64,000 nt of DNA, taken from positions 328,898 through 392,897 of the forward strand of contig NZ_HE997451.1 in the NCBI RefSeq assembly GCF_000312525.1. The letters are read 5' to 3'. This DNA comes from Bartonella florencae (GTDB lineage Bacteria > Pseudomonadota > Alphaproteobacteria > Rhizobiales > Rhizobiaceae). Positions 1 through 64,000 of this stretch are shown here, one piece after another. Both the position numbers and the translations under genes were made by a program. The stretch's first letter is position 1, and each line of letters begins with the position of its first letter. The notes beneath the pieces were generated by a model. It did no database searches and had not been told where the DNA came from. It saw only the letters and a program-made list of their open reading frames with translations.

Positions 1-2554
1 CAAGAGAATAATAAATACAGTTATCACCAACCTCAAAAACACGATGTGATGTTTGTACAGAAGGAGCAATGACTTTAATACCTAACCTTAATGCTTCACG
101 CCGAAAATCATTTAGTTTATCCGTATTTGTCATATCATAGGTCATTGAAGCGGCTAAAAACTCAACGGGATAATGTGCTTTCATATAGGCGGTTTGATAA
201 GAAACAATCGCATAAGCAGCAGCGTGTGATTTATTAAAGCCATAATCTGCAAATTTTGCTAAAAGATCAAAAATAATATCCGCTTGATCTTTATCAACAC
301 CACCAGCAACAGCTCCGTTCACAAAACGCGTACGCTGTTGTTGCATTTCTTTATGAATCTTTTTACCCATAGCGCGCCGCAATAAGTCCGCTTCTCCAAG
401 CGAATAGCCAGCAAGCACCTGAGCAATCTGCATCACTTGCTCCTGATAGACAATAACACCTTGTGTTTCTTTAATCAGATGATCTATTTTGGGATGAATA
501 GAAGCAATTTGCTCTTCCCCATGTTTGCGTGCGTTATAGGTTGGAATATTCTCCATTGGTCCAGGGCGATAAAGCGCAACAAGAGCAATAATATCTTCAA
601 TACGATCAGGCCTCATTCCAATCAGTGCCTTACGCATACCAGCACTTTCCACTTGAAACACACCAACTGTTTCACCACGTGCCATCATAGCATAGGTCTC
701 TTCATCATCGAGAGGGATATTCGACAAATCTATTTTGATTGCCTTTCGTGCAACAAAATCTACTGCCATTTTCAAAACAGTAAGCGTTTTTAACCCAAGA
801 AAATCAAATTTAACCAACCCTGCTTGTTCCACATATTTCATGTTAAATTGTGTCACAGGCATATCGGAACGAGGGTCACGATACATCGGAACGAGTTCTG
901 AAAGTGGACGATCACCAATAACAATTCCTGCAGCATGAGTTGATGCATGACGATAAAGCCCCTCCAGTTGAAGGGAAATATCTAACGTACGCTCTATAAG
1001 GGGATCTTTTTTCTTTTCTTCTTCAAATTTAGGTTCATCGCTAATAGCTTCAGCCAATTCAATCTGACTCCCAGGTGTAGCAGGAACCAATTTTGTAAGA
1101 TAATCCACCTGACGATAAGGAACTTCTAAAACGCGCCCAACATCGCGCAACACCGCACGTGCTTGTAACTTACCAAAGGTGATAATTTGCGCAACTTGAT
1201 CACGTCCATATTTTTTTTGAACATAATGAATTACTTCTTCACGCCGTTCTTGACAAAAATCGATATCAAAATCCGGCATCGACACACGATCTGGATTCAG
1301 AAAACGTTCAAAGAGAAGAGAAAAACGCAATGGATCGACATCAGTAATAGTGAGTGCATAAGCCACAAGTGAACCAGCACCAGAACCACGCCCTGGACCG
1401 ACGGGAATATCATGGGTTTTCGCCCATTTTATAAAATCTGAAACGATAAGAAAGTAGCCAGAAAATTGCATACGCGTAATAACAGAAATTTCATAATCAA
1501 GCCGCTGTTCATAATCTGCAGCAGTATACCCTTTAGCCAATCCAATTGTCTTAAGGCGTACTTTTAAACCAGCTTTTGCTTGATTTAACAATTCACTATC
1601 TTCTACTTCTAAAGTACAGTTTGAAACAACAGATTGCTCTATAAAACGAGGCAAAATTGGTTTTCGAACTGGCGTAGCAATATGACAACGCAATGCAATT
1701 TCAACAGTATTTTCCAAAGCTTCTGGAAGATCAGAAAACAACGCCACCATTTCATCTTGTGATTTCAAATAATGATCTGGTGTCACGCGCTTACGCTCTG
1801 GATTAGAAACAATTTGTCCTTCTGCAACCGCCATCAGTGCATCATGAGCTTCATAGCCTTCTTTATTTAGAAAAAAAGCCTCATTGGTTGCAACAAGAGG
1901 AATTTCATATTTATACGCCAATTCAATAAGCGCAGCTTCTACTTGTCTCTCAAAAGAACCATGCCGCTGTAATTCTATATATAGACGATCAGCAAAAATC
2001 TTTTTTAAATGTGTTAAACGTTCAATTGCACGTTCTTTTTTTCCTTCCGCCAAAGAAAAATTAATAGGGCCTCCCTTACCACCCGTTAAAGCGATGACTC
2101 CTTCACTGTGCGATGATAGCCAATCGATTTTGATATGAGGCGGATCAATATCACATTTATCAAGATAAGCACGACTGACAAGGCGCACCAAATGCGCATA
2201 GCCAATTTCGCTCGCAGCAAATAAAACAAGAGAGCAGAAATTAGTAGGATAGCGCCCTTGGGAAAAACGCGGTTTATCATTTTCGTCAGCAAAATCAACT
2301 GCAAGCTGACAACCAATAATAGGTTGTATTCCATGAGAGAAACAATATTGCGAAAATTCTAAAGCACCAAATAAATTATTTGTATCGGTAATAGCAACCG
2401 CTGGCATATGATCTGAAACCACATGTTCAATAATTTGCGGAATCTTCAAAGCGCCTTCGAGAAGTGAATAAGCAGAATGCACTCTCAAATGAATAAAGCG
2501 AGGAAGGGAATTTTTTTTATCGTCTATTTTACTTTTATCTTCTGCCACTCTCAC
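1..2554 (-). CDS. dnaE: DNA polymerase III alpha subunit (3' end outside window)
   Basis: Catalytic subunit of the replicative polymerase holoenzyme. About 851 codons are present; the C-terminal part lies beyond position 1. The N-terminus carries the PHP domain opening (FIHLRVHSAYSLLEGA, about residues 20-35), and the C-family polymerase active-site motif PDFDIDFC sits at residues 427-434, followed by the finger region with YRPGPMENIP. The reading frame is open from a GTG at 2554 (a second GTG at 2548 is also possible); no ATG start is available. Full family length is about 1,150-1,170 residues, so roughly 300 residues are missing only because the window ends. Its upstream spacer separates it from the divergent recG. 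Confidence 0.95.
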   Translation of the reverse strand, partial: MRVAEDKSKIDDKKNSLPRFIHLRVHSAYSLLEGALKIPQIIEHVVSDHMPAVAITDTNNLFGALEFSQYCFSHGIQPIIGCQLAVDFADENDKPRFSQGRYPTNFCSLVLFAASEIGYAHLVRLVSRAYLDKCDIDPPHIKIDWLSSHSEGVIALTGGKGGPINFSLAEGKKERAIERLTHLKKIFADRLYIELQRHGSFERQVEAALIELAYKYEIPLVATNEAFFLNKEGYEAHDALMAVAEGQIVSNPERKRVTPDHYLKSQDEMVALFSDLPEALENTVEIALRCHIATPVRKPILPRFIEQSVVSNCTLEVEDSELLNQAKAGLKVRLKTIGLAKGYTAADYEQRLDYEISVITRMQFSGYFLIVSDFIKWAKTHDIPVGPGRGSGAGSLVAYALTITDVDPLRFSLLFERFLNPDRVSMPDFDIDFCQERREEVIHYVQKKYGRDQVAQIITFGKLQARAVLRDVGRVLEVPYRQVDYLTKLVPATPGSQIELAEAISDEPKFEEEKKKDPLIERTLDISLQLEGLYRHASTHAAGIVIGDRPLSELVPMYRDPRSDMPVTQFNMKYVEQAGLVKFDFLGLKTLTVLKMAVDFVARKAIKIDLSNIPLDDEETYAMMARGETVGVFQVESAGMRKALIGMRPDRIEDIIALVALYRPGPMENIPTYNARKHGEEQIASIHPKIDHLIKETQGVIVYQEQVMQIAQVLAGYSLGEADLLRRAMGKKIHKEMQQQRTRFVNGAVAGGVDKDQADIIFDLLAKFADYGFNKSHAAAYAIVSYQTAYMKAHYPVEFLAASMTYDMTNTDKLNDFRREALRLGIKVIAPSVQTSHRVFEVGDNCIYYSL

Positions 2555-2952
2555 AATTTCCCACTAAAAAATAAATGTAAATCGCAGCCCTTATCTGCCT
2601 TATAAGAGAGAACTTACTCAGTTATTTCACCGTTATAAATCTATAAGTTCATCCCTTCTGCATATGAGCAAGATATTTTAATTTTATCGCTATTTATATA
2701 AAGACTTTCATCAAGAAAATATTTCTATTCACAGTAAATAAACAGATAAAAACAAAAGAAGAAGATTATAAAGAACATTAGGAATATTGCTATTCTTTCT
2801 TGTACTCTTTTCATTTTATGCATTTTTTTAAATATTGATTTTTCTGCTTAAAAAGCAAAATGTAAATAAAATAACTTTTTCTTCCATAACTTATCCCCAA
2901 AAAGCTCTTTCAAAACACTAGAAAAAACAAAAAGAGCAAGTTAAATTTGCCT
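2555..2952. other. dnaE-recG divergent spacer
   Basis: About 390 AT-rich bases between two divergently transcribed genes, so promoters for both dnaE and recG must lie here. I see no coding potential, no strong hairpin and no clear -35/-10 pair that I would assign. Confidence 0.5.
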
Positions 2953-5061
2953 ATGCCTCCAAGCCTTATTACTCCCCTTTTTCATTCTATCCGTACCCTT
3001 TCTGGGGTTACACCGAAAGTCTATAGCTTATTGGCAAAAATCTTAAATATAAATCCCACGCAACGCGAACCCACCCTTATTGATCTTCTCCAATTAATGC
3101 CCCATTCCGTTATAGACCGCAGAATACGCCCAACCATTGCTGATGCACAAGAAGGGAATACCATTACTCTCGAAATTGTTATAGATCAGCACCAGCCACC
3201 ACCAACGGCCCGTAATCGATTACCCTATCGGATCATTGCACATGATCCAACAGGAAAAATGAATTTAGTTTTCTTTCATGCCCAACCTGCTTGGTTAAAA
3301 AAACAGCTACCGGAAGGTAAAAAAGTTATTGTATCAGGAAAAGCTGAACGTTTTAATGGGCAACTTTCAATGATACATCCCGACCATATCATAGCAGGCG
3401 AACAATCATACCAAATGCCCTTAGTCGAACCTATTTACCCTTCTACCGCCGGACTGTCGACAAAAACGCTAAGACGTGCAATACAAAACGCCCTTGACCA
3501 TATTCCTCTCTTACCAGAATGGATAGAAGAAAGCGTCAAAAAGCAGCAAAATTTTTCCTCTTTTCCTGTTGCTTTACGCCGTATCCATGCGCCCATCGAT
3601 CCCAATGATTTAGCTCTAGAAAGTGCGGCACGTAAACGTCTCGCCTATGATGAATTGCTCGCTTGTCAATTGGCGCTTGGACTCATGCGTTTGAAAACAA
3701 AATCTCTTGTAGGAACATCTCGACCACCAACAGGTGTTTACACTAAAAAATTGCTGAAAGTCCTTCCCTTTCAACTGACAAATGGACAAAAAAAAGCAAT
3801 ACATGACATTGCCAATGATCTTGCTTCACCAGAACCGATGCTAAGACTTCTTCAAGGTGATGTAGGAGCAGGAAAAACCGTCGTGGCACTGATGGCAATG
3901 GCACAAATTGCTGAGAATTCAGGACAATCCGCTTTAATGGCTCCAACAGAAGTTCTTGCTAGGCAACATTTTGCAACAATTGCCCCACTTGCCGAAAAAA
4001 TTGGCTTACAAACAGTTCTTTTAACAGGACGAGAAAAAGGAAAAGTACGTACAAATATTTCGAACGCTATTCACTCAGGCCAAGCTTCTTTTATTATCGG
4101 AACCCATGCTCTCATACAAGAAAACGTTTCCTACAATAATCTTTCCTTAGCCATTATCGATGAACAACACCGTTTTGGTGTGCATCAACGTCTTGCCCTT
4201 ACAGCAAAAGGTCATAAACCTGACATGCTCGTCATGACTGCCACCCCAATTCCGCGCACACTTGTTTTAACAACTTTTGGCGATATGGATGTTTCTCAGC
4301 TTACAGAAAAACCACTAGGAAGACAGCCTATTACAACAGCAATACTTTCTTTAAAACGCATTGATGAACTTATAGAAAGAATTTCCATTCCATTAGAAAA
4401 AGGAGAAAAACTCTATTGGATTTGTCCTTTAGTAGAAGAATCGACAGCTCTCGAACTCACTTCAATTGAAAGTCGTTTTGCTATTCTCCAAGAGCGATTT
4501 GGAGCGCGTGTTGGGATAATACATGGCAAAATGTCAACAGATGAAAAAGCAACAGCAATGGCTTCCTTTAAAGATGGAAAGATAAATATTTTGGTTGCAA
4601 CAACAGTCATTGAAGTAGGGGTAGATATTCCAGATGCTTCGATCATCGTCATCGAACATGCAGAACATTTTGGCCTTTCACAACTGCACCAACTGCGTGG
4701 ACGTGTGGGACGAGGAGATAAAAAATCCTCCTGTATTTTGCTCTACAAAGATCCCCTGACAAAAATGGCTGCAACACGCCTTAATATTATACGCGGTACA
4801 GAAGATGGTTTTAAAATCGCTGAAGAAGACTGGCGCCTGCGAGGAGAAGGAGAGCTTTTAGGCACACGGCAATCTGGTATGCCTGAGTTTCACATAGCAA
4901 ATCTTGCTGTACATAGTGATCTTTTATCAATGGCAAGAAGAGATGCACGCCTATTCTTGCAACGTGATCCTCACCTTTCTTCAGAACAAGGGCAAGCTTT
5001 ACGTTTGCTCCTTTATCTTTTCGGACGGGACGATGCTACACGTTTATTACGAGCAGGATAA
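2953..5061 (+). CDS. recG: ATP-dependent DNA helicase RecG
   Basis: Branch-migrating helicase that remodels stalled forks and Holliday junctions. An N-terminal wedge/OB domain occupies roughly residues 1-240. The superfamily-2 helicase motifs follow: Walker A GDVGAGKT near residue 303, DEQHRFG (the DExH box of RecG) near 400, TATPIPRTL near 425, and the C-terminal helicase lobe with the QLRGRVGRG motif near 580. About 702 residues, normal for the family. A TTG two codons upstream (2947) is in frame, but the ATG at 2953 gives the expected N-terminus. Transcribed toward glmS, with a hairpin-bearing spacer between them. Confidence 0.96.
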   Translation: MPPSLITPLFHSIRTLSGVTPKVYSLLAKILNINPTQREPTLIDLLQLMPHSVIDRRIRPTIADAQEGNTITLEIVIDQHQPPPTARNRLPYRIIAHDPTGKMNLVFFHAQPAWLKKQLPEGKKVIVSGKAERFNGQLSMIHPDHIIAGEQSYQMPLVEPIYPSTAGLSTKTLRRAIQNALDHIPLLPEWIEESVKKQQNFSSFPVALRRIHAPIDPNDLALESAARKRLAYDELLACQLALGLMRLKTKSLVGTSRPPTGVYTKKLLKVLPFQLTNGQKKAIHDIANDLASPEPMLRLLQGDVGAGKTVVALMAMAQIAENSGQSALMAPTEVLARQHFATIAPLAEKIGLQTVLLTGREKGKVRTNISNAIHSGQASFIIGTHALIQENVSYNNLSLAIIDEQHRFGVHQRLALTAKGHKPDMLVMTATPIPRTLVLTTFGDMDVSQLTEKPLGRQPITTAILSLKRIDELIERISIPLEKGEKLYWICPLVEESTALELTSIESRFAILQERFGARVGIIHGKMSTDEKATAMASFKDGKINILVATTVIEVGVDIPDASIIVIEHAEHFGLSQLHQLRGRVGRGDKKSSCILLYKDPLTKMAATRLNIIRGTEDGFKIAEEDWRLRGEGELLGTRQSGMPEFHIANLAVHSDLLSMARRDARLFLQRDPHLSSEQGQALRLLLYLFGRDDATRLLRAG

Positions 5062-5194
5062 TTAATACACAGCCCTTACATAAAGACGGCTCATAAAAGC
5101 AGATCTAACCTTTCTCAATACGGCCTATTCGTGTATTTGACCGTTTTGTCTGACATGCAAGAAAAGTTTTTTGTTTCTAAAACAAAATGGAGCA

Positions 5195-5227
5195 GATAAG
5201 AATATTCCTGTACGTAATATTCTTATC
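5195..5227. repeat. 12-bp perfect inverted repeat between recG and glmS
   Basis: GATAAGAATATT at 5195-5206 is matched by AATATTCTTATC at 5216-5227 around a 9-base loop. It lies between two convergent genes, so a bidirectional terminator is the obvious reading. However, neither side has a proper U-run directly after the stem, so it could also be a protein-binding palindrome. Confidence 0.6.
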
Positions 5228-5286
5228 CAATCTGTAAAAAACATTGTCTTCACTTTCTCAAAATTTCAAAGAAACGAAATTATTTT

Positions 5287-7110
5287 TTACTCAACAGTCA
5301 CTGATTTTGCCAAATTGCGGGGCTGATCAACATCTGTTCCTAATAAAACAGCTGTATGATAAGCGATTAACTGAATAGGTAAAGCATAAATAATGGGCGC
5401 AATAAATTCTGGAATATCAGGCAAAATAATCGTTGATAAAGTCTCAAGATGAACGGCTTCTGCCCCTTTTTTATCAGTTATCAAAATAATACGGCCATTG
5501 CGCGCTGCCACCTCTTGCATGTTAGAAAAAGTTTTTTCAAACCACCGATCATAAGGTGCTACAACAATCACTGGAATAGTTTCATCCACTAGTGCAATTG
5601 GCCCATGTTTTAACTCACCCGCTGCATAACCTTCAGCATGAATATAAGAAAGCTCCTTCAGCTTAAGTGCCCCCTCCAAAGCAATAGGATACGAGGTACC
5701 ACGCCCAAGATAAAGAACGCCTTTTGCATGTGCTAAATCACGACAAATATGTTCAATTTTATCATCCAGCTTTAGAACCTCATTTAAAAGACGCGGCACT
5801 TCTGCCAATTGTTGGACAAACTGATGCTCTGCTTCTTTGGAAAGACATCCCCGCAATTTCGCAGCGCTAAGCGCCATTACAGCAAGTGTTGACAACTGAC
5901 AAGTAAAAGCTTTTGTTGAGGCAACACCAATTTCTGGCCCAGCAAATATTGGTAAAATAAAATCAGCTTCTCTTGCCATCGTCGATTGCTCAACATTTAC
6001 AATTGTAGCTGTTTTCACACCACGTTCACGACAATAACGCAAAGAAGCCAATGTATCGGCTGTTTCACCCGATTGAGAAACAAATATGGATATCACATCA
6101 CCCGTAAGAGGTGGTTCACGATAACGAAACTCCGAAGCAACATCATTATCAACGCTCAAAGCAGCAAATTTCTCAAACCAGTAACGCGCAACTAAGGTTG
6201 AATAATAAGCTGTTCCACAACTTGCAAAAACTATTCGATGAATATTTTTCCAATCAATCAAATTTTTAAGTGGGCGAACCGTATGATTTCCAAGATCAAG
6301 ATAATGCGCTAAATTATGAGAAATCACCTCAGGTTGCTCAAACATTTCTTTGTGCATGAAATGACGATGATTACCCTTAGAAAGCAATAAATTCCCTTCA
6401 AACAGTTTTGTAATAGGACGTTTTACCGGTTGATTATTTGCATCATAAATTGTTACACTTTCTCGTGTTAAAATAGCCCAATCTCCATCTTCCATATAAC
6501 TAATACGGTCTACGAATGGAGCCAAAGCAATGGCATCAGACCCAACAAAAACCTCATCCGCACCATAACCAATTGCCAGCGGTGGCCCAGAGCGTGCAGC
6601 AATCATAAGATCATCTTCACCTTCGAAAATAAGAGCAATTGCAAAAGCACCTTGCAATTTTTTCCAGCTTTCACGCATAGCTTCCAGTGGAGAGAGGCCA
6701 CTGTTTAGTGCACGCGTAATTAAGTGTGCAATAACCTCCGTATCTGTTTCTGTTTCAAAGCAATAACCATCTTCAATCAGTTCCCTTTGCAATTCTACAA
6801 AGTTCTCAATAATACCATTATGAACAATTGCAAGCTTTTCAGTTATATGAGGATGCGCATTCCGCTCCACAGGAACTCCATGGGTTGCCCAGCGTGTATG
6901 ACCAATTCCCAAATTTCCTTGCAGAGGTGTTTTTTTTAACTTTTCTTCTAAATGAATAAGCTTTCCCTCCGCACGCATGCGATAAAGGTGGCCGTTATAT
7001 ATTGTTGCAATACCGGAGGAATCGTAGCCTCTGTATTCAAGACGCTTCAAACCATCAATCAAAGAGGATGTAACACACTTATTTCCAAGAATTCCGATAA
7101 TCCCACACAT
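5287..7110 (-). CDS. glmS: Glutamine-fructose-6-phosphate aminotransferase (isomerizing)
   Basis: Makes glucosamine-6-phosphate from fructose-6-phosphate and glutamine, the first committed step to UDP-GlcNAc for peptidoglycan and lipid A. The N-terminal class II glutaminase begins MCGIIGILG with the catalytic Cys2, and GHTRWATHG is visible near residue 70. Two SIS isomerase domains follow (SCGTAYYS, then VSQSGETADTLA), and the C-terminus ends in LAKSVTVE as usual. 607 residues, full length. It lies 169 bases downstream of glmU on the same strand, so the two consecutive UDP-GlcNAc genes are probably co-expressed. Confidence 0.97.
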   Translation of the reverse strand: MCGIIGILGNKCVTSSLIDGLKRLEYRGYDSSGIATIYNGHLYRMRAEGKLIHLEEKLKKTPLQGNLGIGHTRWATHGVPVERNAHPHITEKLAIVHNGIIENFVELQRELIEDGYCFETETDTEVIAHLITRALNSGLSPLEAMRESWKKLQGAFAIALIFEGEDDLMIAARSGPPLAIGYGADEVFVGSDAIALAPFVDRISYMEDGDWAILTRESVTIYDANNQPVKRPITKLFEGNLLLSKGNHRHFMHKEMFEQPEVISHNLAHYLDLGNHTVRPLKNLIDWKNIHRIVFASCGTAYYSTLVARYWFEKFAALSVDNDVASEFRYREPPLTGDVISIFVSQSGETADTLASLRYCRERGVKTATIVNVEQSTMAREADFILPIFAGPEIGVASTKAFTCQLSTLAVMALSAAKLRGCLSKEAEHQFVQQLAEVPRLLNEVLKLDDKIEHICRDLAHAKGVLYLGRGTSYPIALEGALKLKELSYIHAEGYAAGELKHGPIALVDETIPVIVVAPYDRWFEKTFSNMQEVAARNGRIILITDKKGAEAVHLETLSTIILPDIPEFIAPIIYALPIQLIAYHTAVLLGTDVDQPRNLAKSVTVE

Positions 7111-7279
7111 TTAAAAGCTCCAACTCACATCCCAGATTTATATATCAAAACAACCAAATACCCTTCACTGAAAACTCTAAACTATCAAATAACTCAAACA
7201 GAGAGCAAGGCAATACTTAATAATAAACCTCCCAGACAACGGACAGATTATCATAAAGCAAAGAAAAGATAGAAAATAA

Positions 7280-8629
7280 TCACTTTTTTTGTTTATTTGC
7301 TGATAAGCGCGCACGCAATTTTGTTGCATAATCTTCTTTTATCACTTGTCTTGCACGCCCAAAAACCATACTGTTTACAGGAGCATTTTTCGTGACAACA
7401 CTTCCTGAAGCAATATAAGAACCATCCCCTATCAACAATGGAGCGACAAGCGCTGAATTAGACCCGATGAAAGCATGATCACCAATTATTGTTTTATATT
7501 TGTGAAATCCATCATAATTGCAAGTAATCGTTCCAGCTCCGATATTGCTACCTGCCCCAATTTCTGCATCGCCAATATAACTCAAATGATTAATTTTAGA
7601 AGCTTCTCCCACCTTCGCTTTTTTGACTTCACAAAAATTTCCAATCTTTACGGATCTTGCTAACTCTGTTCCAGGACGCAAACGTGCATAAGGTCCAATC
7701 CGTGCATCTACACCAACCACCGCTCCCTCTAAATAACTAAATGCATGAATAATTGCACCAGATTGTACTTTCACTCCCAAGCCAAAATAAACATTCGGCT
7801 CAATGATCACCCCTGGTTCAATCTCCGTATCATGAGAAAAATAAACCGTTTCTGGTTTAAGAATTGTTACACCAGACAACATCAAATCACGTGCTTTACG
7901 CTTTTGCCACAAAGCATCAGCACTAAAGAGTTCAAAACAGTTATTAACCCCTACAATATTTTCAAAAGGCAATTCAACGGTACGAATATCTAGTCCTTCA
8001 TGCGCGGCAATAGAAACAATATCCGTGAGATAATACTCCTGCTTGGCATTATGATTACCAACCTTCTCTAAAAGAGAAAGCGCATATTTTCCGTTAAGAG
8101 CAAATATCCCACCATTACAAAAAGAGATCTTTTTTTCTTCATCGCTCGCATCTTTTTCTTCTACAATCGCAATAAGCTTGCCATTTTTTTCAAGAAGACG
8201 TCCATAACCCGTTGGCTCTGGAGCACGGAAACCAGCAACAACAACATCTGCCCCATCAGCAAGTTGTGCGCGAATTTGTTGCAATGAATTTTGCTCAATC
8301 AAAGGAGTATCAGCAAAAACAATGAGCACATCATCAATCTCTTTCTGCAAAGCTACACGAGCAGAAAGAGCAGCATGCGCAGTTCCTAGGCGCTCTTTTT
8401 GTTCAAAAATCATTGCATCTTTTGCAAAGGATTGAACCGTTTTGCTCACCTCTTTAGCAGCAAACCCCACAACAACTGCCAATTGCGAAGCTCCTGCTGT
8501 TTCCATTTGTTTTATGACATGGCATATAAGAGGCAACCCAGCAATTTTATGCAATACTTTAGGAAGAGACGATTTCATACGCGTCCCTTCACCTGCGGCA
8601 AGGACAATAGAGAGGCAATTTCTAACCAT
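7280..8629 (-). CDS. glmU: Bifunctional UDP-GlcNAc pyrophosphorylase / GlcN-1-P acetyltransferase
   Basis: Catalyses the last two steps of UDP-GlcNAc synthesis. The N-terminal nucleotidyltransferase has the signature [18 protein letters not shown] near residue 8. The C-terminal half is a left-handed beta helix of hexapeptide repeats, with [10 protein letters not shown] and [13 protein letters not shown], the acetyltransferase site. The frame is open to a TTG at 8641, but the ATG at 8629 gives the normal start [13 protein letters not shown], for 449 residues. It follows ccdA by 14 bases on the same strand and precedes glmS. Confidence 0.96.
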
Positions 8630-8643
8630 AAAAACACACAAGA

Positions 8644-9432
8644 CTAACGAGAAAACCTAAAAAAATTCACAATATCATACCAACGAATAGCTTCAATATC
8701 ATTCAAAGAAGGGTAATGTTCCAAAAGCCAAAAGGAAAGATCCTGCATAGAGCCTGTTAAAAATAAAATACCCGTAATCACCAAAAAAATACCAATAACT
8801 TTTTCAACTTTTCCTAAATGAATACGAAAAGCTCCTAAAAATCTCATAAAACTGCTAGAAAATAAAGCCGCTAATACAAATGGCACACCAAGACCTAACG
8901 CATAAACACCCAAGAGGAGAGCTCCCTCACCTACAGTTTCTTTTGTTCCAGCAAGAGTTATAACAGGTCCCAGAATTGGACCAATACATGGAGTCCAACC
9001 AAATGCAAAGGCTAAACCAATAATATAAGCCCCTAAAGGACCAGCTGGCGTTCCTTGGGTTTGAAAACGCGCTTCACGAAATAACAAAGAAATTTTGAAA
9101 AGACCTAAAAAATTTAAGCCAAAAATAATAATAACGATACCCGCAGCAAGTGCTAACCACTCACGATAAAAACCAATAAACTTGCCAACGGTGCTCGCAC
9201 TAGCACCTAAAGCGATGAAAACAGTCGTAAAACCAAGCACAAAAGCAACAACAGAAGATAAAAGCCTCCACCGTATAAAAGCTTTACCACTAAATTTTTC
9301 TAAACGAAAATCATCAATTCCAATACCTGCCATATAGCACAAATAAGGAGGAACTAATGGCAAAACACATGGCGATAAAAAAGAGAGCGCACCAGCAAAA
9401 AACACACCAACTGTTGAAATTTCTATTGCCAA
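8644..9432 (-). CDS. ccdA: Cytochrome c biogenesis protein CcdA (DsbD transmembrane family)
   Basis: Polytopic inner-membrane protein that passes reducing equivalents from cytoplasmic thioredoxin to the periplasm for cytochrome c maturation. The first membrane helix holds the conserved motif [17 protein letters not shown] (residues 14-30) with one redox cysteine; the second appears in [13 protein letters not shown] near residue 150. 262 residues and about six hydrophobic segments, as expected. The start is TTG at 9432 with a good ribosome binding site (GGAGAGGG) six bases upstream. First of a likely ccdA-glmU-glmS transcription unit; no other cytochrome c maturation gene is in the window. Confidence 0.9.
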
Positions 9433-9471
9433 AACCCTCTCCCCATCTCTGCTTTATGCCACAAACTTCTA

Positions 9472-10491
9472 TTAATCCATTTCTTCATCAATTCGTTGCA
9501 TATTTTGTGCATTTGCTACCACATTTATCTCATCATCATGACCAGAAACAACAGAAAAAACTTTCTGGTAAATTTTATCTTGATTTTTAGCAATGGCAAT
9601 ATATTCTCCCTCAGCTAATACGAGCGAAACATAAGCGCCAACAGTCTCATAAACAATATCGCCAGAATTATTCGTAATAGACCAGCTTGTATCTGCAAGG
9701 GCTTCCCCTCCTTCTTGCCGAACCAACTTTAAGACAATTTGAGCTGCCTGATGTTCAAGAGTCACTTCTGTAATCTTACCCGCATCTATCTGTATATCGG
9801 AACGAACAGTCGCATTAATAGAGCCATAATGGGAAGCAACATGATAATGACCAGCTTTCAAACGCACAACGGACTGAGCTTTAATATTAGATAAAATAAC
9901 ACCAGTCTCATCATTTTCTTTTTCATCCTCATAAATAGTGAAACGCAATTCTTTTTCATTAATGATACCATTTAACAATGTAGCATTTAAAATAACACCA
10001 CCAGCTTCAAGATTAAACTTCTTAGTGAGATTTTGTCCACTTTCTAAATTCACATGCTGCATCGCACTTACATGACCAAACGAGACATGCACAAGATAAC
10101 TCCCTGGTTCTAAATCAAAATGTGCACTCCCGCCTTCATAAGTTGCAATGAGTGGTAATTTATTATCAATCCCCAAGATGGGAGCATAAATCCGCCATAT
10201 GAGCCCTTTTACAATATCTTCATTGCTGTCTTTTAATCGAGCATTTAAAATGAGTTTGCTCTGAGAAACGAAACTTTCTTTTTCCTGATCTTGAGACTTT
10301 ACAATAAAATCTGTTGTTTGTTCTTGTTGATGATCTTTCTCTCGTCCTTCTTCAGAAAAGACAGCGTTAGTGCAAAGCAATAAGGCAACCACCACACTTA
10401 ACAACCAACGTAATATTTTTATAAGCATACCCATTTTTACATTGTTGACCAAAGCGATAATTTTTTCAAGAAACAATATCACTTTGGTCAT
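9472..10491 (-). CDS. Exported protein with repeated beta-sandwich-like segments, function unknown
   Basis: I do not recognise a named family. From the ATG at 10491 the protein is 339 residues. A hydrophobic stretch (ILRWLLSVVVALLLCTNAVF) followed by a charged region looks like a signal peptide ending in a plausible signal peptidase I site. The mature part repeats short units of the type L.A...DGSYLVHVSFG / LKAGHYHVASHYG / LAEGEYIAIAKNQ, each an aromatic-rich beta hairpin after a glycine turn, like the carboxypeptidase-regulatory or PEGA class of small beta-sandwich domains. ATGs at 10434 and 10428 are alternative starts nearer the signal peptide. The 10491 start lies six bases after the iron-sulfur carrier gene's end, suggesting one transcript. 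Confidence 0.7.
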   Translation of the reverse strand: MTKVILFLEKIIALVNNVKMGMLIKILRWLLSVVVALLLCTNAVFSEEGREKDHQQEQTTDFIVKSQDQEKESFVSQSKLILNARLKDSNEDIVKGLIWRIYAPILGIDNKLPLIATYEGGSAHFDLEPGSYLVHVSFGHVSAMQHVNLESGQNLTKKFNLEAGGVILNATLLNGIINEKELRFTIYEDEKENDETGVILSNIKAQSVVRLKAGHYHVASHYGSINATVRSDIQIDAGKITEVTLEHQAAQIVLKLVRQEGGEALADTSWSITNNSGDIVYETVGAYVSLVLAEGEYIAIAKNQDKIYQKVFSVVSGHDDEINVVANAQNMQRIDEEMD

Positions 10492-10496
10492 CACTC

Positions 10497-10826
10497 TTAA
10501 ATTGAAAAACTCACACCACACCCACAAGCTGAAACAGCATTAGGATTATGAATTTGAAAAGATTGTCCCATAAGATCATCAACAAAATCAATTTCAGCCC
10601 CTTCCATGAAAGGCAATGAGAGTGAATCAATAAAAACAATTGCCCCATTTTTTTCAAGAACGAGATCATCCTCACTCTTCTCAGAAACCAAACTATATTT
10701 ATAAGAAAATCCCGAGCATCCCCCCCCCTCAACGGAAATACGTAATCCTATTTTATCGGGTTCACTCGAAACTATCTGTACAATCCGCTTGGCAGCAATA
10801 TCTGAAATATTTACACGCATTTTCAT
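10497..10826 (-). CDS. erpA: A-type iron-sulfur cluster carrier (ErpA/IscA/HesB family)
   Basis: Carries Fe-S clusters to apo-proteins in the cytoplasm. The three ligand cysteines are present: one in GGGCSGFSY (around residue 36) and two in the C-terminal ACGCGVSF motif. 109 residues, normal for the family. The start at 10826 is chosen because an AAGGA ribosome binding site lies just upstream; a longer in-frame extension to 10865 lacks support. Divergent from dgt, an arrangement I recall in related rhizobia. Whether it is ErpA or a SufA/IscA paralogue cannot be decided from sequence alone. Confidence 0.88.
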   Translation of the reverse strand: MKMRVNISDIAAKRIVQIVSSEPDKIGLRISVEGGGCSGFSYKYSLVSEKSEDDLVLEKNGAIVFIDSLSLPFMEGAEIDFVDDLMGQSFQIHNPNAVSACGCGVSFSI

Positions 10827-10927
10827 ATATCCTTGCATTAAACTATCAAGAAAGAGTATTCCCAATGAAAGAGAAGTTTATTCGTATAAACCAACCTCAA
10901 TTTTAAGATGAGAATGGACAGCTTGCA

Positions 10928-12130
10928 ATGGATATAAGCACTATCAACTTCAATTATCAATCTAGAGCGGTCTATAGCACCAACCCGCAAACAAGTCGTG
11001 GTAGATTATTCCATGAAACGACCAATACCTTGCGATCACCTTTTCAAAGAGATAGAGATCGTATCATTCATTCTAATGCATTTCGACGCCTTAAACACAA
11101 AACGCAAGTGTTTATTGCCGATGAAAGCGATCATTATCGTACAAGGCTGACGCATTCAATAGAAGTTTCTCAAATTGCCCGAACATTAGCCCGTGCACTC
11201 TTTATTGACGAAGATCTTGCCGAAGCCATTGCCCTTGTTCACGACTTTGGACATACACCTTTCGGCCATGCAGGTGAAGATGCTCTCGATGAAGCAATGG
11301 CACCTTATGGCGGCTTTGACCATAATGCACAAGCACTACGCATTGTCACAAAATTAGAACAGCGCTATGCAAATTTTGATGGACTTAACCTCACATGGGA
11401 AACTCTCGAAGGGCTTGTGAAACATAATGGCCCCCTTTTAGGCCCTTATGCGAAGAACAAAGATGTTCCTATTGACATTCTCCAATACAATGCAAAACAG
11501 GATCTGAAACTAGACTGTTTTGCTGGGCTAGAAGCACAATGTGCTGCTATTGCTGATGATATTGCTTATAATGCGCATGATATCGATGATGGACTACGTT
11601 CGCAATTTTTAACACTCGATCAGTTCGAAGAAGTTTCACTGACAGCAGAAATATTAAAAGAGATAACAGACGAATATCCCCAACTTGATCAAGCACGGCG
11701 CGGTTACACACTCGTACGAAGACAAATAACACGCATGGTTGAAGATGTTATCAAACAATCACAAAAAAACTTAGGACGAATCAAACCAACAAGTATCAAT
11801 GATATTTATCAAGCAAAACAAACTATTGTGACCTTTTCACCCACAATGACAGTTTACGAAAAAGAACTAAAAGACTTTCTGTTTAAAAATCTTTATTATC
11901 ATGATCAAGTACTGAACCGTCGCAATACAGCAAAATGCATTGTACAAAAATTATTCGACTGTTATTATAAAAAACCGGATACAATGCCTGAAAGTTGGTG
12001 CAAAAAAGCAGCACACTTAAAAGATCATGCATTAGCACGTCTTATTGCTGACTTTCTCTCAGGTATGACCGATCACTACGCTCTGCGTGAATATCACCGT
12101 TTATTTGACCACACAATTAATTTCATTTAA
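10928..12130 (+). CDS. dgt: Deoxyguanosinetriphosphate triphosphohydrolase-like protein
   Basis: HD-domain dNTP triphosphohydrolase, expected to cleave dNTPs to nucleoside and tripolyphosphate and so keep pool sizes down. The metal-binding residues are visible: [14 protein letters not shown] (first His) near residue 75 and [18 protein letters not shown] (HD motif) near 100, with a further Asp in [12 protein letters not shown] around residue 208. 400 residues, typical of the alphaproteobacterial type 2 subfamily. argS follows after 31 bases, so the two are likely co-transcribed. Confidence 0.93.
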
Positions 12131-12161
12131 TTGCTTTTGAATACCATGATGGAAATTAAAT

Positions 12162-13919
12162 ATGAATGTCTTTAAAAATTTCGAGAAAAAAATTAAAAAA
12201 ATACTCGAATCAGCTGATATAAAAGGAAAAAATGGAGGAGATTTAGATTTATCAAAAGTCACTGTTGACCCTCCACGCGATTCTTCTCATGGGCATTTAT
12301 CAAGCAATGCTGCTATGGTTCTTGCAAAGTCTATTGGATTAAATCCCCGTACACTTGCAGAAAAAATCATAAGTCTCCTCCAAAATGATCCCTCTATTGA
12401 GAATATTGATGTTGCCGGTCCTGGTTTTATTAATATAAGACTTACCAAACTATTTTGGCAAGATGTTATAAAATCGATGCTTGAATTAGGCCTCTCCTAC
12501 GGTCGTATTTCCATAGGACAGGGAAAACGTATCAATGTTGAATATGTATCAGCAAATCCGACAGGCCCAATGCATGTTGGTCATTGCCGAGGTGCTGTTG
12601 TTGGAGATGTTCTCTCCAATTTGCTGCAATTTGCCGGCTATAACATTACAAAAGAATATTACATCAATGATGCTGGTCAACAAATCGAAACACTCGCCCA
12701 CTCTGTGCTCCTGCGCTATCGCGAAGCTCTTGGAGAAAAGATTGATGAAATTCCAGAAGGTCTCTATCCTGGTGAATATTTGATACCATTGGGAAAGGCA
12801 CTTTCCCAAAAGTTTGGTGATAAACTCCTCACTATGGATAAAGAGGAAGCTTTATCTATCGTAAAGGAACGTGCAATTCATGCAATGATGTTAATGATTC
12901 GCGAAGATTTAGCTGCTCTTAATATATATCATGATATCTTTTTCTCAGAACGAATGCTTTATGCAGATAATGCACGTGCTATTCGTAATACCATTAATGA
13001 GCTTACTTTAAATGGTTATGTTTACAAAGGAAAACTCCCACCACCAAAAGGACAAAATGGAGAAGATTGGGAGCCAAGTGAGCAAACCTTATTCCGTTCA
13101 ACGAATGTTGGAGATGATCAAGACCGTGTCTTAATTAAGTCTGATGGTTCTTACACTTATTTTGCGGCCGATGTTGCTTATTTTCATGACAAATTCAATC
13201 GTAATTTTGATGAAATGATTTACATTTTAGGGGCAGATCACGCTGGTTATGTAAAGCGGCTAGAAGCAATGGCAAAAGCGATTTCTGCTGATAAAGCTAA
13301 ATTGAGTGTTTTCTTATGCCAATTGGTAAAACTCTTTCGCAACGGTCAACCTGTACGTATGTCAAAAAGAGCAGGGTCATTTGTCACTTTGCGTGACGTC
13401 GTAGAAGAAGTCGGTCGTGATCCCGTGCGTTTTATGATGCTCTATCGTAAATGTGAAGCCCCCCTTGACTTTGATTTTGCAAAAGTAACAGAACAATCAA
13501 AAGATAATCCTATTTTTTATGTACAATATGCAAGTGCACGTTGTCACTCAGTCTTTCGTCAAGCACAAGAGACGCTCCATATCGAAAATCTTTCACATGA
13601 TACTATGATCACGCATCTCAACCGATTAACAGACGATCATGAAATATTCTTAATACGCAAACTTTCTGAATATCCACGTATCATTGAACAAGCAGTTATT
13701 CATAAAGAACCACATCGATTAGCATTTTATCTCTATGACCTTGCTTCTAGTTTTCATTCCCACTGGAACAAAGGCAGTGATAATCTCAATTTACGTTTTA
13801 TTCAGCCTAATGATAAAGAACTATCACTTGCCAGACTGGGATTAATACAGGCTTTCATGAATGTTTTAACATCAGGACTTACAATTGTAGGAGTAGAAGC
13901 ACCAATAGAAATGCGTTGA
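12162..13919 (+). CDS. argS: Arginyl-tRNA synthetase
   Basis: Class I aminoacyl-tRNA synthetase that charges tRNA-Arg. The N-terminal Arg-specific domain is followed by the HIGH-type signature in [16 protein letters not shown] (about residues 128-143) and a KMSKS equivalent, [15 protein letters not shown], near residue 403. The C-terminal DALR anticodon-binding domain ends the protein. 585 residues, full length. It follows dgt closely and precedes the SPOR-domain gene, the order I recall in rhizobia. Confidence 0.97.
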
Positions 13920-14069
13920 AAAAATTCTATAAATACATAAAATAGATACTTTATTGATAAACTTTTTCGTATATCTGTGTCATAGGAGGTGGAAATTTAT
14001 AATTTAGTATAACAAAATCAAAATTAACCATTTATTGCATGTAGATGCAGTTATCATGTGAGAAAAGCT

Positions 14070-16556
14070 ATGAGCGATAACGATCGCAAAAATCCGCACG
14101 AAATAAAACAAGATCATGAACATCATGATCCTTTAGAGAGACTTACGCGAATTTTTAACCCAAAAAAACAAAGCAACAATCAAAATGATCAATCTCCAAC
14201 GCAGGCTGATCAAGTGACATCCCATCCTTCTAAAGCTTCATCTCCTAAACTTTCGTCCTATGATGATTTTGATTTGTCCTTCCTAGAAGCGCAACTTGAA
14301 AATGATTTAACGAATAATTTGCCCCTTGATGATAAAATCTTAGATACTATACCAACTTCTTCTTTTAACAATTTAGAAAGAAAGCGTTCTTTACCTGAAG
14401 GGGAAAATTCTTCACCTATGACTCATGATGAAGAGAAAATTTTAGACGCACTTTCTCCCTTACCTATCCCCAAAAATCAATCACAACAAAATAGCACAAC
14501 ATCACACTATACTGATCCTTTCTTTGAAAACAGTGATTTTAGTATACAACAAGAAAATTTCTTTTTTGATGAAGCTGATAAAAACGCTAAGAAGACAGTA
14601 TCGACAGAACCCACAGAACAAGCTAACCATTTTTCACCAACAATTTCTCAACAGGAAAATACTGCACATATACAACAAAATTATGATGATCATCAAAGCT
14701 CCTACGACACTTATGTAAATCATCCCTATCAAGTTTCAGTTGATCAAGAAAATCAGGTTAATGAGTATCATACGGATTCCTCCCTTGCCTCTACAGAGAG
14801 GTTTTTCTCTTCTTCTGAGTTCATTTCAGAAAAAGAAGATACTGGGAGAAATAAAATAACAAAAGATTTCCCATCAGCTTTGGATTCAACACAAAGAGGT
14901 AAACAATCTGATTTAAAAGGCTTTCCACAAGAACGCCATAGAAGCAATTATCCCCAGTTTTATGAGGAAGAATCTTTACAACAAGAAACTTATGATGAAA
15001 AAAACCAGAGATATTATGATATTCAAGACCCGTACATCAATAGTGCAGAGAATATCTCTGAGCGAAGCAATAAAAAAGAAGTGCCCTATAATCAAAATAA
15101 TTTGAATGATATGGACGCCTCACCAGAAACTCTCAACACAAAACAAACGGATAGTTTTTTTGCTTATAACTATACACATCAAAGCACTCCTCCTCCAAAT
15201 GTCGATACTTATAAGTTTGCAGAGGAGATCGTAGAAAAAACCGGACCAATTATGGTCCCTGAAGTTCCCTATGGAGCTCCAGAATATGATGTACCAACCG
15301 ATGGTTTGAAAGAAGAATTTGCTGATATACTCAATGTTGGACATATTCCAGAAGAACGTTTTTCGCAGCAACAGCGAGAAAATGAAATCTTCAATGAAAT
15401 TTTTCATCAAACCACGCACAATCCAAGAAATGATGTATATACAAATTCGCAAACTCAAAATGCCAACTATTTTCCCACAGACAATATGGATTATAATTCC
15501 TCTTCTTTGACTGAGAATCCATCACATAGAAGCATAGATGAAATCCCCACGCATGCATCAACCACTTCTCATTCGAAAAATTTTATGATTGGTAAAACTC
15601 TTACCAGAAGTGCTGTTATTCTCATCTTAATAGCGGTTGGTTTTGTTGGTTATTCTTATTTTTTTACACCATCACAAAAAAATGAAGCGGTCCCCATTAT
15701 TCATGCTGACAATACGCCTTTTAAATTTAAACAAGAAACAACTGAAACAAAAAATGATGTTGCACATAATTTAGATATTTATAAACAAGAAACTGGGCAA
15801 AATGAAAAACAAGACAATACACAGCAGTTTCTTATTGATAACTCTGAACAGCCTGAAAAATTATCGGAAGTAAATCAACAAGAATCTATAAGTTCTTCAT
15901 CTCATTCTCTTGATGAATCTGAGGTTGAAGATGCTGTCACTGGGGCCATCAATCATACCATTCCAACGCGAGAAGTACAAACTGTTATTGTTAACCAAGA
16001 TGGTACAATTCTATTAGAACCAAAGCATCAGACAGAAAGAAAAAACGCTGATGAAGCAAAAGAGGCAAGTGATCAAACAGCTGTGGAGCAATTTGAAAAT
16101 TCTTCTCCTGTTACTTCACATGAATCCGATAACACGGAAACCGAAAATGACCTCACGAATGATATTGATAAAATAATAGCGGAAAATGCTTCTAATTCTC
16201 ATATGGAAGAAAAAGTTATACCGATTCCTTCACATACAGAGAGAAATTCAGAACAACAGATACATGCTACGTCTCGCCCAACCCTACCAAATCAAATAGT
16301 GGCATCAAATTCAGAAGCTTATTACGTGCAACTTGCATCCCAGCCAACTCATGCGCTGGCTAGGGATTCTTTAAAGAAAATGCAATTGAGATTTGCAGCT
16401 CTTATCGGTGCTCGTCCTTTAAATATTCAGTCTGCTCTCATACCAGGAAAAGGAACCTATTATCGTGTTCGTATTCAAACGCAAAATCGAAATGATGCTA
16501 TAAACCTTTGTGAAAGCATTAAAAATTCTGGAGGAAGTTGCTTCATCACACGCTAA
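14070..16556 (+). CDS. SPOR-domain membrane protein, probable septal peptidoglycan binder
   Basis: 828 residues. A long, polar, Gln/Asn/Ser/Glu-rich and probably disordered cytoplasmic segment covers residues 1-510. A single membrane helix follows (about 513-532, SAVILILIAVGFVGYSYFF), then a periplasmic linker and a C-terminal SPOR domain (about 748-828: YYVQLASQP, YYRVRIQ, ending GGSCFITR). SPOR domains bind denuded glycan strands at division sites, so a role in cell division is inferred. A GTG at 14058 is an alternative start; neither start has a strong ribosome binding site, and an AGGAGGTGG near 13985 has no start codon behind it. The downstream rhizobial genes I would expect (nagZ, scpA, scpB, tat) are not here. 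Confidence 0.85.
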   Translation: MSDNDRKNPHEIKQDHEHHDPLERLTRIFNPKKQSNNQNDQSPTQADQVTSHPSKASSPKLSSYDDFDLSFLEAQLENDLTNNLPLDDKILDTIPTSSFNNLERKRSLPEGENSSPMTHDEEKILDALSPLPIPKNQSQQNSTTSHYTDPFFENSDFSIQQENFFFDEADKNAKKTVSTEPTEQANHFSPTISQQENTAHIQQNYDDHQSSYDTYVNHPYQVSVDQENQVNEYHTDSSLASTERFFSSSEFISEKEDTGRNKITKDFPSALDSTQRGKQSDLKGFPQERHRSNYPQFYEEESLQQETYDEKNQRYYDIQDPYINSAENISERSNKKEVPYNQNNLNDMDASPETLNTKQTDSFFAYNYTHQSTPPPNVDTYKFAEEIVEKTGPIMVPEVPYGAPEYDVPTDGLKEEFADILNVGHIPEERFSQQQRENEIFNEIFHQTTHNPRNDVYTNSQTQNANYFPTDNMDYNSSSLTENPSHRSIDEIPTHASTTSHSKNFMIGKTLTRSAVILILIAVGFVGYSYFFTPSQKNEAVPIIHADNTPFKFKQETTETKNDVAHNLDIYKQETGQNEKQDNTQQFLIDNSEQPEKLSEVNQQESISSSSHSLDESEVEDAVTGAINHTIPTREVQTVIVNQDGTILLEPKHQTERKNADEAKEASDQTAVEQFENSSPVTSHESDNTETENDLTNDIDKIIAENASNSHMEEKVIPIPSHTERNSEQQIHATSRPTLPNQIVASNSEAYYVQLASQPTHALARDSLKKMQLRFAALIGARPLNIQSALIPGKGTYYRVRIQTQNRNDAINLCESIKNSGGSCFITR

Positions 16557-16564
16557 ATAAATAA

Positions 16565-16596
16565 GCAGCGGCTATTAAAACCACTGCCTTATTTAT
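16565..16596 (+). terminator. Weak hairpin after the SPOR gene
   Basis: GCAGCGG at 16565-16571 pairs imperfectly with CCACTGC at 16581-16587 (one mismatch), followed by a T-rich stretch. Position eight bases after the stop codon fits a rho-independent terminator. Confidence 0.45.
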
Positions 16597-16600
16597 TTTG

Positions 16601-16679
16601 ATGGATGTTAATTTATCAATTAACTTGAGAAGTTAGCATCCATTTTCTCAAATTTTTCTTTTCCATAGATTTGAGAAAA
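16601..16679. repeat. Two adjoining inverted repeats in a convergent spacer
   Basis: ATGGATGTTAA (16601-16611) pairs with TTAGCATCCAT (16633-16643, one G-U pair). TTTTCTCAAAT (16643-16653) pairs perfectly with ATTTGAGAAAA (16669-16679). They lie between two convergent genes and probably stop transcription from both sides. Confidence 0.6.
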
Positions 16680-16714
16680 CTTTAATTCTTCATCCAATGT
16701 TGAGTTGATTTTTC

Positions 16715-17017
16715 TCAAGGATTTTGTTCATGAGATAAAGGGGATCCTTGCTCTTTATAGCTATAAGGTACTGGAATTGTTGAATTTGGATCTGTTCTTG
16801 TACTTGGTATCGTTTGGCTTGATTCTGTTGTATTATAGTGAGAGAGATGTTCAGGAGATTTTGCAAAAAAAGATCCAAAAAAGCCAAAAATAAGCCAGAT
16901 AATAAAGAGTGCAAGAAGAATGGCAAGAATACCTCTAGCAATTGAATTACGCTGTTCACGCTCTTTCTTTTCTACAGCCATACGTTTCTCATATGTGTGG
17001 TAATTTCTATCAATCAT
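16715..17017 (-). CDS. Small single-pass membrane protein, function unknown
   Basis: 100 residues from the ATG at 17017, chosen because AAGGAG lies eight bases upstream. A charged N-terminus (RNYHTYEKRMAVEKKERE) is followed by one membrane helix (about residues 28-48, ILAILLALFIIWLIFGFFG) and a Ser/Thr/Pro-rich tail to the C-terminus. Hence most likely a type II-like anchor with either orientation possible. I do not recognise the family. It stands alone on the minus strand between the SPOR gene and ilvE. Confidence 0.65.
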   Translation of the reverse strand: MIDRNYHTYEKRMAVEKKEREQRNSIARGILAILLALFIIWLIFGFFGSFFAKSPEHLSHYNTTESSQTIPSTRTDPNSTIPVPYSYKEQGSPLSHEQNP

Positions 17018-17320
17018 AGTAAAAACTCCTTTTCTCAACTCCCCTGTCTTTAAGTTATAAGATATGCAATATATGAAATGATTCAGACAGTTATCTTAAA
17101 AAACGACAAATATATATAAAGGTTCCTGATTATTATAAAATTGGGAAAAAAATGCATGAACACAGTAACAAACATATCTCTCAAGAACCTTTTCTTCTAA
17201 TTCTCTAATAAGACATTGACACAAATGATTTGCTAAGAATAAAGTTGTGGTGAAAGTATCTCATTATTTTTTATAATAAAAAATACCTAGAAATAAAGCA
17301 TATCCTAAAAGGTTTTACTT
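17018..17320. other. Divergent promoter spacer before ilvE
   Basis: About 300 AT-rich bases between the small membrane protein gene and ilvE, which diverge here. No ORF or strong hairpin. Promoters for both genes are expected but I cannot assign them confidently. Confidence 0.45.
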
Positions 17321-18427
17321 ATGAAAGCTCCTACATCATTACTTCCATTAAAAATAGAACAACACCCCTCACCTCTATCAGATGAGAAACGTGAAGAAAT
17401 TCTAAAAAATCCTGGTTTTGGTCAATTTTTTACAGATCACATGTGTACTATCAGCTGGACTGAAGCCAAAGGTTGGCATAACGCTGTCATCTCTCAATAC
17501 AAACCTTTTGAAATTAGCCCTGCAAGTGCGGTTTTGCATTATGCGCAAGAGATTTTTGAAGGTCTAAAAGCGTATCGTACCAAAGATGGACGTATTTTGT
17601 TATTCCGCCCTGATGCCAACGCAGAGCGTTTTATAGCATCGGCAAAACGATTAGCCATGCCTGAATTGCCAAAGGACATTTTTTTAAATGCTGTTCATCA
17701 ATTAGTAAGAATTGATCAAAAATGGGTTTCTGGAAATCCTAATGCTAGCCTCTACCTACGCCCTTTCATGTTTGGTAATGAAAACTTTTTAGGAGTCAGA
17801 CCTTCTAAAGAATATATTTTCTGCATTATAGCATCTCCTGTTGAATCCTATTTCAAAGGAGAAGAAAAACCTGTTAATGTATGGCTTGAAACAGATTATA
17901 GCCGTGCTGGTCCTGGCGGCACAGGTGCTGCGAAATGTGGCGGTAACTATGCAGCAAGCTTACTTGTACAACAAATTGCAACCGAAAACAATTGTAGCCA
18001 AGTACTCTTCCTTGACATGGTTGAACATAAGTGGATTGAGGAGCTTGGTGGTATGAATGTTTGTTTTATTATGGAAAATAATACACTTGTAACACCTGCG
18101 CTTAATGGCACCATCCTTCCTGGAATAACACGCCATTCAATTTTACAGTTAGCTCAACAAATGGGATTAACGATAGAAGAGCGCCCTTATTCTTTTGAAT
18201 CACTCAAAGAAGATGCACGAAGTGGACATCTTAAAGAAGTCTTTGCTTGTGGTACAGCAGCCGTCATTACATCAATCGGGCGTTTTAAGTACAAAGGTGG
18301 TGAAGTCATTATCGGAAATGAAATGGTTGGTGAGGTGACCAAACAACTTCGCACCCAGCTTGTTGACCTTCAAAAAGGCAATAGAGAAGATAAAAATGGT
18401 TGGGTGCATTCTGTAGAGCTCTCATAA
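17321..18427 (+). CDS. ilvE: Branched-chain amino acid aminotransferase (type II)
   Basis: PLP-dependent fold type IV enzyme that interconverts Leu, Ile and Val with their 2-oxo acids. The catalytic lysine is in GGTGAAKCGGNYAAS near residue 208, and SPASAVLHYAQEIFEGLKAY near residue 66 marks the family. The 368-residue length and the EELGGMNVCFIM segment place it in the longer type II (BCAT1/2-like) group rather than the 300-residue E. coli type. A single gene, ended by a strong bidirectional terminator. Confidence 0.93.
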   Translation: MKAPTSLLPLKIEQHPSPLSDEKREEILKNPGFGQFFTDHMCTISWTEAKGWHNAVISQYKPFEISPASAVLHYAQEIFEGLKAYRTKDGRILLFRPDANAERFIASAKRLAMPELPKDIFLNAVHQLVRIDQKWVSGNPNASLYLRPFMFGNENFLGVRPSKEYIFCIIASPVESYFKGEEKPVNVWLETDYSRAGPGGTGAAKCGGNYAASLLVQQIATENNCSQVLFLDMVEHKWIEELGGMNVCFIMENNTLVTPALNGTILPGITRHSILQLAQQMGLTIEERPYSFESLKEDARSGHLKEVFACGTAAVITSIGRFKYKGGEVIIGNEMVGEVTKQLRTQLVDLQKGNREDKNGWVHSVELS

Positions 18428-18452
18428 AAAATATATTTTAAAAAAATCATTC

Positions 18453-18498
18453 ATGCTTCCATGAAGATATCTTTTAGAATTTTCATGGAAGCATTTTT
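18453..18498. terminator. Bidirectional terminator between ilvE and glpX
   Basis: A perfect 13-bp stem (ATGCTTCCATGAA at 18453-18465, complement at 18482-18494) is followed by TTTTT on the plus strand. The reverse side is also followed by a T-run after a few bases, so it can serve both convergent genes. Confidence 0.88.
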
Positions 18499-18541
18499 AC
18501 AAGTTGCTTTTTATTTTCTAAGAGCGGCAGGAAAAAATGCG

Positions 18542-19528
18542 TTAATCAAATTTTGAATAATCTCTATGCTGTGCTTTAATATTACGGATTGTACCTGTAT
18601 GTGAACGCATCACAAGCGTTTCTGTCTGAATACAACGGGAGGTAAACTTAACACCAGAAAGCATATTACCATCCGTTACACCTGTTGCAGAAAACAACAC
18701 ATCACCCTTTGCCATTTCTTCCATGGTATAAACTTTATTAGGATTATCAATGCCCATTTTGGCCGCACGTGCTATTTTTTCATCTGTATCAAGCTGCAAA
18801 CATCCTTGCATCTGCCCCCCAATACAGCGCAAAGCTGCAGCTGCTAACACGCCCTCTGGTGCTCCACCAATCCCCATATAGATATCAATGCCCGTTTCTT
18901 CTGGATCAGTTGTATCAATAACAGCCGCAACGTCTCCATCACCAATTAAACGAATTGATGCCCCCGTTGCTCGCACTTCCTCAATCAGTTTTGCATGGCG
19001 AGGACGATCCATCATACAAACCGTAATCTGATTAACAGCCACACCTTTAGCCTTTGCAAGGGCGTGAATATTGTCAGCAGGAGAAGCATCTATATCAACA
19101 ATCCCTTTTGGATAACCAGGACCAATAGCAATTTTTCTCATATAAACATCAGGAGCATACAGGAGGTTCCCCTTTTCAGCAATAGCAACGACAGCCAAGG
19201 AGTTAGGAAGATTTTTTGCACAAATTGTCGTTCCTTCAAGTGGATCCAGTGCAATATCAATTGCCAATCCATTTTGAAGACCTACTTTTTCTCCAATATA
19301 AAGCATAGGAGCTTCATCGCGTTCACCTTCGCCAATCACCACCGTACCATCAATAGGCAAGCGATTAAGTTCTTGACGCATTGCATCTACAGCAGCTTGA
19401 TCAGCAGCTTTTTCATCACCACGCCCACGCCAGTGTGCAGCTGCAACAGCAGCGCGTTCAGTCACGCGTACCAATTCGAGCGTTAAAATACGATCAAGTC
19501 GATGTAAAGTTTTCTGAGTTGCTAGCAT
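18542..19528 (-). CDS. glpX: Fructose-1,6-bisphosphatase class II
   Basis: Gluconeogenic phosphatase giving fructose-6-phosphate. Metal and substrate motifs of the GlpX family are present: IGEGERDEAPMLYIGE near residue 60 and IALDPLEGTTICAKN near residue 86, with GIGGAPEGVLAAAALRC further on. 328 residues from the ATG at 19528, chosen for the AGGA ribosome binding site upstream rather than the longer frame to 19558. It follows hom on the same strand (about 146 bases between); hom-glpX adjacency is common in rhizobia, and the pair may share a transcript. Confidence 0.95.
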   Translation of the reverse strand: MLATQKTLHRLDRILTLELVRVTERAAVAAAHWRGRGDEKAADQAAVDAMRQELNRLPIDGTVVIGEGERDEAPMLYIGEKVGLQNGLAIDIALDPLEGTTICAKNLPNSLAVVAIAEKGNLLYAPDVYMRKIAIGPGYPKGIVDIDASPADNIHALAKAKGVAVNQITVCMMDRPRHAKLIEEVRATGASIRLIGDGDVAAVIDTTDPEETGIDIYMGIGGAPEGVLAAAALRCIGGQMQGCLQLDTDEKIARAAKMGIDNPNKVYTMEEMAKGDVLFSATGVTDGNMLSGVKFTSRCIQTETLVMRSHTGTIRNIKAQHRDYSKFD

Positions 19529-19674
19529 ATAAAAAATCCTACTGAAAGAGCACAACAAAAAATATTAGCATCCATTGCACAATATTAAGAAGAAAGCTTT
19601 TGGCAAAGATGAGAACTTTCCACAAGAGAAAAAACATTCAAGTTTCTTTACCATTCCAAAATAAATTATCAATT

Positions 19675-20985
19675 CTATGCTATCGGTTCAATACGAATGA
19701 ATTGCGATTTGGCAACAAGATGACCATCTTTTTCAATTGCTTCAAGCGCTTGCCGTACATTCACTTCCGTTGTTTCATGGGTGATTAAAATGATTGTTTT
19801 CACAACCTGACTTTCTACAAAAGGCTTTTGTACAATCGACTCTAATGAAATATGATTATCAGCCATATGCCTTGCAACTGCTGCAAAAACACCAGCGCGA
19901 TCATGAACATTCAAACGAATAAAATAACCACCCGCATGGTGAGAAATACGTGCTCTTTTGTGAGGAGTAAGCTGCAATGCTGGATTTCTTAAAACAGGTG
20001 AATATTGAAAATGAGATCGTGCTTTTGCTATATCAGCCAAATCACCAATAACCGCCGATGCTGTTGCCTTTCCTCCAGCACCAGGACCAGAAAACAATAA
20101 TTCACCTAACAAATCACTTTGAATAGAAACGGCATTCGTTACACCGTGAATCTGTGCAATCATTGATGATGATGGTACCATTGTTGGGTGAACACGTTGT
20201 TCGATTCCAGTATCGGTTTTTAATGCAACGCCTAAAAGTTTAATCCGATAGCCCAACTCATCAGCCGCACGGATATCAATCTGTGAAATATTGCTAATTC
20301 CTTCCACATAAACATCTTCTAACGAAACAGCGGTTCCAAATGCCAAACTTGTTAATAAAGCTAATTTATGAGCGGTATCATTTCCCCCAATATCAAAAGT
20401 TGGATCAGCCTCAGCATAACCAAGCCTTTGTGCATCTGCTAAACAATCTTTAAATGAAAGGCCTTCCGTAAACATGCGTGTTAATATATAATTACAAGTC
20501 CCATTGAGAATCCCATAAATCCGCGATATTTGATTACCGGAGAGGGATTCTCTCATGGCTTTTATAATGGGAATTCCCCCTGCAATGGCTGCTTCAAAAT
20601 GAAGAAACACGCCTTTTTTTTCCGCATTTACAGCAAGTTCCACTCCATGCTGAGCGAGAAGAGCTTTATTGGCAGTCACCACATGATGTCCTACATCGAG
20701 CGCTTTTTTCACAGCTGCATATACGATGTCTAATTCGCCACCAATTAATTCAATAAAGACATCAATCTCATCAGAAGCTGCCATTTCCACAGGCGAATCA
20801 AACCATTTTACATCACTCAGATCAATTCCGCGGTTACGCCCTTTATCACGGGCACTCACAGCAACAATTTTGATTAATCGTCCACATTGACAAGCCAAAC
20901 TATCAGCTTTTTCACGTAAAATTCGAACAACTGAAGTACCAACCGTACCAAGACCTGCAATGCCAACTTTTAAAGCTTCTGCCAT
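19675..20985 (-). CDS. hom: Homoserine dehydrogenase
   Basis: NAD(P)-dependent reduction of aspartate semialdehyde to homoserine, the branch point toward threonine and methionine. The N-terminal Rossmann fold has GIAGLGTVGTSVVRIL (residues 8-23). The catalytic domain shows the family signature with GILNGTCNYILTRM and YAEADPTFDIGGNDTAHKL. A C-terminal ACT domain (from about residue 350, NVHDRAGVFAAVARHM) suggests feedback control by threonine. 436 residues, the monofunctional type without aspartokinase. Confidence 0.95.
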   Translation of the reverse strand: MAEALKVGIAGLGTVGTSVVRILREKADSLACQCGRLIKIVAVSARDKGRNRGIDLSDVKWFDSPVEMAASDEIDVFIELIGGELDIVYAAVKKALDVGHHVVTANKALLAQHGVELAVNAEKKGVFLHFEAAIAGGIPIIKAMRESLSGNQISRIYGILNGTCNYILTRMFTEGLSFKDCLADAQRLGYAEADPTFDIGGNDTAHKLALLTSLAFGTAVSLEDVYVEGISNISQIDIRAADELGYRIKLLGVALKTDTGIEQRVHPTMVPSSSMIAQIHGVTNAVSIQSDLLGELLFSGPGAGGKATASAVIGDLADIAKARSHFQYSPVLRNPALQLTPHKRARISHHAGGYFIRLNVHDRAGVFAAVARHMADNHISLESIVQKPFVESQVVKTIILITHETTEVNVRQALEAIEKDGHLVAKSQFIRIEPIA

Positions 20986-21996
20986 TATCTAACTACTTAT
21001 CCTTAAGTTTTCTTTGAAAAAGATTGAAATGATGTGCAAATTAATTCACAGGATACGCACAACTTAGCCAATTTAAAGAAGTCCCCCGCTCTATTCAACT
21101 CAATTTTCCCTCTCGTATAACAACAAGGGTTTATTATAAAGAAACACTATTTTCAAAAGCAATCGTAACACCAATTTTTATGAAAATAGAAATACTCCAT
21201 AATTTTAATAAAGTTTCATACGCTTAAAAAACTACAAATCACTTGCTTCCAATAAAAAAACCGTTTGCTATCCTAACATTGAAAAATATTTCATACATAA
21301 ACTCAATTATTACAAACACTCTTAATAGAATTCTAGAAATTTACAGATGCAGATTATCATCAAAAAATTATATAAACATAATAGCTTTATTTCTTAGCAA
21401 AAACAAAAGCTTTTTCATAAAAAAATTCAATAAACAAAGTATAAAAGCAACAAAAATTTCAAAGAACAACCAACAATCTGCTAAAAACTAGGATAAAGTG
21501 CATGCAAAATTACCAAATCCAACAACTATTGAATAAACAACATTCCTTCATATGATAAGTTAAAAGGATAGATATAATAAAATGTAATAGAATACAGTAC
21601 CACATATCTTGCTACCATTGTATAGCTTCCACTCTATTTAAAATATCTTTTCCTTAATCGCAAGGCCATAACACCTTATATGTATCTCTAAATGAAATCT
21701 TAAATTCAAAAAAAATCATATACTTGGCTTCTATATGGTGCAATCTTGAAAGATTTGTGATTTATAATGGCAGGCACCTAAATCAATTTTTTCCATATAT
21801 AGCAGCTTTTGAATAAAAATTATTTTGCTATATGAAAAAGTGAGCACTAAGCTTTCATTCTCTTCCCAGATCTCTTCATTCACTCATGTAGAGAGGAATA
21901 GAGAGAAAAACCGTTATTTATTTCCACTTTTCAAAGAGAAATACCTAAAAATAATTCAATAAAACATGTTTTTTTAAAAAAAATGACATAGAGGGC
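20986..21996. other. Gene-free AT-rich spacer before tRNA-Glu
   Basis: About one kilobase with no credible gene. An 82-codon frame at 21243-21491 is Lys/Asn/Ile-rich low-complexity translation of AT-rich DNA and lacks a ribosome binding site. Long decayed spacers of this kind are typical of Bartonella. Confidence 0.5.
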
Positions 21997-22025
21997 TTGC
22001 GAAGTAAAAAGATCCTCTCTATAAG
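21997..22025 (+). promoter_or_regulatory. Sigma-70-type promoter of tRNA-Glu
   Basis: TTGCGA (21997-22002) and TATAAG (22020-22025) match the -35 and -10 consensus at 4/6 and 5/6 with an optimal 17-base spacer. The -10 box ends 15 bases before the tRNA, the right distance for a short 5' leader. Confidence 0.7.
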
Positions 22026-22040
22026 CCTCATCATTGGTTT

Positions 22041-22115
22041 GCGCCCATCGTCTAGCGGTTAGGACGCCGCCCTTTCACGGCGGAAACAGGGGTTCGATTC
22101 CCCTTGGGCGTACCA
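22041..22115 (+). tRNA. tRNA-Glu (anticodon TTC)
   Basis: Cloverleaf is evident: acceptor strand GCGCCCA at 22041-22047 pairs with TGGGCGT at 22105-22111 (terminal G-T). The anticodon arm GCCGC-CCTTTCACG-GCGGA places TTC in the loop, and the T-arm is AGGGG-TTCGATT-CCCCT. The discriminator A and an encoded CCA end at 22115. Confidence 0.97.
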
Positions 22116-22215
22116 TCATTCCTTCTTTTGTAGGTAATATATTGATTTTATTAGTATTTTTAAAAGTGAGGGATGCTCGAATAAAAGTAAGGGAGTAGGA
22201 TTTTGCAACTTGCCT

Positions 22216-22557
22216 TTACAGAGCACATCTTTTTTTGCCAACTTCCTCCAACAATTTTTTAAATTTTGTTAAGTTCTGTTGTGAAAAATTCTCTAAATTT
22301 CTAACAAATATACCAACAACATCACATATGGATGAATCAGAAGGTTTTATTGTAAAACTCTTTCGATATGCATAGGCTTCTTTTCTTAATTTATGAGCCT
22401 TGCTGACTTTTGATCAAAAACATATGGTTTGATAATTTTTCTTTCGTTCTTTATAGTCCCACAAGAACAGATTTTTTGAGATTTTCTTTTCAATTTTTCG
22501 AATCAGAACTTCTTTTTGAGGTATTTTCCAATCATAATCTGAGAGTTGAAATGGCAA
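22216..22557 (-). pseudogene. Nonsense-interrupted small gene, family unknown
   Basis: A continuous frame of 113 codons from a TTG at 22557 to TAA at 22216, broken only by one TGA at 22414-22416. The translation has normal protein composition (LLPFQLSDYDWKIPQKEVLI upstream of the stop; CDVVGIFVRNLENFSQQNL downstream), unlike the surrounding AT-rich noise. The part downstream of the TGA is strongly helical and Lys-rich. I do not recognise the family. It may be a remnant of a laterally acquired gene next to the tRNA. Confidence 0.4.
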
Positions 22558-22846
22558 TAAAAAAATTCATAATCTTATTTAGTTAACGCAGTAATGCGAA
22601 AAACTATAAATAAAGTAAAACTTTATCAAATAACGAGATAAAATATTCTACAAACATAACATCTATACCCCTCTATTCGCAATATACCCATCTAAAAGTT
22701 GAATTTCTCAATAAGATTTATCTTCTATGTATAGGTATCTTATGAGTATCGTATTTGAACATCTCTCTATCATCCTTGTTTTTAATTTTCATTATAAAGC
22801 TGAAAGTGTTATAAAATAATATAACTTAAATGAAAAAGGACTTCTA

Positions 22847-24061
22847 ATGGCAAAGATCAAAGTGGAAAACCCCGTTGTTGAAATCGATGGGGATGAAATG
22901 ACTCGTATCATTTGGAAATATATTAAAGACAAATTGATTCACCCTTATCTCGATATTGATCTCAAATACTATGATCTTTCCGTCGAGAATCGGGATGCAA
23001 CGAATGATGAGGTAACTGTTGATTCTGCCAATGCTATCAAAAAATATGGGGTTGGTATAAAATGTGCAACCATCACACCTGATGAGGCACGCGTTAAAGA
23101 ATTCAACTTAAAGAAAATGTGGAAATCTCCCAATGGTACGATTCGTAACATTTTAGGCGGGGTTATTTTTCGCGAACCTATTATCTGCAGAAATGTTCCG
23201 CGCCTCGTTCCAAACTGGACAAAACCAATCATTATCGGGCGTCATGCTTTTGGTGATCAATATAAAGCAACCGATTTTAAATTTCCTAGCAAAGGAAAGT
23301 TAAGTATTAGATTTGTCGGTGATGACAATCAAGTTATCGAACATGATGTTTTTGATGCTCCAAGCGCAGGGGTTGCCATGGGCATGTATAACCTTGATGA
23401 ATCCATTCGTGACTTTGCTAGAGCATCTTTTAATTACGGACTACAGCGAAATCTGCCAGTTTATCTTTCAACAAAAAATACCATTCTAAAGATTTATGAT
23501 GGTCGCTTTAAAGACATCTTCCAAGAAATATTTGATGCAGAATTCAAAGCTGAATTTGAAAATCGTAAATTATATTACGAACATCGTCTCATTGATGACA
23601 TGGTTGCTTCTGCACTTAAGTGGTCGGGTGGCTATGTCTGGGCATGTAAAAACTATGATGGTGATGTTCAGTCTGATATTGTTGCTCAAGGCTTTGGTTC
23701 TCTTGGACTGATGACTTCTGTTCTCATGACACCAGATGGTAAAATTGTTGAAGCAGAAGCTGCGCACGGTACAGTAACACGCCATTATCGCCAGTATCAA
23801 AGGAATGAAGAAACATCAACGAATTCCATTGCATCTATCTTTGCGTGGACACGTGGATTAGCACATCGAGCCAAACTTGATAATAATGAAAAATTAAAAC
23901 ACTTTGCTACAACATTGGAAAAAGTTTGTATTAAAACCGTTGAAGAAGGTTCTATGACTAAAGATCTCGCTCTCTTGATTGGACCTCAACAAAAATGGCT
24001 TTCTACAACAGGTTTCCTCGATAAAATCGATGAAAATCTCAAAAAAGCAATGGGTAACTAA
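22847..24061 (+). CDS. icd: Isocitrate dehydrogenase (NADP)
   Basis: TCA-cycle enzyme converting isocitrate to 2-oxoglutarate. At 404 residues it is the homodimeric, eukaryote-like form usual in Alphaproteobacteria. The start [20 protein letters not shown] and the substrate-binding [14 protein letters not shown] (near residue 130) are typical, as is the metal/substrate loop [20 protein letters not shown] near residue 250. An AAGGA ribosome binding site precedes the ATG. Confidence 0.97.
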
Positions 24062-24105
24062 ATAATAACTTCATTTAAATTCCAAAGCTCTGCGAAAGGA
24101 GAGCT

Positions 24106-25611
24106 TTGAATCTTCTCTTGGCAAATTCAGGTAACTGCCTTATAAGTAAGGGGGATGTCAACTTTTTACTGAATAGCAAAACAGTGAGAAAACAAGGCTG
24201 GTCTGCGCTTTTATGGGGTAAGAATGGTATTCTTTTTTTGACGTTTACAGGCGGTGTTGTGTTGCACGCCACAAACGTTTATATTGTTATTACTATTTTG
24301 CCCTCCCTTATAAGCGAGTTGAGTGGTGAGTTTTATTATTCTTGGGTAGCAACTGTTTTTATTATAGCATCACTCCTTGGTACTTCACTTGCGACAAAAA
24401 TATTAGGAAAAATAGGTGCTCGCAAAGCCTATATCATCTCTGGCTTGATCTTTGCCGTTGGAACTTTTATCTGCAGCTTTGCCTCGACTATGCCATTATT
24501 CTTAATAGGACGCTTTGTGCAAGGGTTTGGAAGTGGTTCTTTACTCTCCCTATCCTATTCTATGATACGTATTGTCTTCCATCCATCGGTATGGTCATAT
24601 GCATTAAGCACTATCTCCGGAATGTGGGGAATATCAACCCTTTTAGGACCAGCTATCGGTGGTATTTCAATATATTATGGTGTATGGAGAGCATCCTTTT
24701 GGGGCATTGGAGCATTGGCTTTAGTCTTTTCACTCATAGCTTTTCAAGTCTTACCAAAAGAAAATAAAAATTATATTTCAACATCGCCACTCCCTCTTGC
24801 ACAACTTTTTATACTCAGTTTGTTGCTCTTTATCATTTCTGTTGGAGGAGCTATGGATACGACAATTACAAAGATCTGCGGACTAGTGATCGGATTAAGT
24901 CTTCTCTTTATTCTAGCAAAAGTTGAATCATCTACGCTTTCCCGTATGTTACCACGTAACTCCTTTTCCTTCTTTTCTGAGTTTTTTCCTGTCTATGCAT
25001 TGATACTTATTATGACGATAGCCGTGTATAGTATAGAACTCTATCTTCCACTTTTTCTTCAAGAGCTTCATGGACAGTCCCCCCTTATTGCTGGTTATAT
25101 AGCATCACTCATGAGTTTGGGTTGGACATGTGGTTCTCTATCAAGTGCTGGTGTATCCATAAAAAAAGTTCGCAGATTTATTATATATTCCCCTATATTA
25201 AATATTTGGGGCATAAGCATTCTTTTATGGCTCATTCCGACAGAAAGTTCCACATTTAAACATATCTTTATCATTTGCGTTTCATTATTTGCTATCGGAA
25301 TGAGTGCTGGCCTAGCTTGGCCACATTTGCTTAAACGAATATTACAATGCGCAAACGATGAAGATGCTCTCCGTGCTAGCGAATCTCTCACCTCTGTACA
25401 ACTATTTTCAGCCGCACTAAGCGCAGCACTTGCAGGAACAATTACCAATCTTGCTGGCCTTTTTGATCCTGGAGGAATAGTAGGAATGATTCTCGCCGCA
25501 AAAACGCTTCTTGGAGCACTCATCTTCCTTTTATTTTATTTTGGAATTCCCTTTGCTCTACGTGTTTCCTATAGCATATCTAAAAATCCAAAAGGACAAT
25601 CAAAAAGCTGA
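24106..25611 (+). CDS. MFS transporter (DHA2-like)
   Basis: Major facilitator protein of 501 residues with hydrophobic helices from about residue 40 to 490; its length fits a 14-helix drug:proton antiporter layout. Motif A-like residues follow the second helix (ATKILGKIGARKAYIIS), and FVQGFGSGSLLSLSYSMIR resembles the fourth helix of this group. The start is a TTG at 24106 behind an excellent AAGGAG site. The substrate is unknown. It follows icd by 45 bases, so it may be read through from it, and it converges on a second MFS gene 46 bases away. Confidence 0.85.
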   Translation: MNLLLANSGNCLISKGDVNFLLNSKTVRKQGWSALLWGKNGILFLTFTGGVVLHATNVYIVITILPSLISELSGEFYYSWVATVFIIASLLGTSLATKILGKIGARKAYIISGLIFAVGTFICSFASTMPLFLIGRFVQGFGSGSLLSLSYSMIRIVFHPSVWSYALSTISGMWGISTLLGPAIGGISIYYGVWRASFWGIGALALVFSLIAFQVLPKENKNYISTSPLPLAQLFILSLLLFIISVGGAMDTTITKICGLVIGLSLLFILAKVESSTLSRMLPRNSFSFFSEFFPVYALILIMTIAVYSIELYLPLFLQELHGQSPLIAGYIASLMSLGWTCGSLSSAGVSIKKVRRFIIYSPILNIWGISILLWLIPTESSTFKHIFIICVSLFAIGMSAGLAWPHLLKRILQCANDEDALRASESLTSVQLFSAALSAALAGTITNLAGLFDPGGIVGMILAAKTLLGALIFLLFYFGIPFALRVSYSISKNPKGQSKS

Positions 25612-25656
25612 ATAAACAAAAAGGATTATTTTCTCTCAACAAAGTAAAGAAAAATA

Positions 25657-26865
25657 TCAATTACGCTTCTCCATATACCATGAAAAACAAAAAATCATTA
25701 ACCCACAAAGGGTTAAAATACCCGCAACAACAGCGGTATATTCATAACTATAGCCCAACTTCAAAACCCATGCCCCAGATTCTGCTCCAAGGGCATTGGC
25801 AATATTAAAAGCAGATTGCATTAATGCTCCTGCCAAAATTTGTCCATGGAGAGCAACATCCATGATTTTTGTTTGGATAGAAGGCATAGCTGCAAAAGAA
25901 GTACCAACTAAAAAACATCCTAATGCTGCCGTTAGCGGAGCATGGGATAAAAAGAAAAAAAGAGAAAAAACAAATGTGCTCCAAAGCATAGAAAAAAATA
26001 TCAATGGTGAAATACCAATTTTAACAGCAAATTTAGGACCCAAAAGATTTCCTACCACCATCCCCAATCCAACTAACGGCATAATAAATGGTACCCAATC
26101 AAGTGAAACACCAGAAATATGCATTAATGTTGACTTAATATAAGTGAAAACAGAAAATAATCCTGAGGCTCCAATCGAAACCATTATTAAGAGAAACCAC
26201 ACTTGTTTTTGCTTTAATGCGCAAAGTTCGCGTAGAGGACTTGTTTTCGAAAATTTTAAACCTGAAGGCAAAAACTTCCAAATAAGCAAACAACATAATA
26301 AAGCAAGAGCACCGACAAGGATAAAAGCAATCTGCCAACCAACACGCTGACCAATCCAAGTTGCACTGGGCGCTCCTAAAACGGTCGCTATGGTTAAACC
26401 AAGCATAACATAGCCAACCGCTTTAGAACGTTCATGCATTTCCACCATTGAAGCTGCAACCATAGTCGCAAGCCCAAAATAAATGCCATGGGGAAGACCA
26501 CTAAGAAAGCGCAACGCCACCAATATGCTAAAGTTAGAAAAAAATGCGCTGGCAATATTTGCCAATGCATAAAAAAACATCAGCCCTATCAAAACAGATT
26601 TGCGTGAGAATTGAGCAGTTACAACAGCCAAAAGAGGTGCTCCAATCACAACGCCTAATGCATAAGCAAAAACATATTGACCAGCTGTTGGAATATCAAC
26701 ATAGGAGCTTCGTGCCATCTCAGGCTGGAGCCCCATTGCAACAAACTCTGCAGTGCCAATAGCAAAACTTCCCACCGCAAGGGCTAAAATTGCCAAAAAC
26801 CATGTACGAAAATCAATCTCTGATGCAAGAATGTTTTTGCTATAAGAATTCTTCATTATCACCAT
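25657..26865 (-). CDS. MFS transporter, AraJ/YdhP-like DHA1 family
   Basis: 402 residues with about 12 membrane helices. The N-terminal segment GTAEFVAMGLQPEMA and YALGVVIGAPLLAV are hallmarks of the bacterial AraJ/YdhP/Cml subfamily of sugar or drug exporters. The frame starts at the ATG at 26865; an ATG at 26856 preceded by GGTGA is an alternative. Substrate unknown. A long upstream spacer carries two hairpins. Confidence 0.86.
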   Translation of the reverse strand: MVIMKNSYSKNILASEIDFRTWFLAILALAVGSFAIGTAEFVAMGLQPEMARSSYVDIPTAGQYVFAYALGVVIGAPLLAVVTAQFSRKSVLIGLMFFYALANIASAFFSNFSILVALRFLSGLPHGIYFGLATMVAASMVEMHERSKAVGYVMLGLTIATVLGAPSATWIGQRVGWQIAFILVGALALLCCLLIWKFLPSGLKFSKTSPLRELCALKQKQVWFLLIMVSIGASGLFSVFTYIKSTLMHISGVSLDWVPFIMPLVGLGMVVGNLLGPKFAVKIGISPLIFFSMLWSTFVFSLFFFLSHAPLTAALGCFLVGTSFAAMPSIQTKIMDVALHGQILAGALMQSAFNIANALGAESGAWVLKLGYSYEYTAVVAGILTLCGLMIFCFSWYMEKRN

Positions 26866-27228
26866 TTCTATAGCGTGACACTTTAATCATAAATATCCCT
26901 AACATGGTACAAATGAACTGAAAATATTCTTACATCTGCCCTTAAAAGTTTCCAACGTATCATTTTAAAACTATCTCAATGAAAAGAAAAATTGAAATAT
27001 ATATTCGTAAATAGAATTTATTTTTTAACGATAGAGCAGCAACAATATTTCTTAACCCAAATAAGTCTTCAACTATGAGAATATTGTTACAAGAAAAATA
27101 AACTCAACAATTTAGGATATTGACCATTTGCATTTTTAAATTTTTAATTTAGTCCCCATCACTTTCACCTTAAAAGAAACGTGCTTTTTAAAAACTTCAT
27201 TTTTAGCAAAAAAAAATACAAAAATATC

Positions 27229-27251
27229 GTATAAAAATGCAATTTTTATAC
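27229..27251. repeat. Perfect 10-bp inverted repeat
   Basis: GTATAAAAAT (27229-27238) and ATTTTTATAC (27242-27251) around a 3-base loop. It lies in the 675-base spacer between tgt and the MFS gene, about 65 bases upstream of a terminator-like hairpin. Confidence 0.5.
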
Positions 27252-27316
27252 TTCTTTAAGAGTTCGCTAACACCTCATTAACATTGTTGCTCTAAACAGT
27301 CATTAGAAACAGAAGC

Positions 27317-27372
27317 AAACTGTTTTCCTCCGGATCAGGTAGCGCGTACCGGAGTAACAGTTTCTGTTTTTT
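27317..27372 (+). terminator. Orphan GC-rich hairpin with T-run
   Basis: AAACTGTT (27317-27324) pairs with AACAGTTT (27356-27363), and CTCCGG (27328-27333) pairs with CCGGAG (27349-27354), with a small asymmetric bulge. Six T's follow at 27367-27372. This is a strong rho-independent terminator shape on the plus strand, yet no plus-strand gene lies upstream, which suggests a small RNA. Confidence 0.6.
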
Positions 27373-27540
27373 CTGATAATTACAGAGAGAATATCTACTA
27401 ATATAAACTATGCACTGTTCTTTTACTGCAACGTAGTTTTACGTTTTTGAAAAACATTTCTCACTTCACCATTTTCACAAAACTCTTTGATGCAAAATAA
27501 ATGAAGCAAAAAAGATAAACACCATGTAGAGAGTGCGTTT

Positions 27541-28659
27541 TTAACGCCCTTGCGCCCATAAAGCACGAGTTTTAGTACAAAAATCGGCATAACACCCCTC
27601 TTCAATCGCGTCACGAATTTCTTGCATAAGTTGTTGGTAATAAAAAAGATTATTCCAAGTCAACAACATACCGCCAAGAGACTCACCAGATTTGATCAAA
27701 TGATGCAAATAAGCACAACTATAATCATTGGCTGCTGGACAAAGCGATTGTGGATCAAGAGGATCACGATCTTCGGCATAACGTGCATTACGCAAATTAA
27801 TTCTTCCAAAACGTGTAAAAGCTAAGCCATGACGTCCCGCACGAGTCGGCATAACACAATCAAACATATCAATACCACGTGCAACACTTTGTAAAATATC
27901 ATCAGGTGTTCCAACTCCCATGAGATAACGGGGCTTATCCTCTGGTAAAATCGGACAAGTAGCATCTAAGACAGCGGTCATAACACTCTGTGGTTCACCA
28001 ACCGCAAGCCCTCCAATAGCATAACCTTTCAAATCCATCTCTTTTAATGCTTGGGCAGAACGTTCACGCAATTTCATATTATCGCCACCTTGAACAATAC
28101 CAAACAGCGCTTTTTCTGGCTGATTACCGAAAGCTGTTTTACAACGCTGTGCCCAACGTAAGGAAAGTTGCATAGCAGATTCGATTTCTTTTTCACTGGC
28201 TGGTAACGCAATACATTGATCGAGTTGCATCTGGATATCTGCATCCAAAAGCCCTTGAATTTCGATAGAACGCTCTGGACTCATTTCATAATAGGCTCCA
28301 TTAATGTAAGAGCGAAACAGCACACTTTGTTCGGTAATTTTACGGATTCCAGCGAGTGACATAACCTGAAATCCCCCAGAATCGGTTAAGATAGGTCCAT
28401 ACCAGCGTGAAAATTCATGTAAACCACCCAAACGTGCAACACGCTCGGCTCCAGGCCGCAACATTAAATGATAAGTATTGCCTAAAATAATATCTGCTCC
28501 AAGGGCACGTATCTGATCCATATACATAGCTTTAACGGTTCCTGCCGTCCCAACCGGCATAAAGGCAGGTGTACGAACACACCCACGCCCCGTTATAATT
28601 TCGCCACGACGCGCATAGCCATCTTGAGCAATTTTTCTATAATGAAATGTCTTTATCAT
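27541..28659 (-). CDS. tgt: Queuine tRNA-ribosyltransferase
   Basis: Exchanges guanine-34 of GUN-anticodon tRNAs for preQ1 (or queuine). The signature residues are visible: DSGGFQVMSL near residue 92 with the general Asp, GGLAVGEPQ near 230, DMFDCVMPTRAGRHG near 265 with the nucleophilic Asp, and the zinc site of three Cys and one His in SLCPAANDYSCAYLHHLI near 305. 372 residues from the ATG at 28659; a GTG directly before it is in frame. queA, which I recall next to tgt in related genomes, is absent here. Confidence 0.95.
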   Translation of the reverse strand: MIKTFHYRKIAQDGYARRGEIITGRGCVRTPAFMPVGTAGTVKAMYMDQIRALGADIILGNTYHLMLRPGAERVARLGGLHEFSRWYGPILTDSGGFQVMSLAGIRKITEQSVLFRSYINGAYYEMSPERSIEIQGLLDADIQMQLDQCIALPASEKEIESAMQLSLRWAQRCKTAFGNQPEKALFGIVQGGDNMKLRERSAQALKEMDLKGYAIGGLAVGEPQSVMTAVLDATCPILPEDKPRYLMGVGTPDDILQSVARGIDMFDCVMPTRAGRHGLAFTRFGRINLRNARYAEDRDPLDPQSLCPAANDYSCAYLHHLIKSGESLGGMLLTWNNLFYYQQLMQEIRDAIEEGCYADFCTKTRALWAQGR

Positions 28660-28662
28660 CAC

Positions 28663-29779
28663 TCTCGTCTTTTTGCTTCCATAAATCCATATCGCTATAG
28701 AAAGAAAAGCTAAATCTCTCTTACGAGCAACATAAACTTTGTAGATTGATTCCCGACTTACTAACTATTGTCACGAACATAAAAAAATGAAATAAAATAA
28801 AAAATTTCCTATCAAGCGATGACTACAATCAACGTGATAATCTCATTTCTCAACAATGACCTGACAACATAACATTCTAGGATATTTACACTCACTCACC
28901 ATAGTTTTAAAGGATTGTGAAACTATCTTTACAACAAAAATGACCTTATTTTCACACTTTCAACACTCATAATACCTAATGAATTTTGTATGGAATAGAA
29001 GAAATCTTTAAATACCAAATTGAATATTGAATAGAGTTTCAGATAGATTTTACTTATCATAGATAAAAAATTGACCATCTATCTATTAAATATCAACAGT
29101 CCGCAACTGTCCAGTAACCTTCAAAGAACATGCAAAGCGATAGCGAATGCTTTGTTACTTTTTTATAAGTAGACAATTCCTCACATTTTCGCCATCAATA
29201 TCTCAATATTTTGACAACAATAGGAGAACGAAAAGAAAAATATATTATAGCAAACATCAATGAAATATCTTACCCTTCTCCCTCTGTGACTTTTTTATGC
29301 CTCAGCCTCATCAAAAATCTTCTAAAAATATAGAGACAAAAAATTCTTCTGCTTGCTTTTAAGAAACACCAAACAAAACCTATCTTTGTATCCAAATAAA
29401 TTGTCTGCAATGCAAACTGGAGCCTCCGATAACTGCTTCTCAAACTCTACTTACATAAAGAAAGTGAATTCAAAGCAACAAAGCTAAAATATAAAAACAG
29501 CGACAAAAGCATAAGACCCTAATTTATAATTAAACAAGACCATCGCACTAAGATTACAAGCGAGCAGGATTATGTAAATATTAAATCTTACCCCCCCTTG
29601 TCGGCAAATGATATTTACAAATAAGGGACAAATCATATGCCACAACGCCATTACAGCTAAAAGCAACAAAACTTAATGTAGAAAAACACACTCCTTATTC
29701 TTCATCCAGCCCCAAAACAATGAAAGAGAAATATTTTCACTCAGTGATCTCACAAAAATTTTAAATTGATATCATTATC
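28663..29779. other. 1.1-kb gene-free spacer between tgt and cyclophilin
   Basis: No convincing ORF. A 61-codon hydrophobic frame at 29484-29669 (minus) has no ribosome binding site. A candidate plus-strand terminator lies at 29114-29164, and ATAGTTT/AAACTAT form a weak inverted repeat at 28901-28926. In related rhizobia I would expect queA here. Confidence 0.5.
29114..29164 (+). terminator. Candidate orphan terminator hairpin
   Basis: CAAAGC (29133-29138) pairs with GCTTTG (29149-29154), with outer pairing possible between GTAAC (29114-29118) and GTTAC (29154-29158). Six T's follow. No plus-strand gene is upstream. Confidence 0.35.
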
Positions 29780-30292
29780 TTATTTTATATCCGCAGCAAG
29801 TGCGGCTTTAATAATTGTATCAGGATCTACAACGGGCTCGCCGCGCTTAATTTGATCAATATTTTCCATACCTTCAATAACCTGCCCCCATATGGAATAT
29901 TGACGATCAAGCCAAGGGGCATCGGCAAAGCAAATAAAAAATTGTGAATTAGCAGAATTTGGATCCTGACTACGTGCCATAGAAACCGTACCACGTTTAT
30001 GGGAAAGATTAGAAAACTCTGCTGTCAAATTAGGCTTTTCTGAACCACCCATACCCGCACGTGATAAATTAAATTTTTCACTGTCTTTTTTTCCAAATTG
30101 TACATCGCCAGTTTGCGCCATAAAACCATCAATAACACGGTGAAAAATGACGTTATCATAAGCGCCCTCACGCACAAGCTCTTTAATACGTGCAACATGA
30201 CCAGGTGCTAAATCAGCCAAAAGTTCAATAACAACCTTACCCTTGGTTGTTTCAAGAATTAAGGTGTTTTCTAAATTTTTAATTTCGCCCAT
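29780..30292 (-). CDS. ppiB: Peptidyl-prolyl cis-trans isomerase, cytoplasmic cyclophilin
   Basis: Cyclophilin-type prolyl isomerase of 170 residues with no signal peptide. Catalytic and binding residues are evident: [16 protein letters not shown] (the FHR motif), [18 protein letters not shown] and WLDRQYSIWGQV. The start at 30292 follows AAAGGAG by nine bases; the longer frame to 30349 is not needed. It lies 19 bases after a paralogue that carries a signal peptide, and the two are closely similar, so they look like an old tandem duplication split between two compartments. Confidence 0.93.
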   Translation of the reverse strand: MGEIKNLENTLILETTKGKVVIELLADLAPGHVARIKELVREGAYDNVIFHRVIDGFMAQTGDVQFGKKDSEKFNLSRAGMGGSEKPNLTAEFSNLSHKRGTVSMARSQDPNSANSQFFICFADAPWLDRQYSIWGQVIEGMENIDQIKRGEPVVDPDTIIKAALAADIK

Positions 30293-30311
30293 ACAGCCAA
30301 ACTCCTTTAAT

Positions 30312-30911
30312 TTATTTATCAGCTTGCAAAGTGGCAGCATAAATAACATCAGGATTTGTTACAGATCCATTATTATTTGTGTTGCCTTTTTTAATTTTAT
30401 CAACAACATCCATTCCTTTTATGACTTCTCCAACAACAGTATATTGACCATTTAAAAAAGGAGCATCATCAAAACAAATGAAGAATTGAGAATTAGCAGA
30501 ATTTGGATCTTGTGAACGTGCCATTCCAACAGTGCCACGCTTAAATGGCTGTTCTGAGAATTCCGCTGGGATATTAGGATAATGTGAGCCTCCCATCCCA
30601 ACATGTTTCAGATCAAAATCTACACTGTCCTTTTTTCCAAACTTTATATCACCAGTCTGTGCCATAAAACCTGGAATAACACGGTGAAAGACAACATTGT
30701 TATAAGCACCCTCTTTTGTTAATCTCTTGATTTGTACAACATGCTTTGGTGCCAAATCAGGACGAAGACGAATAACCACATCACCATTTTTGAGAGATAA
30801 AATAAGAACGTTAGAATTATCGGTCACATTTAAATCATTCGCGACAGTATTCAATGAAAAAAAACAAAAAACACATGCCAAAACGGTGAAAATTCTAAGA
30901 TACATAATCAT
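30312..30911 (-). CDS. ppiA: Peptidyl-prolyl cis-trans isomerase, exported cyclophilin
   Basis: 199-residue cyclophilin with an N-terminal signal peptide ([20 protein letters not shown], cleavage probably after VAN or nearby). The FHR motif ([16 protein letters not shown]) and [18 protein letters not shown] are intact, so it should be active in periplasmic protein folding. The start at 30911 (or the ATG at 30905) overlaps the end of coaD, behind AGGAGAG. Followed by its cytoplasmic paralogue. Confidence 0.92.
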
Positions 30912-31416
30912 TCTCTCCTGAAGACTGAAATTTTAAACGCAAAGCTCTAGCAATATGCGCAGGCACAAAAGGAGTTACATCTCCCCCCATAGAAGCAATC
31001 TGCCGTACCAATGTAGAAGTTATTACGCGTCCAGAAATACTTGCTGGCAAAAAAACAGTTTGCAAATCAGGGGCCATGAGGCTGTTCATCCCCGCCATTT
31101 GCATTTCATAATCAAGATCAGTGCCATCACGCAATCCACGAATAAGAAGGGAAGCACCAATTTCACGCGCCTTATCCATCAAAAGCGAATCAAATGAAAC
31201 AACCCGCAACCGATCAGGATCTATATCTAACAAATCCTGTCCCACCTCAGTAATTAAATTAACACGCTCTTCAAAACTGAAAAGTGGTTTTTTTTTAGCC
31301 TGTATCCCTATAGCGACAACAACCTTATCAGCTAAAGCTAAGCTGCCTTGTAAAATATCAAGATGACCATTGGTAAAAGGATCGAAGGACCCCGCGTAAA
31401 GAGCAATTCTCACCAT
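30895..31416 (-). CDS. coaD: Phosphopantetheine adenylyltransferase
   Basis: Fourth step of coenzyme A synthesis, making dephospho-CoA from 4'-phosphopantetheine and ATP. The nucleotidyltransferase motif is [14 protein letters not shown] (residues 8-21); the second motif region includes [14 protein letters not shown] near residue 91. 173 residues, usual length. It starts 21 bases after the gyrA stop and overlaps the next gene by 17 bases, so gyrA-coaD-ppiA-ppiB likely form one operon. Confidence 0.96.
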
Positions 31417-31437
31417 TTCACTGCGTACCCTTCAAAA

Positions 31438-34218
31438 TTATTTTTCTTCGCTCACATCAACCGTATCAGAATGTTTTCCCGCATCATCATCTACTTGATG
31501 ATCATCCTCTTCAGATTCAGAAATACGCTCAACCGATACGACCTTTTCACCTTCAGCTGTATTGAAAATTGTTACCCCCTTAGTTGAACGCCCTGCTATA
31601 CGAATACCTTCAACGGGAACACGAATAAGCTGCCCCCCATCTGACACCAACATAATTTGATCTTGCGCCTTCACTGGAAAAGACGCCACTAACTTACCAA
31701 TTTCAGCGGTTTTAGATGGGTCTGTTGCACGAATTCCTTTGCCACCACGTCCCGAAATCCGGAATTCATAAGAAGAAGAGCGTTTTCCATAACCAAACTC
31801 ACTCACGGTTAACAGCATCTGCTCGCGTGCCTGAAGTTCTGCATAGCGCTCCTCTGTCAGCTCTGTCTCAATTCCTACATCTTCTTCATCAAGAGTTACA
31901 ATATCTTCTGCATCAGTGCCATCAGCACGTCGTTCATTAATCACACGTTTAATGTAAGCAGAACGTTCAATTGACGTAGCTTCAACATGTTCTAAGAGCG
32001 TCATCGAAATGACTTTATCACCATTAGCCAAATTAATACCACGAACCCCAACTGAATTACGTCCGACAAAAACACGAACCTCAACGACTGGAAAACGAAT
32101 ACATTGTCCATTAGCGGTCGTTAGCACAACATCATCACGTTCTGTACAAGTTTCAACAGAAAGAATTTCATCACCTTCTTCATCAAGTTTCATGGCAATT
32201 TTGCCATTACGATTAACCTGGACAAAATCTGATAATTTATTACGACGCACAGTTCCACGCGTCGTTGCGAACATGACATCCAATGCGCTCCAACTTGATT
32301 CATCCTCTGGTAAGGGCATAATCGTTGTTATGCGCTCACCTTGCTGCAAAGGCAGAAGATTAATCAGAGCTCGCCCACGCGATTGCGGCGTACCAAGTGG
32401 TAAACGCCAAACTTTTTCTTTATAGACAATTCCACGCGACGAAAAGAAGAGAACTGGTGTATGCGTATTGGCCACAAATAAACGCGTTACAAAATCCTCA
32501 TCTTTTGTAGACATACCAGAACGCCCCTTACCACCACGACGTTGCGCACGGTATGTATTGAGAGGAACGCGCTTAATATAGCCGCTATGGCTCACCGTTA
32601 CCACCATATCCTCTGGTGCAATAAGATCTTCACTCTCCATCTCAGCGCTACCAAAACCAAATACAGTGCGTCGAGGTGTTGCGAACTCCTCACGAAGAGC
32701 TTTTAGCTCATCCTTAACAATACCCATGATACGTGAACGTGAAGCCAAAATATCAAGATAATCGGTAATATCCACTCCGATTTTATTTAATTCATCAGCA
32801 ATTTCATCACGTCCAAGTGCTGTCAACCTTTGCAAGCGCAATTCCAAAATAGCACGCGCCTGCTCTTCAGAGAGATTATAAGTATTATCTTCATGAATAA
32901 TATGACGGGGATCATCAATAAGTTTAATTAAAGGTGCTACATCGGCAGCTGGCCAGCGCCGCTCCATTAATTGTGTACGCGCTGTCTGTGGATCAGATGC
33001 TTTGCGAATAAGTGCTATAATTTCATCAATATTAGCAACAGCAAGAGCAAGACCAACCAAAACATGCGCACGTTCCCGCGCTTTACGCAAAAGATATTTT
33101 GTTCGCCGACTGACAACTTCTTCACGGAAAGCAACAAACGCACGAAGCATATCAAGCAATGTCATCTGTTCAGGCTTTCCCCCGTTTAATGCTACCATAT
33201 TACAACCAAAAGAAGTTTGCAGTGGCGTATAACGATACAATTGATTCAAAACAATTTCCGCAACCGCATCTTTCTTCATCTCAATAACAACGCGATATCC
33301 ATCACGGTCAGACTCATCACGCAAATCAGAGATTCCCTCTATGCGTTTATCACGCACCAACTCAGCCATTTTCTCAATCATCGTTGCTTTATTAACTTGA
33401 TAAGGAATTTCACTCACAATAATTGCTTGTCGACCACTGCGAATTTCTTCAATATCAACTTTAGCGCGCATAATAATTGAACCACGCCCTGTTTCATAAG
33501 CCGATCGAACACCGGAATGGCCAAGAATAATACCACCTGTAGGGAAATCAGGACCTGGAATGATTTCAATAATCTTATCAAGAGTGATATTGGGATCATC
33601 AATCAAAGCGATACAACCATCAATGACCTCACCAAGATTATGGGGCGGAATATTGGTAGCCATTCCCACAGCAATACCCCCTGATCCATTAACCAAAAGA
33701 TTGGGGAAACGTGCTGGTAAAACGACCGGTTCACGCTCACGCCCATCATAATTATCTTGGAAATCAACGGTCTCTTTATCAATATCAATCAACAGCTGTT
33801 CTGAAACTTTTTCTAAACGACATTCGGTGTAACGCATTGCAGCAGGAGGATCACCATCAACAGAACCAAAATTTCCTTGACCATCAATCAACGGATTTCG
33901 TAAAGAAAAATCCTGTGCCATACGCACCAAAGCATCATAAATTGAAGCATCACCATGGGGATGAAATTTCCCCATAACTTCACCAACAACCCCAGCAGAC
34001 TTACGATAAGATTTATTAAAAGAAAGCCCCATTTCATTCATAGCATGAAGAATACGCCGATGAACAGGTTTAAGACCATCACGGACATCCGGAAGAGCAC
34101 GCGAAACAATCACGCTCATTGCATAATCGAGATAAGAGCGTTGCATTTCATCAATAATACTGATTGGTTCAATACCGGTCAGCACATCACGTTCTGGGTG
34201 TGGAATAAGATCGGTCAC
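31438..34218 (-). CDS. gyrA: DNA gyrase subunit A
   Basis: Breakage-reunion subunit of gyrase, which introduces negative supercoils. The catalytic tyrosine lies in [10 protein letters not shown] near residue 130. The quinolone-resistance region reads [12 protein letters not shown] (residues 84-95): Ala91 (codon 33946-33948) stands where E. coli has Ser83, while Asp95 matches Asp87. The C-terminal beta-pinwheel includes the GyrA box [10 protein letters not shown] near residue 550, and the tail is acidic. 926 residues. The start is GTG at 34218, with no strong ribosome binding site visible. Confidence 0.97.
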
Positions 34219-34449
34219 GGTTTCAAGACTTTCAAAAAAGAATCACTTTGCTTAGTTTATATCGAAAAATGCAAAAAAATGCCAATTTCTCTCCTCTAAT
34301 GGAAAGAAATTTAACAATAATTTTCAACGTGTTATTTATTCGTAATTAAAATCATAGATAAAACACTCAAGACTTTAAACTCCCCAAACTTTAAAAATCT
34401 TAAAAGAAACAATAAAAATTACGATAAGAATAGCGTAATTTAAAAGCTA

Positions 34450-34968
34450 TTAAAAAGGCACGTCATCATCTAATTTATGTGAAAAACTTTCTTCTTCTTG
34501 ACTATTATTTTGACCAAAAGCATTTCTTTGATGAAAGCTATTATCGCCAAAACCACCACTGCCATAATTGCCACCGGACTGATTTGCTCCTTGCATTTGT
34601 TCCCCACCAACTCCCCCACGTCCGTCAAGCATTTGTAATTCACCACGGTATTTTTGCAAAACAACCTCTGTTGTATAACGATCATTGCCATTCTGATCTT
34701 GCCATTTTCGTGTTTGCAACTGTCCTTCAATGTAGATTTTACTGCCTTTTTTTAAATATTGCTCTACAACTTTGACAAGGTTTTCGTTAAAAATAACGAT
34801 ATTATGCCACTCCGTGCGCTCTTTTCGTTCATTTGTATTACGATCACGCCAACTTTCTGAGGTAGCAATACGTAAATTTGCTACTTGATCACCAGAATTC
34901 AAACGGCGAATCTCAGGATCTGCGCCAAGATTACCAATCAAAATAACTTTATTAAGGCTACCAGCCAT
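34450..34968 (-). CDS. ssb: Single-stranded DNA-binding protein
   Basis: Coats single-stranded DNA in replication and repair. The OB fold covers residues 1-115 ([18 protein letters not shown], then [34 protein letters not shown]). A Gly/Gln/Asn-rich linker and the acidic tip DDDVPF, the docking peptide for partner proteins, end the protein. 172 residues. A GGAG site lies eight bases before the ATG. A decayed partial copy of the OB fold sits immediately upstream. Confidence 0.97.
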
Positions 34969-34978
34969 CGCATAAACT

Positions 34979-35089
34979 CCAAAATTTTAATTCGCAAATA
35001 ACTTTTATTGCATAGCGGTCATTATAACCTTGTCCTTTGCATATCTGCAATTGACCTTCAATATTGATTTTGCTACCCTTTCTAAGGTA
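34979..35089 (-). pseudogene. Fragment of a second ssb gene
   Basis: The minus-strand frame from 35089 reads YLRKGSKINIEGQLQICKG, then [15 protein letters not shown]. This aligns over about 37 codons with residues 83-121 of the intact ssb next to it ([19 protein letters not shown], then [14 protein letters not shown]). Similarity stops on both sides, so only the middle of the OB fold remains. The similarity is also visible at the DNA level (35046-35082 versus 34717-34755). It probably records a partial tandem duplication or an old paralogue in decay. Confidence 0.75.
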
Positions 35090-35297
35090 ACATATCATGT
35101 AATTATAACATAAAGATGCTAACAACGCATAGTTTATTCCATCATCAAAGAATAAAAAGCTGTTTTCTCCATTTTATTTTCCACATAACTTATATTCCGT
35201 ATCCTCGTTAAAGCCATGAAAAACATTGTAATTCTAAAAAACAGTTTTATGCTACTTTAAAATGCTCAGTTTTTGTCTCATACGCCAAGGGTAAAAT
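35090..35297. other. ssb-uvrA divergent spacer
   Basis: The rest of the spacer between the divergent ssb and uvrA genes, upstream of the ssb fragment. The promoters for both genes, perhaps damage-inducible, are expected here. I see no GTTC-N7-GTTC type SOS box. Confidence 0.4.
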
Positions 35298-38189
35298 ATG
35301 GCTCTTCAAAAATACATCTCTATTCGCGGTGCGCGTGAGCATAACCTTAAAAATATTGATCTCGATCTGCCTCGTGACAAACTCATTGTTATCACGGGGC
35401 TTTCTGGCTCAGGGAAGTCTTCTTTAGCTTTTGATACAATCTACGCTGAAGGTCAACGTCGTTATGTTGAAAGCCTCTCTGCTTACGCGCGCCAATTTCT
35501 GGAAGTGATGCAGAAGCCAGATGTCGACCGCATAGATGGACTTTCTCCAGCTATTTCCATTGAACAAAAAACAACCAGCCGCAATCCACGCTCAACGGTA
35601 GGAACTGTCACTGAAATTCACGACTATATGCGTCTCCTTTTTGCACGTATTGGTATTCCTCATTCCCCTGCTACAGAACTTCCCATTGAAAGCCAGACGG
35701 TAAGCCAAATGGTTGATCAAATTATGTCCTTACCAGAAGGCACACGGATTTTTATTATGGCTCCTCTGGTACGAGGAAGAAAAGGAGAATATAAAAAAGA
35801 GCTCACCGAGCTTTTAAAAAAAGGTTTTCAGCGTGCTAAAGTGGACGGAAAGTTCTATGAAATTCCTGATATTCCTCCTCTTGATAAAAAATATAAACAC
35901 GACATAGATGTGGTAGTAGACCGTATTGTTGTCAACCATGATATTGCCTCTCGCTTAGCGGATAGTATAGAAACCTGTTTACAGCTCGCAAATGGGATAG
36001 CGGTTGCTGAAATGGCAGACCAACCTTTGGCACAAAAAGAAACCACAAAGGACTCGGCTTATAAATCAAAAAATGAAACGCACAAACGGCTTATTTTTTC
36101 AGAAAGGTTTTCCTGTCCCCTATCTGGATTTTCTATTCCTGAAATTGAACCACGACTTTTCTCATTCAATAACCCTTTTGGCGCTTGCCCTCTTTGCGAC
36201 GGTCTTGGCATCAAAAAGGCAGTAGACCCAATAAAAATTGTACCCAATAAAAATCTTACCCTAAAAGATGGAGCAATTGCACCTTGGTCTAAATCATCCT
36301 CACCGTATTACAGGCAAACATTAGAAGCATTAGGAAAAGCTTACGGATTCAAACGCACCGATAAATGGTGTGATCTCTCTGACAAAGCGCAACATGCTAT
36401 TCTTTATGGTACAAAAGGAAAAGAAATCTCCTTTATTTACAAAAACGATTCAAGTTCACATAAAACAACTGAATATTTTGAAGGGATCATTCCCAATATG
36501 GAGCGGAGATGGAAAGAAACGGATTCTGCATGGTTACGTGAAGAAATCGAACATTATATGTCTTCTTCTCCCTGTCCAGCTTGTCATGGGTATCGTTTAA
36601 AACCAGAAGCGCTTGCTGTCAAAATTCATGGAATGCATATTGGACAAATATCAGAGCTTTCTATCCTAAAAGCCGATGATTGGTTTGCTAATATTGATCA
36701 ATATCTCACGGAAAAACAACGCAATATTGCTATACGTATTTTAAAAGAAATTCGTGAACGTCTTGCTTTTTTAAATCATGTAGGGCTTGAATATCTCACC
36801 TTATCTCGCAATTCAGGCACCCTTTCAGGGGGAGAAAGTCAACGCATTCGATTAGCATCCCAGATTGGCTCTGGTCTGACAGGTGTTCTTTACATTTTGG
36901 ATGAGCCCTCCATCGGTTTACACCAACGCGATAATGAACGCCTTTTACAAATGCTGCACCATCTGCGTGATCTTGGCAATACAGTTATTGTTGTTGAACA
37001 TGATGAAGATGCCATTCGCACGGCAGACTATGTAGTTGATATGGGGCCTGCTGCTGGTGTTCATGGTGGAGAAATCATAGCACAAGGTAGCCCACAAGAA
37101 ATTATAGAAAATCCCTTCTCTCTCACAGGTCAATATCTTTCAGGAAAAATGGCTATTAAAGTGCCTACTCAACGGCGCAAAATATCAAAAACGAAAACAC
37201 TTAAAATCATTGGTGCCCGTGGAAATAACCTAAAAAATATCAGTGCGAACATTCCTCTTGGAACTTTCACGTGCATCACTGGCGTTTCGGGTGGTGGAAA
37301 ATCAACATTTCTTATTGAAACGCTTTTCAAAGCTGCCTCGCATCACATCATGGGCAGTTATCATAGTCCCGCAATTTACGATAAAATTGAAGGATTAGAG
37401 TTTCTTGATAAAGTCATCGATATCAACCAAGCACCCATTGGACGCACCCCTCGCTCTAATCCTGCAACTTATACAGGCGCATTTACTCCAATTCGCGAAT
37501 GGTTTGCCGAACTTCCAGAATCGAAAGCGCGCGGTTATAAAGCAGGACGTTTTTCATTTAATGTTAAAGGAGGTCGTTGCGAAGCGTGTCAAGGTGATGG
37601 AGTTATTAAAATTGAAATGCATTTTTTACCTGATGTATATGTTACTTGCGATGTCTGCCAAGGAAAACGCTATAATCGAGAAACGCTAGAAGTAAAGTTT
37701 AAAGAACAATCCATTGCTGATATTTTGGATATGACTATTGAAAAAGCAGAAGAATTTTTCCAAGCTGTGCCCAGCATTCATAACAAACTAAAAACACTCA
37801 TGAAAGTTGGTCTTGGCTACATCAAAGTAGGGCAACAAGCTACAACGCTTTCTGGCGGTGAAGCCCAACGTGTAAAACTTGCGAAAGAGCTTTCACGAAA
37901 AACAACAGGACGTACACTCTACATTTTAGACGAACCAACCACAGGTCTACATTTTCATGATATTTCTAAACTTCTTGAAGTGCTACATGAACTTGTCGAG
38001 CAAGGCAATACAGTTCTCATCATTGAACATAATCTTGAGGTTATAAAAACTGCTGACTGGATTATTGATCTCGGACCAGAAGGTGGAGATCGTGGTGGTG
38101 AAATTGTTGCTGTTGGGCGTCCTGAAGATATTATTCATGTTTCAACTTCTTATACGGGAAAATTTTTGAAAGAAATTTTACAGCGTTAA
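35298..38189 (+). CDS. uvrA: Excinuclease ABC subunit A
   Basis: Damage-recognition ATPase of nucleotide excision repair. It has two ABC modules: Walker [10 protein letters not shown] near residue 34 and GVSGGGKST near 661, and signature motifs [11 protein letters not shown] near 512 and [11 protein letters not shown] near 851. The second zinc site is complete (CEAC..CDVC). The first reads [12 protein letters not shown], with Ser replacing one Cys; I recall the same variant in other alphaproteobacterial UvrA proteins. 963 residues, full length. Monocistronic, divergent from ssb. Confidence 0.97.
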
Positions 38190-38465
38190 CCTTGATCTCA
38201 TTCCAATTTTCAAAGATATTTCCATTATAAAATAAGAATATGATAGAGCTAAAGAAACTCAAACATCTCTTAATTTATGCGCTACAAGCTTTAAAGATCT
38301 TCTCTCAAAGGAGCAACAGCGCTTCACTTATGACTTATGCGAGAAAAAAACTTTCTCCACAAAATATCTGAAGTGAAATAATTTATGACTTTTTGTGTAA
38401 AAACTATCTGTTGGACATCTCACAGTTGCCAATATACTGTGATGCAGTCTAAAAAGACAAAATAA

Positions 38466-38822
<357 letters not shown>

Positions 38823-38883
38823 CAAATAACGACAAATTTCACCCCATTTTTATCCACCTCAATCCCATATAAGGAAATTGAAT

Positions 38884-40293
38884 ATGACAACTGCCTCAGA
38901 TATTATCAAACAGATTGCAGACAACGAAATCCGTTTTGTTGATTTACGTTTTACCGATCCGCGAGGAAAGTTGCATCATATCACAATGGATATCGCCGAA
39001 ATCAGTGAAGATACATTTAGCGATGGTGTTATGTTTGATGGTTCTTCAATTTCTGGATGGAAAACGATTAATGAATCTGATATGGTTTTGATACCTGATC
39101 CAGAAACAGCTCATATTGATTATTTTTTTGCACAATCTACCTTGGTTATATTCTGTGACGTACTCGATCCTGTTTCTGGGGAGTTTTATCGCAGAGATCC
39201 TCGTTCTATCGCCAAGAGGGCTGAAGTTTATATGAAATCCTTAAATATAGGAGATACAATCAATATAGGCCCAGAAGCAGAATTTTTTATCTTTGATGAT
39301 GTGCGTTATAAAACAGATCCTTACAATACAGGATTTAAACTTGATTCAAGTGAACTTCCATCTAATGATGATACGGAATATGAGGTGGGCAACCTTGGCC
39401 ATCGCCCCCGAATGAAGGGAGGTTATCTCCCCGTTCCCCCTGTCGATTCTTGTCAAGATATGCGTTCTGAGATGCTCATAGCGCTCAAAGATATGGGGGT
39501 CCGTGTCGAAAAACATCATCACGAAGTAGCAGCAGGGCAACATGAATTGGGGATTCGTTTTGATACCCTGGTTCGCGAAGCTGATAAGATGCAAATTTTT
39601 AAGTATGTGGTTCATCAAATAGCAAATAGTTATGGAAAAACAGCAACTTTCATGCCAAAGCCCGTTTTTGGTGACAATGGTTCAGGCATGCATGTTCATA
39701 TGTCCATTTGGAAAGATGGCAAACCGATCTTTGCAGGTAATGAATATGCCGGACTATCGGAAACCTGCTTATTTTTTATCGGTGGTATTATTAAGCATGC
39801 AAAAGCAATCAACGCCTTCACCAATCCATCCACAAACTCCTATAAGCGTTTAGTGCCTGGTTATGAAGCACCTGTTCTTCTTGCTTATTCTGCACGCAAT
39901 CGTTCTGCGTCCTGCCGTATTCCCATGAGTCATTCGCCAAACTCAAAACGGGTAGAAGTGCGTTTTCCAGACCCAACAGCCAATCCCTACTTAGCATTTG
40001 CAGCACTCTTAATGGCTGGTCTTGATGGAATCAAAAATAAAATTCATCCTGGACATGCTATGGATAAAGATCTTTATGATCTTCCGTTAAAAGAGCTTAA
40101 AGGAATCCCTACCGTCTCAGGAAGTCTGCGCGAAGCACTTGAAGCACTTGATAAGGATCGTAGTTTTCTGAAAGCTGGAGATGTTTTTGACGATGATCAA
40201 ATTAATTCTTTCATTGAAATAAAAATGCAAGAAGTTTTACGCTATGAAACAACACCCCATCCTGTCGAATTTGATATGTACTATTCTGTTTAA
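38884..40293 (+). CDS. glnA: Glutamine synthetase type I
   Basis: ATP-dependent ammonia assimilation into glutamine. 469 residues from the ATG at 38884, chosen because AAGGA lies nine bases upstream; a TTG two codons earlier is in frame. Metal-site motifs are present ([33 protein letters not shown]) and the C-terminal NRSASCRIP. The adenylylation tyrosine is conserved in [10 protein letters not shown] near residue 398, so covalent control through P-II should work. Followed by a strong terminator. Confidence 0.97.
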
Positions 40294-40322
40294 AGAAATA
40301 TCAGTTTATTCTTTTTGGTTTT

Positions 40323-40349
40323 AAAATGGAGGCAAAAGCCTCCATTTTT
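40323..40349 (+). terminator. Rho-independent terminator of glnBA
   Basis: An 11-bp perfect stem, AAAATGGAGGC (40323-40333) with GCCTCCATTTT (40338-40348), around an AAAA loop and running into T's. It ends the glnB-glnA operon. Confidence 0.92.
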
Positions 40350-40450
40350 GTGGATATACCTCTCATTAAAGAGCACAAGTGGCTTTTTGCAGGTGTGCTT
40401 TTCCTTTATAATTTTGGTGAATCTATTCCAACTAATTCACAAGGTTTCTA

Positions 40451-40996
40451 ATGCTGCGCATTTGTTTTCTGTTTTCCATTTTTTTATGCATTGCTTCTAC
40501 TCTATCGATAACCCAAGCTTCTACAATTACAAATCAAAAACTGATAACCCTTGAACAAGCAGCATTTGCTTACAGCAAAGCGATTCAAAATGCCGACGCG
40601 AATGCTATTTTAAACGCTATTCCTCCGCAAATTATCAACAGCTTAATTGCCAAAAAAAAATTCAGTAAGTCACAATTCCGACAAATCATGAAAAGTCAAA
40701 TAGAGCAATTGGCAGAAAATTATAAAATTGAAAGTATCCAAATTAACCAAAAGCAAAAACGTGAAGGCAAACTTGATAATGGCATATCTTATTTCATTAT
40801 ACCTGTAGAGTTTGTCACAAAAACAAATTCTGGAAAAAAATGCTCTATTCAAACTGAGATTATTGCTCTTCTTGAAAACGATAAGTGGTATTTTATCCGT
40901 GGAAATGATGAGGCAATCTTAAACATCACGAGTGAAGCATTTCCTGGACTTGAAAAGATAAAAATCAATCCCCAAAAAATTACAAAAATACTATAA
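40451..40996 (+). CDS. Exported protein of unknown function
   Basis: 181 residues. The N-terminus LRICFLFSIFLCIASTLSIT followed by QAS is a clear signal peptide with a signal peptidase I site near residue 24. The mature protein starts with a helical segment (LEQAAFAYSKAIQNADANAI) and ends in a beta-rich part with paired strands (FIIPVEFVTKTNSGKKCSI, ALLENDKWYFIRGND). This shape resembles small NTF2-like domains, but I do not recognise the family. It lies alone between glnA and the convergent ATP12 gene. Confidence 0.7.
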   Translation: MLRICFLFSIFLCIASTLSITQASTITNQKLITLEQAAFAYSKAIQNADANAILNAIPPQIINSLIAKKKFSKSQFRQIMKSQIEQLAENYKIESIQINQKQKREGKLDNGISYFIIPVEFVTKTNSGKKCSIQTEIIALLENDKWYFIRGNDEAILNITSEAFPGLEKIKINPQKITKIL

Positions 40997-41036
40997 TGAA
41001 AGAAAAAAGCGCATGTAAACAAAAGAAAGATTCTTC

Positions 41037-41819
41037 TTACAAACAAATTGTTATGACTGTAGCTGCAGCATTAAATTCAACTTTCTTATGAGCACGACGC
41101 ATTATTGCCTCTTCATCCACGCCCCATTGCTCTAACGTCCAATCTTCATCTAAATGGGCAATAGACCAAGCATGATCAGCATTGATTTTCCCTGCCATAA
41201 CAGCAAGCGCAATAAGAGCTGATCCTGTTAAAGTTGTCATTGTATGAAGTGCAGCAAGCATATAAGGAGACTCAACTTTACGGAGATAATTACTTACCGC
41301 TTGAAGTGCTTCGCGTGATTGTTCAACATGTATAAGTCCTTCTGTCAAATTAAACCGTGCACCAAGTTTTTCTTCTGCCCAATCCAATAAAGGATCCCAC
41401 TGTTCACATTGCCGCTGCACCAACTCTTTTGGTGTTTGTGCACGATACAAAATCATATCACAAGCAGCAAAACGCAATAAATCTTCAAAAACAACTTGCA
41501 TATCATCGGCAATGCCATCAATAACAGTATTAACAAGACGCGTCATCGGCATTTTTGCCGGATCAACAACATGCTTTTGACTCTCAAATTCCTGAGCAAC
41601 AAATTTAGCAAACACTTCCGTTGGCACAAGAAAATGACGCTTTGCGGGCGTTTTAACGGGACGTTCATCTAATAAGAGAGAAAATCCCCCCTCCTCACAA
41701 GCGATTTTCACTTCCCTATAAAACCGTTTTGGATGTAGTTGGCGTGAAAGATTTTGAGTCTTCTGAACAGAACTATTTTTATTCAAGGGCCTATCAAAAT
41801 GATTCAAAATTTCGCGCAT
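41037..41819 (-). CDS. ATP12 family chaperone
   Basis: 260-residue homologue of mitochondrial Atp12, which chaperones the alpha subunit of F1-ATPase during assembly. Diagnostic stretches are KRFYREVKIACEEGG, FSLLLDERPVKTPAKRH, DLLRFAACDMILYRAQ and the C-terminal AHLDEDWTLEQWGVDEEA. The ATG at 41819 follows GGTGGA. In related rhizobia I recall it close to an RluA-family pseudouridine synthase gene; here that gene lies 5 kb away, with the accessory cluster between. Confidence 0.92.
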   Translation of the reverse strand: MREILNHFDRPLNKNSSVQKTQNLSRQLHPKRFYREVKIACEEGGFSLLLDERPVKTPAKRHFLVPTEVFAKFVAQEFESQKHVVDPAKMPMTRLVNTVIDGIADDMQVVFEDLLRFAACDMILYRAQTPKELVQRQCEQWDPLLDWAEEKLGARFNLTEGLIHVEQSREALQAVSNYLRKVESPYMLAALHTMTTLTGSALIALAVMAGKINADHAWSIAHLDEDWTLEQWGVDEEAIMRRAHKKVEFNAAATVITICL

Positions 41820-42554
41820 ATTGTTCCACCTCTGATATTTTCAAAAAGTCGACTGTTTTTAAGATTCCATATATCTGATTAGGTTTGGAGCTACCTCCCT
41901 CCTCTCTCTAAAGAAGGGAAAATCTTACCAACACTAATCTGATTTTAAAATATATTTTATGTCTCTTTTACAAACAAAACAATGGCCTTGCCCTTCTATT
42001 CAGTAGCAACCGTTAGAACAAGTTTCAAAAAGAATTTATCTTGATTTAAAAGCCTAAACGCGTTGAATTTGCCAGTAAAAATGCATTCATCACCTTGCAA
42101 TTTATTCACTTATAAGAATGGTATCTACACTACAGCTTTTAAAATGCTTCTCACAGAACTTTAAAGCAGAAAAACGCACATCATTCAAAATATGGAGAAG
42201 TGTATTTTACTCACCAGCATACCTTTCAGCTGCAAAGACACCCCAATTATTCATCTCATATATTATTCTCCATACGCAAAGTTTTCCCTGCCTGATATCA
42301 TCACCCTAAAAAGAAGTCTTTGCTAAGATAATAAAATAACCATCATTACCTTTAAATAACTAATCTTAGAACTATTCTTTGCACAGTAGAAAAACTTACT
42401 CTTTAATTTTGGGTTATATTTTTATTAATTGTTTAATAATATTTTCGACAAGGCAGCATTAACTCATAAATTTGTATTAAAAATATAAATTAATTTACTA
42501 AATATGCTTAATATATTTTAATAATTTATTCGCATAATTAAAAAAATAGAGATC
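41820..42554. other. Spacer at the left edge of the accessory cluster
   Basis: 735 AT-rich bases. A 63-codon frame at 42118-42309 has no ribosome binding site and no recognisable content. The last 150 bases are extremely AT-rich and probably contain the promoter of the following operon; I see no inserted-element ends or direct repeats. Confidence 0.45.
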
Positions 42555-43113
42555 ATGCAATCTGAAAATAATACTTTTGTCTATACACTTGGCCCTGCAG
42601 ATACTAACTGTGCAGCAGCAGCACAATGGTGGCTTGATAATCACAATCAAAATATTTTGTCCACTGACCAAGATCCCGTATTACCTTATACGCAACTCTT
42701 GAAGAGGCATTCAATGAACTTTCTCAGAAAAAAGATGGATATCTCTTAAGTTGTGCTGCTTACCCTGATTTGCATACACTCATATTTACCCGTTTAGGTG
42801 ATATGCAAATTATTTGACAGCTTTATCATGCCTACTCACTCTATGGTTTTAGCGAAGCGCAACAACTCCGATGAAATTAAAACCGTAGCCACTCATCCTG
42901 CCCCTCAATCTCTGGTAGCTCATCAATATGACAAAGTATTTGCCAACAGCAATGCTGTTGCAGCCGTTCTTTGTAAGGCTGAAAAAGCAGATGCTTGTAT
43001 TACAACATCGTTTGCAGCAAACCGCATAAGCTAAATATTGTGGAAATTTTGGACAAGTGCCAATGGCATTTTTGCTCCAATCACTAAAGTCAGCTTATCA
43101 TGAAACAATCTGA
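42555..43113 (+). pseudogene. Frameshifted prephenate decarboxylase-like protein (BacA type)
   Basis: Three reading frames join into one protein of about 186 residues. Frame 0 from 42555 starts with VYTLGPADTNCAAAAQWW. The next frame from about 42686 reads LYATLEEAFNELSQ to LGDMQI, and stops at 42815. Frame 0 resumes with DSFIMPTHSMVLAKR, then HPAPQSLVAH, ANSNAVAAV and CITTSFAANRIS; a last shift after 43031 gives FGQVPMAFLL. The TLGPxxT opening, the HPxPxxL segment and the later ANS/TTSFAA segment match, from memory, the layout of BacA, which decarboxylates prephenate in bacilysin synthesis, and prephenate dehydratase domains generally. Length is also like BacA. Its end overlaps the next gene's ATG. 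Confidence 0.72.
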
Positions 43114-44138
43114 AGCGCTTCTTTCCATTGTTAACTTAGTTGACAAATTCCCTATGCGCCAAGAACTCGATGGAAGCATTAAGAAACCAATTGCAGCAGA
43201 TATTAATATAATCAATGAATTGATCACTCTGCTGAACCACCATGTAGATATTATTGACGGATTATCTCCAAAACTTTTAGCGACCATTTCTGATGATCTT
43301 CATCAGTGGATGCTCAACGATTTAACGATCCCTCCTCAATTTGATAACACTTTGGCTGCTTTCAAAGCGCCATTACCAGATGCTCCCTTGTTTTTCTTGG
43401 CCCCCATGCGTGCAACAAATGAACCTGATCCAGAAGGATTCCGGCTGGAATTAGTGACAGGATATCGTCATGAAACGACCTATCTTGCTGACGCCTCAAA
43501 ATATACAAAGAATTACGTATCATCTTTTCAGTGTATAAAAATGGGGATAGCATCAAAGGGTTTTTTAGAAGGCAATTGCATTGTTCTATTCCCAGAATCT
43601 GTAGCGACTGCTAAAAAAAATTGATAAGCAAGCATTTGCTTTGTTTTTTTTTCAGTAAATTCTTTGATATTTACAACAAGCAAACAATTGTGGAAGCTGA
43701 ACGTTTACTCGGTCGAGATAGTAAATTTCTGTTCGGTCAATTGTATAGTCGTAACTTATCTAAAGAAGGCATTTACAATGCTCGCTGTTTGTGGGGCTAT
43801 TATCATGACTATGCACATCATACTGGACCGCGGCCATTGGATAAAAATCTGTATATAAAATTAAATTGGTTCACAGGTCTTCTAGAAAAACTAAAGTTGA
43901 TTTAATTACAGTGCGTATTATGCTACAAAATCATCCAAAATTTTGGAAAGAAATAACTGAATTTATCCTATTAGAACGCATATTTCGTTATCCAAAAGGT
44001 TCTGATCAGCATATAACTTTTGATGCTGGTACAGGGATCTTGCTTTTTGAAATATTCATGCGGAACAACGCATTGATTGAAACGGATCAAGGTTATCTTC
44101 AATTTGATTTAGAGCGTCTTGAAAAAGTAATAACATGA
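43100..44138 (+). pseudogene. Frameshifted HDYxHH-motif protein, cluster partner
   Basis: Frames starting at 43100, about 43653 and about 43896 join into one protein of about 345 residues. The first break is an A8 tract (43613-43620) one base too long, the second a T9 tract (43644-43652) one base too long, and the third a one-base loss near 43895. The reconstructed protein has DAPLFFLAPMRATNEPDPEG and, later, LWGYYHDYAHHTGPRPLDK, whose HDYxHH looks like a metal site. It may belong to DUF6421, but I am unsure. It ends with an ATGA overlap to the next ORF. Confidence 0.65.
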
Positions 44139-44302
44139 TAGAGGATATAGAAGCGCTTGAAGCATTAGATGATGACGCTTATTTGGCAGGAGCTAAGGAT
44201 TATATCCAAAATAATCTTGGAAAACCACAGACCTCAAAGTCACGATTTAATTTTTCAACATCATCTTATGCACAGCGCGTTATTGGAGGGGTAAATCATT
44301 GA
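44135..44302 (+). CDS. Small 55-residue ORF coupled to both neighbours
   Basis: Starts in an ATGA overlap with the previous stop (44135-44138) and ends in a TTGA overlap with the exporter's TTG start (44299-44302). This tight coupling on both sides is the main support. The product is acidic at the N-terminus (IEDIEALEALDDDAYLAGAK) and polar and basic after that (KPQTSKSRFNFSTSS), with no membrane segment. It could instead be the C-terminal end of the preceding broken gene, displaced by one more frameshift. No family recognised. Confidence 0.45.
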   Translation: MIEDIEALEALDDDAYLAGAKDYIQNNLGKPQTSKSRFNFSTSSYAQRVIGGVNH

Positions 44303-45234
44303 ATTTCATAAAAGGACGATTATTCTTATTTACCTTTGCCATTCTAGCGTTATTTTCCATAAGTTGGTTACTATCTAAGAATTTGGTGAGCAATATACCA
44401 GTAATGCATGCAGTTGGACTGAGGTTGTGTGCAACTGCCGCCGCTTTATGGTTGATTGCAGTCTTTCGTGAGAAAGCTATTTTCAGATCCCTACCATTAC
44501 TTTCTATGATACCTTCTTTTTTAATTCTCTCAGTGTTAGGATTCTCGCTGTATTTTGTATGCAGCTTTGGTGCATTAAAATCGCTCAAAGCCAGTGATTT
44601 AACGATGGTGCTTGCTACTATTCCAGGTATTACCTACATATTGGGTGCACTGACGAATAGCCTTACGTTCTCATGGTTAAAACTTATCGGTATGATCATT
44701 GTCAGTGTAGCGGCTATAGCATTTAATATAAACGGTGCAGAGAGTGAATCTTACAGCCTAATAGGAATAGCTCTTGCTTTAACAGCAGCCCTTTCTTACT
44801 CTGCTTATGGCTTATTGTCTAAACGTTATCTTAAAAATTTACCTTTGCTCACCTCACTGGCTTGGATCACGACAATTTCTGCAGCATCGTTTATGCCATT
44901 ATTCATTTTTGATCCCACCCCACTCTTCTATCTTAAGTTAGAAGATATATTGAAGATATTGATTTTAGGAACTGTTTGCTCGGCACCCGTTTACGTATTA
45001 TATTAAAAAGTTTTAGCTGAGGGAGGCGTATTATATGCCAACACTATTGGCGTATTATCTCCTTTTGCAGTGGTTGCATGCGAATGGATCATCGGCTCGA
45101 GCTCTTCTCTCAACATGATCAAAATAATTACCATGATGATGGCTGTTATAGGGATGTCACTCTTATTTATAGATGCATCAAAGGTATCTAAATGGCAACA
45201 GAAACGCCATTCCCAAAATTCCAAATTATCATGA
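44299..45234 (+). pseudogene. EamA/DMT-family exporter with one in-frame stop
   Basis: Starts at TTG 44299 behind a strong GGAGGGG site. The frame encodes a multi-helix transporter of the EamA type (first helix LFLFTFAILALFSISWLLSK; FGALKSLKASDLTMVLATIP marks the first EamA repeat). A TAA at 45004-45006 cuts it after 235 residues, but the same frame continues for 75 more codons (KVLAEGGVLYANTIGVLSPF, then two more hydrophobic stretches) to TGA at 45232. The stop could arise from a TAT by one change. The intact form would have about 310 residues and ten helices; the truncated one lacks the last two or so. Confidence 0.8.
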
Positions 45235-45243
45235 GGAAATAAA

Positions 45244-46503
45244 ATGAAAAAACTCGCGTTAGTTTGCCAACGCAATGCAAAACTACCCTTTATATTTGAA
45301 GCAGCACAAGCCGCTAATATCGAATTAGTCATGATCTATGATACCGCTGAAAACGCTCCTATTCAGCTACCTGCAGCAGTCACTTCAACTTGGCAACTTC
45401 CTATTTCTGATAATCCAGAGGCAGCTCTAAACGCTTTTGCAGCAGGCGTAAAAGAACGCAATATTCGTGGGGTTATGACCCTGCGTGAAGAAGCTATTCT
45501 ATGGACCGCTTTGGCTGCCAAAAAAATCAATACTCCAAGTATTGAACCAGAAGTGGCAGCATTAACCCGAAATAAATATCTCATGCGTCAAGCTTTTGCT
45601 AAAGCAGGGCTTAGAACCCCAAGATTTCTTTATATAGATAATCCAGAAGACCTATCACAAGCGCATGCCTTAGACTATCCGCTCGTCATTAAACCCATCT
45701 CTGGATGGGCAAGTACAGGCGTAATGTTAGCTAAAAATTCCACCGAACTTCCTGATCTCATTAAAGCGGTATGGAATGTTCAGCATAAAGACATGGCACG
45801 TTTTAACGATGCAAATAAGCCTTTAGGTTTAATAATAGAACAGTATTTGCTAGGAAAAGAGTTTGTCATAGAATGTTTTGTTGATACAGCAGGTGTACAT
45901 GTTCTAGCAGTTGGCGACAAAGGACAACCGGAAGGACCATGGTTTGAAGAAACAATTTATCGTCAACGCTGTGATATAGATGATCCTCTAATTATTGCTT
46001 TATGTGAGGTTGCATGCTCTGGGGTAAAAGCTCTTGGTATAAATATGGGTGCTGCCCATGTAGAGCTACGCCTAGATGCCAATAACTTACCTTATATCAT
46101 TGAGATCGGTGCTCGTATCGGTGGATCGGGTGTCTCCCATTTTATTGTGGAGCAAGGTACAGGAATTTCATTTGCAAAACTCTGTATGAATGCCGCTTTA
46201 GCTGAACAAAACCCCGACCTTCCTGATATACTCCCAGCTAAAAAAGTGGCTGCAAATTACATTATTCCTCTTCGTGGTCATGGACGCTTTTCTGGATTTT
46301 CAGGTCTAGATAAGGTTGCACAACATCCTCAAACTACCAGAACTATAATTTTCTTTAAACCTGATCATATTTCACCACCTCCACCAGCATTTGGTGGATA
46401 TCCTAGTTTTATTTTCTCTGTTCATTCTTCAGATCAAGAAGCGCGCGATTACCATAAATGGCTTGATGATAACTTAAGCATCCTATGGAAATCTTATATT
46501 TAA
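45244..46503 (+). CDS. ATP-grasp ligase, candidate L-amino acid ligase (BacD-like)
   Basis: 419 residues, intact. ATP-grasp core: YPLVIKPISGWASTGVML (about residues 145-162, nucleotide-binding lysine and loop), IIEQYLLGKEFVIECFVD near 200, and the metal-binding AAHVELRLDANNLPYIIEIG followed by ARIGGSG near 275-300. An N-terminal pre-ATP-grasp fold and a C-terminal lid follow family custom. The nearest functional group I can argue for is the dipeptide ligases and carboxylate-amine ligases such as BacD; the substrate is unknown. A GAGGA site precedes the ATG, ten bases after the exporter stop. It is the only long gene of the cluster still open. Confidence 0.82.
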   Translation: MKKLALVCQRNAKLPFIFEAAQAANIELVMIYDTAENAPIQLPAAVTSTWQLPISDNPEAALNAFAAGVKERNIRGVMTLREEAILWTALAAKKINTPSIEPEVAALTRNKYLMRQAFAKAGLRTPRFLYIDNPEDLSQAHALDYPLVIKPISGWASTGVMLAKNSTELPDLIKAVWNVQHKDMARFNDANKPLGLIIEQYLLGKEFVIECFVDTAGVHVLAVGDKGQPEGPWFEETIYRQRCDIDDPLIIALCEVACSGVKALGINMGAAHVELRLDANNLPYIIEIGARIGGSGVSHFIVEQGTGISFAKLCMNAALAEQNPDLPDILPAKKVAANYIIPLRGHGRFSGFSGLDKVAQHPQTTRTIIFFKPDHISPPPPAFGGYPSFIFSVHSSDQEARDYHKWLDDNLSILWKSYI

Positions 46504-46943
46504 ATAACCCGATAGAAATATTTTCTATTCACTCTTAACTTTGATATAAAATCTCATTAAAATAAACAGAGCTACAATTTGATTTCCTAAAATTTTACAA
46601 AGGCTTTCCCTTTTAAAGGGCATATTTCAAACATCAACGATTGAGAGAACTTGATCTATTTTTATACCGCATTTGTAATAGAACCTCTTCAATATCTCTA
46701 GAATTCAAACAATAATGAGAATTTTATTCTGCTTTTTTAAGTATCATCAATATTTTTCCACCCCAAAGAATAAAAAAATGTAGAAAAAAGTTTTCAAATG
46801 ATATCCAAAAATTCATCATGGAAAAAATAAGACTTTTAAGAATAATGACTTATCAAGAGCTCCCTTAACAATAAGTGATATATAACACCTTATTACATCT
46901 ACAGAAAAAACACACAAAACAAAAAGAACAAAAGATAAAAAAC
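46504..46943. other. Spacer at the right edge of the accessory cluster
   Basis: 440 AT-rich bases between convergent genes. A small ATAGAAA/TTTCTAT stem near 46512-46530 could end the ATP-grasp transcript. No gene, tRNA or insertion-sequence end is visible. Confidence 0.45.
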
Positions 46944-47927
46944 TTATTCTGTGTCACCGTCATTCTCATTAAAAGCCAAAAGATTAAAACTTTGTACCAT
47001 ATGAGGAGGCAAAGGTGCAACGACATCCAAGATCCCTCCTGAAGGATGAGGAATACGAATCCGACGTGCATGAAGATGAAGACGATTTTGTATTCCCCCC
47101 GGTAATACCCAATTACTATCGGAAAAAAAATATTTTGCATCACCGATGATAGGATGATCCATATAAGCAGCATGGACACGTAGCTGGTGCGTTCTCCCCG
47201 TATAAGGTTCCATTTCAAGCCATGAAAGAGCTCTCCCTCGGGTATCTACAACCCGATAATAGGAAACAGCATGATAAGAGTCTGGCTCCCCATGGTCACA
47301 AACCCGCATTTTATCACCTTGTGCAGTCAACTCTTTAGCCATCCATGTTGAAATTTTATCTTGCTTTTTTTTAGGCACGCCGCGAACCAATGCCCAATAA
47401 GTCTTTTTTGTTTCGCGTGTTCTAAAAGCAGCTGTTAAAGCCTGTGCCGCCCCTCTTGACCGCGCAACAATGAGCACACCTGATGTCTCACGATCAAGAC
47501 GATGAACCAAACGCGGTTTTTCACCTTTTTTATTGCGCCAGGTCTCAAGCATACTATCAACGTGGCGCGTTAAGCCAGAACCACCTTGTACAGCAAGACC
47601 TGCTGGTTTGTTAAACACAAAAATCTTTGGATCTTCATAAAGCAGCATTTTTTTTAAAATGGTTCCATCATCCTGTCCCCGAATTGTTTTATCCGTGACC
47701 GAAAAGCTTTCCTTGTTATCAATAGGTAAAGGCGGCACACGCACAACTTGTCCTGTGAGAAGACGTGTATCAGCTTTAACACGCCCACCATCAATTCGTA
47801 TTTGTCCAGAACGCAATAATTTTTGTAAATGGCCAAATCCAACTCTTGGATAATGCACTTTAAACCAGCGATCTAAGCGCATTCCGTTCTCGTCTGTCTC
47901 AACCTTTTTTATTTCTACACCTGCCAT
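46944..47927 (-). CDS. rluC: RluA-family 23S rRNA pseudouridine synthase
   Basis: 327 residues. An N-terminal S4 RNA-binding domain (residues 15-75, RLDRWFKVHYPRVGFGHLQK) is followed by the RluA catalytic domain with the active-site Asp in LVHRLDRETSGVLIVAR near residue 140, then GRTHQLRVHAAYM near 225. The S4 domain and length favour RluC (positions 955/2504/2580 in E. coli numbering), though RluD cannot be excluded. The ATG at 47927 follows AGGGA. Confidence 0.88.
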   Translation of the reverse strand: MAGVEIKKVETDENGMRLDRWFKVHYPRVGFGHLQKLLRSGQIRIDGGRVKADTRLLTGQVVRVPPLPIDNKESFSVTDKTIRGQDDGTILKKMLLYEDPKIFVFNKPAGLAVQGGSGLTRHVDSMLETWRNKKGEKPRLVHRLDRETSGVLIVARSRGAAQALTAAFRTRETKKTYWALVRGVPKKKQDKISTWMAKELTAQGDKMRVCDHGEPDSYHAVSYYRVVDTRGRALSWLEMEPYTGRTHQLRVHAAYMDHPIIGDAKYFFSDSNWVLPGGIQNRLHLHARRIRIPHPSGGILDVVAPLPPHMVQSFNLLAFNENDGDTE

Positions 47928-48146
47928 AAAAGTTCCCTAACGCAATAATTTTGCCCAATAATTTTAATTGCCCCGTTTTACGCTTTATCTCTATAAACAC
48001 AAAAGTCCGTATCTTGGAAAATTGGCTTTATCACAGCATATTACAATAAGTATCTAAAATTGCCTTTTCTTAACCTCCAAATTTTATTAACTCAAACATA
48101 AGCAATTACAAGAGTCGATAATGCAAACAAGTGGAGATGATCACCT

Positions 48147-49934
48147 GTGTCCTTATTCAAAACCTATGTGCGCGTTCTCACTTATCTAAATCGAGAAAAA
48201 AATGCATCTCTTTTAATTTGTAGTGCTAATGTTATATTGGCTATTATTACCATTGCGGAACCTATTTTATTTGGGCGTGTTATTGATTCCATTGCAGAAA
48301 AAACAGGTACTGTTCTTACCCTCACAATTTGGGTATGTTTTGGTCTTTTCCATATTATCGCTTATGTCCTCGTTGCTCGCAGTGCTGACCGCTTGACACA
48401 TAGACGTCGCTTAGCTGTTTTAGCAGAATCTTTCCAACGCATTATCGCCATGCCTTTAATCTGGCATCAACAGCGTGGGACCTCTAATGCTCTCCATACA
48501 CTTTTGCGCGCGGTAGACTCCATGTCAACCATATGGCTTGATTTTATGCGTCAACATCTCTCAACTCTTGTCGCATTATTTGTGCTTATCCCCATAGCCT
48601 TTAACATGAATTGGCGTCTTTCAACAGTCTTGGTTGTACTTGCCATCATTTATATATTAATTGCGCATTTAGTCATGCGAAAAACAAAAGATGGACAAGC
48701 CGCTGTAGAATGCTATCACCACAACCTTTTTAAACATGTCACGGATTCAATCTTTAATGTTTCCACTGTACAAAGCTATAACCGAATAAAAGAAGAAACT
48801 TCCATATTGCATCAGCATACAAGCGATCTTCTTAAAGCACAAAACCCTGTCCTCAATTGGTGGGCTCTTGCCAGTGGCTTAAATCGAATGGCTTCAACCA
48901 TCTCAATAGTTTGTGTCCTTCTTCTTGGAGCTTTTTTTGTTACAATAGGTCAATTACGCGTAGGTGAAGTCGTTGCTTTTGTCGGATTCGCACAATTAAT
49001 GATCAGTCGTCTTGATCAAATGAGCAATTTCATTAACTTAACCGTATCCTTACAAGCCAAACTGCAAGATTTTTTTGAAATGGAAGACTCAACCTTTCAT
49101 ATCAACGAACCCAAAAATCTTCCTTCACTGCAAAATGTTAAAGGTGCAATACAATTTCATCATGTTACTTATAAATTTCCAAATTCTTCTCAAGGTGTTT
49201 TTGATATTTCCTTTGAAGTTAAAACAGGACAAACTGTTGCGATTGTAGGGCCAACAGGAGCAGGCAAGACAACATTAATCAATCTCTTGCAACGTGTATA
49301 CGATCCTACATTCGGACATATCTCCATTGATGGAATTAATATACGTTCTGTTAATCGTGAATCTTTACGCAAATCTCTAGCAACAGTGTTTCAAGATGCT
49401 GGTCTTTTCAACCGTAGCATTCACGATAACATCTCAATAGGAAGAACAACCGCAACAGATGGAGAACTTTATGAGGCAGCAAAAATAGCAGCAGCCCATG
49501 ATTTTATTCTTAAAAAAACCGATCGTTATAACACAATGGTTGGCGAACAAGGTTCTCAATTGTCAGGTGGAGAAAAACAACGATTAGCAATCGCACGCGC
49601 TGTTTTAAAAAATGCTCCCATTCTCATTCTAGACGAAGCAACCAGTGCTCTTGATGTTGAAACAGAAGCGCGTGTGAAAGATGCTCTTGATTGCATAAGC
49701 CAAAACCGTACCACTTTTATTATAGCACACCGTCTTTCAACAATACGCAATGCTGATATTGTGCTTTTTCTAGAACAAGGACATTTAATTGAAAAAGGAA
49801 GCTTCCAAGAATTGATTGATAAAGGCGGACGTTTCTATGAGCTTGTAAAAGCCAGTGGTTTGACGATTAATCAACCCAAAATTAAAGAAAAAGGTAAAAA
49901 AGTGATCCCCTTACATGAAGCCATGGCATCATAA
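48147..49934 (+). CDS. ndvA: ABC exporter NdvA/ChvA (beta-1,2-glucan type)
   Basis: 595 residues fusing a six-helix ABC membrane domain (residues 1-300) to a nucleotide-binding domain (Walker A IVGPTGAGKTTLI near 368, signature GSQLSGGEKQRLAIARA near 470, Walker B ILILDEATSALD). It matches the NdvA/ChvA proteins that export cyclic beta-1,2-glucan to the periplasm in rhizobia and Brucella. Starts at GTG 48147 with GGAGA upstream. The glucan synthase NdvB/ChvB is not in the window, so the real substrate in this organism is open. Confidence 0.88.
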   Translation: MSLFKTYVRVLTYLNREKNASLLICSANVILAIITIAEPILFGRVIDSIAEKTGTVLTLTIWVCFGLFHIIAYVLVARSADRLTHRRRLAVLAESFQRIIAMPLIWHQQRGTSNALHTLLRAVDSMSTIWLDFMRQHLSTLVALFVLIPIAFNMNWRLSTVLVVLAIIYILIAHLVMRKTKDGQAAVECYHHNLFKHVTDSIFNVSTVQSYNRIKEETSILHQHTSDLLKAQNPVLNWWALASGLNRMASTISIVCVLLLGAFFVTIGQLRVGEVVAFVGFAQLMISRLDQMSNFINLTVSLQAKLQDFFEMEDSTFHINEPKNLPSLQNVKGAIQFHHVTYKFPNSSQGVFDISFEVKTGQTVAIVGPTGAGKTTLINLLQRVYDPTFGHISIDGINIRSVNRESLRKSLATVFQDAGLFNRSIHDNISIGRTTATDGELYEAAKIAAAHDFILKKTDRYNTMVGEQGSQLSGGEKQRLAIARAVLKNAPILILDEATSALDVETEARVKDALDCISQNRTTFIIAHRLSTIRNADIVLFLEQGHLIEKGSFQELIDKGGRFYELVKASGLTINQPKIKEKGKKVIPLHEAMAS

Positions 49935-50030
49935 AATCGCCTCTCCAACGTTAAGCAAGAAATCTATCAAAAACACGAAATCCCCCTTAAGAGATCGCAA
50001 GACAAAGCACTACAAATGAGAAATTACCCC

Positions 50031-52688
50031 TCAAAGAGCCGCTTTTAATGCCGCGAGTGCCTCACCAGCCCTCTCTCCCTCAGGACCACCAGCCTGCGCC
50101 ATATCAGGACGCCCACCACCACCTTGACCTCCAAGAACAGCTGAAAGAATACGAACGAGCTCGACAGCATTCAATTTATCCGTTAAATCATCGGTAACGC
50201 CAACAACAGCACTCCCCTTACCATCTTCTGAAACAGCGATAAAAGCAACAATCCCAGATCCAATCTGTCTCTTACCAGAATCCGCTAACGCCTTAAGATC
50301 TCGTGGTGAAATATTGCTCACAACACGTCCCATAAAAGAAATACCATTAATGATAATAATATCTTCTTGACCATGCTGTATCGCCCTATCACTCAATATT
50401 ATTTTCTTACGTACATCATTCAACTCTTTTTCAAGTTTACGACGATCCTCAAGCAAAATTCTCACCCGTTCTTCCACACCAGCAGAAGAAATTTTTAAAA
50501 GATCAGCAATTTCCTGAATACGCTCATTTTGGTGGCTAAGGTAAAGGCGGGCTGCTGTGCCTGTTAAAGCTTCAATACGACGCACTCCAGAAGCTACAGA
50601 ACTTTCAGAAACAATATGAATCAAACCAATATCACCCGTTCTCTCCACATGTGTCCCTCCACAAAGCTCAATAGACCAACGCCTTTTAAAGTCTCCCATT
50701 TCAAGCAGATTACCCATAGAAACAACACGCACCTCATCACCATATTTTTCCCCAAAGAGCGCCATTGCTCCTTCAGAAATTGCATCATCGACAGCCATGA
50801 AGCGCGTTGTCACTTTACTATTTTGTAAAACAATCTCATTTGCTAAATTTTCTATTTTTTTCAATTCTTCCAAAGAAACAGCTTTTGGATGAGAAAAATC
50901 AAAACGCAACCGTTCCGGCGATACAAGAGAACCCTTCTGTGTAACATGAGATCCCAAAACGTGACGTAAAGCTTCGTGTAATAAATGGGTAGCGGAATGG
51001 TTGGCACAAATTTTTTTACGACGAACACTATCAACGGTTAATTCTACACAATCAGACCTCGATGCCTGACCAGATTGAACTTTTCCAAGATGAATAAAAA
51101 CACCACCAGCTTTTTTCTGAGTATCATGCACTTCAAAAATAAAATTTTCACCAGAAATAATACCGCTATCACCAATCTGCCCCCCAGATTCACCATAAAA
51201 AGGGGTTTGATTGACAACAAAAATAGCTTTCTGCCCTGAAGAAACCTTATCAACAATTTTACCCTCACACACAAGAGCTGTAAGAATGGCTTCAGCTTTT
51301 TCTGTTTCATACCCTAAAAATTCTGTACTCCCTACTTGATCACGAACAGAAAACCAAATTGTCTCTGTTAAAGCTTCACCTGAACCAGCCCAATGAGCAC
51401 GAGCTTCCTCTTTCTGGCGTTCCATCGCTTTATCAAAAGCATCAACATCAACAGATATTCCACGACGCCGAAGTACATCTTGAGTCAAATCAAGTGGAAA
51501 ACCATAGGTATCATAAAGCTTGAAAGCAACTTCACCATTTAAATGATCCCCTTCCTTAAGCTGAGCACTTTCTTCATTTAACAAACCCAATCCTCGTTCA
51601 AGCGTTTTACGAAAACGTATTTCTTCTAATTTTAAAGTTTCCGAAATCAAAGATTCAGCCCGCACCAATTCAGGATACGCTTGTCCCATTTCGCGGATTA
51701 AAGCAGGCAAAAGCTGCCACATTAAAGGCTCTTTAGCACCAAGAAGATGCGCATGACGCATAGCTCGACGCATAATGCGACGCAAAACATATCCCCTTCC
51801 CTCATTGGAAGGAAGAACACCATCCGCAATCAAAAATGCCGATGAGCGAAGATGATCAGCAATAACACGATGGCTCGCAATGAAATCACCCTTTGCCTTA
51901 ATTCCTGTAATTTCTTCTGATGCGCCAATTAATGCACGAAAAAGATCAATATCATAATTATCATGAACGCCCTGTAAAACAGCAGCAATACGCTCTAACC
52001 CCATACCGGTATCAATAGAAGGATGAGGCAAGTCAACACGTTCTTCCTTAGAAAGCTGCTCATACTGCATAAAAACAAGGTTCCAAATCTCAATAAAGCG
52101 ATCACCATCTTCTTCCATAGTTCCAGGGGGACCACCCAAAATTTCATCACCATGATCATAAAAGATCTCCGAACAAGGACCACAAGGACCTGTATCGCCC
52201 ATCGCCCAAAAATTATCAACTGTTGCAATACGGATGATTTTTTCATCTGGAAGACCTGAGATTTTACGCCATAATTCAGCAGCAACATCATCACTCTGAT
52301 AAACGGTTACCAGCAATTTATCTTTTGGCAGACAAAATTCCTTTGTTAAAAGATCCCATGATAAAAAAATGGCCTCTTCTTTGAAATAATCACCGAAAGA
52401 AAAATTACCCAGCATTTCAAAAAATGTATGATGGCGCGCCGTATAACCAACATTATCAAGATCATTATGCTTCCCACCCGCACGAACACATTTTTGTGCC
52501 GTTGTAGCCTTTTTATAAGGATGCTGCTCAAGTCCAGTAAAAACATTTTTAAACGGCACCATCCCAGCATTTGTAAACATAAGTGTAGGATCATTGCGTG
52601 GAACAAGTGGGCTAGAAGAAAGAACTTTATGCCCATTTCGATGAAAATAATCCAAAAATGTTGACCGGATATTATTAACACTATTCAT
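50031..52688 (-). CDS. alaS: Alanyl-tRNA synthetase
   Basis: Class II synthetase that charges and proofreads tRNA-Ala. The N-terminal aminoacylation domain is typical ([37 protein letters not shown]). The editing domain has [16 protein letters not shown] and the [13 protein letters not shown] zinc motif near residue 660. The C-terminal DHHA1 domain has [16 protein letters not shown]. 885 residues from the ATG at 52688; an in-frame ATG at 52712 lies behind a strong GAGGAGGGG site about 10 bases away and may be the true start, adding eight residues. Downstream of recA, as in related genomes. Confidence 0.96.
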
Positions 52689-52886
52689 ATGTACACCTGC
52701 AGAATACCGCATAAAACATCACCCCTCCTCACTAAATATCCTCTTAGCGTGCATGGAGTGAATTTAACCAAAGAGAGGGGTATTTGTTAAAAAAAACTGA
52801 GAACAAGTGATCTTATATTTTAAAAATCTCATAAATAAAAACAGAAAAATTCTAAATAAAGCACTTATGCTCAAATAAACATAGCA

Positions 52887-53930
52887 TCAAATTGCTTCAT
52901 CACTTTCTGTTACATCTGCCCCTGCATTTTCTAACAGTTCAATGGCAATCAAACCAGCATTTTGACGCAAAGCTGTTTCAATTTCTGCAGCAATTTCTGG
53001 GTTCTGGCGCAAAAACTGCTTCGCATTTTCACGTCCCTGTCCTAAACGTTGAGAATTATAAGAGAACCAAGCGCCAGATTTTTCCACAATACCAACTTTG
53101 ACTCCCAAATCAATCAACTCACCTAATTTGGAAATGCCTTCTCCATAAATAATGTCAAACTCTACCTGTTTGAATGGAGGTGCCAATTTATTTTTAACCA
53201 CTTTAACACGCGTCTGATTGCCAACAATCATATCCCGATCTTTAATGGAGCCAATGCGTCGAATATCCAAACGAACAGAAGCATAAAACTTTAAAGCATT
53301 TCCACCTGTTGTTGTTTCAGGAGAACCAAAAATCACACCAATTTTCATACGAATTTGATTAATAAAGATCACCATACAATGAGAGCGAAAAATAGAAGCC
53401 GTAAGTTTTCGCAAAGCTTTACTCATTAACCGTGCTTGCAATCCAGGTAAAGCATCCCCCATTTCACCATCAATTTCCGCACGTGGTGTTAAAGCAGCGA
53501 CAGAATCAACAACAAGCACATCAACAGCACCAGAACGAACCAATGTTTCTGTAATTTCCAAAGCCTGTTCACCGGTATCTGGCTGAGAAATAAATAAATT
53601 TTCTAAATCCACACCGAGTTTTCGTGCATAAATAGGATCAAGAGCATGCTCCGCATCAATAAAAGCACAAATTCCACCCATTTTCTGTGCCTCAGCAATA
53701 GCATGAAGAGCCAATGTGGTTTTTCCAGAACTTTCTGGTCCATAAATCTCAACAATACGCCCCTTCGGTAATCCTCCCACACCTAAAGCAATATCCAAAG
53801 ATAATGAGCCTGTTGAGATTGTTTCAATTTCAACAACCTGCTCTTTCTGCCCAAGACGCATAATTGAGCCTTTACCAAAAGAACGTTCAATTTGTGAGAG
53901 AGCAGCATCGAGAGCTTTTGTTTTATCCAC
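52887..53930 (-). CDS. recA: Recombinase RecA
   Basis: Strand-exchange protein and SOS co-protease. Walker [16 protein letters not shown] near residue 66, Walker [10 protein letters not shown] near 140, and DNA-binding loop 2 around [19 protein letters not shown] near 200. The start is placed at the GTG at 53930 ([20 protein letters not shown]), because AAGGA lies seven bases upstream. This gives 347 residues; the frame is open to 53963. A 12-bp palindrome lies 38 bases upstream. Confidence 0.97.
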
Positions 53931-53967
53931 GATTATATCCTTGACTGATTCACAATAATGCAACCTT

Positions 53968-53979
53968 CAGTGTACACTG
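53968..53979. promoter_or_regulatory. 12-bp palindrome upstream of recA, candidate operator
   Basis: CAGTGTACACTG is perfectly self-complementary and lies 38 bases before the recA start codon, where an SOS operator would be expected. It does not match the alphaproteobacterial GTTC-N7-GTTC box, so the binding protein is unknown. Confidence 0.4.
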
Positions 53980-54555
53980 TTATTTTAGCTTAACTAAAGC
54001 TTTGAGTTTAGATTTTCACAAACTCTTTTTATTCCTATTTTCACATTGTGTCCACAACATCTCATTAGCAAAATAAAAGAATTTGTCATTCCTTAAATTT
54101 TACGACACAAAATACACTTCAATAAAACACTTAACCTATAAATAAGAGAAATTTAGCCTATTTATACCTATCCTAAAAAACAAACAATTTAAACTTTAAT
54201 ACATTTCTTTAGAGAGCAGATTTTCTTATATTTTTTTGGAAACACTTAAAAAATATATCTCATGATTAGTTTTCCATTCTTGATAAAGCAAAAACACATG
54301 ATCAATCAAAATTGCTGTACCCCACACATAACGAAAACCGTCAATACAAAACAACCTATAAATCAAAGTGAGATGAAATATTTCTTCAATCTACATTTTA
54401 AATATATATGAATTTTTATATCAAAAGAAAAAATTTTTTCTCTACGAACAATAAAAAGCATTTAAGTCATAGTCTCGATTGTTAAGAAAATTAAGATTAC
54501 ATCACTGATACCAAATAAGTTCAAGAACAATAAAAAACTTGTCTCAATTAAAATT
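53980..54555. other. Spacer between rarA and recA
   Basis: About 575 AT-rich bases downstream of rarA and upstream of recA. Apart from the recA palindrome at its right edge I see no ORF, RNA gene or strong terminator. Confidence 0.45.
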
Positions 54556-55875
54556 TCATTTTTTATCGGCTCGCGTTTTACGCAACTTCTTCCACCACTC
54601 AAGACGTTTTGCAATTTCCCGTTCAAAACCACGCTCAACGGGTTGATAATAGCTCTGGCGCCCTAGTTTTTCAGGAAAATATTCCTGTCCTGAAAAAGCA
54701 TCTGGTTCATCATGGTCATAACGATAACCATACCCATACCCTTCTTCCTTCATAAATTTTGTAGGTGCATTAAGAATGTGCCGAGGGGGAGGCAAAGAAC
54801 CATGTTTTCGTGCACAATGCAGTGCTGCTTTATAGGCAAGATATGCTGCATTTGATTTTGGTGCAGTTGCAACATAAAGACATGCTTGCGCCAAAGCTAG
54901 CTCTCCCTCTGGTGAGCCCAAATAATTGTAAGCATCTTTTGCTGCATTACAAATAACAAGAGCTTGTGGATCTGCCAAACCAACATCTTCAACAGCCATA
55001 CGCACCAATCGTCGCCCAATATAAAGAGGATCTTCACCAGCATCAAACATACGTACTAAATAATAAAGTGCAGCATCAGGATCAGATCCACGAACCGATT
55101 TATGCAGTGCTGAAATGAGATTATAATGCCCCTCTCGCCCTTTATCATAAATCGGTGCACGACGCTGAACAATTTCTTGCAAAGCAGCAGTGTCAAATAT
55201 TTCCCCCTCTCGTGCAGAATACCAAACTTCTTCTGCCAATATTAACGCTGCCCGTGCATCACCATCAGACATCTCTATCAAAACATCTCTAGCCTCATCA
55301 CTCACAGGAAGAAGCTTTCCTTGCACTTTCTCAGCACGTTTCAAAAGAATGCTCAAACTCTCATTATCATGGGGAAAAAATGGCAAAACACGAGCACGAG
55401 AAAGAAGCGCTGCATTAAGTTCAAAAGAAGGATTTTCCGTTGTTGCACCTATAAGAATGACAGTACCATCTTCCATAACGGGAAGAAAACTATCCTGTTG
55501 CGCACGATTAAATCGATGAATCTCATCAACAAAGAGAAGTGTTCGACACCCAGACATAAAACGCGCTTGAGCAACTTCAAAAATTTTCTTAAGTTCAGAA
55601 ACCCCTGTAAAAATAGCAGAAACTTGTTCAAAAGCAAAATTTGTTTCAAGTGCTAATAAGCGCGCAACCGTTGTTTTTCCTGTCCCTGGTGGCCCCCAAA
55701 AAATCATCGAATTTATAGAGCCAGCTTCCAGCATACGTGAAACTATCCCCTTTTCTCCCAGCAAATGATTTTGTCCTATTACATCACGTAGAGAACGAGG
55801 ACGCATTCTCTCTGCAAGTGGACGATTTTTATAAATCTGAGGCTCAGAAGACGAAGTAAAAAAATCTTTATTCAA
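54556..55875 (-). CDS. rarA: Replication-associated recombination protein A (RarA/MgsA)
   Basis: AAA+ clamp-loader-like ATPase that acts at stalled forks. Walker A WGPPGTGKTTVARLLA near residue 60, Walker B LLFVDEIHRFNRAQQD near 113, sensor 1 GATTENPSFELN near 140, and the C-terminal tetramerisation part with KAALHCARKHGSLPPPRHIL. 439 residues. Starts at TTG 55875 behind GAGGT, eight bases after the degP stop, so it is read from the degP transcript. The rplQ-degP-rarA order is usual in Rhizobiales. Confidence 0.95.
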   Translation of the reverse strand: MNKDFFTSSSEPQIYKNRPLAERMRPRSLRDVIGQNHLLGEKGIVSRMLEAGSINSMIFWGPPGTGKTTVARLLALETNFAFEQVSAIFTGVSELKKIFEVAQARFMSGCRTLLFVDEIHRFNRAQQDSFLPVMEDGTVILIGATTENPSFELNAALLSRARVLPFFPHDNESLSILLKRAEKVQGKLLPVSDEARDVLIEMSDGDARAALILAEEVWYSAREGEIFDTAALQEIVQRRAPIYDKGREGHYNLISALHKSVRGSDPDAALYYLVRMFDAGEDPLYIGRRLVRMAVEDVGLADPQALVICNAAKDAYNYLGSPEGELALAQACLYVATAPKSNAAYLAYKAALHCARKHGSLPPPRHILNAPTKFMKEEGYGYGYRYDHDEPDAFSGQEYFPEKLGRQSYYQPVERGFEREIAKRLEWWKKLRKTRADKK

Positions 55876-55883
55876 AAAAGACC

Positions 55884-57278
55884 TCAGCGAATAAACTGGC
55901 GGATATACACACCATCACGTTCATACTCCAATTGCCACATATTTGGGCGACTTTGTCTAAGAATCTTTTTCAACTGACTCACCGTTTGAATGTTATGACC
56001 ATTAACAACACGTAAAATATCTCCAGGACGAAAAATTCCAGCAGCATTGCTCGCCTCATCAAGATTGGTAATCACAACACCTTTTGCAGATAGAGGAAGG
56101 TGAAAACGCCGACTATTTTGTGGTGTTAAATCCAATATTTCAGCACCAGAAAGAGGCCCATCACCCGTAATCTTTTCAGATTTTAAAAACGCAGATTCCG
56201 GTATCGACGAAACGGTTATTTGTGTCTTTAAAATTTTGCCGTTTCGCAAATATTCTAAAACAAGACTGCGCCCAACACCAGATGTCATCAAACGATATCC
56301 AAGACTATCTGGACTCTCAACACGCACACCTTGCACACTCAAAATAACATCACCCACTTCCAAACCGGCCTTTGCAGCAGGACTGTCTTTGGCAATTTCA
56401 ATAACAAGAGCACCATAAGGACGTTCTAAACCTAAACCACCAGCAATATCAGGTGTAACATTTTGAAAAGACGCACCAATATAAGGTGGCACAAAATACT
56501 TCCCACCACGTCTAACCGTATCCAGCATTACTTTTACAAGATTTGCTGGAATGGCAAAACCAATCCCTATAGAACCACCTGAACGCGAATAAATAGCTGT
56601 ATTAATCCCTATTAACTGTCCTTTCATATCAATCAAAGCACCACCAGAATTCCCTGGATTAATGGCAGCATCTGTTTGAATAAAAAAATCAAAATCAGAA
56701 ATACCAACACGTGTACGCGCTTGCGCTGAAACAATACCACTTGTAACCGTTTGACCAACACCAAAAGGATTACCAATTGCTAAAACAAGATCACCAACTT
56801 CAACTGCATCAGAATCTCCCAAAGGAAGAACGGGAAACTGAGCACCTTTTGCATCAAGTTCAAGCACTGCAATATCCGTTGCTTCATCTTTGAGCACGAC
56901 CTTACTCTCAAATTCTCGCCCATCAGAAAAAGCCACTTTAATTTCACTTGCATCTTTAATGACGTGGTAATTTGTAACAATCAAACCACGCGCATCAACA
57001 ATCACTCCAGATCCTAATGAAGATTGTTTACGTACAGGCAGATTGTTTTGAAAACGACTAAAAAATTGCTCAAAAAATGGATCACCGGCAAAAGGTGATC
57101 GAGCTCTAATTTGTCGAGCTGCATAAATATTGACAACAGATGGAATAGTCTTTTTAACTAAAGGAGCAAATGAAAGAGCAATTTCCTCTTGTGTTTGCGG
57201 AATTTTAGCATATGCATTATGAAATGATATCTGTACCATAATAGCAAAAAAAAGCCCTACCAAAAGAGAAGACCTCAT
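55884..57278 (-). CDS. degP: Do-family periplasmic serine protease (DegP/HtrA)
   Basis: 464 residues. A signal peptide (LLVGLFFAIMVQISFHNAYA) leads into a trypsin-like domain. The catalytic triad is visible: His in IVTNYHVIKD (near 110), Asp in ATDIAVLELD (near 140), Ser in NPGNSGGALI (near 215). PDZ domains follow at about 255-345 and 380-460. Chaperone-protease for misfolded envelope proteins. The ATG at 57278 follows AAGGAG. It has a smaller Q-linker loop than E. coli DegP, so DegQ/DegS-like naming is also possible. Confidence 0.93.
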   Translation of the reverse strand: MRSSLLVGLFFAIMVQISFHNAYAKIPQTQEEIALSFAPLVKKTIPSVVNIYAARQIRARSPFAGDPFFEQFFSRFQNNLPVRKQSSLGSGVIVDARGLIVTNYHVIKDASEIKVAFSDGREFESKVVLKDEATDIAVLELDAKGAQFPVLPLGDSDAVEVGDLVLAIGNPFGVGQTVTSGIVSAQARTRVGISDFDFFIQTDAAINPGNSGGALIDMKGQLIGINTAIYSRSGGSIGIGFAIPANLVKVMLDTVRRGGKYFVPPYIGASFQNVTPDIAGGLGLERPYGALVIEIAKDSPAAKAGLEVGDVILSVQGVRVESPDSLGYRLMTSGVGRSLVLEYLRNGKILKTQITVSSIPESAFLKSEKITGDGPLSGAEILDLTPQNSRRFHLPLSAKGVVITNLDEASNAAGIFRPGDILRVVNGHNIQTVSQLKKILRQSRPNMWQLEYERDGVYIRQFIR

Positions 57279-57503
57279 CGCGCACTCCTTTTTAAATAAT
57301 CCACTTTTTAAATTAAGAGGATAAGAAATTTTCTGATCCTCTATAAGTTTAGGATTTCCATTAATATTACTTATTAATATTTATAATGAAGAAGAAAAAC
57401 AACCTATTGCAGACATAAATATTATAAAAATTAAATAATTCAACATTCTATAATCGCTTCTTCAGATTAATCTCTTAAGAGAAAACAAAATCAAAATCTT
57501 CAT

Positions 57504-57533
57504 AAAAAAAGCCACCTTAAAAAGGTAGCTTTT
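57504..57533 (-). terminator. Terminator of the ribosomal operon after rplQ
   Basis: On the minus strand AAAAGCTACCTT pairs with AAGGTGGCTTTT (one G-U pair) around a TTT loop, followed by T's. It lies 32 bases after the rplQ stop and separates the ribosomal operon from degP. Confidence 0.85.
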
Positions 57534-57565
57534 CTTAAATCCAACAAAAAGAAAACACTTTATCT

Positions 57566-57994
57566 TTATGAAGAAGCTTCTTTTTGATTTGCAATATCTT
57601 CTGTACGCAAACGATCTACAGCGCCCTTTGCCTCAACATCACGATCAACAAACTCTATAACAGCCATGGGAGCATTATCACCGGTACGAAACCCCGCTTT
57701 CATAATACGCAAATATCCACCATTGCGTGATGCATAGCGCGGTGCAAGCGTATCAAACAATTTTGCCACTTTCCCAGCATCTCGAAGTGCTGAAATTGCT
57801 TGTCGACGTGCGTGCAAACCTCCACGTTTACCCAGTGTAACTAACTTTTCAACGATAGGACGAATTTCTTTAGCCTTTGGAAGCGTTGTCACAATTTGCT
57901 CATGCTCAATCAGCGAAACCGCCATATTAGCAAACATCGCTTTACGGTGACTAGCAGTCCGATTCAACTTACGTCCTGATTTACTATGACGCAT
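57566..57994 (-). CDS. rplQ: 50S ribosomal protein L17
   Basis: Large-subunit protein near the exit tunnel. [20 protein letters not shown] is the standard L17 start, and the C-terminal part has the usual [15 protein letters not shown] and AVIEFVDR motifs. 142 residues, the alphaproteobacterial length with a short acidic tail. Last gene of the alpha operon, 24 bases after rpoA, with AAGGAG before its ATG. Confidence 0.97.
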
Positions 57995-58017
57995 GAACCT
58001 TCTCCTTAATTTTAATT

Positions 58018-59031
58018 CTAATACTGATCTTCATAACGTTTCGCAAGATCATCAATGTTCTCAGGTGGCCATGCAGAAACTTCCATACCAAGATGCAATC
58101 CCATACATGCCAAAACTTCCTTAATCTCATTTAACGACTTGCGTCCAAAGTTCGGTGTCCGAAGCATTTCAGCTTCTGTCTTCTGGATAAGATCACCAAT
58201 ATAGACAATATTATCATTCTTAAGACAATTCGCTGAACGAACTGAAAGTTCTAATTCATCCACTTTTTTGAGAAGCGCAGGGTTAAAAGCAAGTTCTGAA
58301 TCCGGCTCCTCAACAGTTTCCTTCTGAGGTTCTTCAAAATTAACAAACAACGACAACTGATCTTGAAGAATACGCGCCGCAAAAGCAACAGCATCCTCCC
58401 CATTAACAGCACCATTCGTTTCAATTGTAAGAGTTAATTTATCATAATCCAGAACTTGACCTTCACGCGTATTCTCTACTTTATAAGAAACTTTACGAAT
58501 TGGCGAATAAAGACTATCAACCGGAATAAGACCTATGCGCCCATCATCAGCACAATTGCGATCAGATGGAACATATCCTTTCCCCGTATTAACAATAAAT
58601 TCCATACGAATTTCAGCATCTTCATCAAGAGTGCAGATAACATGCTCTGGATTGAGGATTTCCATATCCCCAACAGTATTGATATCACCAGCCCTTACAA
58701 CACCAGGACCTTCTTTACAAATAACAACCCGTTTAGGTCCCTCATCTTCCATACGAAGCGCAATTTCTTTTATATTCAAAATAATATCTGTAACATCTTC
58801 ACGAACGCCTGGAATTGATGAAAATTCGTGCAACACACCATCAATCTGCACAGCGGTAATTGCAGCACCACGAAGCGACGACAATAACACACGACGAAGA
58901 GCATTTCCCAATGTTAAGCCAAAACCACGCTCAAGAGGCTCAGCAATTACACTCAAAACATTCGGATTATCATGTACACAAAACTCAACCTTATTGGGTT
59001 TAATCAGTTCCTGCCAGTTTTTCTGGATCAT
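58018..59031 (-). CDS. rpoA: RNA polymerase alpha subunit
   Basis: Scaffold of RNA polymerase. The N-terminal assembly domain carries [20 protein letters not shown] (residues 38-57). The C-terminal domain that binds UP elements and activators has the [20 protein letters not shown] region near 250 and [19 protein letters not shown] near 300. The ATG at 59031 gives [14 protein letters not shown] and 337 residues, the family length; the frame is open to 59064 without need. Confidence 0.97.
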
Positions 59032-59131
59032 ATTTTTATTCCCGTTCTTTACTTCCGCTACCATTCAATCGTAACGGCCAATGTGAACATCAGAGAAACC
59101 CCTGACAACAATAAAATAAAACAATACCCAA

Positions 59132-59521
59132 TCAAACACGCCGCCTTTTTCGTGGACGACATCCATTATGAGGAATTGGTGTTACATCACGAATAGAAGT
59201 AATGACAAAACCAACAGATTGTAATGCACGCAAAGCAGACTCACGCCCTGACCCAGGACCACAAACTTCAACTTCTAACGAACGCATACCATGTTCTTGC
59301 GCTTTTTTAGCACAATCTTCTGCAGCAACCTGAGCAGCAAAAGGCGTAGACTTCCGTGAACCTTTAAACCCTTGAGCACCGGCAGATGACCAAGCAATTG
59401 TATTTCCCTGAGCATCTGTGATTGTAATCATTGTATTGTTAAATGTTGAATTGATATGCACAACACCTGACGAAATATTTTTGCGCTCGCGACGGCGAAC
59501 ACGCGTGGCTTCCTTGGCCAT
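59132..59521 (-). CDS. rpsK: 30S ribosomal protein S11
   Basis: Platform protein of the small subunit. Motifs [18 protein letters not shown] and [20 protein letters not shown], ending [13 protein letters not shown], identify S11. 129 residues. AAGGA precedes the ATG. It lies 100 bases upstream of rpoA in the alpha operon. Confidence 0.97.
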
Positions 59522-59646
59522 GATTTTCCTTTCAATGATCTCTTCACTGCCGTAACATCAGCAGCTCCACCCTCTTTATTCTTGTTAAAAACCTTAACAA
59601 GAAACAGAATATAAAAAAAACAAAATTCTTTATTTAATAAAAAATT

Positions 59647-60015
59647 TTATTTTTTCTTACCAGCAATTGCTTTAGCTGGCCCCTTACGCGTACGAGCATT
59701 CGTATGCGTACGCTGCCCACGAACAGGCAAAGAACGACGATGACGCAAACCACGGTAACAACCAAGATCCATCAAGCGCTTAACATTCATGGCAACCTCA
59801 CGACGAAGATCTCCTTCAACCTGATAGCCTTGATCTATCGCTTCACGAATTTGCAATACCTCCGCATCGGAAAGCTCATGCACACGACGCCCTGTAGGAA
59901 TGCCAACCTTTTTAGTAATTTCTTGAGCAAATTTTGGTCCTATCCCGTGAATATATTGAAGTGCAACAATTACACGCTTATTTGTCGGGATATTGACGCC
60001 AGCAATACGAGCCAC
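59647..60015 (-). CDS. rpsM: 30S ribosomal protein S13
   Basis: Head protein of the small subunit that contacts S19 and the P-site tRNA. The start is a GTG at 60015 ([15 protein letters not shown]), with AAGGAG upstream, giving 122 residues. The frame is open to 60042 but the extra codons overlap the ribosome binding site. The C-terminal tail [20 protein letters not shown] is typical. rpmJ is not present between secY and rpsM, where adk sits instead. Confidence 0.96.
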
Positions 60016-60194
60016 GCCTACTCTCCTTAATTCTGTTGACAACTAACCATAAAATACCTGATGTACCTTATAGAAAAAAAATGATCCGACATAGATATAC
60101 CCCGAATCCAATTATTTTACTGAAATAAATTAATTTTTCTTTTGATAGATTTTATCGAAAAAGTCAAGAGTTTTCGTTTATTTCTAAAAAATCC

Positions 60195-60773
60195 TTATTG
60201 AAGAAACTTCTTAATCACACGCGAAACTTCAGTAACATCCATCATTCCATTAACCACCTTCAATAATCCCTTCTCTGAATAAAATTTTGATAGAGGAATT
60301 GTTTTCTCACGATATTCTACCAATCGCTTTGCAAAAGCAACAGGATTGTCATCTGCGCGAACTTGCCCACCAGCAGCTATTGTCTCTTCAACACGTTTCT
60401 TCATACGTTCAATCAGGGCATCTTCATCAACACTCAGCTCAATAACAACATCAAGCTGCAGATTTTTCGACTGTAAAATCTGTTGCAGCGCTTCTGCCTG
60501 CCTCACAGTCCGTGGATAGCCATCCAAAACAAAACCGTTTACACAATTATTTTCATCAATGCGATCTGATACGATTTGATTAACAATGTTATCAGACACC
60601 AAAGCACCAGAACTCATTATAGCTTTGGCTTTTTTCCCAATTTCTGTCTCTCTGGAGATAACTTCACGCAACATATCACCTGTTGATAATTGAGGGATAT
60701 TATACGTCTCAGTTAACATTTTAGCTTGCGTACCTTTTCCAGCTCCAGGAGCTCCTAAAAGAACAATTCTCAT
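60195..60773 (-). CDS. adk: Adenylate kinase
   Basis: Interconverts ATP plus AMP with 2 ADP. The P-loop is [14 protein letters not shown] (residues 5-18), the AMP site lies around [17 protein letters not shown], and the short LID (around residue 130) lacks a zinc motif. 192 residues, the short form common in Alphaproteobacteria. Its ATG overlaps the secY stop by four bases, so translation is coupled. Confidence 0.97.
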
Positions 60774-62116
60774 CGATTCCTTTTACCTCCACGAAGTTTT
60801 GACTTTTTAATCAATCCTTCATATTGGTGTGCAACAAGATGTCCTTGAATTTGAGCAACTGTATCAAGCGTAACCGTAACAACGATCAACAAAGATGTTC
60901 CCCCAAGATAAAAAGGAACCTGCAAAGCGGATATCATAAATTCAGGAAGCAAACAAACCAGAATAATATAAACCGCCCCCACAACAGTGATGCGTGTTAA
61001 AACATAATCAATATATTCAGCAGTACGTTCACCAGGACGAATACCCGGAATAAAACCAGAATGCTTTTTTAACTGATCAGCCGTATCACTTGGATTAAAG
61101 ACAATAGCCGTATAAAAAAAGCAAAAAAATGCCATCAAAAATGCATAAATAATCATATAAAGTGGTTGCCCATGACCAAGAGAATAAGAAATAGCTTGCA
61201 TCCAGTGAGGCATTTTATCAGAAAAATTATTAATAGTTGCAGGCAACAACAACAAAGATGAAGCAAAAATCGGCGGAATAACACCAGCTGTATTCAATTT
61301 TAAAGGAAGATGAGACATATCACCTTGAAACATCTGATTACCAACCTGACGTTTTGGATATTGGATAAGAATTCTCCGTTGTGCGCGCTCTACAAAAACA
61401 ATAACGGCTATAACAGAAATCGCAATAAGAACAATACCTATCAACAAAAAAGTTGATAAATCAGCTTGACTATGAGCAGTTAAAAGTTGAGCAAAGGTGG
61501 AAGGAAGATTAGCGACAATCCCTGTGAAAATAATAAGGGAGACCCCATTACCAACACCACGTGATGTAATCTGCTCCCCAAGCCACATGAGAAACATTGT
61601 ACCACCAACAAGTGTAATCACAGAAGAAATACGGAACATAAGTCCTGGTTCTATAACGATCTGAAGCCCTGTTCCTATACCAGATTCAAGTGCGACAGCA
61701 ATACCAAACCCTTGTAAAATAGCCAATACAACTGTTACATATCGGGTATACTGATTAATAACCTTACGACCTACCTCACCCTCTTTCTTAAGTGTCTCCA
61801 ACGAAGGAATAACGGAAGTGAGCAATTGTACAATAATTGATGCCGATATATAAGGCATAATTCCTAATGCAAAAATTGCCATACGCCCAACTGCACCTCC
61901 AGCAAACATATTAAACAGCCCCAAAACACCAGACGCATGATGTTCAAATGTTTGCCGCAAAGCATCAATATTAATACCAGGAAGAGAGATATAAGTACCA
62001 AAGCGATAGACAAGAAGCGCAGCTAGAGTAAACCAAATGCGTTTTTTTAATTCGGTCGCACGCGAAAAAATACCAAAGTCTATATTGGAAGCAAATTGCT
62101 CTGCTGCTGATGCCAT
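60770..62116 (-). CDS. secY: Protein translocase subunit SecY
   Basis: Central channel of the Sec translocon, about ten membrane helices over 448 residues. Recognisable are [14 protein letters not shown] after helix 1, the plug region, and the cytoplasmic-loop motifs [19 protein letters not shown] near 240 and [20 protein letters not shown] near 345. The ATG at 62116 is chosen because GGAG lies eight bases upstream; the frame extends to 62134. Part of the spc operon between rplO and adk. Confidence 0.96.
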
Positions 62117-62274
62117 AAAACGTCTCCAGTTCACACCCCAGTTTTTAAATTATACAACTATAATTTTAAAACTTCATATCATCATACATTAAGAGATGCA
62201 AAACCAAAATAATTCTCTATAAAATATATGTCTAAATGAAGCCCTTCTTTAGAGTATCATTTACATCACAAAAC

Positions 62275-62742
62275 TTATCGAACAGCCTGCGGGAAAATGA
62301 CTTGCCCCCCTGCTTTTTCGACCTTCATAAGAGCAACTTCTGAAGCACCAGAAACATGAACTATAATCTTGGCTTTTAATTCACCATCAGAAAGGAGGCG
62401 CACCCCATCTTTCATACGACGAATAATACCAGACTCTTTTAGAGCAATAATATCAATCGGCTTTTCAATATTCAATTTTCCAGCATCAATTGCTAATTGG
62501 ATCCGCCCTAATGAAACTTCATTATAAGTCTTGGAAAAAAAGTTCCTAAATCCACGCTTTGGCAAACGACGATAGATAGGCATTTGCCCACCTTCAAAAC
62601 CATTAAGCGAAACACCAGAACGTGATCTTTGCCCTTTGACACCACGACCACCCGTTTTACCAGTACCAGAACCGATACCACGACCAACACGTTTACGATT
62701 CCTTGTTGCACCTTCGCGATCACGTAGTTCATTGAGTTTCAT
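62275..62742 (-). CDS. rplO: 50S ribosomal protein L15
   Basis: Early-assembly protein of the large subunit. The N-terminus has the Gly/Arg-rich extension ([18 protein letters not shown], then RSRSGV) that binds 23S rRNA, and the C-terminal domain carries [22 protein letters not shown]. 155 residues. GGGAG precedes the ATG. Lies 20 bases after rpmD. Confidence 0.97.
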
Positions 62743-62762
62743 ATTTTATACTCCCGCAACCT

Positions 62763-62969
62763 TTAATCTTCATCTATAACACGAACAAGATGGCGAACCT
62801 TAGCAATCATACCGCGCACACAAAGCGTATCTTCTAAAACACGCCGCCTACGCATTTTATTTAATCCGAGCCCTTTTAAGGTTGCACGCTGAATCTGTGA
62901 GTTCCGAATCGGACTTCCAATTTGTTCTACCGTCACAGTTTTACAACTCTGAGATTTTTTTTGAACCAT
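62763..62969 (-). CDS. rpmD: 50S ribosomal protein L30
   Basis: Small large-subunit protein with the L30 ferredoxin-like fold: [20 protein letters not shown] followed by [14 protein letters not shown] and [13 protein letters not shown]. 68 residues. AAAGGA precedes the ATG. Between rpsE and rplO in the spc operon. Confidence 0.96.
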
Positions 62970-63000
62970 TTCTCAATTCCTTTTCTGACAATCTCAGAAA

Positions 63001-63549
63001 CTATCCTTCTGCATCAACTAAATGCTGACGACGCGCCTGCAAAGTTGAATATTTTATACCCCGCTGAGCGGCAATATCCCTAGGATGCATTTGACGCTTT
63101 AAAGCATCAAATGTCGCACGCACCATGTTATAAGGATTGGACGACCCCAGTGATTTTGCAACAACATCCTGCATTCCAAGAGTTTCAAAAATCGCACGCA
63201 TCGGTCCACCAGCAATAATACCAGTACCAGCAGAAGCTGAACGCAATAAAACACGACCAGCTCCATGACGTCCCTCAAGATCATGATGCAACGTACGACC
63301 AGACCGAAGTGGAACATAAATCATCCCACGCTTTGCGGCTTCTGTAGCTTTGCGAACAGCCTCTGGCACCTCACGCGCTTTACCATGACCAAAGCCTACA
63401 CGACCTTTTTGATCTCCAACAACAACAAGAGCAGCAAAACCAAAACGCCGACCACCCTTTACAACTTTAGCAACACGATTGATATGAACAAGCCTATCGA
63501 CAAATTCACTATCACGTTCATCTCGTTCACTACGTTCTTTTTGTGCCAT
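63001..63549 (-). CDS. rpsE: 30S ribosomal protein S5
   Basis: Small-subunit fidelity protein. The S5 N-terminal double-stranded RNA-binding domain reads [20 protein letters not shown], then [20 protein letters not shown], and the C-terminal domain has [20 protein letters not shown]. 182 residues. AAGGA precedes the ATG. Lies 116 bases downstream of rplR. Confidence 0.97.
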
Positions 63550-63665
63550 TCCTCATTCCTTTTTCTTTTCCGGAAGCACGCCAACAAAGTTCCACTATAT
63601 AATCAGAGAAACTTATACGAAACACCCCTAAAAATCTCCTTACTTAAATTTCTAAATAAGGCTCT

Positions 63666-64000
63666 TTAGAAGTTCAAGCCACCCTCACGAGCAGCTTCAG
63701 CCAAAGCCTTTACTCTACCGTGGTAAACATATGCCCCACGATCAAAAACCACCTCATTAACACCAGCTTTTTTTGCACGCTCAGCAATTAACTTACCAAC
63801 AGCAAAAGCGGCCTCTTTATCAGCACCACTTTTTAATGATTTTTTCAAATCGCTCTCAAGGGTAGAGGCCGAAACAAGCGTATAGCCACGCAAGTCATCG
63901 ATAATTTGAGCATAGATATTCTGGTTTGAGCGATAAACACTAAGCCGTGGACGATCACTAGAAACCGTCTTAATTCTACGACGAACACGCCGTGCACGAC
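63666..64000 (-). CDS. rplR: 50S ribosomal protein L18 (5' end outside window)
   Basis: Large-subunit protein that carries 5S rRNA. 111 codons are present. The frame runs off the right end, where it reads [20 protein letters not shown], the known Arg-rich L18 N-terminal region, and ends in [14 protein letters not shown]. The usual length is about 120 residues, so only about nine codons are missing. First gene seen here of the spc operon. Confidence 0.96.

Follow-up and report, generated by a model that had tools for sequence, protein, structure and literature searches.

Within the window, i.e., the complete stretch of 64,000 nucleotides from Bartonella florencae that was analysed, a segment of four plus-strand genes was identified, which ORF translations and profile matches assign to the BacA-like, DUF6421, EamA and ATP-grasp ligase families. 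These genes, a putative iron site within one of them and the flanking genes are located as follows:

42555..43110, plus strand: pseudogene of a BacA-like protein with prephenate-dehydratase (PDT) fold, homologous to the open 186-aa copy in locus L045, with frame changes and internal stops
43100..44302, plus strand: broken gene of the DUF6421 family (Fe/pterin oxidases of the PolE type), spread over three reading frames, from tblastn pieces against the open 401-aa Bartonella copy in locus L041
43804..43818, plus strand: HDxxH of the putative iron site, retained inside the broken DUF6421 gene and read from the sequence
44299..45234, plus strand: EamA/DMT-family transporter with one in-frame stop; PF00892, with the portion ahead of this stop scoring 73 bits
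45244..46503, plus strand: ATP-grasp L-amino-acid ligase of BL00235 type, open, 419 aa; PF13535 and PF18130; PDB 3VOT, E 3.2e-85
41037..41819, minus strand: left flank, ATP12 chaperone gene at the edge of the insertion site; PF07542
46944..47927, minus strand: right flank, RluC-type pseudouridine synthase gene at the other edge; PF00849

The edges of the insertion site are marked by the two flanking genes, as in genomes without the cluster the ATP12 gene directly adjoins the RluC-type gene. The original prediction had described an operon of five genes, and the plus-strand ORFs do lie where it placed them, but they represent four genes, since the presumed HDYxHH protein and a 55-residue ORF are consecutive pieces of a single DUF6421 gene. 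Using the 401-aa reference, tblastn aligned positions 43100-43624 with residues 1-185, 43621-43905 with residues 143-266, 43866-44138 with residues 263-345 and 44135-44302 with residues 347-400, whereby the latter piece, identical to the 55-residue ORF, was rejected as a separate small gene and is the DUF6421 C-terminus. The further claim of three broken members next to an open ligase was borne out by the ORFs and the tblastn pieces, with the EamA gene being a single frame interrupted by one TAA (45004-45006). In relatives with open genes (e.g., loci L063 and L065) adjacent genes overlap by a few bases in the style of a coupled operon, and an identical gene order was found elsewhere in Bartonella as well as in four Pseudomonas loci, hence the gene set goes beyond chance. 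Promoter and terminator scans yielded signals no better than those of shuffled sequences.

For the first gene, the predicted PDT fold was confirmed in two ways: the open 186-aa copy scores 31.1 bits against the Pfam profile PF00800 (cut-off 25.2), and for the copy in B. vinsonii the AlphaFold model (pLDDT 87) finds PDT crystal structures as its best PDB fold matches (E 1.2e-10). PDB sequence searches with PDT-like profiles returned no real relative, the PDT match coming from the fold search only. Bit scores also uphold the proposed likeness to BacA and place the protein nearer to BacA than to PheA, with BacA matching the cluster copies with 31-50 bits in six of six genomes and the PheA-length frames of Bacillus with 20-24 bits. 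In line with this, the TRF motif of PheA (three rows, L133, L134 and L136) is replaced by MxF in those cluster copies that reach that far, in most of them as VPMxF, and the BacA counterpart reads IPMSW. A relative from Phaeobacter, encoded in the tropodithietic acid region and presumably TdaC, is 39% identical to the Bartonella protein and belongs to the same short PDT-like subfamily, but its cluster context is a different one that includes a thioesterase and an acyl-CoA dehydrogenase. TdaC has no known reaction, and a role in precursor supply was suggested for it (PMC7497051).

The open 401-aa DUF6421 copy reaches 61.8 bits against PF19985 (cut-off 25), and the fragment taken from the window alone reaches 17.4 bits. 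Across 28 aligned DUF6421 proteins the HDYxH motif and a downstream Glu are invariant and align with the HExxH...E motif of PolE, the profile match to SnPolE (9j2e, E 2.2e-22) bringing both HDxxH and the distal Glu into alignment. A fold search likewise led to PolE entries described as 'Fe2+/pterin-dependent' (E 1.1e-15). Judged from these profile and model comparisons, DUF6421 belongs to the Fe/pterin oxidase family of PolE, and a corresponding activity is predicted for the cluster enzyme. Next to family and fold, it shares with PolE of polyoxin biosynthesis the motif HE/DxxHx(21-23)E, the Bartonella spacing being 22; however, PolE acts on L-Ile beside PolF, whereas the cluster DUF6421 is partnered with a BacA-like enzyme and a ligase. 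PolE was reported as an Fe/pterin L-Ile desaturase, with cofactors that are those of the aromatic amino-acid hydroxylases (PMC12614342). These cofactors would suit a rival scheme in which the first enzyme is a plain prephenate dehydratase raising the supply of phenylalanine and DUF6421 hydroxylates this amino acid in the manner of the aromatic amino-acid hydroxylases, and the PDT fold as well as the precursor-supply role suggested for TdaC (PMC7497051) would be compatible with such an arrangement. It is nevertheless considered improbable and was disfavoured, as TRF is absent, the protein is nearer to BacA and a separate PheA is present elsewhere in the source genome. The substrate of PolE as given in the cited work, L-Ile, is no prephenate product (PMC12614342), an observation that runs against the prephenate-based explanation preferred below, and so does the finding that pterin-4a-carbinolamine dehydratase was detected in none of 71 Bartonella genomes, which leaves pterin recycling in Bartonella unexplained.

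The predicted ATP-grasp amino-acid ligase turned out to be a full-length homologue of the known L-amino-acid ligase BL00235 from Bacillus licheniformis, whose structure 3VOT is its closest PDB match (289.9 bits), with the ATP-grasp core residues being kept. It is thus a ligase of the BL00235 type for which, by homology, dipeptide formation is predicted. An almost identical relative of BL00235 (end-to-end alignment, 913 bits) sits within the same four-gene set in B. paralicheniformis, compared to which the window ligase is more distant and carries, according to a hand count in the alignment, Glu in place of the specificity residue P85. Against BacD, the window ligase scores 36.9-38.6 bits, and against the NCBIfam BacD model 34.6 bits at a cut-off of 850. 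The products listed for BL00235 in a review that treats the enzyme as a biocatalyst are Met-Gly and Met-Met (PMC6920838). Among these listed products there are no aromatic-derived dipeptides, which counts against the explanation preferred here (PMC6920838).

The ligase type bears on the earlier proposal that the segment is the remnant of a true bacilysin/anticapsin cluster. Bacilysin formation involves a prephenate decarboxylase, an L-amino-acid ligase, an exporter and an aminotransferase, and the segment resembles the bacABCDEF cluster of Bacillus in that a decarboxylase-like enzyme, a ligase homologue and an exporter occur together, with an aminotransferase being added in most relatives. The oxidase, however, is a PolE-type DUF6421 protein, the ligase is nearer to BL00235 than to BacD, and counterparts of BacB, BacC and BacG were not found among the four genes of the segment; moreover, its exporter is of the EamA family, unlike BacE. 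The cluster copies of the first protein are 27-31% identical to BacA, and among 41 sampled Bacillus genomes BacA (64-98%) was found in 24 and a 27-31% copy in eight (of which only G467 and G468 are known here to be DUF6421-linked) and both in none. Membership in a bacilysin cluster was rejected on the types of oxidase and ligase and is regarded as highly improbable.

The original prediction had named as a refuting finding that the genes never occur together elsewhere; the gene set does recur, so that the prediction is not refuted on this count. As a phylum search with PF19985 returned one of 398 genomes, in which DUF6421 has genes for a PDT-like protein and a class IV aminotransferase as neighbours, DUF6421 loci were instead collected by a pattern scan of genome contigs. 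A PDT-like gene was identified in 67 of 68 such loci, in 49 at a distance of at most 300 nt; since all six pattern sequences adjoin a PDT-like gene (of the eight plasmid records, the three lacking such a gene had been excluded), this linkage is biased to the PDT-linked subfamily and is silent on DUF6421 as a whole. The pair is indeed not universal, as only five of the eight plasmid records with DUF6421 gave a PDT-like match and only five of 75 records with a PDT-like gene contain DUF6421. All four genes are present in 17 of the 60 non-Bartonella loci (counting L128 of Pantoea endophytica, where DUF6421 is split into two ORFs and may be broken), and 12 of these 17 also encode an aminotransferase. 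The complete form occurs in Pseudomonas, Bacillus, Priestia, Staphylococcus and Marinobacter. An aminotransferase gene is found in 46 of the 60 loci, often of class IV and in one case annotated as branched-chain, with the class IV matches in some loci (Pseudomonas, several actinobacteria) being only 25-30% identical to the query; none of either kind was detected in the eight Bartonella loci of the scan. In the literature on DUF6421, TdaC, BL00235, prephenate decarboxylase, amino acid ligases of Bartonella and of B. licheniformis and Bartonella secondary metabolites (for the last, 12 of 577 entries), surveyed mostly by titles, no description of the gene set was seen.

The aminotransferases also relate to the idea that the product is an unusual amino acid of the branched-chain type, with the PDT-like protein acting on something other than prephenate. 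This would be consistent with their frequent class IV assignment, with L-Ile desaturation by PolE (PMC12614342), with the acceptance of Met by BL00235 (PMC6920838) and with GqqA, an example of a PDT-fold protein with another activity. It is considered unlikely in view of the nearness of the first protein to BacA and of the Pseudoalteromonas version, which includes a fusion of DAHP synthase with chorismate mutase that is expected to supply prephenate (one locus only, DAHP synthase having been searched only with the Pseudoalteromonas protein as query).

The explanation that we favour, with reasonable though by no means full confidence, is that an operon shared by horizontal transfer is present here in its half-decayed Bartonella form, the operon encoding a bacilysin-like route in which prephenate is turned into an oxidised amino acid and the latter into a dipeptide for export. 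Initially, the BacA-like enzyme would decarboxylate prephenate without aromatisation, yielding a cyclohexadienyl keto acid, which the aminotransferase encoded nearby in most relatives would convert to the amino acid. Next, the DUF6421 enzyme, of the predicted Fe(II)/pterin type, may oxidise this amino acid by desaturation, hydroxylation or epoxidation, and the BL00235-type ligase may couple the oxidised product with a second amino acid, whereupon EamA would serve for export. Whereas gene content, family membership, conservation of the metal motif, fold, linkage, decay pattern and selection are results of the analysis, the use of prephenate, the oxidation step, the dipeptide product and its export are inferred. 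Besides the points named above, this explanation has against it that the PDT-like and DUF6421 genes are not always paired, that aminotransferase genes were not detected in the eight Bartonella loci, that the DAHP synthase/chorismate mutase fusion was found in one locus, that TdaC has no known reaction and that EamA is often not open in Bartonella. If true, the gene set would provide a candidate native pathway for the crystallised ligase BL00235, and the new Fe/pterin DUF6421 family is extended to a gene set that recurs and in which it is paired with a BacA-like protein.

A ligase orthologue was sought in 71 Bartonella genomes and found, intact or as remnant, in 24, in each of which at least one of the four genes is broken or missing, so that the decay does not reflect sequencing error in one assembly, an origin of the breaks that was rejected. 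A gene was taken as open, irrespective of its start codon, when a single tblastn piece spanned almost the entire query and contained no stop; the G048 ligase (stop two codons before the end) hence counts as open and that of G019 (stop at codon 401) as broken. Of the 24 carriers, 23 have lost the amino-acid-making pair, i.e., the BacA-like and DUF6421 genes, through breakage or deletion, and one deletion removing the first gene and most of DUF6421 is common to ten of them, in seven of which the ligase is open. It could be argued that in Bartonella the set is dead as a whole and that the ligase, where open, has simply outlasted the other genes, as the ligase is broken in seven of the 24 genomes, EamA is not open in ten (the source genome included) and no genome has all four genes open. 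In the ten deletion genomes, however, the ligase has a median dN/dS of 0.19 (45 pairs, range 0.12-0.26), equal to the median of nine genomes that lack the deletion; for EamA the value is 0.22, as opposed to 0.64 for the DUF6421 remnant, hence complete loss of function is judged not very likely. The cluster described earlier as decaying is thus decaying in its BacA-like/DUF6421 half, whereas the ligase and, less consistently, EamA show purifying selection in genomes that lack this half. The ligase value as compared to that of the DUF6421 remnant suggests a set that is half dead with a surviving half that probably does something, and, given the purifying selection, the Bartonella ligase is still likely to join amino acids at its disposal into a dipeptide. 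More tentatively, and with some doubt on our side, the tandem of BacA-like protein and DUF6421 together with a BL00235-type ligase may make a widespread, undescribed class of dipeptide-type natural products, with the Bartonella ligase, with or without the exporter, having been kept for a second job once the amino-acid half was lost. A host-restricted genus offers here an example of a biosynthetic operon whose precursor half was lost while its ligase appears to be maintained by selection.

Four genes, all on the plus strand, occupy positions 42555-46503 of the window, with ATP12 flanking the set on one side and an RluC-type pseudouridine synthase gene on the other:

42555-43110, plus strand, BacA-like gene of the prephenate dehydratase (PDT) fold, with frame changes and stops
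43100-44302, plus strand, DUF6421 gene, split across three frames
44299-45234, plus strand, EamA transporter gene with a single in-frame stop
45244-46503, plus strand, ATP-grasp ligase gene, open, 419 codons

The original prediction had described a decaying, bacilysin-like set of five ORFs; the set is real, but the gene number was wrong, as the HDYxHH protein and the 55-residue ORF were rejected as genes of their own and are both pieces of the DUF6421 gene. What probably stands is a pathway of the dipeptide type that uses a BacA-like enzyme; it differs from that of bacilysin, and in Bartonella just half of it has decayed. The proposed route and bacilysin synthesis would work alike, but oxidase type and ligase type differ, so the set is not classed as a bacilysin cluster.

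Against PF00800 (cut-off 25.2 bits) the largest fragment of the broken window gene scored 16.9 bits, the open copy of stretch L045 31.1 and that of L041, 20 residues short at its end, 30.7; the shorter L040 copy (19.1) and those of Pseudomonas cichorii (22.3) and B. atrophaeus (24.2) stayed below the cut-off. For the B. vinsonii copy, modelled with AlphaFold at a mean pLDDT of 87.2, solved prephenate dehydratases were the top PDB fold matches (E 1.2e-10, TM-score ~0.5), ahead of periplasmic binding proteins and the GqqA acylase. With a BacA query, 98% identical to a sequence found in a Bacillus genome, the cluster copy was the sole match in six of six genomes (31-50 bits), as against 20-24 bits for ~290-residue frames taken as PheA. 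Where three PheA rows have TRF, the cluster copies reaching that far have MxF, mostly VPMxF, and BacA carries IPMSW.

The open L041 DUF6421 copy scored 61.8 bits against PF19985, and a PDB search with the DUF6421 profile retrieved SnPolE and SmPolE (E 2.2e-22 to 2.9e-20). The same entries, titled Fe2+/pterin-dependent, were the fold matches (best E 1.1e-15) of the copy from Bartonella sp. MM73XJBT.G, modelled with a pLDDT of 89.6, with dipeptidyl-peptidase III structures ranking after them. According to PMC12614342, PolE desaturates L-Ile, depending on Fe and a pterin, and its family shares the motif HE/DxxHx(21-23)E. In Bartonella the motif reads HDxxH-x22-E, and HDxxH and the distal E are invariant across 28 aligned proteins.

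The window ligase matched BL00235 of Bacillus licheniformis (3VOT) with 290 bits and BacD with 37-39 bits. As BL00235 aligned end to end with the B. paralicheniformis ligase of the set (913 bits), this orphan, crystallised enzyme gains a probable pathway context.

Gene content, linkage, folds and conserved iron-site residues were established within this analysis. Judging from the families, prephenate would be decarboxylated to a cyclohexadienyl keto acid, which would be transaminated and subsequently oxidised by the Fe/pterin enzyme; the oxidised product would then be ligated to another amino acid and exported. As a whole, this pathway reading is considered moderately likely. Several points count against it: L-Ile is the PolE substrate (PMC12614342); Met-Gly and Met-Met are listed for BL00235 (PMC6920838); TdaC, which a Phaeobacter relative (39% identical) is taken to be from its neighbour genes, has no settled role (PMC7497051); no aminotransferase was found in the eight Bartonella loci examined; and a search of 71 Bartonella genomes gave no pterin-4a-carbinolamine dehydratase, although five of them keep an open gene of a pterin-dependent enzyme family.

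A search of the 71 genomes (E 0.001) gave ligase matches in 35, of which only 24 hold orthologous sequence (at least 79% identity), the rest being 23-40% identical. Among these 24 carriers the ligase is open in 17, EamA in 14 (the 5'-truncated copy of genome G068 and the missing one of G027 counted as not open), DUF6421 in five and the BacA-like gene in three, a fourth (G064) lacking only its first residues; for G053, G024 and G068, whose stretches are short, the first genes were judged from separate homology searches. BacA-like gene and DUF6421 are both open in one carrier (G048), all four genes in none of the 24. Ten genomes share one deletion junction, which removed the BacA-like gene and most of DUF6421; within these, the ligase is open in seven and EamA in five.

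Across the deletion genomes, median pairwise dN/dS was 0.19 for the ligase and 0.22 for EamA (45 pairs each), compared with 0.16 for the neighbouring ATP12 and 0.03 for glnA (36 pairs each); for the ligase it was again 0.19 among nine genomes that lack the deletion (36 pairs), the other five of the 24 belonging to neither group. With G011 dropped for want of a scorable remnant, the remaining nine gave 0.19 for the ligase and 0.64 for the DUF6421 remnant (36 pairs each), the pairs being non-independent, broken copies included and the remnant only ~80 codons long. The matching DUF6421 slice gave 0.26 in seven genomes keeping most of the gene (21 pairs), a ligase slice of remnant-like size 0.28, and one remnant pair (G017-G055) just 0.29. 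Pooled over four disjoint pairs, pN/pS was 0.22 (ligase), 0.24 (EamA) and 0.64 (remnant). The lower dS of the remnant (0.16 versus 0.27) suggests that the deletion postdates the divergence of the ligases or was spread by recombination. A ligase freed when the deletion arose should even so show a clearly raised ratio, which was not seen. The assumed decay was half right: the amino-acid-making genes are mostly broken, but ligase dN/dS is still low.

ATP12 was searched in 18 genomes picked from the 47 without ligase, taking ~1.5 kb on each side. It adjoins the RluC-type gene in 14 of these stretches, 13 of the 18 being without any cluster piece between, and therefore the gap at 41820-46943 looks like an insertion site; two further stretches have an autotransporter gene beside ATP12 (L161, L166), and in two neither gene was found there. 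A DUF6421 relic of ~72 residues lies between ATP12 and the RluC-type gene of a ligase-less genome (L165:893-1109, G029), and as it occupies the same site, more members of the genus probably once had the set. In L042 and L045 the cluster is reversed relative to its flanks.

A DUF6421-alignment scan yielded 68 loci (8 Bartonella, 60 non-Bartonella), 67 with a PDT-like gene, 49 of these at most 300 nt from DUF6421; as PDT-linked members had served as seeds, this linkage is no measure for all DUF6421. The one locus without a PDT-like gene is a rearranged fragment from B. tribocorum. Ligase and EamA of the Bartonella type join the pair in 17 of the 60 (six Bacillus, four Priestia, four Pseudomonas, one each of Marinobacter, Staphylococcus and Pantoea, the last with DUF6421 split over two ORFs). 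Aminotransferase genes occur in 46 of the 60 (class IV in 34, class I/II in 12) and in 12 of the 17. In a plasmid collection, DUF6421 was found in 8 records, the PDT-like gene in 75 and both in only 5; all four genes lie on plasmids from Pantoea sp. SS70 and Staphylococcus xylosus, and a Serpentinimonas plasmid has the pair with a LysE exporter. Pseudomonas shares the Bartonella gene order, DUF6421 identity is 66-67%, and both taxa group with 100% support in the DUF6421 and the ligase tree, the joint grouping pointing to horizontal transfer of the set as a unit, in either direction.

In the B. licheniformis group (L103:5048-10318), EamA, a near-identical BL00235 relative, PDT-like, DUF6421 and class I/II aminotransferase genes stand in one row. 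In Pseudoalteromonas the pair is accompanied by a DAHP synthase/chorismate mutase fusion, homologues of which were found in no other locus among L055-L130, by a luciferase-like oxidoreductase and by additional ATP-grasp genes. As far as sequence inspection and clustering can tell, the pair lies with adenylation-enzyme-like genes in Paenibacillus (L073:3333-12110) and Micromonospora (L121:7845-17000), hinting at larger peptide products. Finally, the DUF6421-linked PDT-like proteins share their subfamily with the PDT-like protein encoded in the tropodithietic acid region of Phaeobacter (L062:7926-8528), probably TdaC, a kinship which may help to pin down the role of TdaC.
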